Assembly (NCBI GenBank): GCA_013289175.1
Contig: JABDAN010000017.1
Span: 1-47,847, forward strand
Origin: Bacteroidota bacterium
Lineage (GTDB): Bacteria; Bacteroidota; Bacteroidia; Chitinophagales; Chitinophagaceae
Reading direction: 5' to 3'
Length of the DNA stretch: 47,847 nucleotides
In this document: positions 1 through 47,847 of the stretch, piece after piece
Layout: each line of letters begins with the position of its first letter
Position numbering within the stretch: position 1 is the first letter of the stretch
Made by a program: the position numbers and the translations under genes
Notes under the pieces: generated by a model
Database searches by the model: none
What the model saw: only the letters and a program-made list of their open reading frames with translations
Told to the model about the DNA's origin: nothing

Positions 1-2
1 CA

Positions 3-230
3 GCCATGTATGCACCGTACGGACCTTTTTTTGCCATCATCCCTGAAATTTTGCCGGCTAATGTAACCGCGGAAGCCATTGCCCTGATCAACAGCTCGGG
101 TGCCCTGGGTTCGTTTGCGGGCGCCTTCCTGGTTGGATATTTAAACAGTGTAACCGGTAGTTTCGGTGCCTCCTATGAGTTTATGGCCTTGTCGCTATTG
201 ATTTCCGCTGGTTTATTGCTTTTTTTGTAA
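3..230 (+). CDS. MFS transporter, C-terminal fragment
   Basis: This is the 3' end of a gene that begins before the window; the frame is open from base 3. The 75 or so visible residues contain two hydrophobic segments separated by a Gly/Ala-rich stretch with the pattern INSSGALGSFAGAFLVGYL, then a last membrane helix. This is typical of transmembrane helices 11-12 of the major facilitator superfamily, particularly the anion:cation symporter group that carries hexuronates, tartrate and similar acids. The substrate cannot be told from this fragment. The stop lies directly after a run of seven T; one more T would extend the protein by a few hydrophilic residues, so the exact C-terminus is slightly uncertain. 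It is convergent with the histidine kinase gene. Confidence 0.75.
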   Translation, partial: AMYAPYGPFFAIIPEILPANVTAEAIALINSSGALGSFAGAFLVGYLNSVTGSFGASYEFMALSLLISAGLLLFL

Positions 231-276
231 TAGGAGATCAATGAAACCGGCTCTGCAAAGCCCTTATATTCAATGG

Positions 277-1524
277 TTAGAAAAGAATGGAAAAATAGTG
301 TTTGCCCTCTGCATATCGGTACGCAACCCGTTTACCTGAAACCTCAGTTATTTGTTTAACGATCGAAAGTCCCAATCCATGCTGATCAGTGGCTTGCCCT
401 CCTTTGGAGAAGCGTTTGAACAATTTCTCTGGATCCAGGGGACCATTGGACGCTGAATTCGATATTTCAAATACTTCTTTTTCCAACTTGATATAAATCG
501 ACCCACCTTCAGCCGAATGTCTGGCGGCATTACTGAACAGATTATTCAGCAGAATCTCTGCCAGCTGTTCGTTTAAATTTACAGACGTTGACTCTAAACT
601 GGCGGTAATTTGTAAATTCCTGCCTTGCCAGAGTTCCTGCCAATCGTTCATTTTCTGCTCAACCAATCCTTTAAAATCGATAGAAGTAATATCGGAAAAC
701 TGTCTGTTATCAATTTTATTCAACAGCAAAAGGGACTGATTCAGCTTGGACATCTTTTGAATAGCCAAATAGGCGGTTTGCAAAGCATTGCTCTGGGATT
801 CAGAAAGTTTTTCATCCTGAATCACGACATCCAGGGTTGACCGAACAATTGCCAGAGGGGTCTGCAATTCATGGGAAGCATTTTCAGTAAATTCCTTTAA
901 AAGACTATATTCTTTTTCGGCATCCTGGATAAAGTGATTGAGGGTAGTGTTTAAGAGATTAAATTCTTCTATGGAGCTGGTATCAAATTTTGGAGTGCGT
1001 TTGGTGCCAATTCTGAATTTTTCAACATTTTCCAGCGTGGAATAAAAAGGTTTCCAAAGTCGCCCAAGCTGCCAGCGATTGATCAAAAGGCTAACCGCCA
1101 GTATGGCAACAATGGTGATAATTGAAATGATGATGATAGACCGGTTCATGATTTGGGTTCGTTCCAGTGATTTGGAAACCCGGAAAAGAAACCATTGATT
1201 ATTTATTGGAAGCGTAAAGCGGATCTCTCTGAAATCCTCCTTTTCAGTTTTACTGGGCGACTGAATGGTACTAAATTTTCTGGTGAGTATAGTTTCATGG
1301 CTTGTTTCAAAAGACATGTTCTGGTCCTTTACGTTGATGGGTTCCGGGGGTCGATGGTACTTATTTACATAAGACACAATTTCCCTTTGTTCAATTTTGA
1401 GATCCTCATCGACCTGACCAATGGTGACATACCAAAGAAGGAAATAAAATGCTATACTGGCCAGCAAAAAAATGACCAGCGTTGCAAACAGGTTTATTCG
1501 CAGATAGCGTGTAAAAAGTTTCAT
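277..1524 (-). CDS. Sensor histidine kinase
   Basis: A classical membrane sensor kinase of 415 residues. There are two transmembrane helices (about 11-33 and 129-148) enclosing a periplasmic sensor loop of about 95 residues, then a short linker, a HisKA dimerisation helix with the phosphorylatable His218 in ASHELQTPL, and a HATPase_c domain with an N-box (NNLFSNAARHS) and a G-box (HGLGLSIVK). It should autophosphorylate and pass phosphate to the OmpR-type regulator encoded immediately upstream. Its ATG shares one base with the TAA stop of that regulator (TAATG), so the two are translationally coupled. The sensor loop has no recognisable domain, so the signal is unknown. Confidence 0.93.
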   Translation of the reverse strand: MKLFTRYLRINLFATLVIFLLASIAFYFLLWYVTIGQVDEDLKIEQREIVSYVNKYHRPPEPINVKDQNMSFETSHETILTRKFSTIQSPSKTEKEDFREIRFTLPINNQWFLFRVSKSLERTQIMNRSIIIISIITIVAILAVSLLINRWQLGRLWKPFYSTLENVEKFRIGTKRTPKFDTSSIEEFNLLNTTLNHFIQDAEKEYSLLKEFTENASHELQTPLAIVRSTLDVVIQDEKLSESQSNALQTAYLAIQKMSKLNQSLLLLNKIDNRQFSDITSIDFKGLVEQKMNDWQELWQGRNLQITASLESTSVNLNEQLAEILLNNLFSNAARHSAEGGSIYIKLEKEVFEISNSASNGPLDPEKLFKRFSKGGQATDQHGLGLSIVKQITEVSGKRVAYRYAEGKHYFSILF

Positions 1525-2201
1525 TATCTGACTGTAAATTTATAACCCATTCCATAAACCGATTTGACATAGTCCCTGGCCCCAGCCTGGATCAATTTCT
1601 TGCGAAGGTTCTTAATATGTGTATAAATGAAATCATAACTATCGGCCATATCCATATTATCTCCCCACAAATGTTCAGCAATAGCGCCTTTATTGATCAC
1701 CTTATTTTTATTGCTGATAAAGTATAAGAGTAAGTCATATTCTTTGCGGGTCAGTTCTATATGCCGGTTGTTTACCATCACGGTTTTTTCAGTCAGATCC
1801 AATTGGATTTCTTCAAATTTCATGAGATTGTTTCCATCAAAAGATTTTCTGCGGATAATGGCCGAGACCCGAGCCGCCAATTCGGAAAGATGGAAGGGTT
1901 TGGTCAGATAATCATCAGCTCCCGAATTGAGACCCCGCAATCGGTCATCTAAAGAATTCCTGGCGGAAATAAAAAGTACCCCGTCTGCTTTGTGATTCAA
2001 TTTCAATTCTTTGAGGATATCCAGTCCGCTTCCACCCGGTAAATTGATATCAAGAATTATGCATGCATAATCATATTGACTTATTTTGTCCATGGCCATG
2101 CGGAAATCGGAAGCAATTTCACAGACATACTGCTCAGAATTCAAATAGGTAAATATGCTCTCTGAAAGTGCCTTTTCGTCTTCTATGATTAGAACCTTCA
2201 T
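1524..2201 (-). CDS. Response regulator, OmpR/PhoB family
   Basis: A two-domain DNA-binding regulator of 225 residues. The N-terminal receiver domain has the acidic pocket (E7, D8), the phosphoacceptor Asp51 in the context LDINLPGGSG, and the conserved Lys101 of TKPF. The C-terminal half (about 130-225) is a winged-helix Trans_reg_C domain, with VNNRHIELTRKEYDLL and the closing VKSVYGMGYKF typical of the family. It is the cognate partner of the downstream histidine kinase, with which it shares a one-base stop/start overlap. A possible 40-aa ORF ends in a four-base ATGA overlap with its start. Target genes are unknown; the divergent ferritin gene is the nearest neighbour upstream. Confidence 0.95.
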   Translation of the reverse strand: MKVLIIEDEKALSESIFTYLNSEQYVCEIASDFRMAMDKISQYDYACIILDINLPGGSGLDILKELKLNHKADGVLFISARNSLDDRLRGLNSGADDYLTKPFHLSELAARVSAIIRRKSFDGNNLMKFEEIQLDLTEKTVMVNNRHIELTRKEYDLLLYFISNKNKVINKGAIAEHLWGDNMDMADSYDFIYTHIKNLRKKLIQAGARDYVKSVYGMGYKFTVR

Positions 2202-2320
2202 AGTCCGATATTTGCTTTAACGTTCCCTGAAAAGGCAAAGTTGTCTGTGAATTTTGGAGAAATGCTGTAGTTGGTACCCCCGGCACCTATGCCTTCAAAA
2301 ATAGATAATCTAGTCGTCAT
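2198..2320 (-). CDS. Possible 40-aa small ORF overlapping the regulator start
   Basis: An ATG-to-TGA frame of 40 codons lies just upstream of the OmpR-type regulator. Its TGA overlaps the regulator ATG by four bases (ATGA), the arrangement usual for co-translated operon genes. The peptide is Gly/Asn/Phe-rich with alternating polar and aromatic residues (GAGGTNYSISPKF, DNFAFSGNVKANIGL), which resembles the last strands of an outer-membrane beta-barrel. It has no signal peptide. It could be a real small leader gene of the operon, the relic tail of a lost outer-membrane protein gene, or chance. I do not recognise a family. Confidence 0.35.
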   Translation of the reverse strand: MTTRLSIFEGIGAGGTNYSISPKFTDNFAFSGNVKANIGL

Positions 2321-2543
2321 TAAACTAGTGGAAAAATCTCAACCATTGCAGATCCTTTTTTAGCAGATATCCGTATAAAACAGCCTCTAAAGAGCTTTGA
2401 GGCCAGCCAGGCCATTTTATTTTGCGTAACTTAAAAGTTACCAATATTGAGTAACCACAGGTCCGACTTTCATAATAATTCGATAATTTAAAATAACTTT
2501 CTGGAATTGATATAACCTGAGTTATGAAAAATTATTATTTACC
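2321..2543. other. Intergenic region between two-component operon and ferritin
   Basis: Together with the 40-aa ORF this makes a 342-bp gap between divergent genes. It is AT-rich toward the ferritin side and presumably contains both promoters. I see no perfect TAnnTTTG box, no Fur-like 19-bp palindrome that I would defend, and no RNA gene. Confidence 0.4.
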
Positions 2544-3095
2544 ATGAAAACAAACAGACTTTCCGCCGCCATTACAAAAGCGTTGAATGCCCAAATGACA
2601 AATGAAGCACACAATGCACAGATATACCTTTCTTATGCCTCCTGGGCAAGTGCAGAAGGTTACGATGGCATTGCCAATTTTTTGTTTCGCCATGAGAATG
2701 AAGAGCGAAACCATATGATGAAAATACTGGAATACATTTTAAAGCGGGGTGCCAAAGTGGAAGTAACTGCCATTCCCCATCCAGGACCCGACCCTACCGG
2801 TGTGTATGACTGCTTTGAAAAAGTGTTCAAATCCGAGGTTGAAAATACTGCAAATATCTACCGTCTTGTGGAAATGAGTATGGCGGAAAAGGATTGGGCC
2901 ACCTGGAATTTCATGCAGTGGTTTGTGAAGGAACAAACTGAGGAAGAAACACTGGCCATTGATTTACTGGACCGGATTAAAATTGCCGGTGGCGCAAAAG
3001 CTACGGATAGCGCCTTGTATGCGTTCAATCGTGACCTGGAAACAAAACCGGATGACGCTGTGCTGGCTCAAGATGTCACAGTAGATAAACCATAA
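2544..3095 (+). CDS. ftnA: Ferritin (non-haem, bacterial FtnA type)
   Basis: A 183-residue four-helix-bundle ferritin that oxidises Fe(II) at a di-iron site and stores the mineral inside a 24-mer shell in the cytoplasm. All the ferroxidase ligands of E. coli FtnA are present with a constant offset of four: Glu21, Glu54, His57, Glu98, Gln131 and Glu134. The core ends near residue 165; the extra tail is acidic and looks disordered. The gene stands alone between the divergent two-component operon and the PQQ dehydrogenase. An ATG 20 bases upstream is out of frame, so the start is unambiguous. Confidence 0.96.
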   Translation: MKTNRLSAAITKALNAQMTNEAHNAQIYLSYASWASAEGYDGIANFLFRHENEERNHMMKILEYILKRGAKVEVTAIPHPGPDPTGVYDCFEKVFKSEVENTANIYRLVEMSMAEKDWATWNFMQWFVKEQTEEETLAIDLLDRIKIAGGAKATDSALYAFNRDLETKPDDAVLAQDVTVDKP

Positions 3096-3113
3096 CCGAG
3101 CGAAATGGATGTT

Positions 3114-3127
3114 TTCCCTTCGGGGAA
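3114..3127 (+). terminator. Small UUCG-loop hairpin after ferritin
   Basis: TTCCC-TTCG-GGGAA forms a 5-bp stem with a stable UUCG tetraloop 18 bases after the ferritin stop. No T-tract follows, so it is either a weak terminator or an mRNA 3'-end stabiliser. Confidence 0.3.
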
Positions 3128-3295
3128 TAGTTGGTTGGTGTAACTAAGGATGATTATCAGAAAGGCATTCTTGGATTTAGCCAGCTGACTGGTGTAGGGC
3201 TGTGGGTACTGCTAAGCGTATGGGTCCAAATTATTTTTCCTACCCAGGTATCAATTAAATAAGCTGTAACACTGTCCCGTTAAAATTACACCGTA

Positions 3296-5446
3296 ATGAA
3301 ATTTTATGCTGTCTGTTCGATTCTGCTAGTGCTCCTTGTTGCCTGTCACACTGCTTCTGATTATTCTGGCTGGCCAAAATATGGAGGATCCTCAGACAAT
3401 ATCCATTATTCTTCCCTTAAGGAAATTGATACCGGAAATGTTTCTGCTATCCATATCGCCTGGGAATATCATACCGCCGATGCGGATACCGCTGCTCATT
3501 CCCAAATTCAATGCAATCCCATCATCGTGGATGGAACCCTGTTTGGAACCTCTCCGATGATGAAATTATTCGCATTGGATGCCGCAACGGGGAAACAGAA
3601 ATGGGAGTTCAATCCCTTCGACACCCTGAAAGGAAATAAAACTTCATTTTTTATCCTGAACAATTGCAGGGGAGTGTCCTACTGGACCGACGGCAAGCAG
3701 GATGAAAGGATATTTTATACGGCAGGACCGGATTTGTATTCGATCGATGCCCGGACCGGCAATCCGGTCGCAACTTTTGGACAGGCGGGAAAAATAGACT
3801 TGCATGAAGGTCTAGACCGCGATGTCGCAGACCTTTTTGTTACTTCCACTTCACCGCCTATTGTTTATCAGGATTTGCTGATTGTAGGAACCCGGGTAGA
3901 CGAAGGTCCTCATGCGGCCCCTGGTCATATCAGGGCATACAATATCCGTACTGGTGAAAGAGTATGGATATTTCATACCATTCCTCATCCGGGCGAAAAG
4001 GGTTTTGAAACCTGGGAGGATTCTTCCGCATATAAATATATTGGGGGCGCCAATGCCTGGAGTGGATTCAGCCTAGATGAGAAACGTGGTATGGTCTTCG
4101 CCGGTATCGGATCCGCTTCCTTTGATTTTTTTGGTGGAAGAAGAATAGGTAATGGATTGTTTTCGGACTGCATTCTGGCACTTGATGCCAAAACAGGAAA
4201 ACTGATTTGGCATTTCCAGGATATTCATCATGATGTCTGGGACCGGGATTTTTCATCCCCACCCGCCCTGGTAACGGTCGAAAAAAATAGCCAATCAATA
4301 GAGGCCGTAGCGGCTACCACCAAAACCGGATTTATTTATTTATTCGAACGGGAAACCGGTAAACCCATATATGATATCGTTGAAAAGCCGGTTCCCCAAA
4401 ACAGTGATCTTTTGGGAGAAAAACTGTCGCCTACTCAACCCATTCCAAGTCGCCCAGCTCCTTTTATGCGCCAGTTGTTTACAGAAAAAGACATCAATCC
4501 CCTGTTATCTGACTCCGCATACCAGGAAGTGAAAAAAAAATGGGCTTCTTATAAAAATGACAATATGTTCAACCCACCCTCCTTACAAGGCACCATCGTA
4601 TTTCCTGGATTGGACGGCGGCGCTGAATGGGGAGGTCCCAGCTTTGATCCAGTGGAAAAAGTCCTTTATATCAATGCCAACGAAATGGCATGGGTGATAC
4701 AGGCCGTGGCTGTAAAAGAAAAATCCGACTCCAGTGAAACCAACCTCATAGCTGGAAAACGACTTTTCATCACCAATTGTATGTCCTGTCACGGAGCCGA
4801 TAGAAAAGGTTCCGGAAACTATCCATCCATCATCGGAGTGGAAAAAAAATATAGTCCCGGATCCTTCGACTCCCTGCTTCAAACCGGCCGGCGTATGATG
4901 CCCGCATTCCGACAGATAGACCCGGATGAAAGAAAAGCCATAGCCTCCTATGTTTTAAACCAGATATCCATTCAAAAGATACCTTTTACCCGGAAAAAAA
5001 ATACCGGAGAAGAACATTTTTTTCTTCCCTATACGATTACCGGTTACAATAAGTTCCTGACCAGCCGGGGAGCACCTGCTATTTCGCCCCCTTGGGGAAC
5101 GTTAAACGCTTTAGATTTGAAATCAGGAAATTATATATGGAAAAAACCACTGGGCAATGATACCTCCTTCAAAAACAGCAAGGAACTGACCGGTCTCGAA
5201 AATTATGGAGGATCCGTAGTGACTGCAGGTGGGCTCTTGTTCATCGCTGCCACCAAAGACGGAAAGTTCCGGGCGTTTAACAAAAGAAATGGGTCCCTTT
5301 TATGGGAAACGACTCTTCCGGCGCCTGGATTTGCCACACCCGCCGTGTATGAGGTCAACGGAAAACAATACGTCGTCCTGGCATGTGGAGGAGGTAAAAT
5401 GAAAACCCTGTCGGGAGACAGTTATATAGCGTTTGCCCTTCCCTGA
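3296..5446 (+). CDS. PQQ-dependent dehydrogenase lipoprotein with cytochrome c domain
   Basis: A 716-residue periplasmic or outer-membrane lipoprotein: signal peptide ending in the lipobox LVAC with Cys17. Residues 25-475 hold most of an eight-bladed quinoprotein beta-propeller with repeated tryptophan-docking motifs (for example LDAATGKQKWEF and LDAKTGKLIWHF), as in PQQ glucose and alcohol dehydrogenases. A haem-c domain follows, with CMSCH at 495-499 and Met534/Met535 as candidate axial ligands. After it the propeller resumes (about 575-716) and closes the ring. It would oxidise an alcohol or sugar and pass electrons through PQQ and the haem to the respiratory chain. The substrate is unknown. 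No PQQ biosynthesis gene is nearby. It is convergent with the M61 peptidase gene. Confidence 0.9.
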   Translation: MKFYAVCSILLVLLVACHTASDYSGWPKYGGSSDNIHYSSLKEIDTGNVSAIHIAWEYHTADADTAAHSQIQCNPIIVDGTLFGTSPMMKLFALDAATGKQKWEFNPFDTLKGNKTSFFILNNCRGVSYWTDGKQDERIFYTAGPDLYSIDARTGNPVATFGQAGKIDLHEGLDRDVADLFVTSTSPPIVYQDLLIVGTRVDEGPHAAPGHIRAYNIRTGERVWIFHTIPHPGEKGFETWEDSSAYKYIGGANAWSGFSLDEKRGMVFAGIGSASFDFFGGRRIGNGLFSDCILALDAKTGKLIWHFQDIHHDVWDRDFSSPPALVTVEKNSQSIEAVAATTKTGFIYLFERETGKPIYDIVEKPVPQNSDLLGEKLSPTQPIPSRPAPFMRQLFTEKDINPLLSDSAYQEVKKKWASYKNDNMFNPPSLQGTIVFPGLDGGAEWGGPSFDPVEKVLYINANEMAWVIQAVAVKEKSDSSETNLIAGKRLFITNCMSCHGADRKGSGNYPSIIGVEKKYSPGSFDSLLQTGRRMMPAFRQIDPDERKAIASYVLNQISIQKIPFTRKKNTGEEHFFLPYTITGYNKFLTSRGAPAISPPWGTLNALDLKSGNYIWKKPLGNDTSFKNSKELTGLENYGGSVVTAGGLLFIAATKDGKFRAFNKRNGSLLWETTLPAPGFATPAVYEVNGKQYVVLACGGGKMKTLSGDSYIAFALP

Positions 5447-5568
5447 TTGCCAAACATCGGCATTTGATTTTATAACCGCAAAGCCTTAAAATGATCGGCA
5501 TGAATCAAAATAGGATGAAGAAAAAGATCCTGAAAGGTCCAGTCGATCATGGATGACAATTATCTGAA

Positions 5569-7452
5569 TTAGTTCAACTGTATACCATTGGGTTGCAACC
5601 AGGTATTGCGGAGCGCCAGTTGTTCCGGTGTCGGCTGATCCATAAAATCCAGGACATTTAATTTTATTACGGGGAATTTGGTCATCACCGCCGAAAGCAC
5701 CCATTCTTTGTATTCTCCGGCTTGATCTTTTCTCAAAACCTTTACGATCAGACTGTCGCCTTGTTTGGAGCCACTTCCAAAATTTACAAACAATCTATTG
5801 GCATTGGCGCCTCCAATAGTCAACCCATTTACGGAAATGATTTCATCATTCTTGTGATAACCCAGGGTCTTACCCACAGAATTGGCCGAAGAAATATCTG
5901 CAACGATCACCCTTCCGGTTTCGGGATTAAAGCCAAGGGTCACATGCCCCAGAGAAAAACTACTATCTTTTGTTTCGACTACCGGCTGGAGACTTACGCC
6001 CACGCTGTTAAAAATCTCTTCAAGCGGCAGGGGTTTGCTGCCAGCCACATAGGTATTGAGGAAATCCACTATCCCGGGATAGGTAAGTTTTCCAATTTCC
6101 GCAAAAAGCTCATCATCCTTAAATCCCTTTTTCTTACCGTATTTCAAGGAGAGGTCATGCATTAAATTGACAAATCCATATTTTCCGTGAGACCATTGGA
6201 GTAATTTTATGTCCAGGCAAAGGACGATCAACGCTCCTTTCTGATATACATTGGTGAATTGATCTTTATATTGGCCCAGAACGCCACTGCTCATAACGGT
6301 AAAAGGCACCGTATCATTAAAACGCGTTCTGGATGCGGTGATTGATTTGCTCAACCTATTTAAATATTCCTCTGGAGTAATGATTCCGTACTTCTCCTGA
6401 ACTATTTGAGCATGGTATTCGGTAGATCCTTCATAAAGCCAAAGATGTTGCGACATTTTCGGACGATTGAAGTCAAAATATTGGATTTCTTGGGAATGAA
6501 TACTCAATGGTGTTATAATGTGAAAAAATTCATGTGCTGCAGCACTCACAAATTGCTGGGACAATTTTTCAGGGCCGCGTTCACGGAAATAATAAAAGGA
6601 TGAATAGGAATGTTCCAATGCGCCTTCGCTTCCGGAAGGTCCGGGTTTATCGCTCAGGAAAATAAGAAAGGCATATTTGTCAACCGGGAGGGTTCCTCCC
6701 AGATATTTTGTCTGAGCCATCAGTAAGGTATCCAGTTTTTCAGCGAGAAATTTCGACGTAATTATTTTATGAGGGGAATATACAGAAATGAGTACCTCCG
6801 TCTTTCCTACCTTAATGATTGTAGTATCCGGGAAATCAAATAAAAATGGGTTGTCTACGATCTGGTTGTATGATTCCGTCACAAACCTATCTGCACCAGG
6901 AGTCATTTCCAGATCTTTCAGCGCCGTACTTCCATACATACCAACTGGATGAGTAAAATTCACTTCATAGGGTATGTTCTTCATGCCATCAAAATATCCC
7001 AACAGACACTGATTATTGATTGCAAATACCGTATCTTTTTCGATGTCCGAACCGGCCGGCTCAAAAACACTTTGCTTGGTGTTATAGTCATCATAGGTGT
7101 CATTGACGAAATAAGAAATTTTATACAGTTTGTCTGCATGGGAAATGACCCAACTGTTCGGATCCGTTTTTAAAACGGCCAAAGTATCTCCTTTCCTGTC
7201 AAAGGCCTTAAATTGTTCCACATACCTTCCAAAGTCGTCGATAGAATATGTACCCGGAACTATTTTGGGGAATTGATAAGTGATTGACTTTTGAGTAATA
7301 ACCGGACAAATCAGTTCCACTTTTATTCGGTCATTGATAATATGAACCAGGTCGATGGAAAACCGATAACCTAGAAATGGTTTGCTTTTTTGTGACAGGG
7401 TCACCAGGGCAGATAAAAAGAATATGCAGACTAAACAGGCCTTTTTGTTCAT
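5569..7452 (-). CDS. M61 family metallopeptidase with PDZ domain
   Basis: A 627-residue exported peptidase (signal peptide about 1-20) of the glycyl-aminopeptidase family. The N-terminal beta-rich domain (about 25-200) precedes the zinc site: HEFFH at 307-311, with the third ligand Glu341 in WLYEGSTEY. A PDZ domain sits near 505-590, containing GYHKNDEIISVNG, and probably recognises substrate C-termini. M61 enzymes of this kind release N-terminal Gly or Ala from peptides in the periplasm. The gene is monocistronic and divergent from ku across a 214-bp gap, where I saw no clear promoter box. Confidence 0.92.
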   Translation of the reverse strand: MNKKACLVCIFFLSALVTLSQKSKPFLGYRFSIDLVHIINDRIKVELICPVITQKSITYQFPKIVPGTYSIDDFGRYVEQFKAFDRKGDTLAVLKTDPNSWVISHADKLYKISYFVNDTYDDYNTKQSVFEPAGSDIEKDTVFAINNQCLLGYFDGMKNIPYEVNFTHPVGMYGSTALKDLEMTPGADRFVTESYNQIVDNPFLFDFPDTTIIKVGKTEVLISVYSPHKIITSKFLAEKLDTLLMAQTKYLGGTLPVDKYAFLIFLSDKPGPSGSEGALEHSYSSFYYFRERGPEKLSQQFVSAAAHEFFHIITPLSIHSQEIQYFDFNRPKMSQHLWLYEGSTEYHAQIVQEKYGIITPEEYLNRLSKSITASRTRFNDTVPFTVMSSGVLGQYKDQFTNVYQKGALIVLCLDIKLLQWSHGKYGFVNLMHDLSLKYGKKKGFKDDELFAEIGKLTYPGIVDFLNTYVAGSKPLPLEEIFNSVGVSLQPVVETKDSSFSLGHVTLGFNPETGRVIVADISSANSVGKTLGYHKNDEIISVNGLTIGGANANRLFVNFGSGSKQGDSLIVKVLRKDQAGEYKEWVLSAVMTKFPVIKLNVLDFMDQPTPEQLALRNTWLQPNGIQLN

Positions 7453-7666
7453 GGCACAAGATAAAAAAGGGCCGGTTAGGGAGCTAGGTTTTGGGTTCCG
7501 GACATCCTGGAAATTACCCGTTTGTAGAAAATCGAGGTCAAATGGCAGATGTAGAACTATATCCCCAACGGTTTAAGCCAAAAACTCTTATGGGATTGGT
7601 ATGCTTTTTAATCAATAATCAGGGACAGAATGTCTCCCCATCATTACTCAACAAAAAACAATCCAA

Positions 7667-8440
7667 ATGAGATCTATCTGGACAGGAGCCATTGGCTTCG
7701 GACTTGTAAATATCCCCATTAAATTGTTTACCGCTGTGGAATCCAGTAATCTGGATCTGGACATGCTTGACAAAAAGGACCATGCAAACATCAAATTCAA
7801 AAGGGTAAATGAACAGACTGGTAAAGAGGTTCCCTGGAACAACATCGTTCGGGCTTATAATCTTAATGGCAAATATGTCGTCCTTTCTGATTCGGATTTC
7901 AAGGAAGCGATGCCTGAAAAGACAAAAACGATAGAAATAAATACGTTCGTGGATCAAAATGAGATAGCGCCGATATTTTTTGAGACGGCATATTATATTG
8001 AGCCGGAAAAACAAGGGAACAGAGCCTATGCCCTTTTAAATATCGCCTTAGCCAAGTCTGGAAAAGTGGGCCTGGGAACCTTTGTACTGCGTAACAAGGA
8101 ACATCTCTGCTTAATCGCCCCCGAGGAGCACCTCCTTATTTTACACAGACTGAGGTTTCAGGAAGAAATAAGGGACCACAAAGAGTTAGACATACCGACC
8201 ACGGCTCCAAAACCCGGAGAACTGAAAATGGCGCTTTCACTGATCAATCAACTGACGGAGCCCTTTGATATCAAAAACTACAAGGATACCTATCATTTAA
8301 AATTATTAAAGCTAATAAAGGCGAAAGCAGCCGGCAAAAAAACAGTTAGTCCTCCATTAAGAATTGTCCATTCAAAAACCAGGGACCTGATGGATCAGCT
8401 AAAAGACAGCCTGCAAGCCAAAAAGAAAAAAGCGTCTTAA
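7667..8440 (+). CDS. ku: Bacterial Ku protein (non-homologous end joining)
   Basis: A 257-residue Ku homologue that forms a homodimeric ring on DNA double-strand ends and recruits LigD. The beginning MRSIWTGAIGFGLVNIPIKL is the signature of bacterial Ku, and the core domain runs to about 230. It ends in a short lysine-rich tail (AKKKK), which in this family helps DNA bridging. It lies 13 bases before ligD, so the two form an operon that makes a minimal NHEJ system. Confidence 0.97.
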   Translation: MRSIWTGAIGFGLVNIPIKLFTAVESSNLDLDMLDKKDHANIKFKRVNEQTGKEVPWNNIVRAYNLNGKYVVLSDSDFKEAMPEKTKTIEINTFVDQNEIAPIFFETAYYIEPEKQGNRAYALLNIALAKSGKVGLGTFVLRNKEHLCLIAPEEHLLILHRLRFQEEIRDHKELDIPTTAPKPGELKMALSLINQLTEPFDIKNYKDTYHLKLLKLIKAKAAGKKTVSPPLRIVHSKTRDLMDQLKDSLQAKKKKAS

Positions 8441-8453
8441 ATTCAAACTGACC

Positions 8454-11147
8454 ATGAGTCTTGTCAAATATAAATCCAAAAGAAATTTCAGGGAAAGCCC
8501 GGAACCCAGAGGCGGAAAAGCGCTTGATGAAAAACTTCGGTTTGTCATTCAAAAACATGATGCCTCTCACCTGCACTATGATTTCAGACTCGAACTGGAT
8601 GGAGTGCTGAAAAGTTGGGCAGTTCCCAAAGGGCCATCGACAGATCCTGCTATTAAAAGGTTGGCTATGAAAGTAGAGGATCATCCATACGACTATCGAA
8701 ATTTTGAGGGTATAATCCCCAGTGGTTATGGAGCCGGAACGGTTATGGTTTGGGATGAAGGATTTTATCAGCCCATTGACGGGCAAACACAGGACAAAAA
8801 AGCGCAGGAAAAAAAGGTCAGGTCGGCATTAAAAGCGGGTAAGTTGACATTTGTACTGTACGGTCAAAAACTCAAGGGTGAATACGCACTCATAAAAGCG
8901 TCTGGAAAAGGAGAAAATAGCTGGTTACTTTTCAAAGTCAAGGACGAGTTCAGTAGTAAAGCCGATATCTCCTTAAAAAACAAATCAGTTATTTCAAAAA
9001 AGACCTTGATCCAGATTGAAAAAACCTCGACTAATTTTCATGAACCTCGGAAAGGAGAACATTCAACCAATCATAAAAAAAAAGCCCCCTCATCACCGAA
9101 GTCCCAGGATGCTAAATCCATCAAAAACAATGGCAAAGGCATTGAAAAAATAAAATTCCCCAACCAAGCCAAAAAGTCAAAATTTCCGGCAACATTAAAG
9201 CCAATGTTGGCAGTGCTGGTTGACAAGCCATTCGATCAGCCAGGATGGCTATACGAAGTGAAATGGGATGGCTACCGATGCCTTGCATTTTTGAAAAATA
9301 ATCAAGTGGAACTTAGCTCAAGAAATAATAAATCATTTAATGAGAAATTTTATCCGGTTACAGAAGCGTTGTCAGCACTGAACTTGCATGCTGTTTTGGA
9401 TGGAGAAATAGTAGTCTTAGATAAAAAAGGAGTTTCCAGTTTCGGAGAATTGCAAAACTGGCGAAGTGAAGCCGATGGAGAATTGTATTACTATGTTTTC
9501 GACATCTTATGGCTGGATCATTATGATTTACTAGATGTTCCCTTCATTAAACGCAAAGAAATACTGGAAAAACTGATCTCCGAATCGGGCATCATTAAAC
9601 TGAGTAAAACTTTTGATACATCCGGAATCCAATTTTTTGATTCTGCAAAAAAACTAGGCCTGGAAGGTATTATGGCCAAAAAGGCCGATAGTGTCTATCA
9701 GCCGGGACAGCGATCGGGCGACTGGTTGAAAATAAAAGCCAACAAGAGACAAGAAATGGTGATCGGTGGTTATACCAAAAACCAAGGAAGCAGCAAATCA
9801 TTTAGTTCTTTGCTTGTGGGCGTATATGAAAACGGTAAATTGAGGTATACCGGTAAGATCGGAACAGGTTTTGATGATAAGACTCAAAAGGAATTGATCC
9901 GACTATTTAAGGATGTTACAGCCAAGACTCCTCCTTTTGAGTTTGTACCCGATGTCAATAAACCTTCACGGTTTCGACCTGATCCGCCTCACGCATCAAC
10001 TACCTGGTTAAAGCCTGTATTGGTTTGTGAAGTCAGTTACACCGAGATGACAAGAGATGGGGTGATGCGTCATCCTTCTTTCGAAGGATTAAGGGAAGAT
10101 AAAAATGCTAAAACCATAGTCATGGAAAAAGCTATACCGACAGGAAAAAAGAAATCGGATACTAAAAAACTCCGAAATAAATTGAATATAGTTGCACCAG
10201 GTAAAAAAGAAAGAAAAACCCTCTTAAATGTTTCAGACGAAACCCAGGTGAAAAAAATTAATGGTCACGAAATTAAATTCACCAACCTGAGCAAACTGTA
10301 CTGGCCAAAGGAAAAAATAAGTAAACGAGATTTGTTGAATTATTATTATCAGGTAGCACCCTATATTATTCCTTATTTAAAAAACAGACCCCAATCGATG
10401 AACCGTCATCCAAACGGAATCACCGGGGAAAGTTTTTACTTCAAGGACATAACGGGCAAAGCGCCTGATTGGATAGAGACATTCCTTTATCACAGCAAAG
10501 CCGATGACCGCGACCGAAATTATCTGGTAGCAAAAAACGAAGCTAGCCTTTTATATATGGCCTCTCTGGGTTGTATTGAAATGAATCCCTGGCACAGCCG
10601 GGTAGAAACAGAAGATTATCCTGATTGGTCAATCATTGACCTGGATCCCGGACGAAATTCATTTGATCAGGTGATAGAGGCAGCCCTGGCTACTAAGGAG
10701 GTTCTGGAGAAATTGGATATCCTTTCTTATCCCAAAACCAGTGGTTCCACAGGCATCCACATCTATATTCCCCTGGGGGCGGCTTTTAGCTACGAACAAT
10801 CCAAGGAGTTCGCCAGGTTTATTGCCCGATCTGTCCACGACCTGGTCCCTTCTTTTACAAGCCTTGAAAGGACTGTGAAAGACCGGAAAGGAAAAATGTA
10901 TATTGATTTTTTACAGAACCGCCCGCAGGCAACCGTATGTGCACCCTATTCGCTGCGACCGAAACCTGGAGCAACGGTCTCCATGCCATTAGAGTGGGAG
11001 GAAGTAAAAAAAGGCCTAAAGATGACCGATTTTACGATTTTCAATGCGCTGAAACGGATCGGTCAAAAAGGGGACTTGTTTAAACCGGTTTTAGGTAAAG
11101 GAGTGGATATTTCAAAAATTCTGAAATCTAACGGCATCAATAAATAG
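8454..11147 (+). CDS. ligD: Multifunctional DNA ligase D (PE-Lig-Pol)
   Basis: An 897-residue ATP-dependent end-joining ligase with all three modules. The 3'-phosphoesterase domain (about 1-165) has the metal-binding HDASHLHYDF (His35, His39, His41, Asp43). A lysine-rich linker leads to the ligase (about 240-570) with nucleotidylation Lys270 in KWDG, followed by the OB-fold. After a second linker comes the archaeo-eukaryotic-primase-type polymerase (about 610-890) with the catalytic Asp729 and Asp731 of IDLDPG. The order PE-Lig-Pol is that of Pseudomonas LigD rather than mycobacterial LigD. It acts with Ku to trim, fill and seal broken ends. Its 3' end overlaps the convergent NTF2-like gene by 11 bases. 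Confidence 0.97.
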   Translation: MSLVKYKSKRNFRESPEPRGGKALDEKLRFVIQKHDASHLHYDFRLELDGVLKSWAVPKGPSTDPAIKRLAMKVEDHPYDYRNFEGIIPSGYGAGTVMVWDEGFYQPIDGQTQDKKAQEKKVRSALKAGKLTFVLYGQKLKGEYALIKASGKGENSWLLFKVKDEFSSKADISLKNKSVISKKTLIQIEKTSTNFHEPRKGEHSTNHKKKAPSSPKSQDAKSIKNNGKGIEKIKFPNQAKKSKFPATLKPMLAVLVDKPFDQPGWLYEVKWDGYRCLAFLKNNQVELSSRNNKSFNEKFYPVTEALSALNLHAVLDGEIVVLDKKGVSSFGELQNWRSEADGELYYYVFDILWLDHYDLLDVPFIKRKEILEKLISESGIIKLSKTFDTSGIQFFDSAKKLGLEGIMAKKADSVYQPGQRSGDWLKIKANKRQEMVIGGYTKNQGSSKSFSSLLVGVYENGKLRYTGKIGTGFDDKTQKELIRLFKDVTAKTPPFEFVPDVNKPSRFRPDPPHASTTWLKPVLVCEVSYTEMTRDGVMRHPSFEGLREDKNAKTIVMEKAIPTGKKKSDTKKLRNKLNIVAPGKKERKTLLNVSDETQVKKINGHEIKFTNLSKLYWPKEKISKRDLLNYYYQVAPYIIPYLKNRPQSMNRHPNGITGESFYFKDITGKAPDWIETFLYHSKADDRDRNYLVAKNEASLLYMASLGCIEMNPWHSRVETEDYPDWSIIDLDPGRNSFDQVIEAALATKEVLEKLDILSYPKTSGSTGIHIYIPLGAAFSYEQSKEFARFIARSVHDLVPSFTSLERTVKDRKGKMYIDFLQNRPQATVCAPYSLRPKPGATVSMPLEWEEVKKGLKMTDFTIFNALKRIGQKGDLFKPVLGKGVDISKILKSNGINK

Positions 11148-11655
11148 AAGGTACGGATCCTCCCTGGACTTGGGGAACAAAAATATTTACATAAGGAGCA
11201 TTGGGTTCAATTCTGGCGTTATGGCAAATAATCATTTCCCATTGATATTTTTTTAGTCGGTATACTTCCACAAAACTTACATACTGATCTATGGTACCGA
11301 TCATGCTGGCCAGTTTAAATCGAATATTCGCCCGCCCATATATCCAGCCATAATTCCCATCCACGGTTGCTGTGACTTTTTCAGGCAGTATGAACAGATA
11401 GGTGATCCTTCCCGAAGCAATATCTTTCATGAAGGATATTTTATTGTCTATAACGCCGCTGGAATGGATATAAGTGAGGCTGTCAGCCAGCAAACTGGAA
11501 AGAAGGGCGGTATCCCGATGGATCATGGCATCGAAATGCCTTCTTTGAATGGCAATCAGCCGTTTACTTTCCTCCGACTGTGCAAATAGTGGTCTGCCGG
11601 AGATCAGAATAATAAGGGTGAAAATAAAAATCCGGAGTAATTTTTTTGATTTCAT
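11137..11655 (-). CDS. Secreted NTF2-like / DUF4440-type protein
   Basis: A 172-residue protein with an N-terminal signal peptide (about 1-25, ending FAQS). The body has the cone-shaped NTF2/SnoaL pattern: a starting helix LIAIQRRHFDAMIHRDTALLSSLLADSLTYIHSS-like stretch, a middle region that repeatedly forms beta strands, and a closing WEMIICHNARI strand. Such Bacteroidota proteins are usually annotated as nuclear transport factor 2 family; the ligand or reaction is unknown and many lack obvious catalytic residues. It is convergent with and overlaps ligD by 11 bases, leaving no room for a terminator between them. Confidence 0.75.
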   Translation of the reverse strand: MKSKKLLRIFIFTLIILISGRPLFAQSEESKRLIAIQRRHFDAMIHRDTALLSSLLADSLTYIHSSGVIDNKISFMKDIASGRITYLFILPEKVTATVDGNYGWIYGRANIRFKLASMIGTIDQYVSFVEVYRLKKYQWEMIICHNARIEPNAPYVNIFVPQVQGGSVPSIY

Positions 11656-11794
11656 CTGGCCAAAGGGTATGATTTTTCAAGGTCGAATTATACCCAAATG
11701 TCGGGTATATGCAAGGCATTCAAAAAATATTTTTGTTCGGACTTTACTTTTTGGATTTTGTTGCGTATAGAAGGTAAAGGACCAAAACTAAGAT

Positions 11795-12475
11795 ATGAAA
11801 AAAATAATGCTATTGGGCGTCCTGTGCGCAGTCGTCCAAATTTCCTGCAACAAGGAAGACAGCAAATCTGACAGCGGTCACACCCTGCAGGTTTCTGTAA
11901 CTGAAACCAGCCCTTTCATGCAGGTTTCTCGCACAACCTTTAATTCCACCGATATCCTCGATGTTCAGTACATCCAGGCAGCAGACAGTGTTGTCTGGAT
12001 TGTTACGGATTCCAGTTCAGGAAACCTGAACATGTCTCCTGGTGATTCCGCGGGACAACGCCGAGACACGACCATCATCCCTCCCATATTACCTCCGATG
12101 ATTCCCGGACCTCCAGGTGATTCCACGGGATCGCCCAGAGACTCCACTTCTCCCCCACCCATCGTAATACCAATAGATTCATCCAAACTACCGAAAGACT
12201 CTACCTATCCTCCACCACCGATCATCATTCCTCCTCCCGTAGATTCTTCCAGATTGCCGGGGGATTCAACGAACTTTCCACCACCCGGTAATCCAGATAG
12301 TCTGATGCACCCCCTTTCCGGCAACGGGTATAGTTGTTCTTACAACAAGAATCATCTGAGTGTCGAAATTTCGCGCAGCGGCACCTACCTGGTACAGGCC
12401 GCTGCCTATCGCAAAAACAGCAACGGCAGTTATTCCCTGGTACAAACCGGCTTTGTCCGGCTAACGGCTCGCTAG
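11795..12475 (+). CDS. Lipoprotein with proline-rich tandem repeats
   Basis: A 226-residue protein whose signal peptide ends in QISC, giving a lipidated Cys18. Residues 82-168 are four degenerate repeats of about 20 residues with the pattern GDSxGxPRDSTxxPPPIxIP, rich in Pro, Ser and Asp and broken by PPP or PPPP runs. The flanking parts (25-75 and 172-226) are short and beta-like, the latter including GTYLVQAAAYRK. The repeats are probably an extended, disordered spacer on the cell surface or in the periplasm. The proline runs should need EF-P for efficient translation. I do not recognise a family. A strong terminator follows 23 bases downstream, so it is monocistronic. Confidence 0.8.
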   Translation: MKKIMLLGVLCAVVQISCNKEDSKSDSGHTLQVSVTETSPFMQVSRTTFNSTDILDVQYIQAADSVVWIVTDSSSGNLNMSPGDSAGQRRDTTIIPPILPPMIPGPPGDSTGSPRDSTSPPPIVIPIDSSKLPKDSTYPPPPIIIPPPVDSSRLPGDSTNFPPPGNPDSLMHPLSGNGYSCSYNKNHLSVEISRSGTYLVQAAAYRKNSNGSYSLVQTGFVRLTAR

Positions 12476-12498
12476 ACTAAAGCCAGTTGAGTATTTTA

Positions 12499-12524
12499 GG
12501 GAGCCCCAATCGGGCTCCCTTTTT
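12499..12524 (+). terminator. Rho-independent terminator after the proline-repeat lipoprotein
   Basis: GGGAGCCC-CAATC-GGGCTCCC gives a perfect 8-bp GC-rich stem with a 5-base loop, followed directly by TTTTT. It ends the lipoprotein transcript. Confidence 0.9.
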
Positions 12525-12602
12525 GTATTAATCCGTCCCTGGTAACAGGATTCGCTTAAATAGATCGGAATTATTCGTCAATCAAATGCGAATTTTGGAC
12601 CT

Positions 12603-13580
12603 ATGAACAACTTTCCAAAAGCCATTAAAAGGCAGTTGACTTTGTATCTTTTGTTATTCCTTTTCAGCTATCAATGTTTGGGACAAAAGGAAGGGATTAG
12701 CTCCTCCATAGAAAAACAAAGTTTCATTTATTCCCAAAAGGATACCAATCACCTGGGACTGGATGTCTATACACAAAAAGGATCCGATTCCAACATTCGA
12801 AAACCTTGCATTCTTTTCGTTTTCGGCGGCGCCTTTATTACAGGCCACCGCGATGACAGCGTTTATAACCGGTATTTTAACACGCTCGTGGAACATGACT
12901 ACGTGGTTGTTTCCATTTCTTACCGCCTCGGTATGCGGGGCGTACAGCATGTTTCGAAATTCAATACCAAACCCCTTAGCCGGGCAATTGATATGGCAGT
13001 AGAGGATTTGTATGATGCCACAGCCTGGGTAATTAACCACGCAGGATCCCTTGGTATTGACACTTCCAAAATTATTCTCTCAGGGTCCAGTTCGGGAGCC
13101 ATCACCATATTGCAATCCGAATACGACAGAATCAATGAAAAACCCTTGTCAAAAAAATTACCTGATAACTTCAATTATGCAGGAACTATCTCTTTCTCGG
13201 GAGCCATTCTAAGCTTCGATTGGGGACTTAAATACCACAAACAACCGGCTCCCGCATTGTTATTTCACGGAACAGCCGACCAAATTGTTCCCTATCATAA
13301 AATAGCCTTTTTAAACAAAGGGTTTTATGGATCAGGATGGATTGCCAAAATTTTTAAAAAAAACAACTATCCCTTCGATTTATACAGTGAAGAGGATTTG
13401 GGACATGAAGTAGCGGTTTCGCCGATGTATGATCATCTTCCCTTGATTCTGGAATTTATCCAGCTATTCGTTATTGAAAATAAACCCCTGCAAATAAATT
13501 GCAACATCAAGGATCCGACCATCAAACCTTTGATGACCCAGACTTCGAAGGAATTGCTGAAAAAATTAGATGAAAAGTAA
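12603..13580 (+). CDS. Exported alpha/beta hydrolase (esterase-like)
   Basis: A 325-residue hydrolase with an N-terminal signal sequence (about 1-27). The oxyanion-hole motif FGGAF is at 74-78, the nucleophile Ser163 in GSSSG at 161-165, the acid is probably Asp226 in HGTADQIVPYH, and the base is His268 in LGHEVA. This matches the carboxylesterase/BD-FAE type of alpha/beta hydrolase that cleaves acetyl or other short ester groups. The substrate is not known and no glycan-degradation genes are adjacent. The gene is flanked by a terminator upstream and a convergent Crp-type regulator downstream. Confidence 0.85.
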   Translation: MNNFPKAIKRQLTLYLLLFLFSYQCLGQKEGISSSIEKQSFIYSQKDTNHLGLDVYTQKGSDSNIRKPCILFVFGGAFITGHRDDSVYNRYFNTLVEHDYVVVSISYRLGMRGVQHVSKFNTKPLSRAIDMAVEDLYDATAWVINHAGSLGIDTSKIILSGSSSGAITILQSEYDRINEKPLSKKLPDNFNYAGTISFSGAILSFDWGLKYHKQPAPALLFHGTADQIVPYHKIAFLNKGFYGSGWIAKIFKKNNYPFDLYSEEDLGHEVAVSPMYDHLPLILEFIQLFVIENKPLQINCNIKDPTIKPLMTQTSKELLKKLDEK

Positions 13581-13632
13581 AAATTAAAACGGTTCATTCA
13601 AGTTTCCCCTACTCACCTATCAGCAAATAAGG

Positions 13633-14352
13633 TCAACGTTCACCAAATTTTTTAAGATCGTTGAATTTTATCTCTTTTCGGGAATAAATGCAAATTCCGG
13701 CCTCTTCCAGTTCATTAAAAAGTGTGGTGACGGTTTGACGACTGGTTCCGATCAGGTGAGCGATCTCTTCATGGGTAAGGTAATTGGGAATGTATACTTG
13801 AAATTCGTTTATGATCCTGGGTTTAATCGCATCCTGAAGAAGTTGATGTAAAAATGCAATCAGGCGTGATTTAACATCTTTATGAAGAATATTAATCAAC
13901 CGGTTTTCAAATCGTTTCATACGAAGTCCAATCAATTTGCTGTATTTAATAGCAATATCTGGTCTGTTGTCCAGTAGCCGGTTAAAATGGTCTATAGTAA
14001 ATGAACAAAGGCTTACGGGTCCTTTAAAGGCCTGGGCAAATTCCCCGTTAAGGTTGGTCCTTTCAAGCGTTATTTGCCCAAAAAAATCTCCCGGACCCAA
14101 AATATCTTTGGTAATCCTTTCTCCGGCATCATCCAGGTAGCCCAGCCGGATATTACCTGTTTTTAAAAAATAGATCTGGTTATGGTGAAATGCCTCGAAA
14201 TAAATGAACTCACCGGGTTTGGCTTCTTTAAAGTTATCAGAAACGGAAAGTTCCTTGTATTCAACCTGGCTCAATTTCTCAAACAAAGGATATTGTTTTA
14301 GAATTAAAAGGGAGGTTGAGATGTCCATATTTCTCTCGTTTGCTGAAATCAA
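13633..14352 (-). CDS. Crp/Fnr family transcriptional regulator
   Basis: A 239-residue regulator with an N-terminal cyclic-nucleotide-binding-like beta-roll (about 20-130; ILGPGDFFG is the recognisable turn), a dimerisation helix (about 130-165) and a C-terminal winged helix with the recognition motif THEEIAHLIGTSRQTVTTLF at 193-212. There are no N-terminal cysteines for an Fe-S cluster. The beta-roll lacks the classical cAMP-binding Arg-Ser pair, so the effector is unknown. An internal ATG at codon 9 (MDIST) is an alternative start. It is divergent from the PLD gene and may control it, but that is inference from position only. Confidence 0.92.
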   Translation of the reverse strand: MISANERNMDISTSLLILKQYPLFEKLSQVEYKELSVSDNFKEAKPGEFIYFEAFHHNQIYFLKTGNIRLGYLDDAGERITKDILGPGDFFGQITLERTNLNGEFAQAFKGPVSLCSFTIDHFNRLLDNRPDIAIKYSKLIGLRMKRFENRLINILHKDVKSRLIAFLHQLLQDAIKPRIINEFQVYIPNYLTHEEIAHLIGTSRQTVTTLFNELEEAGICIYSRKEIKFNDLKKFGER

Positions 14353-14557
14353 GTCGTGCTGACCAAGTTAGGGTATTTTTGGACTTAGTATTCATTCATC
14401 CGTACAATTTAACGCCAGAATAAAAGATTAGTAGTATGTTTAACGTCGACATCTCAAATAAGGAATTAATTTGTCAGAAATTGAGCTGATAGATTCTGAT
14501 AGTAAATAATAAAATATTATCGCATAAAAAATCCCATTATTAGACGAAGTAAAATGC

Positions 14558-15760
14558 ATGAAATATCCAACCTTAAAACGCCTGCGTATTCCCAGGAAAA
14601 CACGCGCAGGATATACTTCGCTGAATAAAATTAAACTGGTACGCGGAGGTAGCCCTTATTTTGATCAGTTACTCCAGATGATCAACCATTCGGAAAGGGT
14701 AATTCAGTTACAGGTATATATTTTTGATAACGACGAAACGGGGAAAAAGATCACCGAAGCCCTGAAGGAAGCGGCGAAAAGAAATGTGCAGGTCTATTTG
14801 ATGGCGGACGGATATGCCTCGCAGCATTTATCTAAAGCGTTTGTCCATGAAATCTCTGGTGCGGGTATCCATTTCCGGTTTTTTGAACCCATTTTCCGGA
14901 GTCGTCATTCTTATTTTGGAAGAAGACTTCACCATAAGGTAATCGTAGTGGACGATCGTTATGCCATGGTAGGTGGCATTAATATTTCCAATCATTACAA
15001 TGATTTACCTGGGCAGAAGGGCTGGCTTGACTTTGCACTGCATATGGAGGGAGAGGTAGTTAAAGAACTTTGCCGGATTTGCCAGAAAATTTGGAATGGT
15101 TACTTGCCGGTTAAAAAAATTTCCGTCTGTCGTGATCAACCCGCTCTTCCATCCTTGGATGAAGAGCATTATTGTAAACTCCGTGTTAGACGCAATGACT
15201 GGATTACCAAAAAAAATCAGGTATCCAGAAGTTATATAGAAATGTTTATGAATGCCAAGGAAGAGATTATTATGATGTCCGGATATTTTATCCCAGGACC
15301 GATTATGCGCAAATACATGAAGAAAGCCATTAAAAGAGGAGTAAAGATTAAACTGATCCTGGCTGGAATTTCTGATGTAAAAATTGCAAAAAATGCCGAA
15401 AGGTATATGTACAACTGGCTTTTTAGGAATAAGATCGAGCTTTTTGAATATAGGCCCAGTGTGTTACATGGCAAAGTGGCTGTTTATGATAACCAGTGGG
15501 CCACCATCGGCTCTTATAATGTAAACATCATCAGTGCTTACGCCAGTGTTGAACTGAATGTAGACGTAAACAATCCCGGCTTTGCCCGGATGCTCCATGA
15601 TACCATGAAAAAAATTATTCAAACGGATTGTTTACAGGTGACCTCCGAAAGATTTAGCCGTCATTCCAATCTATTAACCAAGTCTGCTGAATGGATAAGT
15701 TATTGGTTTGTGAGGCTTTTGTTTTATCTGTTTACCATCAACTTTAAGCAACGGGAATAA
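14558..15760 (+). CDS. Phospholipase D-like cardiolipin synthase (ClsB type)
   Basis: A 400-residue protein with two HKD motifs, HxKxxxxD at His125-Lys127-Asp132 and at His304-Lys306-Asp311, each followed by the expected G(G/S)xN segment (GGINISN and GSYNVN). It would form cardiolipin by transesterifying two phospholipids at the inner face of the cytoplasmic membrane. It lacks the two N-terminal transmembrane helices of ClsA and so resembles ClsB/YbhO; a hydrophobic tail near 378-395 may anchor it. Divergent from the Crp-type regulator across 205 bp of AT-rich sequence that presumably holds both promoters. Confidence 0.9.
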   Translation: MKYPTLKRLRIPRKTRAGYTSLNKIKLVRGGSPYFDQLLQMINHSERVIQLQVYIFDNDETGKKITEALKEAAKRNVQVYLMADGYASQHLSKAFVHEISGAGIHFRFFEPIFRSRHSYFGRRLHHKVIVVDDRYAMVGGINISNHYNDLPGQKGWLDFALHMEGEVVKELCRICQKIWNGYLPVKKISVCRDQPALPSLDEEHYCKLRVRRNDWITKKNQVSRSYIEMFMNAKEEIIMMSGYFIPGPIMRKYMKKAIKRGVKIKLILAGISDVKIAKNAERYMYNWLFRNKIELFEYRPSVLHGKVAVYDNQWATIGSYNVNIISAYASVELNVDVNNPGFARMLHDTMKKIIQTDCLQVTSERFSRHSNLLTKSAEWISYWFVRLLFYLFTINFKQRE

Positions 15761-15846
15761 GGCAGCCGGTAGCTTGGTTACTTTTCGGACATGGAACAAG
15801 GAAAGCATGTCATCATAAATCTCGGGGAATGGCATTCTGAACTAAT

Positions 15847-16857
15847 TTATTGTCCCATCATCCTTTTAATAAAAAAAGATATCGATTGCCGGTTCCAATG
15901 GGCAAACCTTCCGCGCTGAACCAACAGTTGGTTGGCATCCGGATGCTGAAGGTAAAAATGAAATACAAAACCAGCGGAAGGGTACTGCCAACCCATCATT
16001 TGACCAAACCTCAGGTCATTGAAAACCATTCCCAGCTTCGAAGAATCCACAGTAAAATACCCCTTCGAAAACCGAATCAGATCTTTTAGTGCCGGATTTG
16101 AAGAGAAGGGTTCAAGAAAGGCTAGGTTCTTTTTAAAATAATGGAATTCAACTGAATCCGATTTATCCAACACGGAACGGTATCCAATGTAAAAACCCTC
16201 ATCCGTCTCCGCGACCAGATACCAAAGCCAATTGTTGAAGGGAGTAGGAGTAGTGATATAACGGTTGTAGTGAATTCCTTGATGCATCAGCGCATAACGG
16301 GCATGATTGTCGGTGCTGAATTTATTAACCAGGCAATACAACAAATAGGTCGAACAGCTTACCAATCCAAAAATCGCCCACTTCCTCCTTTTTGAACTCG
16401 TTTTTTTGAGCAACAACAGGGCAAGGGCCGCAATACCTGGCCACAAGGAAAAAAAAGGATCCGCAACGAAAATCGTATTTCCGGAAAACCGGTAATGGCT
16501 GAAAGGTTCAAACAATCCAATACCGTAAGCATTGAATGAATCCAGGAAAAGATGGCTTCCTATAGCGGCGCTTAAAAATAACAGCCAACTTTTAACCGCA
16601 ATATGGTGGACCGTGTGTCGTTTTTTAAGAACCAAAGCAAATCCGGCAATTACCACAATGGCAAATAAAAAAGAATGAGTAAATCCCCGGTGTGCCAGTA
16701 AATCTGATGAGGGATCAAGCCAAAAAGAAGCTATAAAATCAATGTCAGGCAGGCTGGCAACCACGGCGCCGTAAAACATGGCTTTCTTCCCAATTTTTTT
16801 GCCCAGCATTAAATCTCCAATACAGGCGCCGATGGCAATATGTGTTAAGCTGTCCAT
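15847..16857 (-). CDS. Membrane-bound metal-dependent hydrolase (YdjM/DUF457 family)
   Basis: A 336-residue integral membrane protein. The N-terminus has the family's metal-site pattern: His6 in DSLTHIAIG, Asp38 and Asp40 in SLPDIDF, and His56/His61 in LLAHRGFTHS. Four or five membrane segments follow up to about residue 175. The last 150 residues are soluble and contain YYIGYRSV-like strands. The family is annotated as inner-membrane metal-dependent hydrolase; in E. coli YdjM is LexA-controlled, but the substrate is unknown. Convergent with the PLD gene, divergent from the PD40 protein. Confidence 0.88.
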   Translation of the reverse strand: MDSLTHIAIGACIGDLMLGKKIGKKAMFYGAVVASLPDIDFIASFWLDPSSDLLAHRGFTHSFLFAIVVIAGFALVLKKRHTVHHIAVKSWLLFLSAAIGSHLFLDSFNAYGIGLFEPFSHYRFSGNTIFVADPFFSLWPGIAALALLLLKKTSSKRRKWAIFGLVSCSTYLLYCLVNKFSTDNHARYALMHQGIHYNRYITTPTPFNNWLWYLVAETDEGFYIGYRSVLDKSDSVEFHYFKKNLAFLEPFSSNPALKDLIRFSKGYFTVDSSKLGMVFNDLRFGQMMGWQYPSAGFVFHFYLQHPDANQLLVQRGRFAHWNRQSISFFIKRMMGQ

Positions 16858-17037
16858 TTATTTATGGATATATAATTATAATATCCCTCAAATTTGACGA
16901 AAGATCGGACAATAATTGTAACGATTGCAGACAGGAGTCCGTAAATTAAAACGAAATCGATCTGATACCGAGGACTTTAAAAAGTGGCACTGATTTAGTG
17001 TATCCAGGCCAATACTTTCATTTTACGACGATAGATT

Positions 17038-17943
17038 ATGAAAATAAATAATTGGATTACGGGATTGATTCTTGTGTTTTTCAACACGAGTGTTCCAGCG
17101 CAGTCTTCATTTTGGAATAGCACCCAGGCATATTTTGGCCAAAAACAACCCGGGGATACACCCATCGTTTTTGCACCGGGAATACTGGCTGAAAAGGGTT
17201 ACTGGGCTGGCAGTCGTGTTGCGTTTAGTAAGGATGGAAAACAGTTCATCTATGGAACCAATACGAATTGGTTCAATGGAACCAATCAAAAATTGAAGTA
17301 TTTCCATTTTGTCGGGAAAACCTGGAAGGGTCCCATGCTGCTTTTTTTATATTATGGTTCCCCAACTTTTTCAGCGGATGGTAAAACGCTCTTTATTGCA
17401 GGAAAAAACGGTGCTATTGATCAAACACACTACTCCGACACCGGATGGGTGACGCCGCAGGAATTTCTGAGCCGCAGTTATGCCCTATATAATTTTATGC
17501 CTACTGCCAGCGGCCATTACTATGTCGGTAGCAACGGCACCTGGGGACAACGGGCCGATTTCAACAGCTGGCGGTTCTCGCAACTTGCTGGAATTGGTTC
17601 TGATACTTCGATACGAAGCCTGGGAACTCCCCTAAACAGTCCTGGTTTCAATGGCGATTTTTATATCGCTCCCGACGAATCCTATATAATCATCAGCACA
17701 AAGGAATCCTCTTCTTTTGAATCGGAACTTTATATCAGTTTTCGCAAACCGGATTTGCAGTGGACCATTCCCATCAGCCTAGGACCCCTGATAAATAAAG
17801 GTCTGGCCCATCGATGGGGAGCTTATGTAAGTCCCGATGGAAAGTTTTTATTTTATACGAAAGGGACCAGTGAAAAAGACTGCACGATATATTGGGTTCG
17901 ATTCGATAATTTGTTCAAGAAACTAAGACAGCAAGCTTTATAA
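17038..17943 (+). CDS. Exported PD40 / TolB-like beta-propeller protein
   Basis: A 301-residue protein with a signal peptide (about 1-21, ending VPAQ). It has four blade-like repeats of the WD40-like PD40 type: VAFSKDGKQFIYGTN, PTFSADGKTLFIAGK, IAPDESYIIISTK and VSPDGKFLFYTKG. Such periplasmic propellers in Bacteroidota usually bind peptidoglycan, proteins or glycans, but no enzymatic domain is attached here. The gene stands alone between a divergent membrane hydrolase and a convergent small membrane protein, so context gives no function. Confidence 0.8.
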   Translation: MKINNWITGLILVFFNTSVPAQSSFWNSTQAYFGQKQPGDTPIVFAPGILAEKGYWAGSRVAFSKDGKQFIYGTNTNWFNGTNQKLKYFHFVGKTWKGPMLLFLYYGSPTFSADGKTLFIAGKNGAIDQTHYSDTGWVTPQEFLSRSYALYNFMPTASGHYYVGSNGTWGQRADFNSWRFSQLAGIGSDTSIRSLGTPLNSPGFNGDFYIAPDESYIIISTKESSSFESELYISFRKPDLQWTIPISLGPLINKGLAHRWGAYVSPDGKFLFYTKGTSEKDCTIYWVRFDNLFKKLRQQAL

Positions 17944-17967
17944 GCTTTGATTTAAACCCATTTCCCT

Positions 17968-18513
17968 TCAGTGGGGTCTTTTTTTAGGAAGATGCAACTG
18001 ATTGATAAAATGGACAATTTTCGCAGGCCGATGGGCATATTCGGGTGAATTACTTTTTCCCAATGGCGCATATACTTTATCAGTATCCTGATCGGCGTTG
18101 AATAAAACATATATGTCCTTTTTTCCACCCGGCGCTTCTACATACTCATCCTGTTTGGTTTCTATGTTTGTTTTTTTGTTCTGTACAACCAACAGAAAAG
18201 TGTCGCTTTGTATATTGGGTAATTTAAATTTAAATCGGCCTTTGGAGTCCGTCTCCGTTTGACTTTGGATGGGGCTGATGATTTTTACCACAGCATCTAC
18301 TGGCACCACTGAATTCTTGTCGGAGGAAACAAAACCTGATATTTCCGTCGTCGGAACGGATTTAAATTGATTGTATAGGGTAATGGAAAATGTAATCATG
18401 GCAGCGACCGTGGCAAATATCACTTTGCCTTTGGAAAAAAAACCTACTATGGAAGCTTTTGAGATCATAAACGGGTACCTAAAATAAGTAAAAAATCTGG
18501 AGGACGATCCCAT
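17968..18513 (-). CDS. Membrane-anchored protein with carboxypeptidase-regulatory-like domain
   Basis: A 181-residue protein with one transmembrane helix at about 31-48 and an external part that folds like a carboxypeptidase regulatory (CarboxypepD_reg-like, transthyretin-type) beta sandwich, residues about 55-140: EISGFVSSD, then VKIISPIQSQTETDSKGRFKFKLP, which is the usual first-strand plus DxxGxF turn. The last 40 residues have no clear domain. The function is unknown; these domains are structural or binding modules. It is convergent with the PD40 gene only 24 bases away and has no neighbour on its own strand. Confidence 0.65.
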   Translation of the reverse strand: MGSSSRFFTYFRYPFMISKASIVGFFSKGKVIFATVAAMITFSITLYNQFKSVPTTEISGFVSSDKNSVVPVDAVVKIISPIQSQTETDSKGRFKFKLPNIQSDTFLLVVQNKKTNIETKQDEYVEAPGGKKDIYVLFNADQDTDKVYAPLGKSNSPEYAHRPAKIVHFINQLHLPKKRPH

Positions 18514-18556
18514 TAAGGATTGGATAATGCCTGATCATCGCTAGATCCGGAATACT

Positions 18557-18564
18557 TAATTTCG
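18557..18564 (+). promoter_or_regulatory. Candidate -7 box near the LLM oxidoreductase start
   Basis: TAATTTCG matches the Bacteroidota -7 consensus TAnnTTTG at seven of eight positions, with a gap of four bases before the ATG. If used, transcription would start at or inside the start codon, so either the mRNA is leaderless or this is chance. No good -33 TTTG is present. Confidence 0.3.
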
Positions 18565-18568
18565 TCCG

Positions 18569-19588
18569 ATGGAACTAGGTATTAGCAGCTTCGCGGAACT
18601 AACGCCCGATCCGATTACGGGCAAAACCATCAGTGGTCATCAGCGGATGATGGATCTCCTGGAAGAAATTGAACTGGCCGATCAGATCGGTTTGGATATT
18701 TATGCATTGGGGGAACACCATCGACCGGATTTTCTGGTTTCATCACCAGCTGTCGTTTTGGCGGCCGCTGCAGCAAAAACCAAACGCATTAAACTCTCCA
18801 GCGCCGTGACCGTGTTAAGCTCCGACGATCCGGTGAGGGTATTCCAGGATTTCGCGAGTTTGGATCTCATTTCGGGTGGCCGGGCTGAGATAATGGCTGG
18901 ACGTGGCTCTTTTATAGAGTCCTTCCCCCTATTTGGATATGATCTTAAAGATTATGATGAATTGTTTTCGGAAAAGCTTGAGCTGCTGCTAAAAATCAAC
19001 GAATCGGATCAATTGACCTGGAAGGGGAAATTCAGGGCTCCCATTTCAAATCTTGGGGTCTATCCCAGGCCTTTTCAGAATAAACTGCCCATATGGATTG
19101 CCGTGGGTGGCACGCCGGAATCCGTAGTACGGGCAGCTACCCATGGCTTACCCCTTGCCTTGGCTATAATAGGCGGAAATCCGGCCCATTTTGTGCCCCT
19201 GGTTGAACTTTACCGGAAGACCGCCTTGTCAGCGGGTCAAGGCCGCCTACCCCTGGCTGTTCATTCACACGGCTATATTTCAGAGAACTCGCAGCAGGCG
19301 GCCGACGAATTCTTTCCATCCTACGCCTATGTCATGTCCCGGATTGGCCGGGAAAGGGGGTGGCCTCCCACCACCCAGACGCAATTTGAGATGGGTAGAT
19401 CCAAACAGGGTGCCCTTCTGGTTGGTTCGCCCCAGGAAGTTGTCGACAAAATTCTGTATGAAAAAGAATTGTTCGGTTTGGACCGGTTCCTGTTACACGT
19501 GAGTGTGGGTACCATGCCCCATCTTCAAATAATGCATTCCATTGAGTTATTTGGATCCCAGGTAGCACCGGTCATCCGCAAGGGCTGA
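18569..19588 (+). CDS. LLM class flavin-dependent oxidoreductase
   Basis: A 339-residue luciferase-like monooxygenase (TIM-barrel, FMN/F420 superfamily). Characteristic parts are the N-terminal ELGISSFAE strand, ALGEHH around residue 50, [21 protein letters not shown] (about 71-91), and [14 protein letters not shown] (about 102-115). It most resembles the FMN-dependent YhbW/luciferase-like group found in many bacteria, whose natural substrates are unknown. It is followed by a strong bidirectional terminator, so it is transcribed alone. Confidence 0.92.
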
Positions 19589-19635
19589 TGATGCCCCTTA
19601 CTATAGTTCTGTTCAGAAAGATATCATGATGGTGC

Positions 19636-19671
19636 AAAAAAAATCCTCTCAACAGAGAGGATTTTTTTTTA
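19636..19671. terminator. Bidirectional terminator between convergent genes
   Basis: AATCCTCTC-AACA-GAGAGGATT is a perfect 9-bp stem with a 4-base loop, flanked by an A-run before and a T-run after, so it can stop transcription from both sides. It separates the LLM oxidoreductase from the convergent lipoprotein gene. Confidence 0.92.
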
Positions 19672-19686
19672 AGAAGGAACGGATCA

Positions 19687-20694
19687 TTAATATGGCCAGA
19701 TAATCGTATATACCTTTCCATTGTTGGCGGTATAAACCAATTTGAAATAGTAAGTTCCATCTAAACCAGGGCATCCTGTTGGATCGCCGTTGGAATCCAG
19801 ACCATAAGTAATCACGGCAATTCCCTTGCTCAAGATTACGGTGTTCTGACCACTGACGAGTCTGTAATCACAATCCTGGCGAATCACTTTTGGCGCAGAG
19901 ATCAAACTGGTAAAAGAATCCCCGAAACGGTCAGTGCCCCATTCGGCAATATTGTTATTGGTTCCATCTGAATAGGTACCGGTAGTAGTTATCACAATGC
20001 CATTGTCATAAGTGAAAACTCTTTGTTTGGATACATTCCAGGTTCTGCTGGTTCCATTGTTAAAATCAATTTTCAGGCTTCCATTGATAGTATGTGTAAT
20101 TGTCTGCAGACCAGCCAGATCTTTCAAGAGGCCACCACTGACATTGACAATTGTTTTGGTACCATTCAGCACGATGCTTTTATTGTCACGCAGACGCGTA
20201 ATTTTTAAAGCTTGAATATTTACTGTGGCCGTTGCACCCACGTCTTTCCAATGTTGACTTACCGGCATGGTAATAACAATTGTACCTGTCCGGGTCCTGT
20301 TTCCCCAGCATTTGGTTCCATCGTATACGATCGTAATTACCCGTTGATTGTTAGCCGTGTCATAAGTGACCGTTGCGTCACAAATCAGATGGTGAGAATC
20401 AATCAGCCCGGAAACAGCGACGTTTTCCTGTTCTCCGTCGACCGCTACCGTACCCGTTTGCAAAGCAGAAATACTGGATCCGGAAAAGGCTGCCTGACCA
20501 TTCAATGCCGTGTTGGCATCGTTGTTAATCAGTTCCGATTCGTTGGAGACCTGTTGCACGTCGTCACCAGTGGTACTTACGTTTGCTGTAGAGGTATCAC
20601 CGCTCGCTGAAACATCCTTTTTGCAGGAGTAAATCGTTATGCAGGACAGCAGGCAGACTGCGATGGCTATCCGGCGGATGAGGTTTGCTTTCAT
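19687..20694 (-). CDS. Hypothetical lipoprotein
   Basis: A 335-residue exported lipoprotein: signal peptide ending in the lipobox IYSC with Cys24, then a Ser/Thr/Asp/Asn-rich linker (about 28-75). The body (about 80-335) is rich in beta strands and threonine, with repeated patterns such as TRTGTIVITMP and TNNNIAEWGTDRFGDSF, and several cysteines (ICDAT, GTKCWG, RQDCDY, TGCPGL) that may form disulfides. I do not recognise a named family, though similar threonine-rich lipoproteins are common in Chitinophagaceae. It follows the hybrid kinase gene on the same strand at a distance of 100 bases, with its own likely promoter region. Confidence 0.75.
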   Translation of the reverse strand: MKANLIRRIAIAVCLLSCITIYSCKKDVSASGDTSTANVSTTGDDVQQVSNESELINNDANTALNGQAAFSGSSISALQTGTVAVDGEQENVAVSGLIDSHHLICDATVTYDTANNQRVITIVYDGTKCWGNRTRTGTIVITMPVSQHWKDVGATATVNIQALKITRLRDNKSIVLNGTKTIVNVSGGLLKDLAGLQTITHTINGSLKIDFNNGTSRTWNVSKQRVFTYDNGIVITTTGTYSDGTNNNIAEWGTDRFGDSFTSLISAPKVIRQDCDYRLVSGQNTVILSKGIAVITYGLDSNGDPTGCPGLDGTYYFKLVYTANNGKVYTIIWPY

Positions 20695-20759
20695 AATTAC
20701 GTTTATTTTTACCTGAGATGCCTGAAATACCCCAAGGTTTAATGGAACGCTAAAATTAA

Positions 20760-20771
20760 TTTGTTAACAAA
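20760..20771. promoter_or_regulatory. Palindrome upstream of the lipoprotein gene
   Basis: TTTGTTAACAAA is a perfect 12-base palindrome in the 100-bp gap between the hybrid kinase stop and the lipoprotein start. It overlaps a weak hairpin AACTGT...ACAGTT (about 20770-20789). It could be a regulator site or a weak terminator for the kinase gene; neither is proven. Confidence 0.3.
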
Positions 20772-20794
20772 CTGTTAGCTATTGACAGTTGTTG

Positions 20795-22789
20795 TTAAGC
20801 ACTGCTTTTGGCAGAAAGCAACATGGAGATTTTACTGTGAAGATCCTCAGGGCGGAAAGGTTTGGGGACGAATTCCATAAAGCCTTTGGATAACAGATCG
20901 GCCCGGATATTATCATAAACGGCTGCTGTAAAAGCGATGGCCGGCACGGCGGGGTTAATTTTTTTAATCTCTCCCAAAGCGGTAATCCCATCCATTTCAG
21001 GCATTTCCAGGTCAATGAGAACCAAATCAAAGGGATGCTGGGAGAACAATTCAACGGCCTGTTTTCCATTATAGGCCTCCTTTACTTCGATACCCCATTT
21101 TTGAAGGAATCGGCGGGCAATCGACATATTGATGGCATTGTCTTCGGCTACCATTACTTTGACCCCTGGAAACAGGGAAAGATGTTTGACCTTGTCTTCG
21201 TTGATATAACGTTTTCTGTTTTCGTTTATCGCCAGTTTCAATGTAAAATGAAAAGTTGATCCACGGCCTTCTTCACTTTCCAGAAGCAGTTCGCCATGAA
21301 AAAGGTTGACAAGCTTTTTGGTGATGGCCAGTCCAAGTCCTGTTCCCCCGTATTTACGAGTTGTATTAACATCGGCCTGTGTGAAACTTTCGAATATTTC
21401 CTGTTGTTTATTGGTAGGAATTCCAATGCCCGTATCCTTTACCATGAATTGGATAGTGGCTTTTTGGCTGGTCGAAAATATTTTTTTTGCCACCACCGTA
21501 ATTTCGCCGTAGTGGGTGAATTTGATGGCATTTGAAAGCAGATTGCTGAATACCTGGTTGAGCCGGGTTTCATCGGTAAGAACTTCTATATCCAAGCTGT
21601 CAAATTCCATTTTGAATCCCAAATTTTTTGCGTGTGCCTGGGTAGAAAACTGAAGATTGATTTTTTCAAGGAATTTTTTCAAATCTACCGGGTGTTCCCC
21701 CAGTTGGAGTTTCCCGACTTCGATTTTACCAAAATCAAGAATTTCATTGATCAACATCATCATATGTTCTGATGAATATTTCAGGATATCCAGGTGCGAT
21801 TTCTGGTCTGGAAGATAATCCTCCTGCAAAAGTAAATTGGAGGTGCCAATAATTCCATTGAGGGGTGTCCTCAATTCATGGCTCATATTGGATAAAAAAC
21901 GCGATTTCGCCTGTGAAGCCACTTCTGCTTTCTGTTTGGCCTTCATCAGTTCGAACTGAGCAGTTTTAATTTCTGAAATATCCAGAATACTGATTTTTAA
22001 AAATCTCTTTTCAAAATCAAGGAAGGGCACAATATTGACAAACGCAAAAAAGGTTCTTTCCGCCGAGGTCAGTGCCAGTTCCCCCTGCCAGTCTTTTATC
22101 TGTTCAGTAGCAAGGTTTAATTCCACAGACTTAAATAACTTGATGTGTTCACTCGTGAACCAGTCTTCAATAGCGGTTCCCTCAATCTGCTTTTTATTTT
22201 TGATGTGAAGGAGATCACAAGCCCGGTTATTACAGCCAATTATCTTTCGGCCTTCGGCATCCATAATCAAAACACCGTCCAAAGAGGTATTGTAAATCGT
22301 ATCTACAAAATGTTTCTCTTTTAGAATGGCTTCTTCGTGATCTCGGTTTACTCTGAAAATAAAGTATGAAAAAAATGTAGTTAAAGTTAGAGAAATTGCC
22401 AAGTTTGAATTGTATAAACGGGCGAACATGCCACCAATACGTACTTGATAGTAGTTTTCATATGGGCTTACATTCAAACAGAGCAGTACCGATACGATTG
22501 TAATGAGATACACAAACTTTAGTTCGGTGAAATTTCTTTTGACATCGATCACCAGCGTCATAACCAGAAAGTAAGGAAAATATAAAAGATATTCCCCCGC
22601 TCTCAGTCCCTCCATATAATTCATCACAATCAGATATAGATTGAGGTTGACGATGGCAATAATACGTGCCAGTTCAAATCTCTTTTTCGAATTCAGGTGG
22701 AAGGCCAGTATAAAAATATAACCCGCTGACAGGTTGACCAGGGCACTGATATAAAGACTTAGGGTAAAATAGCTGACCACTGAAAGCAT
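20795..22789 (-). CDS. Hybrid sensor histidine kinase/response regulator
   Basis: At least 664 residues. A multi-helix membrane sensor (five or six helices, about 1-147) is followed by a PAS domain (about 160-285), HisKA with His304 in NMSHELRTPLNGIIG, a HATPase_c domain (KYGGTGLGLAITKKL), and a C-terminal receiver domain with Asp593 in LIDLEMPEMDG and Lys643. It should pass phosphate from its own receiver to the HPt protein encoded divergently. The first ATG lies inside what looks like the first transmembrane helix. The same frame is open and clearly protein-like for 67 more codons upstream but has no ATG, GTG or TTG, so the true start is uncertain and probably lies before 22789. Confidence 0.9.
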   Translation of the reverse strand: MLSVVSYFTLSLYISALVNLSAGYIFILAFHLNSKKRFELARIIAIVNLNLYLIVMNYMEGLRAGEYLLYFPYFLVMTLVIDVKRNFTELKFVYLITIVSVLLCLNVSPYENYYQVRIGGMFARLYNSNLAISLTLTTFFSYFIFRVNRDHEEAILKEKHFVDTIYNTSLDGVLIMDAEGRKIIGCNNRACDLLHIKNKKQIEGTAIEDWFTSEHIKLFKSVELNLATEQIKDWQGELALTSAERTFFAFVNIVPFLDFEKRFLKISILDISEIKTAQFELMKAKQKAEVASQAKSRFLSNMSHELRTPLNGIIGTSNLLLQEDYLPDQKSHLDILKYSSEHMMMLINEILDFGKIEVGKLQLGEHPVDLKKFLEKINLQFSTQAHAKNLGFKMEFDSLDIEVLTDETRLNQVFSNLLSNAIKFTHYGEITVVAKKIFSTSQKATIQFMVKDTGIGIPTNKQQEIFESFTQADVNTTRKYGGTGLGLAITKKLVNLFHGELLLESEEGRGSTFHFTLKLAINENRKRYINEDKVKHLSLFPGVKVMVAEDNAINMSIARRFLQKWGIEVKEAYNGKQAVELFSQHPFDLVLIDLEMPEMDGITALGEIKKINPAVPAIAFTAAVYDNIRADLLSKGFMEFVPKPFRPEDLHSKISMLLSAKSSA

Positions 22790-22990
22790 TGTACCGCACA
22801 GGGTAAGAAAGATAAACTGGTTGAAACGTACGATCTTCTTCCTTTGGGAAATAGTATTGCTGGGGTCTACACCGGAATTTGCAATATCCTGATAGACAGT
22901 CCATAATACAGGCGAGATGCGGGATTTCAGGGAAGGTATCAGATTAAATATTTTGAATATTAAAAACGCGGAAAGTATAATAATTAGTAT
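22790..22990 (-). other. Probable N-terminal extension of the hybrid kinase lacking a usual start codon
   Basis: In frame with the kinase, 67 codons are open between a TAA (22991-22993) and the first ATG. The translation reads as good protein, including NLIPSLKSRISPVLW, then VYQDIANSGVDPSN, then RKKIVRFNQFIFLTL, which completes the truncated first transmembrane helix and adds an amphipathic N-terminal segment. None of the codons is ATG, GTG or TTG; ATT and CTG are present. A rare start codon or a base error at the 5' end would explain it. Confidence 0.65.
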
Positions 22991-23021
22991 TTAAAGCGTT
23001 AATATAAATGAATCCAGATGC

Positions 23022-23426
23022 ATGAATAACCTAAAAACTTCTAATTCATTCGTTTTCAATAGCGAATTTGACACCAACTACCTGTTTAGCCTCTATGGCG
23101 ATGACTACCATTATGTGCAGGAAATACTCGATACCGTGTTGAATGATTTTCAGTCATTAACCGATAATATCGAATACAGTTATTCTTCCGGAAATATCAC
23201 CGCACTCAAATCCGCCGTTCATAAGATAAAACCGGTATTTGGTTTTGTCGGATTAACCGCAGTTCAACAGCAATGTCAGCAATTTGAAAGCATATGCGGC
23301 ACTGTTAGTTCCCCTGACCAACTCGCCGGTGAATTCGAGACATTAAAAAATAAGATCTTTCATAGCAGACAAATCATTGAAGAAGAGAAAAAAAAATTGG
23401 AATTATTTAATAGAAATTGTTCATGA
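23022..23426 (+). CDS. HPt phosphotransfer protein
   Basis: A 134-residue, all-helical protein with one HPt domain; the phosphorylatable residue is His67 in ALKSAVHKIKPVFGFVGL, which fits the HPt consensus of His followed by Lys and a Gly/hydrophobic turn. It should shuttle phosphate between the receiver domain of the divergent hybrid kinase and the LytTR regulator encoded next to it. Its TGA overlaps the regulator ATG by four bases, so the two are translationally coupled. Confidence 0.88.
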   Translation: MNNLKTSNSFVFNSEFDTNYLFSLYGDDYHYVQEILDTVLNDFQSLTDNIEYSYSSGNITALKSAVHKIKPVFGFVGLTAVQQQCQQFESICGTVSSPDQLAGEFETLKNKIFHSRQIIEEEKKKLELFNRNCS

Positions 23427-24115
23427 GTCTCAGCTGTATTATTGTCGAGGATTTGCAGGTAGCCGCTAACTACCTGAAGAATTGCTGTGAAAAAAGTGGT
23501 CAGGTGGAAGTTCGTGGTCATTTCAGTAATGTAACCGACGCACTATCTTTTCTCAACAGCAACACGGTAGATCTGATATTTCTGGATGTTGAAATGCCTG
23601 GCGCCAACGGCTTTGAACTGCTTGACCAAATCGCTTTTTCGCCAAAGGTAATTCTCACAACCGCCAAGTCGGAATACGCGTACAATGCTTTTCAGTACAA
23701 TGTTTCCGATTATCTCATGAAACCTTTTACTTACCAGCGTTTCCTGGAAGCGCTCCAGAAAATACAACCGTCAAAAGAAACCATCTCCACCAACAGTGCC
23801 TCAGATCATATCTACATCAAGACAGATGGCAAGTTGATACGGCTTAACAATGATTCCATACTGTATATTGAAAGTATGGGTGACTACGTAAAATTTGTAA
23901 CCTTGGATGGCAAAAAACATATTACACACAATACCATAAAAAACCTGGAAGAGAAAGTGAGTAAACATCATTTCTTAAAAGTACACCGCTCTTACATCGT
24001 TAACCTGCACAAAATTGATGATATGCGGGAAAATCTTCTCTTCATTAAGGGCAATGAAATACCGGTAAGCAAAGCCAATAAGGCGGACGTCTTCCGCAGG
24101 CTGAACATTGTGTAA
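23423..24115 (+). CDS. LytTR-family response regulator
   Basis: A 230-residue regulator with an N-terminal receiver domain (Asp55 in IFLDVEMPGANGFE, Lys of MKPF near 100) and a C-terminal LytTR DNA-binding domain (about 130-230; IYIKTDGKLIRL, YIESMGDYVKF and HRSYIVN are the family marks). I chose the ATG at 23423 rather than the TTG two codons earlier because it makes the usual ATGA overlap with the HPt gene. It is the likely output of the phosphorelay made by the hybrid kinase and the HPt protein. Its targets are unknown. Confidence 0.94.
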   Translation: MSLSCIIVEDLQVAANYLKNCCEKSGQVEVRGHFSNVTDALSFLNSNTVDLIFLDVEMPGANGFELLDQIAFSPKVILTTAKSEYAYNAFQYNVSDYLMKPFTYQRFLEALQKIQPSKETISTNSASDHIYIKTDGKLIRLNNDSILYIESMGDYVKFVTLDGKKHITHNTIKNLEEKVSKHHFLKVHRSYIVNLHKIDDMRENLLFIKGNEIPVSKANKADVFRRLNIV

Positions 24116-24244
24116 CTGCCCTTTTCCCTCAATTGGTGGGCTTCAAAATTTAATGGTCCGTGTTTCTCTTCCCGAGCCTTCCCAAACGGTATTTAAATTA
24201 TCCTTGTTTAATAAGATCGCATTTCTGTTTTCGCCGCCTTCCGT

Positions 24245-26221
24245 TTATTTGGATCCGGTCCATACATTGTTCGCTCGGTTGATATCAGGCAATAGGTGAT
24301 CGGGATCTAGAACCAGTTTTTCAATTTTGTGGGTAGATGCATATTTAAAGGTCCAAATACCATCCCGCATCCAAACATCGACAGGCAGTTGAATGACAGC
24401 TGTCTTTCCGTCGCTCTGGAATATTTCTAAAATGACCGGCAATATCATTTTTCCTTTATTTTCTATGGTAATCAGGGCTCCTTTGGCAGGGTCGTTGTCC
24501 ACATATTTTAAGCCTGTAACAGCCTGATCAAGTTTCCAGGTCGTAAAAAACCATTCTTTCCAGAACCAGTTTAGATCCTCCCCTGCTGCATTGTTGATAG
24601 AATGAAAGAAATCATAGGGTGTGGGGTGTTTGAATGACCAGCTGCCGGTATATTGCCTGAAAGCATAGTCAAAGCGATCTTTGCCAACTATTACCGTTCG
24701 AAGCAGGTTCAGGCCGTATGCCGTTTTACCATAAAATTGATAATGCTGATTGATGTCCATCGCGTCTGAAAATACCATTAGAGGATCTCGATAATGCATA
24801 AACAAGTTGTAATCCCGGGAGGCAAAAAAATCATCTTTGAAAAATGATGAATCATTTACATATTCGCCTTTGTTAAAAAGTTCGGTTGCATAATAATTAA
24901 TGTAGGTATTGAAACCCTCATCCTGCCACATATATTTCCTCTCATTGGAACCGACAATCATTGGGAACCAGTTGTGTCCAATTTCATGCGCAATTAAAAA
25001 CCACAACCTGCCCCTGGTCTCATGATATTCGTTAAAAATAATACCTGGATACTCCATGCCTCCAATGGCGCCTCCCATGCTTACAGCCACATCCCAGGGA
25101 TATTCAAAAAAGTTTTTCGAATAAATCTCTATGCTGTTTTTCAAATACTCTGTGGATCTCGACCAGGCCGTATCCCCAATGCTTTCTGTCGGATAGGCCG
25201 ACATGGCCAGGGCTTTCCGGCCCGATGGCAAATTAATTTTTGCAGCATCCCAAACCAATGCTTTGGAGGCCGCCCAGGCGATATCCCTGGTATTATTCAT
25301 TTTGAAATGCCAGGTAAGCGTCCCATTGGACTTCGGACGTATGGATGGTTTTCCCACTTCATCGGCACTGATGATTGGAATCGACCGGTCACTGCTAGCG
25401 GCGATGGATAATCTTTTTATTTCTTCAGGGGTCAAGACTTCCCCCGGATTTTGAAGATCTCCGGAGCCGTATACGATCATTTCTGAAGGTACGGTGATGA
25501 AGTATTCATAATTCCCGTAGTCACAATAGAACTCACCCAGACCCATATAAGGAAGGGTGTTCCACCCTTCCACATCATCATAAACACACATGCGTGGATA
25601 CCATTGGGCGATTTCATATACACCCCCTTTCTTATCATACAAAATCCCAAACCGACCTGCACCATTGATCGGCACCGTAAAACTGTAATTTATCTTTATG
25701 GCAACTTTGTCGCCATTTGGCATAACAGGTTTATTTAACCGAATTTGCATACGGGTGTCTGTAATGATGGGTTGAACGCTATAGGACTTATCTCCCTGCG
25801 TGATTGTCACAGCGGCTATCCGGTAACCCCCGTTGTTCAATCCGAGAACACCCAATACATCGCCTGTGACCGGACTTGCGGCAGCAGCCCTTGAAGCAGG
25901 ACTAAAAATATTCTGATCCAGCTGAAGCCATACAAAATCCAGTTTGTTGGGGCTATTGTTAGAATAATTTATTAGCACGTCGCCCTTGACACTGGTATCC
26001 TTTTCATCTAGGGTTGCATGGATCAGATAGCTGGCACTATTCTGCCAGTATAAGGGTCCCGGTTTTCCATCGGCAGACCGGTAACTATTGCCTGGAGGTG
26101 GATTAAAATTTTGCAAGAAATAATCATGGGGATTGTAAACTGTAGAATCAAATTGTTCCGTTTGTGCTGTCAGATTAAAAAAACTCAGGAAGAAAAAAAC
26201 GGCCAGCAAATAATTTTTCAT
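24245..26221 (-). CDS. M1 family zinc metallopeptidase (aminopeptidase N-like)
   Basis: A 658-residue exported peptidase with a signal peptide (about 1-19, ending LTAQ). The N-terminal beta-sandwich (about 50-270) leads to the catalytic thermolysin-like domain with the exopeptidase motif GGMEYPG (about 388-394, equivalent to GAMEN), HEIGH at 412-416 and Glu435 18 residues later (HExxH-x18-E). It would remove N-terminal residues from peptides in the periplasm. It ends after a short C-terminal beta domain, without the long helical domain of PepN. It is convergent with the LytTR regulator; upstream lies the 798-bp gap. Confidence 0.94.
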   Translation of the reverse strand: MKNYLLAVFFFLSFFNLTAQTEQFDSTVYNPHDYFLQNFNPPPGNSYRSADGKPGPLYWQNSASYLIHATLDEKDTSVKGDVLINYSNNSPNKLDFVWLQLDQNIFSPASRAAAASPVTGDVLGVLGLNNGGYRIAAVTITQGDKSYSVQPIITDTRMQIRLNKPVMPNGDKVAIKINYSFTVPINGAGRFGILYDKKGGVYEIAQWYPRMCVYDDVEGWNTLPYMGLGEFYCDYGNYEYFITVPSEMIVYGSGDLQNPGEVLTPEEIKRLSIAASSDRSIPIISADEVGKPSIRPKSNGTLTWHFKMNNTRDIAWAASKALVWDAAKINLPSGRKALAMSAYPTESIGDTAWSRSTEYLKNSIEIYSKNFFEYPWDVAVSMGGAIGGMEYPGIIFNEYHETRGRLWFLIAHEIGHNWFPMIVGSNERKYMWQDEGFNTYINYYATELFNKGEYVNDSSFFKDDFFASRDYNLFMHYRDPLMVFSDAMDINQHYQFYGKTAYGLNLLRTVIVGKDRFDYAFRQYTGSWSFKHPTPYDFFHSINNAAGEDLNWFWKEWFFTTWKLDQAVTGLKYVDNDPAKGALITIENKGKMILPVILEIFQSDGKTAVIQLPVDVWMRDGIWTFKYASTHKIEKLVLDPDHLLPDINRANNVWTGSK

Positions 26222-26440
26222 TTGAAATTTTTAAATTTAGTGATCCCATTTCCCAGGGTGTGATCCTGTGACTTTTGAATACGCATGAAAGGAATGATTG
26301 ATTTTTTATCAGGTACCAAGAATTATAGCCAATGAGTTGATGAATCTGCTTCAGCCAGCCTTTTCCTTACATTTATTTAATCATTTGATTATCAAGCATT
26401 TAAGATTCAGTCAGTTTTTACCCCTCCTCGTTGATCATTG

Positions 26441-26465
26441 CGTCCGGCGGGTTCGCCGGTTGACG
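26441..26465. other. GC-rich hairpin
   Basis: CGTC-CGGCG ... CGCCG-(GTT)-GACG can fold into a stem of 9 bp with a small bulge and a GGTT loop, in an otherwise AT-rich gap. No T-tract follows on either strand, so it is not an ordinary terminator. Confidence 0.4.
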
Positions 26466-26710
26466 TCCGCTTTTCTTACCTTTTATATACATAGAAACCC
26501 TTAGGCCTCAAATGCCCGTCCGGCGCGGCTTTGGCAAGAATACTGTTCATGAAAATCCACTCATCGACACTAAAATCCCGAAAATCGAAGGATTTACCGC
26601 CCCTGTCGAATAAGCTATGTAAAGCCTTCTAGGCTTCGCATCTTTGTATTGTTGAAACGCGCGAATGATTTGATCCTTTAAAAAACCAGACGCTGAGATC
26701 CGAAGAAAAC

Positions 26711-26800
26711 CAAAGAAATCCGACGAAAACCTAAGAAATCCGAACCTGAGAAAAACAAAGAAATCCGACGAGAACCTAAGAAATCCGAACCTGAAAAAAA
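26711..26800 (+). repeat. Two tandem copies of a 45-bp repeat
   Basis: 26711-26755 and 26756-26800 are the same 45 bases except for two A/G differences. Each copy contains the shorter motif AAGAAATCCGA twice. As 45 is divisible by three, the plus-strand frame reads two copies of a 15-residue unit with KKSDENLRNPNL, but the frame has no start codon. Confidence 0.9.
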
Positions 26801-26995
26801 CCGATCAGACCATTAAAAGATATTTCAACCTATGAATGCGAAATCCAATGCCCTGAAAAAAAGTTGACGACCCCTGAACCCTTCATTATCCATTTGAAAA
26901 CCGAAAAAAGATCCAGTATCGAAAAAAGCCAATGAAATCTGTACCTTTTCTTGACGGAAAACTAAATTTTGATGACTCTCAAACAGATTTGGACG

Positions 26996-27021
26996 GCCAC
27001 CGCAGGGTGGCTGTTTTTTTT
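26996..27021 (+). terminator. Plus-strand rho-independent terminator without an assigned gene
   Basis: GCCACC-GCAG-GGTGGC is a perfect 6-bp GC stem followed by TG and eight T on the plus strand only. Both flanking genes are on the minus strand, so this should stop a plus-strand transcript from the gap. The T-run overlaps the last codons of the minus-strand papain-like gene. Confidence 0.75.
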
Positions 27022-28615
27022 ATTTATTTACTTCTACTATACAGGCGACCAACTGATTTCCGCCTGCTTCGCTACTAAAGTGAATATTCCCTTTTGATGA
27101 AAGATCAGCCTGAATAAACTGGGATGAGGAACCCAAGGCTGCGCGAAGTCTATCGGCATAGTCTGAGGTCTTATTCTGACTCATCTGGGCATTCACTTTA
27201 CTCCAGTTCAGGCTATCCTTAGTCACTACCACTGCCATGATATCTTTTGTTCCAATGCTATCGGGTTCCATGCTCTTATCTTTTGGAAATAACCGGTAGC
27301 CAGCAATGCCACAAAATGGAGAATATTTGGTCTTGGTTGGATCGTCGGTGCGGGGATAAGGGAATAGCGTGTAGCTGCTGCCGTCCGTTTCTTTTCCGAA
27401 CACATAAATATAACACTCAGACTCATTTCGAATCTCCATTTTAAACCGCGTACCGGGCTTCAGGGCTTCGGTCGTTTCAAAAACATTTTCCGCATGTTTT
27501 TTGAGCGGTATATAGTTTCCGGCAACAACTTTATTGCCATTCAGGGTTACTTGTACCAACCCTACTTCACATTCAAATGGTTTGTTGGCCGCCGCACCCA
27601 CAGCTGGCATTGCCTCCAGTCCGTAAGCTTCCCGGACAAAATATTTGAAATGTTTATACCTGACCCAGGCAAAGCCGTTGTTACCCCACTGCGGTCCCCA
27701 GCTGTTCATGATCAGAAAGGCTCCGCCATATTTGGTGTCATCATAACCCACTACACACTGTGCGTGGCCTCCGAACCCCATCATGGATTCATCATCAGGT
27801 GTCGGATTCCAGACATCCTGTCCCATCATGGGCTGCATATAGGATCCGCCCACCATCATTCCTATCACCACAGGTGCTCCTTGGGAAAGATTTTCTTTGA
27901 TTGCCCTTAAATCAATTTTGTCTGTGCTGCTTCCCACCGTCAAGCGGTTGGAACCCCGCATCCGGAATTGCCTTGCCTGATCCAATAGTTGCTGATCGGG
28001 TTGTCTGGAACAATCCTGGTCGGAATAAGGAAAGGCCTCATAGGGCACCGACCCCCGTTGACTCATAAAATCCATTGCGCGGTTGATATAGGATCCATCA
28101 CAGCCATCCAGACCGATCTGGTTGTACAAAAATGAGGGGCTAAATTTCAAGGAATTGGGATCCGATCCGGTGCGAACAGATTCCAGAATGGTTCTGGCGC
28201 CATAGGCGCTGCTCCAGGCAACACAACTTCCCTGCTTTCCCTGGTCGCCAACAGTCGGCGCAAACTTTTGAAGATTGGCTGATTCGGGAAGTGGATTTTT
28301 ACTGTCATCATCGGCGAGGGATTCATACACTTTTGACTTATCAAATTGACGGGGATCTAAGATGCCGCCCGTCGCGAGTTGTTGTACCTGCTGCACAATG
28401 CCAGCACCGTTGCATCCCCCGCCGCGCCCGAGTAAAAAATATCCCCCGATTCCCAACGCCAGAATCAACAGCAGACTTTTAGGGCCGCGAATAAGAGACA
28501 ACACCAGTGGCAACAAACCAAATAGTCCGCCACCGCCGCCGCCTCTGCCACCGCCATCAAACCCCCCTCCACTGTCATCCGGCTGAACCGGATCATCTGT
28601 CATTCGTATGGGCAT
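27020..28615 (-). CDS. Membrane-anchored C1 (papain-like) peptidase with DUF4384-like C-terminus
   Basis: A 531-residue protein of three parts. The N-terminus (1-30) is very Gly-rich and precedes a hydrophobic region (31-63) that probably anchors it; this resembles the N-terminus of the YpfJ neutral zinc protease family. Next comes a papain-type domain (about 118-335) with Gln125 (oxyanion), Cys131 in QGSCVAW, His284 in GGHAQCVVGY and Asn304 in MNSWGPQWG, so the catalytic set is complete. The last 190 residues look like a DUF4384-type beta domain (ECYIYVFGKETDGSSYTLFPY). It probably cuts peptides outside the cytoplasm. Start choice is supported by the Gly-rich anchor; the lysA gene lies 47 bases upstream on the same strand. 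Confidence 0.88.
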   Translation of the reverse strand: MPIRMTDDPVQPDDSGGGFDGGGRGGGGGGLFGLLPLVLSLIRGPKSLLLILALGIGGYFLLGRGGGCNGAGIVQQVQQLATGGILDPRQFDKSKVYESLADDDSKNPLPESANLQKFAPTVGDQGKQGSCVAWSSAYGARTILESVRTGSDPNSLKFSPSFLYNQIGLDGCDGSYINRAMDFMSQRGSVPYEAFPYSDQDCSRQPDQQLLDQARQFRMRGSNRLTVGSSTDKIDLRAIKENLSQGAPVVIGMMVGGSYMQPMMGQDVWNPTPDDESMMGFGGHAQCVVGYDDTKYGGAFLIMNSWGPQWGNNGFAWVRYKHFKYFVREAYGLEAMPAVGAAANKPFECEVGLVQVTLNGNKVVAGNYIPLKKHAENVFETTEALKPGTRFKMEIRNESECYIYVFGKETDGSSYTLFPYPRTDDPTKTKYSPFCGIAGYRLFPKDKSMEPDSIGTKDIMAVVVTKDSLNWSKVNAQMSQNKTSDYADRLRAALGSSSQFIQADLSSKGNIHFSSEAGGNQLVACIVEVNK

Positions 28616-28662
28616 AAAAAGAAATTACCTGAATATAACAAATGAACAGAAAATGAAAAAAT

Positions 28663-29874
28663 CTAAATCACTTCCTGCTGATTGCGTAGCAGATCTTCAA
28701 ACTGATCACGACGGCGGATTAAATGCGGTTTTCCATTCAACACCATGACCTCGGCCGGCTTAAATCGGGAATTAAAATTGGAGGACATTTCGAAACCGTA
28801 TGCACCTGCATTTCGAAATACAAGCAAATCACCTTCCCGCACCTCACGCAGGGGGCGGTCCCAGGCAAATGTATCTGTCTCGCAGATATTTCCGACAACC
28901 GAGTAATTCTTCACCACACCTTCGGGGTTGCTGATATTTTCAATATGATGATAGGCATCATAAAACATCGGGCGTATCAAGTGATTGAATCCGCTGTTTA
29001 CACTTACAAACTCTGCTGCACTGGTTTTTTTCAACACATTTACTTTAGTTATAAAACTCCCAGCAGCGCTCACCAGAAATTTTCCCGGTTCAAACCAAAC
29101 CTGTAGGGGCCGACCGTTTTTATAGGGATGATTTGCAAAAGCATCACCCACTTTTTTTGCTAAAAGCGGAATATCTGTTTCTTCTTCCCCTTCCCGGCTG
29201 GCAACTTTAAATCCTCCACCCAGGTCTATAAATTCAAGGTCTTCGAAGTGCGGTGCGATATCAAACAATACTTCAATCCCTTTTAGGAATACATCCACAT
29301 CTTTTATCTCGCTGCCGGTATGTATATGCAGATCGCTGATCCGCATTTGATATTTATTTACCGTCGAAAGTATTTCATGGATCTGGTCGACGGGAATGCC
29401 GAACTTGCTTTTGTCATGGCCGGTAGAAATTTTCATATTTCCACCTGCCAGAATATTCGGTCTCAGTCGTATCCCCACAGGGTATGTTGAGCCGAAATGC
29501 TGACCAAATTTTTCCAGATTGGACAGGCTGTCTATGTTGATATAAACCTTGAGTTCTTTGGCTTCCTTGATTTCATCAAAATCGATCCCATTTGAAGTAT
29601 AAAGAATCCGGGAAGAAGGAAATCCGGCGTGCAGGGCGAGTTTTACCTCATTGATCGAACTACAATCTACATTAGCGCCCAGGTTGCGGATATAGCGAAG
29701 CACGTTGAGATTGGTAAGTGCTTTACAGGCATAAAAAAAAATGGTATTGGAACCGCTGAAAGCATGCAGCAGTCTTTCATATTGTTCCTTAATTTTTTCC
29801 GCATGGTATACATAGAGCGGAGTTCCATATTCTTCAGCAATGGAAATGAGTTCAGCGTGGTTGAGAGGTTTCAT
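28663..29874 (-). CDS. lysA: Diaminopimelate decarboxylase
   Basis: A 403-residue fold-type III PLP enzyme that makes L-lysine from meso-diaminopimelate, the last step of lysine synthesis. The PLP lysine is Lys51 in FYACKALTN; HTGSEI and GGGFKV bind the cofactor phosphate, and GNICETDTF contains the active-site cysteine and the acidic residue of the partner subunit. The length matches the family. It begins a possible minus-strand run with the papain-like gene 47 bases downstream. A TATATTCG sequence eight bases ahead of the ATG (29883-29890 on the other strand) resembles a -7 box. Confidence 0.97.
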   Translation of the reverse strand: MKPLNHAELISIAEEYGTPLYVYHAEKIKEQYERLLHAFSGSNTIFFYACKALTNLNVLRYIRNLGANVDCSSINEVKLALHAGFPSSRILYTSNGIDFDEIKEAKELKVYINIDSLSNLEKFGQHFGSTYPVGIRLRPNILAGGNMKISTGHDKSKFGIPVDQIHEILSTVNKYQMRISDLHIHTGSEIKDVDVFLKGIEVLFDIAPHFEDLEFIDLGGGFKVASREGEEETDIPLLAKKVGDAFANHPYKNGRPLQVWFEPGKFLVSAAGSFITKVNVLKKTSAAEFVSVNSGFNHLIRPMFYDAYHHIENISNPEGVVKNYSVVGNICETDTFAWDRPLREVREGDLLVFRNAGAYGFEMSSNFNSRFKPAEVMVLNGKPHLIRRRDQFEDLLRNQQEVI

Positions 29875-29974
29875 TATACACGCGAATATAATTCGGGAAT
29901 TTGAGAATTCAGGAATTTGAGACCTTACACGCCTGATGGCCTAATCCCGAATGCTGAAGGCAGTAAAAAACGAG

Positions 29975-30664
29975 TTAAACATTGTCTTCGACTTCCCCTT
30001 CATTTGGATTGGAAGGATTGTTTTCGAGTAATTCACCTTCTTCACTTACCACCAATGCCTGTGTAATTTCGGGCGGAAGAGGGGTATAATTGATCAGGGA
30101 AGGTTCTTCCAGATTTTCTCCCAGAACTTCTCTTAATCTGGGCAGATCTGCGGTTTGGTTGATTCCAAAATAATCCATGAACGATTTAGAAGTGGAATAA
30201 ATCAATGGTTTGCCCGGCATATCCTCATTCCGGCCCATGATGATGATGAGTTCTTTTTCCAGCAGTTTCTGGATAGAATAATCGCTGTTCACGCCGCGAA
30301 TGGATTCAATTTCCCCTTTGGTAATGGGTTGTTTGTAGGCGACGATGGCGAGGGTTTCCAATGCAGCCGTTGACAATCGTTTCAGGAATTTCTCGCCGTT
30401 CAGCTGGGCAATCGTTTTGTGATAGGCTTTTTTAGAAAGAAACTGCCATCCCCCACCACTCTCCCGCACTTCGAATGGATAAAACTCGCCTTGATATTTT
30501 GCAACGATTCCATCGATACCAGTCTGAATCTGGTCCAGGGTAAGTTTATCATCCATAAAACCAAATGCATTGTTCAGCAATTCGGTCATTTCCATAGCGG
30601 TTAAAGGCTTGTCGCTGGCGAAAATCAAAGCCTCGATGTGCGGAATCAAATCAGAAATCTCCAT
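29975..30664 (-). CDS. scpB: Segregation and condensation protein B
   Basis: A 229-residue ScpB: two tandem winged helices (about 5-85 and 95-170) with the family motif LSTAALETLAIVAYKQPITKGEIE-like stretch around 95-118 and RGVNSDYSIQKLLEKELI after it. As a dimer it binds ScpA and the SMC ATPase to form the condensin that compacts and segregates the chromosome. The C-terminal 40 residues are acidic and Asn/Glu-rich and probably flexible. No scpA is in the window. It lies 126 bases downstream of atpG and 100 bases upstream of lysA, all on one strand. Confidence 0.96.
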   Translation of the reverse strand: MEISDLIPHIEALIFASDKPLTAMEMTELLNNAFGFMDDKLTLDQIQTGIDGIVAKYQGEFYPFEVRESGGGWQFLSKKAYHKTIAQLNGEKFLKRLSTAALETLAIVAYKQPITKGEIESIRGVNSDYSIQKLLEKELIIIMGRNEDMPGKPLIYSTSKSFMDYFGINQTADLPRLREVLGENLEEPSLINYTPLPPEITQALVVSEEGELLENNPSNPNEGEVEDNV

Positions 30665-30790
30665 CTTATCATTTAGAATTCCAGGAATATAGTGCAGGAA
30701 TCTGTTGTCGCAAATTAGATATTCCCAGAGTAATTTTTTCTGAACCCGGAAGGGTTATACCCACATTTAACTAACATTCCTCCTCTCCAA

Positions 30791-31672
30791 TTAACCCTGC
30801 AGAGCGGCTGCGCCTGAAACGATTTCTGTCAATTCAGTCGTGATGGCTGCCTGACGCGCCCGGTTATAGGAGATACGAAGGCTTTTTAAGATCTCATTGG
30901 CGTTTTCCGTGGCTTTGTCCATGGCCGTCATACGGGCACCATGTTCGGAGGCATTGGCATCCAGCACTGCTTTAAACAATTGAGTATTGAGAATTTTCGG
31001 CATGAGCTCCATCAAAATTACCTCCTTGGAGGGTTCAAATATAAAATCGCTGGAAACAGCACCGACTGGTTTGCTCTTTTTGGGAATTGGAAGGAAGGGT
31101 TCTACTACAAAAATCTGAGAAGCAGCGTTTTTGAATTCGCTGTATACAATATCGACTGCATCAAACTCGTGGTTTTCAAAGGCTTTTACAGCGGCCTGGG
31201 CACATTGCTGCACGGATTCAAAATTCAAGTGCTGAAATATATCCCGGAATTCGCCGTTTACCTTGAAGTTGTTCTTAAGGAAATGCTCATAACCTTTTTT
31301 ACCAATACTCCAGATTATGCTATTGCCCTTGGCCGTTTGTGCAGGATATTTTTCCCGCATGGTGGCCTTTGCGAGTTTAATCAGGTTGGAATTGTAGGCG
31401 CCGCAGGAAGAACGGTCACTTGTGATCAGGATCAGCAAAACCTTCTCGACCGGCCTGGTCGTGGATAAGGAAGAACTAATATCCCCTTCGGCATTGCTGA
31501 CAATATTGCTGAGGACCTGCTGAAGTTTCTTGGAATAAGGCCTCATTTGCTGGATGGCTTCCTGAGCTTTACGCAGTTTGGTGGCACTGATCATCTTCAT
31601 TGCCTTGGTAATTTGCTGTGTGCTCTGGATGGATTTGATCCGGTTACGAACTTCCTTCAGTTGTCCTGCCAT
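30791..31672 (-). CDS. atpG: ATP synthase F1 subunit gamma
   Basis: A 293-residue gamma subunit, the central rotor shaft of F1 ATP synthase. The N-terminal helix MAGQLKEVRNRIKSIQSTQQ followed by ITKAMKMISATKL, and the C-terminal helix with GARMTAMDKATENANEI, are the invariant coiled-coil halves; ITSDRSSCGAYN is the conserved Rossmann-like strand turn. The gene stands alone: neither atpA nor atpD is adjacent, and the neighbours are surE (divergent) and scpB. Its expression must therefore be matched in trans to the rest of the complex. Confidence 0.97.
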   Translation of the reverse strand: MAGQLKEVRNRIKSIQSTQQITKAMKMISATKLRKAQEAIQQMRPYSKKLQQVLSNIVSNAEGDISSSLSTTRPVEKVLLILITSDRSSCGAYNSNLIKLAKATMREKYPAQTAKGNSIIWSIGKKGYEHFLKNNFKVNGEFRDIFQHLNFESVQQCAQAAVKAFENHEFDAVDIVYSEFKNAASQIFVVEPFLPIPKKSKPVGAVSSDFIFEPSKEVILMELMPKILNTQLFKAVLDANASEHGARMTAMDKATENANEILKSLRISYNRARQAAITTELTEIVSGAAALQG

Positions 31673-31784
31673 ATGGGTATTTTAGCCGGTTGCAAAGGTA
31701 TAGCAACCACCCCGAAAAGCAAGACCGAATTCTTTAAAAACAAAGCGAAAAATACTGTTTTACCCACCGGCATTAAAAAAATTG

Positions 31785-31792
31785 TAATTTCG
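31785..31792 (+). promoter_or_regulatory. Candidate -7 box of surE
   Basis: TAATTTCG, seven of eight matches to TAnnTTTG, lies 16 bases ahead of the surE ATG in the 136-bp gap between divergent atpG and surE. A clear -33 TTTG was not found. Confidence 0.4.
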
Positions 31793-31808
31793 CAACCCCT
31801 TTATAACT

Positions 31809-32594
31809 ATGTCTAAATCAAAGAAGAGCAAACTACCCGTCATCCTGATTACCAACGACGATGGGATTATGGCGCCTGGTATACGAAGCCTTGTGGAAGC
31901 AGTAAAAGACCTGGGGAAAGTCGTGGTCGTAGCCCCTGACAAGCCCCAATCGGGTATGGGTCATGCCATTACGATCGGTCACCCACTTCGATTGCAGCCG
32001 GTCGCCATTTTTGAAGGCGTGGAAGCCTGGCAATGTTCTGGAACGCCGGTGGACTGCGTTAAGCTGGCAGTGGACAAAGTGCTTCATCGCAAACCCGATA
32101 TCTGTCTGAGTGGGATAAACCACGGAGCCAATCATTCGATTAACGTAATCTATTCGGGCACCATGTCGGCGGCTGTTGAAGCAGCCATTGAGAGCATCCC
32201 TTCTGCCGGTTTCTCGCTATTGGATCATAGTGTAGAGGCGGATTTCACAGGCGCCCGTCAATATGCCCGTCTGGTGGTTCAGCAGATGTTGAAAACAAAA
32301 CTGGATAAACATACGGTGTTGAATGTAAATATTCCGGCTGTAGACGCTGAACTCATCAAAGGTGTAAAAATCTGTAAACAGGCATATGCCAAATATGAAG
32401 AAGACTTTATCCAAAGAAGTGATCCAAACGGCAAAAAATATTTTTGGCTGACCGGTGAGTTTGTAAATTTCGACAAAGGAAGGGATTCTGATGTCTGGGC
32501 CTTGGAACACAATTATGTGAGTGTGGTTCCTGTACAATTTGACCTGACCAATTACGTTTTGAAATCCAAACTTGAAAAAACCTGGAAATTTTGA
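31809..32594 (+). CDS. surE: 5'/3'-nucleotidase SurE
   Basis: A 261-residue metal-dependent phosphatase that dephosphorylates 5'- and 3'-nucleoside monophosphates, usually with a role in stationary phase. The metal site shows as ITNDDGIMAPGI (Asp17, Asp18), PQSGMGHA (Ser) and SGINHGANHSINVIYSGTMSA-like residues (Asn of the second part). It heads a short operon: its stop overlaps the TTG start of the small membrane protein by four bases (TTGA), and lpxB follows. Confidence 0.97.
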   Translation: MSKSKKSKLPVILITNDDGIMAPGIRSLVEAVKDLGKVVVVAPDKPQSGMGHAITIGHPLRLQPVAIFEGVEAWQCSGTPVDCVKLAVDKVLHRKPDICLSGINHGANHSINVIYSGTMSAAVEAAIESIPSAGFSLLDHSVEADFTGARQYARLVVQQMLKTKLDKHTVLNVNIPAVDAELIKGVKICKQAYAKYEEDFIQRSDPNGKKYFWLTGEFVNFDKGRDSDVWALEHNYVSVVPVQFDLTNYVLKSKLEKTWKF

Positions 32595-32890
32595 TACTGA
32601 AAAAAGACCATTTGAAATTTGGCATCCTGCTGGGTATCCTGGGTCCGATGCTGGCCATGCTTATTTATTATTTCACCGTTTTTAGCCGTACCATCAGTCT
32701 TCGAGAATATTTTTATGTGCTGATCCACAATAAACAACTTCTGACGGCCATCAGCAGCCTTTCTCTGTTGGCCAACGCCATTCTTTTTACTATTTATATT
32801 AACACCCACCGTGATAAAACCGCCAAAGGTATTTTTGTAGCCACCCTGATCTATGGCATACTCGTACTTACCTATAAATTGATTTCTTAG
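32591..32890 (+). CDS. Small membrane protein between surE and lpxB
   Basis: A 99-residue protein with three predicted transmembrane helices (about 9-28, 51-69 and 78-97) and a short cytoplasmic loop with basic residues. The start is TTG, chosen because it gives a four-base overlap with the surE stop and because the first ATG (near codon 20) would cut the first helix. I do not recognise a named family; proteins of this size are often found between surE and lpxB in Chitinophagaceae. A role near the membrane in lipid A or nucleotide metabolism is possible but unproven. Confidence 0.75.
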   Translation: MILKKDHLKFGILLGILGPMLAMLIYYFTVFSRTISLREYFYVLIHNKQLLTAISSLSLLANAILFTIYINTHRDKTAKGIFVATLIYGILVLTYKLIS

Positions 32891-32974
32891 GCCTGAAAAG
32901 CTTCCTGGTCAGCCAATTTGGATTCCTTGTCTTCCATACCCTGGTTTGCCAAGAACCATGCGGTCATCGTTTTA

Positions 32975-32982
32975 TATCTTTG
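32975..32982 (+). promoter_or_regulatory. Candidate -7 box just before lpxB
   Basis: TATCTTTG is a perfect match to the Bacteroidota -7 consensus TAnnTTTG and lies only six bases before the lpxB ATG. With a start 5-7 bases downstream the mRNA would be leaderless or nearly so. The nearest TTTG (32945-32948) is about 26 bases upstream, longer than usual. Confidence 0.4.
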
Positions 32983-32988
32983 TTTCAC

Positions 32989-34182
32989 ATGAAATACTAT
33001 ATCATCGCCGGTGAAGCATCGGGGGACCTGCATGGAAGCAATCTGATCAGGGAAATCAAAAAATTGGATCCTTCGGCTCAGTTGCGCGGATGGGGTGGAG
33101 ATTTGATGCGGGAAGCAGGCGCCGAAATAGTGAAAGATTACCGTGAGCTGGCATTTATGGGTTTCACGGAGGTGGTTCGCAACCTGCCTACCATTTTGAA
33201 GAATATAAAATTCTGTAAAACCGATATTCAGGTATTCAATCCGGATGCCGTTATTTTTATCGACTATCCGGGCTTCAACCTGCGCATCGCCGACTGGGCT
33301 CGCAATGCCGGATTTAAAACCATTTATTATATTTCTCCTCAGGTATGGGCCTGGAAAGAGAGCCGGGTGAAAAGCATCCGAGAAAACATTGATAAAATGC
33401 TCGTCATTCTTCCGTTTGAAAAGGCATTTTTTGAAAAATGGCATTACGAAACGGAATATGTGGGTCATCCGTTGGTGGAAGTAATCGAACGTTTTCGTCA
33501 GTCTCCGGAGTCACAAAGACCACCTGATATATTTTTGACCGGCATCCAAAAATCGGTGCCACCTGTACAACCGCTAGTTGCACTTCTGCCCGGCAGCCGT
33601 AAGCAGGAGATATTAAAAAAACTTCCAGTCATGTTGGAAGCAAGTCGGTCTTTCCCGGATTTCCAGTTCGTGGTTGCCGAGGCACCTGGACAAGAAGCTT
33701 CCTTTTATGATGAAATCCTAAAACCCTTTCCCCTGGCTGGACGGGTTAGAAATCAAACGTATTCCCTTTTGTCCCATGCACGGGCAGCCTGCGTGACCTC
33801 GGGTACGGCGACCCTGGAAACTGCTCTTTTCGGTGTTCCAGAAGTGATTTGTTACAAAGGCAGCCGGATATCTTATCAGATTGCCAAACGACTCATCAAA
33901 GTAAAATATATTTCCCTCGTTAACCTGATCATGGATAAGCCCGTTGTGAAAGAATTGATTCAAGATGAGATGAACGTGAAAAATATCGTGGAAGAACTAA
34001 AGAAGTTGATATCAGACCAAGCCACGAGAATCCGTCTGCAAAAGGATTACGCAGACCTACGATCCCTGCTATCGCAGGGTGGCAACGCCTCGAAAAAGGC
34101 TGCAACCCTGATCGTGAAGTTTTTATCAGACAACCCCGCACCGACCGTTGAACAGCCAGGAAGCCCATCATTTAACCTCTAA
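32989..34182 (+). CDS. lpxB: Lipid-A-disaccharide synthase
   Basis: A 397-residue GT-B glycosyltransferase that joins UDP-2,3-diacylglucosamine and lipid X to make the tetraacyl disaccharide of lipid A at the inner membrane. Marks include IIAGEASGDLHGSNLI (6-21), DYPGFNLRIA, SPQVWAWKESRVKSI, LPGSRKQEI, and SGTATLETALFGVPEVICYK. I start at the ATG at 32989; a TTG three codons earlier is in frame but would add an unusual FH. Gene order surE, membrane protein, lpxB. Confidence 0.96.
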   Translation: MKYYIIAGEASGDLHGSNLIREIKKLDPSAQLRGWGGDLMREAGAEIVKDYRELAFMGFTEVVRNLPTILKNIKFCKTDIQVFNPDAVIFIDYPGFNLRIADWARNAGFKTIYYISPQVWAWKESRVKSIRENIDKMLVILPFEKAFFEKWHYETEYVGHPLVEVIERFRQSPESQRPPDIFLTGIQKSVPPVQPLVALLPGSRKQEILKKLPVMLEASRSFPDFQFVVAEAPGQEASFYDEILKPFPLAGRVRNQTYSLLSHARAACVTSGTATLETALFGVPEVICYKGSRISYQIAKRLIKVKYISLVNLIMDKPVVKELIQDEMNVKNIVEELKKLISDQATRIRLQKDYADLRSLLSQGGNASKKAATLIVKFLSDNPAPTVEQPGSPSFNL

Positions 34183-34230
34183 CCCTTTCACTTGGGTTTT
34201 AAACAATGCAAAACTGCTGAGCAAGTTGAT

Positions 34231-34404
34231 TTAGGGATGTTTTTTAAAGATCAGGCGAAAAAGGATGATCAGGATGCCTATCAAGAACATGAAAATGGAA
34301 ATCCGGTTGATCCGGTTCATGTATTTTATCCAGGAGCTGGTCGGTTCGTTCGGATCTCTCTTGACGATATAAAGATATTCTCCAATTTTGCGCAGTATTC
34401 CCAT
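34231..34404 (-). CDS. 57-aa small membrane protein, DUF6728-like
   Basis: An ATG-to-TAA frame of 57 codons that is easily missed. It begins MGILRKIGEYLYIVKRDPNE, has a basic amphipathic N-terminal half and one transmembrane helix (about 36-53, SIFMFLIGILIILFRLIF), and ends in KKHP. The pattern, a short basic start, R(K/R)DPN, a W-x-KYM segment, then INRISIFMFLIG, resembles small single-helix Bacteroidota proteins of the DUF6728 type. The N-terminus should stay in the cytoplasm. It lies convergent to lpxB with 48 bases between stops. The function is unknown. Confidence 0.7.
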   Translation of the reverse strand: MGILRKIGEYLYIVKRDPNEPTSSWIKYMNRINRISIFMFLIGILIILFRLIFKKHP

Positions 34405-34455
34405 GGCGCAGACAAAGATAATTAAGAACTCCGTCGTGTATTTGTTCAGAATGGA

Positions 34456-34463
34456 TATATTTG
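34456..34463 (+). promoter_or_regulatory. Candidate -7 box of the tRNA-Ala gene
   Basis: TATATTTG is a perfect match to TAnnTTTG, 65 bases ahead of the tRNA. No -33 TTTG at the usual distance is seen. Confidence 0.5.
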
Positions 34464-34528
34464 CAGCTCTTTAATTGTCTGCAATTAAAAAAGCCGGGCC
34501 AAGCCTAGCACATGGGCATCCGGACGAT

Positions 34529-34604
34529 GGGGGATTAGCTCATCTGGTAGAGCGCTAGCATGGCATGTTAGAGGTGACCGGTTCGATCCCGGTATCCTCC
34601 ACCA
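34529..34604 (+). tRNA. tRNA-Ala (GGC)
   Basis: A 76-base cloverleaf. The acceptor stem pairs GGGGGAT with ATCCTCC (one G-U), the D-arm is GCTC...GAGC, the anticodon stem CTAGC/GTTAG encloses the loop ATGGCAT with anticodon GGC, and the T-arm contains GGTTCGATCCC. The 3' CCA is encoded. It is followed by its own terminator. Confidence 0.97.
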
Positions 34605-34610
34605 CAAAAA

Positions 34611-34640
34611 AAAGTCCCGTTTATAACGGGACTTTTTTTT
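34611..34640. terminator. Terminator after tRNA-Ala, bidirectional
   Basis: AGTCCCGTT-TAT-AACGGGACT is a perfect 9-bp stem with eight T after it and eight A before it, so it ends the tRNA transcript and can also stop the convergent SMP-30 operon. Confidence 0.93.
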
Positions 34641-34678
34641 CAACCGCAACCAAGCCCATATCAGCCCACCGAAAGGAT

Positions 34679-35554
34679 TTATCCATTGAATTCAAAAGCG
34701 GCCAGGCCCTTGTAACCGACGTCTTTAATGACAAAGAGTGATCCAGCCAGGGGTTGATCGTTCAGCTGCTCTTCGCTCAGGCCGTTTCTAGCTGTACTGA
34801 CATATAAATCCTGGAAATCCGGTCCGCCAAAACAGCAACAGGTCACCCGGGCCGCTGGAAATGGAATAGAAAGAATTTTTTTTCCTGTTCCGGGATTCCA
34901 ACGGGTAACCTGCCACCCATCCCAATGAGCGATCCACAACATGCCTTCCTGATCAATCGTCATACCATCGGGCGATCCATCTCCTACGGGGACCTGGACC
35001 ACGATTCTCTTTTCGCTGATTTTAGCATTTTTTTGATCGTACCTGAAAGCGGCGACCGAAAAGGTAGGGGTATCGATATAATAAAAGGTTTCCTGATCTC
35101 CGCTCCAGGCCATACCGTTGGAAATAGATACGTTTTCCATTTTTTTAGTGACCGCAAGGTGCTCATCCAATACATACAAACTTCCTTTCCCCGGCTCATC
35201 CGTATGTGACATCGTTCCTGCCCAAAATCTTCCTGCCGGATCACATTTACCGTCATTGAATCGATTGCCCGGAAGATGGGGTTCCGGGTTGAAAATCATC
35301 CTGACTTCACCGGAATGTCTGTGCACTTTTGCAAAACCATTTTTCAGTGCGGCTATAAAATTTCCATCCTCCGACACTGCAATTGATCCCACCATCTGAT
35401 GTAAGGAAATGGTTTTAAATTCATGGGTTGCGGGGTGGTATTCGTGAATCTCCCCTCTCAAAATATCAATCCAGCAGACAGACTGCCGCCTGGTGTCCCA
35501 TAGGGTACCTTCTCCCAGTAAACAAATATGATCCACCACAATTTCCTTCATCAA
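34679..35554 (-). CDS. SMP-30/gluconolactonase family protein
   Basis: A 291-residue six-bladed propeller of the SMP-30/regucalcin family. The metal ligand Glu15 is in LGEGTLWD, the Asn pair in RFNDGKCDPAGRFW and SNGMAWS, and the Asp in GSPDGMTID. It would hydrolyse a sugar lactone. It is the last gene of a minus-strand run hmgA, SDR, SMP-30, spaced 42 bases after the SDR; an SDR followed by a lactonase is the order of an oxidative sugar pathway (dehydrogenate, then open the lactone). The substrate is not known. Confidence 0.92.
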   Translation of the reverse strand: MMKEIVVDHICLLGEGTLWDTRRQSVCWIDILRGEIHEYHPATHEFKTISLHQMVGSIAVSEDGNFIAALKNGFAKVHRHSGEVRMIFNPEPHLPGNRFNDGKCDPAGRFWAGTMSHTDEPGKGSLYVLDEHLAVTKKMENVSISNGMAWSGDQETFYYIDTPTFSVAAFRYDQKNAKISEKRIVVQVPVGDGSPDGMTIDQEGMLWIAHWDGWQVTRWNPGTGKKILSIPFPAARVTCCCFGGPDFQDLYVSTARNGLSEEQLNDQPLAGSLFVIKDVGYKGLAAFEFNG

Positions 35555-35596
35555 AAAGTGTATTTAGTGAGTATATCCGCTTTTTTTATCTGGTGA

Positions 35597-36367
35597 TCAG
35601 GCTGGTTCATCGGGCGGTATTCCGATGCATGTCCAGCCTCCGTCTACAATCAGGGTTTGACCTGTTATATGCCTGGCTTTTTTTGAAACCAGGAACAAAG
35701 CCGCATCGGCAATATCCCTGACCCCAGCCGGACGCCCCATGGGTGTAATCCTGGACCAGATTTTATGATAGGTGGGATCCTGCAACGTTCGCTCGGTGAG
35801 GGTGGCTCCCGGAGCAATCGTATTGATGTTGATTTTATATTCAGAAAGCTCGATGACCAAATTTCTTGCTAGCATTTCCAGTGCAGCCTTGCTCATCGAG
35901 TATGCCGCTAGGTTTTTATGCGCTTGGTGACCGGTCACAGAGGAAGTGAACAAAATGGACCCCCCATCCCTTTGGCGTTTCATTTGAATAGATGCAGCTT
36001 GGGCAAGAAAAAAAGAGCCCTGGAGATTTACCTGCATAACCCGGCTGAAGTCCTCAGGGGAATAAGTGAAAAAATCGCCAAACAAGGTTATACCTGCATT
36101 AGCGATAACAATATTCAGCTGTCCATAATTGTCTATCGCTGCGGTAACCAATTTATGTATTGTATCCATCTCGCTGCTATCCCCTGCGATTGCCAAACAG
36201 GAGTCTGAATTTTCCTCATTGATTTGCCCTGCGGCTTCCAGTGCGGCTTCATGATCCATATCATTCAATAGGACTTTCGCTCCTTCTTTGGATAGGGTTC
36301 TGCAAATCTCAAATCCTATTCCCCGGGCTGCGCCGGTTACAATGGCTACCTGATTTTTAAATTCCAT
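35597..36367 (-). CDS. SDR family oxidoreductase
   Basis: A 256-residue classical short-chain dehydrogenase/reductase. The cofactor motif TGAARGIG is at 11-18, NAG at 90-92, and the catalytic Ser143, Tyr156 and Lys160 (SSVTG, YSMSK) are all present. Asp36 in LNDMD favours NAD over NADP. The Gly-rich ending ITGQTLIVDGGW is typical. It sits 40 bases after hmgA and 42 before SMP-30 on the same strand, which points to a linked sugar or cyclic alcohol oxidation rather than to tyrosine breakdown. Function beyond this is inference. Confidence 0.93.
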   Translation of the reverse strand: MEFKNQVAIVTGAARGIGFEICRTLSKEGAKVLLNDMDHEAALEAAGQINEENSDSCLAIAGDSSEMDTIHKLVTAAIDNYGQLNIVIANAGITLFGDFFTYSPEDFSRVMQVNLQGSFFLAQAASIQMKRQRDGGSILFTSSVTGHQAHKNLAAYSMSKAALEMLARNLVIELSEYKININTIAPGATLTERTLQDPTYHKIWSRITPMGRPAGVRDIADAALFLVSKKARHITGQTLIVDGGWTCIGIPPDEPA

Positions 36368-36407
36368 TTTTCATGTAGATGACTGGCAATTACCGGCAGG
36401 TGTTTTA

Positions 36408-37568
36408 TCATTTTTCGTTCCAACTGGTCGTATATCCGGGATTCTCCAGTGCAAGGGCCGTATCCGTGAGGGACAAAGGATGAAAAGTGTCTACCATCAC
36501 GGCCAGTTCCTTGGTTTCTTTTGCACCCAGGCTCTTTTCGACGGTTCCAGGATGGGGGCCGTGCGGGATACCAGCCGGATGCAGCGTCATCATACCTCGC
36601 GTAACATTTTTACGGCTCATAAAATCACCATCTACATAGTACAACAATTCATCGCTGTCAATATTGCTGTGATTATAAGGAACCGGAATAGATAAGGGAT
36701 GATAGTCGAATAAACGGGGCACAAAACTGCAAACGACAAAATTATTCCCTTCAAAGGTTAAATGTACGGGCGGGGGTTGGTGAATCCTTCCGGTTATGGG
36801 TTCAAAATTGTGTATCGAAAAAATATAAGGATAACAACAGCCGTCCCAGCCTACGACATCGAAGGGATGATGGGCATAGTGAATTCCATAAAGCATTCCC
36901 TGCTTTTTTATACGAACCAGGAAATCGCCCGTTTCATCTTTTGGCTCGAATGATACCGGCGTTCTTATATCGCGCTCACAATAGGGAGAATTTTCAAGCA
37001 GCTGTCCATATTTGCTCACATATTTTTTGGGGTAGCGGATTGGGCTGAATGACTCCACAATAAAAAGTCGATTTCCTTCCGATTCAAATTGAATCTGGTA
37101 AATGGTTCCCCGGGGAATATGAATGTAATCGCCATAGCCGAAGGAAAGCTGACCATAGACCGTTGAAATTTTCCCCTTTCCTTCATGGACAAAGATCAGT
37201 TCGTCCGCATCGGCATTCTTAAAAAAATAATCAGTGAGTGATTGTTTGGGAGCGGCCAGGGATATTTGCACATCCTTGTTTACCAACAAGGGCTTTCTGC
37301 TATTGAGGTAATCATTTTGCGGGATTAACTTAAAGCCCTCCAGGCTTCTGTGTTTCAGCATTTTTTCTTCTGCGATCCGGATATCGATCGTGGTAGGCAT
37401 ATCGGTTTGAAGAATCTGGGTCGGCGGGTGGATATGATAGAGTAAGCTGTAATCGCTTGAAAATCCCTCTGTAGATACCAATTCTTCTGAATATAATTTT
37501 CCTGAAGCGCTTCGGAACTGGGTATGTCGTTTTTCTGGAACGACACCCCGACTGATAAAATGGGGCAT
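36408..37568 (-). CDS. hmgA: Homogentisate 1,2-dioxygenase
   Basis: A 386-residue iron(II) dioxygenase that opens the ring of homogentisate to maleylacetoacetate, the third step of phenylalanine/tyrosine catabolism. It is shorter than proteobacterial and human HGD (about 430-445), as is usual in Bacteroidota. Likely metal ligands are His300 and Glu307 in NHSNIDSDELLY (one residue further apart than in the human enzyme) and His336 in GIPHGPHPG. It is divergent from hppD; the two share a 220-bp region that should hold both promoters. Confidence 0.93.
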   Translation of the reverse strand: MPHFISRGVVPEKRHTQFRSASGKLYSEELVSTEGFSSDYSLLYHIHPPTQILQTDMPTTIDIRIAEEKMLKHRSLEGFKLIPQNDYLNSRKPLLVNKDVQISLAAPKQSLTDYFFKNADADELIFVHEGKGKISTVYGQLSFGYGDYIHIPRGTIYQIQFESEGNRLFIVESFSPIRYPKKYVSKYGQLLENSPYCERDIRTPVSFEPKDETGDFLVRIKKQGMLYGIHYAHHPFDVVGWDGCCYPYIFSIHNFEPITGRIHQPPPVHLTFEGNNFVVCSFVPRLFDYHPLSIPVPYNHSNIDSDELLYYVDGDFMSRKNVTRGMMTLHPAGIPHGPHPGTVEKSLGAKETKELAVMVDTFHPLSLTDTALALENPGYTTSWNEK

Positions 37569-37650
37569 AAATTTATTTTTATGGAACTATCGGTAAAGTT
37601 CAGATCCATTTTTCCATATATCAATTTTATTTTATTTAATTTTATGGACG

Positions 37651-37761
37651 ATGCGACCAGATTATGCCCGTAAAATATTCAGCGACCAGCGCAGGCGTTA
37701 TATCTTTTTGCTGATCTCCCTTGCGGCCGGTTCCTCGTATATTTCCAACCAGATGGACTGA
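37651..37761 (+). CDS. Possible 36-aa ORF between hmgA and hppD
   Basis: An ATG-to-TGA frame of 36 codons on the plus strand, basic at the start (MRPDYARKIF, DQRRRY) with a short hydrophobic stretch (IFLLISLAAGSSY). It resembles a small membrane peptide and sits 27 bases before hppD. It could be a leader peptide or chance; no homologue is recognised. Confidence 0.25.
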   Translation: MRPDYARKIFSDQRRRYIFLLISLAAGSSYISNQMD

Positions 37762-37788
37762 TTCACTTTTTATCAATTAAACTTTTTT

Positions 37789-38883
37789 ATGGAAAACGAT
37801 TTTCTGCCCCTGTTGGGTACGGACTATATTGAATTCTATGTGGGCAATGCCAAACAAGCAGCCCATTATTATAAAACCGCTTTTGGATTTCAGGGGATCG
37901 CCTACGCTGGTCCGGAAACCGGAATGAAGGATCGTGCCAGTTATGTGGTCAGCCAGAACCAGTTGACCTTGGTATTTACCTCCGCCCTGCGGCCTGACCA
38001 TCCCATTTCCCAACAGGTTTTACAACATGGAGATTCCGTAAAAGCAATTGCCCTCCGGGTGGAGGATGCAGAAAAAGCTTGGAAGGAAACGACCCAAAGA
38101 GGAGCGCTGAGTGAAATGGAGCCCAGAAAATTGTCTGACAATGCGGGAACAGTCGGCATGAGCGCCATCAAACTCTATGGAGATACCATTCATCTGTTTA
38201 TAGAAAGAAAAAAATACAGCGGCGTATTTATGCCAGGATATATTGGCTGGGAAACTGAGTACAACCCATCACCGACCGGGCTGCTATACGTGGATCATTG
38301 CGTGGGAAATGTGGGGTGGAATCAGATGAATCGATGGGTTTCTTTTTATGAAAAGGTCATGGGATTTAAAAACATCCTGAGTTTTGATGACACCGATATT
38401 TCTACAGAGTATTCTGCCTTGATGAGCAAGGTCATGAGCAATGGCAATGGCTTTGTTAAATTTCCGATCAATGAGCCGGCAGAAGGTAAAAGAAAATCAC
38501 AGGTAGAGGAATTCCTTGAGTTTTTTAACGGGGAAGGGGTTCAGCACGTAGCCCTAGCCACCAAGGACATTGTGAAAACCGTTAGGGAACTCATGAAACG
38601 GGGTGTTGAATTTCTAAAGGTTCCGGGCAGTTACTATGATGACCTGGAAGCCAGGGTGGGGAAAATTGATGAAGATCTGGAGCCTTTGAAAGACATGGGC
38701 ATTCTGGTCGACCGGGATCCGGATGGCTATCTGCTTCAGATTTTCAGCAAACCGGTCCAGGACAGACCAACCGTATTTTTTGAAATTATCCAGCGTAAGG
38801 GAGCCAAAAGTTTCGGAAAGGGAAATTTCAAAGCACTTTTTGAAGCCATCGAACGCGAGCAGGAAAAAAGGGGTAATATATGA
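37789..38883 (+). CDS. hppD: 4-Hydroxyphenylpyruvate dioxygenase
   Basis: A 364-residue vicinal-oxygen-chelate enzyme that converts 4-hydroxyphenylpyruvate to homogentisate and CO2. The iron ligands His170 (VDHCVG), His253 (VQHVALAT) and Glu332 (FFEIIQRKG) are in place, and the end GKGNFKALFEAIEREQ is a known C-terminal helix signature. The ATG follows an AT-rich stretch without a Shine-Dalgarno. Its stop overlaps the next start (ATGA), so hppD and the fumarylacetoacetase gene are one operon. Confidence 0.97.
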   Translation: MENDFLPLLGTDYIEFYVGNAKQAAHYYKTAFGFQGIAYAGPETGMKDRASYVVSQNQLTLVFTSALRPDHPISQQVLQHGDSVKAIALRVEDAEKAWKETTQRGALSEMEPRKLSDNAGTVGMSAIKLYGDTIHLFIERKKYSGVFMPGYIGWETEYNPSPTGLLYVDHCVGNVGWNQMNRWVSFYEKVMGFKNILSFDDTDISTEYSALMSKVMSNGNGFVKFPINEPAEGKRKSQVEEFLEFFNGEGVQHVALATKDIVKTVRELMKRGVEFLKVPGSYYDDLEARVGKIDEDLEPLKDMGILVDRDPDGYLLQIFSKPVQDRPTVFFEIIQRKGAKSFGKGNFKALFEAIEREQEKRGNI

Positions 38884-39884
38884 AACTGGTTAGCTTTTTA
38901 AAAAACGGAAAACAATCAGCGGGTCTGCTCTCGGAAGAAAAGGTATATGATATCCATTTGCTTCAACCGGATCTGCCGGATAACATGCTTGAAATTCTAG
39001 AGAACTGGAACCTTTTTTATCCGAAGTTGCGCAAACTTTCGGCAGATTTAACCACTTCCTCACTCATAAAAAGCCGCAGCATTTCATGGACGGAACCCAC
39101 GCTGTTGGCGCCTGTACCCAATCCTCCCTCTCTACGGGACGGATATGCTTTCAGGCAACATGTGGAAACAGCAAGGCGAAACCGGGGGCTGGATATGACA
39201 CCGGTTTTCGATTCTTTTCCCGTATTTTATTTTGGCAATCACCGGACAGTTCGGGGACCTGGTCCGCTATATATTATGCCGGATCAGCTAAAGAAACTGG
39301 ATTATGAACTCGAAGCAGCGGTCGTAATCTCCAAAAACGGAAAAAATATTCGAACACAAGATGCAGAGGACTACATTGCCGGACTCATGATTCTCAATGA
39401 TTTCAGTGCTAGAACCTTGCAAATGGAAGAAATGTTGCTCAACCTGGGGCCGGCCAAAGGAAAAGATTTTGTTACTACCACAGGACCTTGGCTGGTGACA
39501 CTGGACGAATTGAAGGAGTTTGAGGTTCCCAGTCCTAAAAATCATGAAGGAAAATCTTGGAATCTAAAAATGTCCGCTTCTGTAGGCGGTAAAACCTTAA
39601 GCAAGGGGAACCTCCGGGATATGGAATGGACTTTTGCCGAAATAATTGCACGGGCTTCCTATGGCGTTGAGCTGTATCCGGGGGACATCATCGGTTCTGG
39701 AACAGTGGGAACCGGATGTCTGCTTGAATTAAATGGAACGGGGAAATTAAATGATCCGGCCTATGAAGAACAATGGCTGAAGCCCGGTGATGAAATTGAG
39801 TTGAAAATTGAGGCTTTGGGGAGCTTGAAAAATCAGGTTCTGGCTGAGGATACCGACTATTCCATTCTAGAGTTGAAAAAATAA
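38880..39884 (+). CDS. Fumarylacetoacetate hydrolase family protein (tyrosine catabolism)
   Basis: A 334-residue FAH-type enzyme: N-terminal domain (about 1-80) and a catalytic barrel with DYELEAAVVI (metal-binding Glu), LNDFSAR, GPAKGKDFVTTTGPWLVT, and GDIIGSGTVGTGCLLEL. By context it is the fumarylacetoacetase that yields fumarate and acetoacetate, ending the route begun by hppD and hmgA. The start overlaps the hppD stop by four bases. The maleylacetoacetate isomerase needed between them is not in the window. Confidence 0.9.
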   Translation: MKLVSFLKNGKQSAGLLSEEKVYDIHLLQPDLPDNMLEILENWNLFYPKLRKLSADLTTSSLIKSRSISWTEPTLLAPVPNPPSLRDGYAFRQHVETARRNRGLDMTPVFDSFPVFYFGNHRTVRGPGPLYIMPDQLKKLDYELEAAVVISKNGKNIRTQDAEDYIAGLMILNDFSARTLQMEEMLLNLGPAKGKDFVTTTGPWLVTLDELKEFEVPSPKNHEGKSWNLKMSASVGGKTLSKGNLRDMEWTFAEIIARASYGVELYPGDIIGSGTVGTGCLLELNGTGKLNDPAYEEQWLKPGDEIELKIEALGSLKNQVLAEDTDYSILELKK

Positions 39885-39953
39885 TTTCGACCGCCGGAAT
39901 CACTTCGCAAAAGAAATACGGAGTAAAAAGATCTCGAGCAGCGTGTCGGAACC

Positions 39954-40388
39954 TTACGAACACGTATCTAAAAATTCACCCAGCGATTTTTTAAGGATAT
40001 AATTCCAACCCTGTTCGAAATTTGCATAGGCAAAATCGGGATTTGCCTGGTCGAAATTGCTGAGACCGATATGGGTAAGTTTTAAACGGGTTTTTTCCCC
40101 TTCTGCAAACAATTCGAAAACAACGGTGGAAGTCCCCGGATAGCCTTCGTAACGCCAGGTATACGCCAGTTTTCTACCGGCTACCACTTCTGTAATCCGG
40201 CATAAATGGTGGTAGGGTCGCTGATCATTGGACAATCCTGTAAAGTCGAATTCATAACCCAGGACTGCCTTGAAACCGGGCAGGTTAAAATACCATTTTT
40301 TTATTTGATCGGGGTTGACCAGCGCTTCCCAAACCCTTTCTCGGTGGACTTGATAAACGCCTTCGATCACCAAGGGTTGTTGACTCAT
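39954..40388 (-). CDS. SRPBCC / AHSA1-like protein
   Basis: A 144-residue START-like protein of the Aha1-C (AHSA1) family: the opening strand IEGVYQVHRERVWEALVNPDQIKKWY is diagnostic, then GYEFDFTGL and KLAYTWRYEGYPG. Such single-domain proteins bind hydrophobic ligands; most have no known function. It lies between the convergent FAH gene and the Rieske oxygenase on the same strand (161 bases away). Confidence 0.85.
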   Translation of the reverse strand: MSQQPLVIEGVYQVHRERVWEALVNPDQIKKWYFNLPGFKAVLGYEFDFTGLSNDQRPYHHLCRITEVVAGRKLAYTWRYEGYPGTSTVVFELFAEGEKTRLKLTHIGLSNFDQANPDFAYANFEQGWNYILKKSLGEFLDTCS

Positions 40389-40549
40389 GATTTACCTATG
40401 TGTTGTTTTCGAATTTCCACTTTATTCCCTCCAAACTTTACTGCGGCCGACCGGTCATTCCGCTGTATACTTAAAGGATCCGCTTCCCGACTGGTCCTCC
40501 TTGTCCGGCAAATACCCAGGGTTTTAAAAATATGAACTTGAAACCACTG

Positions 40550-41662
40550 TCAGTGGAAACCGTTTTCTGATCCCAGGGCTTGCACGATCAGCCGGTGAAA
40601 ATGATGAATCCCCTGTTCCCGGCTTACCGAATAACGGCCATGATGATAAAAACGGGAACGAATGCCTTTTTGAACAGCTTCAACCACCTCCTCATCTTCC
40701 ATTTCCACCGCATCCAAACCCGATCCTGCACCCTTGTTAAATAGTTCTTCCTTCCAGACATAGGTCAAAAAAGATACCGAAGTCAAATCTCGGGATTGCG
40801 GTTGGATCAGGTTGATGCTGAGCCCCCACGGATAAAAATTGAACATCATATTGGGGAATACAAAGAAATAATAAGCCGCAACGTTTTTTCCAAAATCTTT
40901 GGAGGATTCAGGCAGGTCGAATATCTGTTCGTTCGTTTTGGCAAGTCCCAGCTGCAGGTTTGAATATTCGAACAATTCCGTGGTGTAATTTCCATAATCT
41001 ATTACCGCATTCAAACTGGCATGCACAAAGGGAATGTGAAAACCTTCCAGATAGTTTTCACAGTAGAGTGCCCAGTGGGCTTTGACGGTGAATTGATTGG
41101 ATAAATCCGGTCTGTAAATAAAATCCTGGAGCGGTAGCCAAGACATTCGGTCCTTCATCGCGGCAAAATATTTTTTGGGGTCTGCCCGTAAATCCAGCGA
41201 AGTAAATAAGCAGGGTCCCCATTCAAACAATGGCAGCTGGGTGAGATCATCTTCCCTGGAGGGGAAATTTTTTACTTCCTTAAATTCCGGCATGGAGAGA
41301 AATCGTCCATCCAGGTGAAATTGCCTTCCGTGGTACCGGCATCGTAAGTGGGCTGCAGAACAGGGTTCTGTAATCAAGACCGTGCCCCGGTGCGTGCAGA
41401 CATTGGAGAGGCAATGCATTTGCTGTTGGGCGTCCCTGGTCAGCAAAAGCGGCTCATTCAGGTAGTTTTCCAAAAGAGTAAAGGGATAACAACGCCCCTT
41501 TTCGGTTATCAAACCCTTGTCTCCAATATATTGCCAGCTTTTTTCAAAAATACTTGAACGGCTCTGCTCGAATAAATCAGGATCTGTATAAAAATCGGTG
41601 TGCAGCGTCATCGCCTTCGATATGTCCGGATCTATATGAAACCGCCCTGGGTGATCTTCCAT
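40550..41662 (-). CDS. Rieske non-haem iron oxygenase, alpha subunit
   Basis: A 370-residue oxygenase. The Rieske [2Fe-2S] domain has Cys89-x-His91 and Cys108-x2-His111 (CTHRG and CRYHG). The catalytic mononuclear iron site is Asn203-Tyr-Leu-Glu...His209...His214 in NYLEGFHIPFVH. The third carboxylate should be further downstream and is not clear by eye. It would hydroxylate a small organic substrate with a separate reductase, which is not encoded nearby. The family also includes choline and betaine oxygenases, so a link to the amine operon starting 900 bases away is possible but not shown. Confidence 0.9.
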   Translation of the reverse strand: MEDHPGRFHIDPDISKAMTLHTDFYTDPDLFEQSRSSIFEKSWQYIGDKGLITEKGRCYPFTLLENYLNEPLLLTRDAQQQMHCLSNVCTHRGTVLITEPCSAAHLRCRYHGRQFHLDGRFLSMPEFKEVKNFPSREDDLTQLPLFEWGPCLFTSLDLRADPKKYFAAMKDRMSWLPLQDFIYRPDLSNQFTVKAHWALYCENYLEGFHIPFVHASLNAVIDYGNYTTELFEYSNLQLGLAKTNEQIFDLPESSKDFGKNVAAYYFFVFPNMMFNFYPWGLSINLIQPQSRDLTSVSFLTYVWKEELFNKGAGSGLDAVEMEDEEVVEAVQKGIRSRFYHHGRYSVSREQGIHHFHRLIVQALGSENGFH

Positions 41663-41759
41663 AGAGTAAATCTTTTAACCTTTTTGATAAAGAACCTTCG
41701 AACCCGCTGATTTAAAATAAGGCAAAAAATTTCGTGAGCTGATCTGCCAGCCATCAGGT

Positions 41760-42374
41760 TCAAGCTTTTTTATATTTCCAGTGCCGCGACTTACCTTCTG
41801 CTGACCATTCGATGGTCGTTTCTATTCTCTTATTTTTCGTTTCTTCGGTTTTTGCTTCCTCGACCCACTCAATGTATTCTCTTCGCTGGGAAGGTGAAAA
41901 GGCATCAAAACCAGCCAATGCCTTTTTGTTCTTCTTTAAGGCAGATGCCAGTTGATTGGGTACTGGCAATTCCTTCTTGGCAACGGTTTTCGGTCTGACT
42001 ATTTTTATATTGTTTTCGTTGAGTAGGGCAGCTTCTTTTAAATACGAAAGAAGTATTTTGTCAGATGGAAGATCCTTTAAGGTCTGAATCTTATCCAGAT
42101 GGCCCATCGCATTTCTGTCTGCCAGTTTCAGAATGCCTGCTGCATCTCTTAGCAAGGACGCTTTCCAGAATCCAAAGGAGCAGTGCTCTTTAAAAGCTGC
42201 CATGCTGCAAAACAGGGAGCCATGTATTTCGTAGTTCGGAAAGCTCCATTTGATGGTTTCTACAGCATCCGGGCAAGCCGTCATTATCAGCTTGCGCAAT
42301 TTCTTTAAAATGGGCTGGGCAAAGGCAGCCGATTTTTCAATATATGCGTCTACACGCGCATCTTTTACAAACAT
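41760..42374 (-). CDS. YdeI/OmpD-associated family protein
   Basis: A 204-residue cytoplasmic protein with an N-terminal DUF1801-like domain (about 10-110, ETIKWSFPNYEIHGSLFCSM and FGFWKASLL) and a C-terminal OmdA-type helical region (about 135-195) with FDAFSPSQRREYIEWVEEAKTEETKNKRI-like helices. The family is called bacteriocin-protection protein YdeI, but a molecular function is not established. It stands alone, divergent from the permease operon across 155 bases. Confidence 0.88.
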   Translation of the reverse strand: MFVKDARVDAYIEKSAAFAQPILKKLRKLIMTACPDAVETIKWSFPNYEIHGSLFCSMAAFKEHCSFGFWKASLLRDAAGILKLADRNAMGHLDKIQTLKDLPSDKILLSYLKEAALLNENNIKIVRPKTVAKKELPVPNQLASALKKNKKALAGFDAFSPSQRREYIEWVEEAKTEETKNKRIETTIEWSAEGKSRHWKYKKA

Positions 42375-42529
42375 GACTAAAATTTAATACGACAATTTAC
42401 CCAAAGCATTTAATATGCAAACATCAAACTTTCTTATTTGGAATCCTCCCCTGCCTGCTTGCCAAACCTTTTATTCATTCTATTTTTGGATACCAGCCCC
42501 TCAAAGGATTTTAAATTCACCTTTCAGTT

Positions 42530-43849
42530 ATGATATCTCCACCAGCCCCCACGCTAAAACGAACTTTGAGCCCTTTTCTACTCTGGGGACTGGGTGTGGG
42601 ATACGTGATTTCCGGTATGTATTTCGGATGGAATCTGGGTCTTGAACAGGGTGGTTCGGGAGGCCTGGCCATCGCGACCTGTTTTATTATTGTCCTGTAT
42701 ACCACATTTACTTTCAGCTATGCCGAACTTGCCGCCGCCATACCCAAAGCAGGGGGTGCTTTTGACTATGCCTTTCGTGCATTGGGAAGCGACCTAGGTT
42801 TTATAGCGGGTATGGCTCAAAACATTGAATTCATTTTTGCGCCCCCAGCGATCGCCTTTGCCATCGGCGCCTATTTCAATCTGTTTTTTCCGGAAATTCC
42901 TGTCAGGGCCATCGCCCTTTTTGCCTATATCTTGTTTACATCCTTGAATATCTATGGGGTAAAAGCAGCGGCGATGTTTGAACTGTTTATCACTTTGTTT
43001 GCAGTGGGAGAATTGTTGTTGTTTACCGGCGTCACGCTTCCTCATTTTGAATGGAGCCATATCCGGCACAATGCCTTTCCCCATGGATGGCAGGGAATCC
43101 TGGCCTCCATTCCTTTTGCAATATGGTTTTTTCTGGGAATCGAGGGGGTTGCCAATGTCGCAGAAGAGGTTCATCGCCCCCAACGCACTTTATTGCTGGG
43201 TTTCGGTTCTGCCATCCTGACCCTGGTGGTATTGTGTATATTGATTTTCTTGAGCTCTATCGGTGTCGCAGGATGGGAGGCAGTTGTCTACCGGTCAGAT
43301 GGAAAAACCTCTGATTCCCCGCTGCCGCTTGCACTGGCCCATATTACCGGCAACAACCACCTACTCTACCATTTGTTGATCACCGTTGGATTATTCGGAC
43401 TGGTCGCTTCCTTTCATGGATTGATTCTGTCGGCAGGTAGGGCGACCTACGAATTTGGCAAAGTAAAATTTGCACCGGAATTTCTGGGGAAAATACATCC
43501 CCGTTTCAAAACTCCTTCCAATGCCCTGCTTGTAAATATGGCGATCGGCATGATTGCCCTGCTATCGGGAAAAACCGACCAGGTTATCACCCTTTCTGTT
43601 TTTGGAGCCTTAACCCTTTATATTCTCTCCATGGTCTCGATGCTGCGCCTTCGCAGAAATGAGCCCTCATTGCCCAGACCTTTCCGGGTTCCCCTGTACC
43701 CCATTTTTCCCGTCGTTGCACTGGTGATCTCCGTTCTTTCGATTATTGCCATGACCATTTACAATTTTGAACTGGCCCTGTTTTATTTGACCTTGCTGGT
43801 ATTTTCATATGGATTCTTTAAGTTGGTAACCAGAAGGAGAACTTCTTAA
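42530..43849 (+). CDS. eat: Ethanolamine-type amino acid permease
   Basis: A 439-residue APC-superfamily transporter with twelve transmembrane helices. The opening LLWGLGVGYVISGMYFGWNLG, the stretch SYAELAAAIPKAGGAFDYA and IEGVANVAEEVHRPQRT are characteristic of ethanolamine permeases rather than of general amino acid carriers. It would take up ethanolamine with protons. It starts a four-gene operon: the glutamine-synthetase-like gene begins 10 bases after its stop. Confidence 0.88.
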   Translation: MISPPAPTLKRTLSPFLLWGLGVGYVISGMYFGWNLGLEQGGSGGLAIATCFIIVLYTTFTFSYAELAAAIPKAGGAFDYAFRALGSDLGFIAGMAQNIEFIFAPPAIAFAIGAYFNLFFPEIPVRAIALFAYILFTSLNIYGVKAAAMFELFITLFAVGELLLFTGVTLPHFEWSHIRHNAFPHGWQGILASIPFAIWFFLGIEGVANVAEEVHRPQRTLLLGFGSAILTLVVLCILIFLSSIGVAGWEAVVYRSDGKTSDSPLPLALAHITGNNHLLYHLLITVGLFGLVASFHGLILSAGRATYEFGKVKFAPEFLGKIHPRFKTPSNALLVNMAIGMIALLSGKTDQVITLSVFGALTLYILSMVSMLRLRRNEPSLPRPFRVPLYPIFPVVALVISVLSIIAMTIYNFELALFYLTLLVFSYGFFKLVTRRRTS

Positions 43850-43859
43850 TAATAGTTTT

Positions 43860-45215
43860 ATGGATACAAAGGAAATTCTGGCCTATGTGAAAAATCACGC
43901 GTCGGGAAAAGTCAAAATCGCCCTGACCGATATCGACGGGGTCCTAAGGGGCAAATACATATCTGTCGAAAAATTTTTATCGGTTGTAGATTCCGGAACC
44001 AGTTTCTGCGATGTAGTATTCGGCTGGGATTCATCCGATGCAGCTTATGACAATGGGTCCTATACCGGTTGGCATACAGGATATCCGGATGCACCTTCTC
44101 GGCTGGATTTATCCACCTTCAGAAAAATACCCTGGGAAAATGACCTTCCTTTCTTTCTGGGTGAGCTCATTCAAAATGAAAATGAACCAGCGGTTTGCCC
44201 ACGGCAACTCTTGAGAAAAGTATCGAGTGACGCTCTAAAGGCAGGGCTTTTTCCGCTGTTCTCTCAGGAGTTCGAGTGGTACAATTTTTCAGAAACGCCC
44301 CAGACTGCCAACGAAAAAAAATTTTCCAATCTGCAACCCCTGACTCCGGGCATGTTTGGATATTCCATTCTTCGCAGCAGTTTGCAGCATGACTTTATGA
44401 ATGACCTTTTCGAATTACTCCATCAATTTGGCATTCCCATAGAAGGTCTGCATACGGAAACAGGCCCCGGCACCTATGAAGCGGCGATCCGATATTCTGA
44501 AATTCTGGAGGCAGGGGATCGGGCGGTACTTTTTAAGACCGCCGTGAAGGAAATCGCATATAAACAAGGCATCATGGCGACTTTCATGGCTAAGATTCAT
44601 GAAAACCTGCCAGGGTGCGGCGGTCATGTCCATCAGAGTCTTTGGGACCCAGGCCAAAAGAAAAATCTTTTTTATGATGAAAAAGATCCTTTGCACATGA
44701 GTGAGACGATGAAACAATATGTAGCGGGACAGCTTTTGCTCCTTCCCGAAATTCTTCCGCTCTTTGCACCCACGATTAACAGCTATAAAAGACTGGTAGA
44801 AGGAGCCTGGGCACCCACTACCCTTACCTGGGGTATGGATAACCGGACCGTAGCGATCCGTATTTTATCGGGCTCTAAATCTGCTTGCAGAATGGAAACC
44901 CGGGTAATTGGTTCGGATGTGAATCCCTATTTGGCCATGGCGGGTGCTCTGGCAGCGGGACTCTACGGTATAAAAAATAAATTAAGATTGGATCAACCTC
45001 CCTCTGTTGGAAATGGCTACCAGGATTCATCCTATGGTCGCCTTCCTACGACCCTGGACGAAGCCACTAAAAAAATGAAGCAATCCGTTCGGGTCCGGGA
45101 AATGCTGGGAGAAAGTTTTGTGGACCATTTCACGCGCACACGGGAATGGGAATGGCGTCAACACCTCAAGAGCGTTACAGACTGGGAACTAAAAAGGTAT
45201 TTTGAAATCATTTAA
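43860..45215 (+). CDS. Glutamine-synthetase-like gamma-glutamyl ligase (GlnA4/PuuA type)
   Basis: A 451-residue GS-fold enzyme. Metal and active-site residues are present: Glu137/Glu139 in SQEFEWYN, Glu200 and Glu207 in HTETGPGTYEAAI, and His256/His258 in GCGGHVHQS. The shorter Glu-Glu spacing and the GPGxYE motif are those of the gamma-glutamylamide ligases for amines (polyamine or ethanolamine), not of the ordinary GS with its HHEVATAGQ motif. By context it should ligate glutamate to the amine imported by the permease. It lies 10 bases after the permease and 17 before the iron alcohol dehydrogenase. Confidence 0.85.
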   Translation: MDTKEILAYVKNHASGKVKIALTDIDGVLRGKYISVEKFLSVVDSGTSFCDVVFGWDSSDAAYDNGSYTGWHTGYPDAPSRLDLSTFRKIPWENDLPFFLGELIQNENEPAVCPRQLLRKVSSDALKAGLFPLFSQEFEWYNFSETPQTANEKKFSNLQPLTPGMFGYSILRSSLQHDFMNDLFELLHQFGIPIEGLHTETGPGTYEAAIRYSEILEAGDRAVLFKTAVKEIAYKQGIMATFMAKIHENLPGCGGHVHQSLWDPGQKKNLFYDEKDPLHMSETMKQYVAGQLLLLPEILPLFAPTINSYKRLVEGAWAPTTLTWGMDNRTVAIRILSGSKSACRMETRVIGSDVNPYLAMAGALAAGLYGIKNKLRLDQPPSVGNGYQDSSYGRLPTTLDEATKKMKQSVRVREMLGESFVDHFTRTREWEWRQHLKSVTDWELKRYFEII

Positions 45216-45232
45216 TCTAACAGGCACTCCTT

Positions 45233-46381
45233 ATGAATTTCCAGAAAATAATTCAATATAATTTTCCAACCCTCATTCGTTTTGGTGCCGGCTCCAGTAA
45301 AGAACTGGGACCCTACCTGATAAAAAACGAGTGGCGCCGCCCTTTGATCGTATCGGATCCGACCGTTTCGCAACTGGGATTCTTTGACAGGATGGTAAAG
45401 GATCTCCAGGCCCAGAATATTTCCGTTGAAACATATTACCGGATCCATAAAAATCCAGTGAAATCGGATGTTTACCGGGGGACTGAAATCTATGACGAAG
45501 AACAACGGGATTGTATCGTTGGAATTGGAGGAGGTGCGGCGCTGGATGTGGCTCGTGCCATCGCCCTGCGGGTGAATCATCGCGAGGACCTTTTCAAGTA
45601 TGACGATCTCCAAGGCGGAGACATCTATGTAATCCATGAGGTCCCCCCCTTCATCACCATTCCTACTACTGCCGGTACAGGCAGCGAGGTAGGCAGGAGC
45701 GCCATCATATCTGATGATGAAACGCACCAGAAAAAGATCCTGTTTTCACCCAAACTACTGGCCCGACTGGTATTGGCAGATCCCCTGCTCACCATGGATC
45801 TTCCTCCTTTTGTAACGGCCGCTACCGGAATGGACGCTCTTACCCACAATATGGAAGCGTTTCTGGTAAATATGTTTCACCCCATGTGTGACGGAATTGC
45901 CCTTCAGGCCATATCCTTGATTCAGGAATCCCTGGAAAAGGCTGTCAATCATCCGGATTTGGAATCCAGAAGCAAAATGCTGATCGCTTCTCTGATGGGC
46001 GCCGTGGCCTTTCAAAAAGGCCTGGGTGTCGTACATTCCCTGGCTCACCCGCTTTCTTCTTTGCTGGATACACACCATGGCCTGGCCAACGCCATCAACA
46101 TTCCCTATGGAATGGAATTTAATATCGACGGTTTTGAAAATAAATTTGCACAGATGGCAAGGGCACTGAAACTGAAAAAAGAATCGGGTCAGGCGGTGGT
46201 TGATTTTCTTTTCGAACTAAATGATCAGATAAAGATACCTCGTAAACTCGGCGACATCGGCGTTCTTAGTGAACACATCGACACCCTGGCTGATCTGGCA
46301 CTGGCGGATTTCGCGCATCCGAATAATCCAAAACCTGTAACCAGGGATGATTTCAAAAAATTATATTTAAAGGCATTGTAG
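45233..46381 (+). CDS. Iron-containing alcohol dehydrogenase
   Basis: A 382-residue group III alcohol dehydrogenase. NAD is bound by GGGAALD (99-105) and the TTAGTGSEVG segment (145-154). The iron ligands Asp201, His205, His268 and His282 keep the same spacing as in FucO (4, 63 and 14 residues). In this operon it would oxidise the hydroxyl of the glutamylated amino alcohol to an aldehyde, which the next enzyme takes further. Such an enzyme is not needed for polyamine pathways, so it is a clue to an alcohol-bearing substrate. Confidence 0.94.
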   Translation: MNFQKIIQYNFPTLIRFGAGSSKELGPYLIKNEWRRPLIVSDPTVSQLGFFDRMVKDLQAQNISVETYYRIHKNPVKSDVYRGTEIYDEEQRDCIVGIGGGAALDVARAIALRVNHREDLFKYDDLQGGDIYVIHEVPPFITIPTTAGTGSEVGRSAIISDDETHQKKILFSPKLLARLVLADPLLTMDLPPFVTAATGMDALTHNMEAFLVNMFHPMCDGIALQAISLIQESLEKAVNHPDLESRSKMLIASLMGAVAFQKGLGVVHSLAHPLSSLLDTHHGLANAINIPYGMEFNIDGFENKFAQMARALKLKKESGQAVVDFLFELNDQIKIPRKLGDIGVLSEHIDTLADLALADFAHPNNPKPVTRDDFKKLYLKAL

Positions 46382-46404
46382 CCGACCAAAATATTTATAC
46401 CCAT

Positions 46405-47781
46405 ATGCAAATCATCAATCCGGCAACCGAGGAAATCATCGCTGAAATCCCCCAAGACAAAGCGGCCTCCCTTGACTTAAAATTTAAGATGCTTAAAAAT
46501 GCAGCCGAGTCCTGGGCTGACTGTCCGATACAACACCGCATCCGGGTTATTCAAAAATTTTCTGATTCCTTGTCCAAGCAGATCGATGCACTAGCGGCCA
46601 CTCTGACATCCGAAGTGGGGAAACCATTGTCTCAGAGCCGCCAGGAGATCAACGGTGCAAAGACACGAATCCAATGGTTGGCTGAACACGCCGAGCAATA
46701 CCTGGGAGATGAAGTGATGACCCGGTTAGCGGACATGGAGGAAAGAATATCCTATGAGCCGTTGGGTGTTGTCTGCAATATTTCAGCCTGGAATTATCCT
46801 TGGCTGGTTGGGGTGAATGTTTTTATCAGTGCTTTGTTGGCAGGCAATGCCGTCATGTACAAACCATCTGAATATGCCCTGCTGACGGGGCTGGCTATAG
46901 AGAATTTGCTAAAGGAAGCCGGCATCCCTGAAGGTGTTTTTCAGGTGGCCCTCGGGGGTGGCGATGTAGGTGAATACCTGTTAAATCTGCCCTTCGACGG
47001 ATATTTTTTTACCGGCTCCTATAAAACCGGCCAGCATATCTACGAAAAATGCGCTTTGAAAATGGTACCATGCCAATTGGAAATGGGCGGTAAAGATCCG
47101 TTGTACATTACCGATGATATCACAGATATCCAGCAAGTAGCGGCTGGTACGGCAGACGGTGCCTTTTACAACAATGGTCAAAGCTGTTGCTCGGTAGAAC
47201 GTATATATGTACACAAGCATATCTACGAAAATTATTTGCAGGAATTCCTAAAAACGGTGAGCTCATGGAAGGTAGGAAGTCCCAGCGATGAGTCAGTATA
47301 TTTTGGTCCGCTGACCCGCAAAGATCAGCTAAAGGTTCTGGAAAATCAGGTCCAAGATGCCTTGGTGAAAGGAGCGCACCTTCATTTGGGTGGAAACCGC
47401 TTGAAAGGGAAAGGTTATTATTTTCAACCCACCGTTCTTACAGACGTGACCCACCAAATGCTGGTGATGAAAGAGGAATCATTTGGGCCGATCATCGGAA
47501 TCATGAAAGTAGAAAACGATGAAGAGGCCATAAGTCTCATGCAGGACACGGAATACGGATTAACAGCAGCGGTATATGGTTCCGACAGGAAAAGAGCAGA
47601 GCGTATATTGCACCAAATGAATGCAGGTTCCGGATACTGGAATTGTTGTGATCGGGTATCTGCTGCGCTACCCTGGAGCGGAAGAAAACATTCAGGATTT
47701 GGGGCGACCCTATCGCATGCGGGGCTTCAAAGTTTTGTTCGCCCAAAATCCTGGCATTTGCGCAGTCAGACCCGCTTATGA
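46405..47781 (+). CDS. Aldehyde dehydrogenase (NAD(P)+)
   Basis: A 458-residue aldehyde dehydrogenase with catalytic Cys261 in NNGQSC, general base Glu226 in LEMGGKDP, and an NAD-binding FTGSYKTG turn near 202. It resembles the succinate-semialdehyde/gamma-glutamyl-aldehyde subgroup. It would oxidise the aldehyde made by the iron alcohol dehydrogenase to an acid. Its TGA overlaps the stop of a convergent gene by six bases, so no terminator lies between them. Confidence 0.94.
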   Translation: MQIINPATEEIIAEIPQDKAASLDLKFKMLKNAAESWADCPIQHRIRVIQKFSDSLSKQIDALAATLTSEVGKPLSQSRQEINGAKTRIQWLAEHAEQYLGDEVMTRLADMEERISYEPLGVVCNISAWNYPWLVGVNVFISALLAGNAVMYKPSEYALLTGLAIENLLKEAGIPEGVFQVALGGGDVGEYLLNLPFDGYFFTGSYKTGQHIYEKCALKMVPCQLEMGGKDPLYITDDITDIQQVAAGTADGAFYNNGQSCCSVERIYVHKHIYENYLQEFLKTVSSWKVGSPSDESVYFGPLTRKDQLKVLENQVQDALVKGAHLHLGGNRLKGKGYYFQPTVLTDVTHQMLVMKEESFGPIIGIMKVENDEEAISLMQDTEYGLTAAVYGSDRKRAERILHQMNAGSGYWNCCDRVSAALPWSGRKHSGFGATLSHAGLQSFVRPKSWHLRSQTRL

Positions 47782-47847
47782 CAGATATAATTGCTCATCC
47801 AAACCATCAGGTATGATCCGGAAATTTCTTACTTCCTCACATTCCGC
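47776..47847 (-). CDS. Unidentified gene, C-terminal fragment at window edge
   Basis: A minus-strand frame enters the window and runs 23 codons to a TAA at 47776-47778, which overlaps the aldehyde dehydrogenase stop by six bases. The tail reads VRNFRIIPDGLDEQLYLS, so it looks like real protein, but it is too short to name the family. It could be the next catabolic gene or a regulator of the operon. Confidence 0.45.
   Translation of the reverse strand, partial: AECEEVRNFRIIPDGLDEQLYLS

Follow-up and report, generated by a model that had tools for sequence, protein, structure and literature searches.

We found that a 47,847-nucleotide stretch of DNA from a Bacteroidota bacterium (hereafter the window) carries, at positions 42530-47781 of the plus strand, four genes which very probably form an operon for the cobalamin-free use of ethanolamine via gamma-glutamylation, as judged from sequence comparisons. 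The first gene (42530..43849, 439 aa) encodes an Eat-type ethanolamine permease of the APC superfamily (TIGR00908, 437.6 bits with a cut-off of 381.75; PF13520, 138.8 bits). It is followed by a glutamine-synthetase-fold gamma-glutamyl amine ligase (43860..45215, 451 aa; PF00120, 323.7 bits), a predicted gamma-glutamylethanolamide synthetase, and by a group III iron alcohol dehydrogenase (45233..46381, 382 aa; PF00465 and PF25137), a predicted gamma-glutamylethanolamide dehydrogenase. The last gene encodes an aldehyde dehydrogenase (46405..47781, 458 aa; PF00171, 431.8 bits), which is predicted to make gamma-glutamylglycine. The open reading frames reproduce exactly the four-gene set and the intergenic gaps of 10, 17 and 23 bases given in the original prediction, and the families named there were confirmed by the TIGR00908 and Pfam matches.

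We infer from this gene set the substrate, the individual reactions and their order as well as co-transcription. The permease would import ethanolamine, which the ligase would link to the gamma-carboxyl group of glutamate using ATP. The iron alcohol dehydrogenase would then oxidize the hydroxyl group to the aldehyde and the aldehyde dehydrogenase would convert this to gamma-glutamylglycine, from which a hydrolase of the peptidase C26 family may release glycine and glutamate. This route had been proposed beforehand, and comparison argues for it on three counts: the permease equivalog match, a tryptophan in the ligase (Trp317) and a PuuD-like hydrolase gene in the loci of most comparable relatives.

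Ethanolamine as the substrate of the operon is supported by the permease, since it exceeds the NCBI equivalog cut-off for ethanolamine permeases and since its divergent kin adjoin EutB. The permease splits into two groups across the 117 family genomes examined. The first consists of the window's genome plus 18 others with 61-76 percent identity, 19 in all, and in each of them the ligase is found on the same contig at a distance of 2-855 bases. In the 17 genomes of the second group the permease is divergent (42-48 percent identity), and EutB lies on the same contig in 16 of them, at most 264 bases away in 15 and 1919 bases away in one. EutB was found in none of the 20 genomes carrying the iron alcohol dehydrogenase (Fisher p 0.022, a value that is too small as the 117 genomes are related). 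Consistent with the predicted absence of EutB, PF06751 matched nothing in the window's genome, an assembly which is 80 percent complete, while the E. coli control was positive. One genome (G047) counts against our reading, as it has the hydrolase and EutB and lacks an operon-type ligase. We see an even chance that ethanolamine use in Bacteroidota follows two mutually exclusive routes sharing one permease family: a B12-dependent one with Eat and EutB, and a B12-free one with Eat, ligase, iron alcohol dehydrogenase, aldehyde dehydrogenase and hydrolase. The latter would, in part of the phylum, include a bifunctional hydrolase-aldehyde dehydrogenase converting gamma-glutamylaminoacetaldehyde to glycine and glutamate.

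The E-x-GPG-x-YE pattern that had been described for the ligase is present from E200 to E207. In a 22-row alignment, the metal, glutamate and nucleotide (ATP) residues are conserved, Asp64 takes the Asp50 position and is retained in 20 of 22 rows, Met165 takes that of Tyr179, and Trp317 stands in place of the catalytic Glu327 in all 22 rows, the window included. These equivalences were read by eye, and the residue roles were taken from the published description in PMC6529630, where PauA7 likewise has a tryptophan (Trp296) at the Glu327 position. The replacement of Glu327 in every row thus supports the view that the ligase is not a glutamine synthetase. It also scores below every NCBIfam cut-off (GlnA, 228.9 of 429.15 bits; gamma-glutamylputrescine synthetase, 217.8 of 650; type III, 217.3 of 469.6). 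The best sequence matches in the PDB are 11zs, followed by 5dm3 (Csal_0679 of C. salexigens). The structural model is only fair, with a mean pLDDT of 77.4 and values below 50 in several loops, and Foldseek served to name PDB entries. The annotated IpuC of Paenarthrobacter aurescens TC1, a gamma-glutamylisopropylamide synthetase, is 40.6 percent identical to the ligase; nearer relatives, with up to 47 percent identity, are encoded on plasmids, where the annotated genes are mostly labelled glutamine synthetase. The ligase tree, in which an outgroup row (L090) sits on a very long branch, was used for the nearest kin of the window and for the branch with another gene set, which is unevenly supported (91/38). 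Among 30 genomes with the ligase family, ten lack the dehydrogenase of the operon, and in nine of these another gene adjoins the ligase, so that membership in the ligase family does not by itself reveal the substrate.

It is conceivable, but unlikely, that the same chemistry acts on another amino alcohol, such as 1-amino-2-propanol, 2-amino-1-propanol (alaninol) or 3-amino-1-propanol, with ethanolamine being secondary. None of the residues tested separates C2 from C3 amino alcohols, and the similarity to IpuC fits this idea. The Ipu pathway for isopropylamine shares, by annotation, the gamma-glutamylation of an amine, and the P. aurescens set contains genes for a dehydrogenase and for a peptidase C26 enzyme. 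Unlike the window, it has a short-chain dehydrogenase, a cytochrome P450 and a ferredoxin, and its ligase sits on a very long branch of the tree. Arguing against another amino alcohol, the permease scores as an ethanolamine permease with kin beside EutB, and the plasmid relatives are closer to the ligase than IpuC is.

Cobalamin-free ethanolamine use also has to be weighed against two readings that we consider highly improbable. In a Puu-type polyamine route, the ligase would act on putrescine and the dehydrogenases on the derived intermediates. The ligase does resemble the gamma-glutamylputrescine synthetase model, but far below its cut-off, and the hydrolase of the relatives is distantly PuuD-like (PDB 6vtv, E 8.3e-7). 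However, the four genes include no amine oxidase, such a route has no step for an iron alcohol dehydrogenase, and the permease, with its 437.6 bits for the ethanolamine model, reaches just 31.4 bits for that of the putrescine-ornithine antiporter. The other reading, to which we assign an equally small probability, takes the ligase as an ordinary glutamine synthetase and the remaining genes as a separate set for the oxidation of ethanolamine, choline or 4-hydroxybutyrate. The operon ligase is the only PF00120 gene detected in the window's genome, yet an unseen second glutamine synthetase means little in an assembly of this completeness; the tryptophan at the Glu327 position and a GlnA score 200 bits short of the cut-off speak against this role. 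Both dehydrogenases remain below the NCBIfam cut-offs and match best with 4-hydroxybutyrate dehydrogenase (324.9 of 500 bits) and succinic semialdehyde dehydrogenase (359.1 of 521), and the iron alcohol dehydrogenase also matches choline dehydrogenase (249.4 of 550). Choline, though, is a quaternary amine and not open to glutamylation, and the ligase accompanies the dehydrogenase in every genome that carries the latter.

The conservation of the gene set was followed in the best 80 of 578 relatives' loci, a sample biased towards close kin. Of the 58 loci with 4 kb or more of sequence past the ligase, 44 retain the iron alcohol dehydrogenase and 42 the aldehyde dehydrogenase, and the permease lay upstream in 61 of the 70 loci with at least 1.3 kb on that side. 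Since the dehydrogenases and the permease stay beside the ligase in most relatives, this linkage is not due to chance. In 14 of the 58 loci, neither a dehydrogenase nor a hydrolase was found near the ligase, which counts against our reading. Among the 117 family genomes, the ligase is present in 20 of 20 with the dehydrogenase (Fisher p 1.8e-15) and the hydrolase in 17 of 20 (p 1.7e-16); both p values are too small, since the genomes are related. In the iron alcohol dehydrogenase, D201, H205, H268 and H282, expected from the family to be the iron ligands, are kept in all 60 aligned rows, three of which are copies of the window itself.

A peptidase C26 gene was found in 40 of the 42 Bacteroidota loci that have both dehydrogenases and 4 kb downstream (from the same best 80 of 578), and it is sited between the two dehydrogenases in 39 of 42. 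In 10 of the 80 loci, hydrolase and aldehyde dehydrogenase share one reading frame with the hydrolase as the N-terminal part, and Pfam confirmed both domains in the two frames scanned. Where the hydrolase lies apart from the ligase, an alcohol and/or aldehyde dehydrogenase is adjacent or one gene off in seven of nine places examined. Cys103, His209 and Glu211 of the hydrolase, presumably the catalytic residues, are invariant in all 12 rows aligned.

The window was correctly predicted to lack this enzyme: none was found there with the operon hydrolases of the relatives. Searches of the window's genome (80 percent complete) with a single protein and with a 12-row profile likewise gave no operon-type hydrolase. 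The profile detected it in 12 of 16 genomes, among them the controls L010, L011 and L025, and found none in the window's genome, L021, L023 and L043. Three PF07722 matches in the window's genome (30.7-35.5 bits) were rejected, as they do not match five operon hydrolases. The right edge was considered as well, where the window ends together with its contig (C17, 47847 bases). A possible gene start, cut by the contig end (47813..47847, plus strand), resembles by eye the next gene of L019, which is not a hydrolase: MIRKFLTSSHS and MIRKLMSSNRS (L019, 3852) are identical at 6 of 11 positions, and the start follows the aldehyde dehydrogenase by 31 bases in the window and 28 in L019. Hence, the gene past the right edge is probably something other than the hydrolase. 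In the L019 genome the hydrolase is unlinked to the operon, and a search of the window's genome for one of its neighbours there found nothing. The window's own operon, which like that of its lineage does not include the hydrolase, is an exception among comparable relatives.

Upstream of the operon, a weak promoter candidate (42459..42488, plus strand) consists of TTG followed by TATTTTTG, as judged by the Bacteroidota consensus, and its end is separated by 41 bases from the start codon of the permease gene. The sigma-70-like scan covering it gave 9 matches with 7.9 expected, and TANNTTTG, matched at 42481-42488, occurred 33 times with 43.3 expected. The pattern TTTG-N15-24-TANNTTTG had no match upstream of the operon.

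Phosphatidylethanolamine is a very common membrane lipid and releases ethanolamine. If our reading is true, about a sixth of the sampled family genomes (20 of 117, with ligase and dehydrogenase) can use ethanolamine without B12. The alternative of EutB or glutamylation next to a shared permease family would then amount to an experiment of nature, and with the fusion proteins the last two steps could be tested in one tube.

The route was previously published in other phyla, to which the Bacteroidota operon adds a further phylum; what is fresh is the hydrolase-aldehyde dehydrogenase fusion in relatives. A search of open-access text turned up no publication describing this gene set for Bacteroidota, and the word Bacteroid- is absent from the main text of PMC6529630, PMC9397018 and PMC10132767. 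The GlnA4 ethanolamine pathway of Streptomyces coelicolor (Krysenko 2019, PMC6529630), as presented there, likewise comprises a glutamine-synthetase-like ligase, a dehydrogenase, an aldehyde dehydrogenase and a hydrolase, with the same proposed intermediates leading to glycine and glutamate. Its gene-cluster legend gives a short-chain dehydrogenase where the window has an iron alcohol dehydrogenase. The Streptomyces hydrolase is termed a glutamine amidotransferase and assigned to the formylglutamate amidohydrolase family, whereas the window's relatives have peptidase C26, and no strong homologue of Eat is reported in Streptomyces, in contrast to the window's permease (PMC6529630). In the ethanolamine operon of Phaeobacter sp., which has a TRAP transporter instead of Eat, the ligase, both the aldehyde and the alcohol dehydrogenase, and a gamma-glutamylglycine amidohydrolase are described as raised on phosphorylethanolamine (PMC10132767). 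The pathway has also been cited as shown in Chromohalobacter and Agrobacterium.

Consecutive genes on a Legionella lytica plasmid (locus L092) form a similar set: a ligase (44.7 percent identity), an aldehyde dehydrogenase, an iron alcohol dehydrogenase and a protein of the class I amidotransferase type. The locus differs from the window in its gene order and has no adjoining Eat permease, and the sole family match of its last gene is PF00117 instead of the peptidase C26 seen in the window's relatives. The next-ranked plasmid iron alcohol dehydrogenase (Pseudosulfitobacter, H42) was rejected as an operon relative, as no ligase adjoins it. The L. lytica alcohol dehydrogenase is the top match to that of the window among 1598 matching plasmid records.

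The four genes of the original prediction, with their three gaps of 10, 17 and 23 bases, are borne out exactly in the sequence: an ethanolamine permease, a ligase of the glutamine synthetase fold, an iron alcohol dehydrogenase and an aldehyde dehydrogenase are encoded at 42530-47781 on the plus strand. The proposed gamma-glutamyl ethanolamine route is supported by sequence comparison. In this route, of which we infer the substrate and every single reaction, ethanolamine would be taken up, gamma-glutamylated, oxidised twice and finally hydrolysed to glycine and glutamate; this is the most likely scheme for the parts found. Genes, order, residues, linkage and shared frames were seen directly.

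The window's permease scores above the cut-off curated for the equivalog family of ethanolamine permeases. As an independent check of the substrate, we surveyed 117 genomes from the family to which the window belongs, 36 of which carry this permease family. In a first group of 19 genomes, the window's own and 18 with permeases 61-76 percent identical to it, the contig with the permease also holds the ligase, at a distance of 2-855 bases. The permeases of the second group (17 genomes) are 42-48 percent identical to that of the window, and the ethanolamine ammonia-lyase EutB was found on the same contig in 16 of the 17, 15 times within 264 bases and once at 1919. Ethanolamine is the substrate of EutB, and the position of EutB beside these permeases therefore ties the family to ethanolamine. 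EutB is absent from all 19 genomes of the first group (Fisher p 0.023, a value that overstates independence, since the surveyed genomes are related). Overall, EutB is present in 21 of the 117 genomes, as a short fragment in G071 and in a more divergent form in G050, and five of the 21 are without a second-group permease.

In the same survey we found the ligase in 30 genomes, the alcohol dehydrogenase in 20 and a PuuD-like hydrolase of the peptidase C26 family in 18. The ligase accompanies the alcohol dehydrogenase in 20 of 20 genomes and the hydrolase in 17 of 18, the exception being G047, where the hydrolase occurs together with EutB. Three genomes with the dehydrogenase have no hydrolase at the threshold, namely that of the window, G053, where a contig end falls inside the dehydrogenase, and G095, where a hydrolase frame lies at the contig end.

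Among the best 80 of 578 ligase relatives, 58 loci extend at least 4 kb past the ligase on its downstream side. These contain the iron alcohol dehydrogenase in 44 cases, the aldehyde dehydrogenase in 42 (both in 42) and the peptidase C26 gene in 41. The hydrolase is present in 40 of the 42 loci with both dehydrogenases, and in 39 of the 40 it lies between them, L077 having another arrangement. The two loci without it are L019 and L021, and none was found at L023 and L043, which have shorter downstream tails. All seven hydrolase regions scanned match PF07722 (129.7-159.3 bits), none of three reaches the cut-off of a named NCBIfam family, and all 12 sequences aligned keep Cys103, His209 and Glu211. 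Moreover, in 10 of the best 80 loci (L005, L006, L007, L010, L014, L018, L020, L024, L026 and L064) hydrolase and aldehyde dehydrogenase share one frame of 649-708 aa; within this count, one and the same strain is named for L020 and L024, and L005 extends beyond the end of its contig. L010 and L026, the two scanned with Pfam, each showed both domains; at L009 the joint frame is split. Four of the 18 hydrolase genomes of the survey have the hydrolase within an open frame of 676-704 aa, and these may overlap the 10 loci.

A profile search found the hydrolase in 12 of 16 genomes, with no match in those of the window (80 percent complete), L021, L023 and L043. Nine places where it is unlinked to the ligase were taken in (L100 and L104 were left out), and at seven of them (L096, L097, L098, L102, L103, L107 and L122) an alcohol and/or aldehyde dehydrogenase adjoins the hydrolase or is one gene away. 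Neither dehydrogenase is near it at L105, in the genome of L019, or at L108, in G047.

The residues tested for binding of metal, glutamate and nucleotide (E137, E139, E200, E207, G252, H256, H258, R311, R334, R344, E346 and R348) are all kept in 22 of 22 aligned ligases, including that of the window; their correspondence was assigned by eye from alignments and the residue list of PMC6529630. All 22 rows carry Trp317 where the Salmonella enzyme has its flap glutamate, Glu327, and the same source gives Trp for PauA7 and Phe for GlnA4 at this position. By sequence, the ligase matches two PDB entries best: 11zs, which bears the title of a Brucella melitensis glutamine synthetase, and 5dm3, Csal_0679 of C. 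salexigens. It scores far under the cut-offs of every NCBI family matched. It is the sole PF00120 gene found in the window's genome, an assembly 80 percent complete, and no ordinary glutamine synthetase was seen there.

The alcohol dehydrogenase is missing from 10 of the 30 genomes with the ligase. The ligases of these 10 group together in a single branch and go with a different gene set. This sister branch (L111-L120, e.g. L114 2969-6279) is 55-61.5 percent identical to the window's ligase and probably acts on another substrate, since three of its 10 genomes have EutB. From the frames read, the ligase is followed by a gene of about 350 aa at nine of the 10 loci (all but L115), and a HAD-type gene is next or nearly next in eight (all but L115 and L118). 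For the protein of about 350 aa, Pfam gave no match (L114 and L118 scanned) and even the best PDB match (E 0.14) is unconvincing; inspected by eye, it has a D-x4-N and DxD pattern like that of kinases. In L114 the HAD gene scores above the TIGR01460 cut-off. In Emticicia-type loci (L044, L058, L067, L069, L075 and L081) the ligase occurs without the Eat permease. At L067, the only one scanned, its neighbours encode a permease of the GntP type and a protein with weak likeness to the ATP-grasp family (24.8 bits, under the cut-off of 27), and genes of similar size occupy these positions in the others. In the two genomes of this type examined, dehydrogenase and hydrolase are located elsewhere (L102 and L103).

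The pathway itself is already known and its novelty here is modest. According to PMC6529630, the same route has been proposed in Streptomyces, where the ligase step was demonstrated in vitro and the later steps were predicted. In Phaeobacter, the enzymes increase on phosphorylethanolamine and the binding protein binds ethanolamine (PMC10132767), and the scheme is restated in a review (PMC9397018). What is new is the form taken in Bacteroidota, which combines an Eat permease with an iron alcohol dehydrogenase and a hydrolase of the peptidase C26 family and of which no published description was found among the open-access matches listed, together with the single frame of hydrolase and aldehyde dehydrogenase in some relatives and the either-or relation to EutB in the neighbourhood of this permease family.

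The window is an entire contig; the assembly, 80 percent complete, comprises 130 contigs with 3.2 Mb in total. In G035 (L106 and L123), given as belonging to the window's genus, all five genes are present in order. Its identity to the window is only 60-65 percent for the permease, the ligase and the alcohol dehydrogenase and 55 percent for the aldehyde dehydrogenase, lower than in several genomes from other genera, and transfer or replacement of this operon is possible. At 36408-39884 of the window, genes resembling those of tyrosine breakdown were observed: a 4-hydroxyphenylpyruvate dioxygenase gene (454.6 bits, above the cut-off of 277) and, under cut-off, genes similar to those for fumarylacetoacetase and homogentisate dioxygenase. 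Closest to the window's ligase are those of L003 (82 percent, Chitinophagaceae bacterium UBA5175) and L019, with which it forms one well-supported tree group (100/99). A Rieske-type oxygenase alpha subunit at 40550-41662 on the minus strand has a weak likeness to glycine betaine monooxygenase (83.4 bits, cut-off 670), and L003 carries a relative of it, 71 percent identical, upstream on the same side of the operon.
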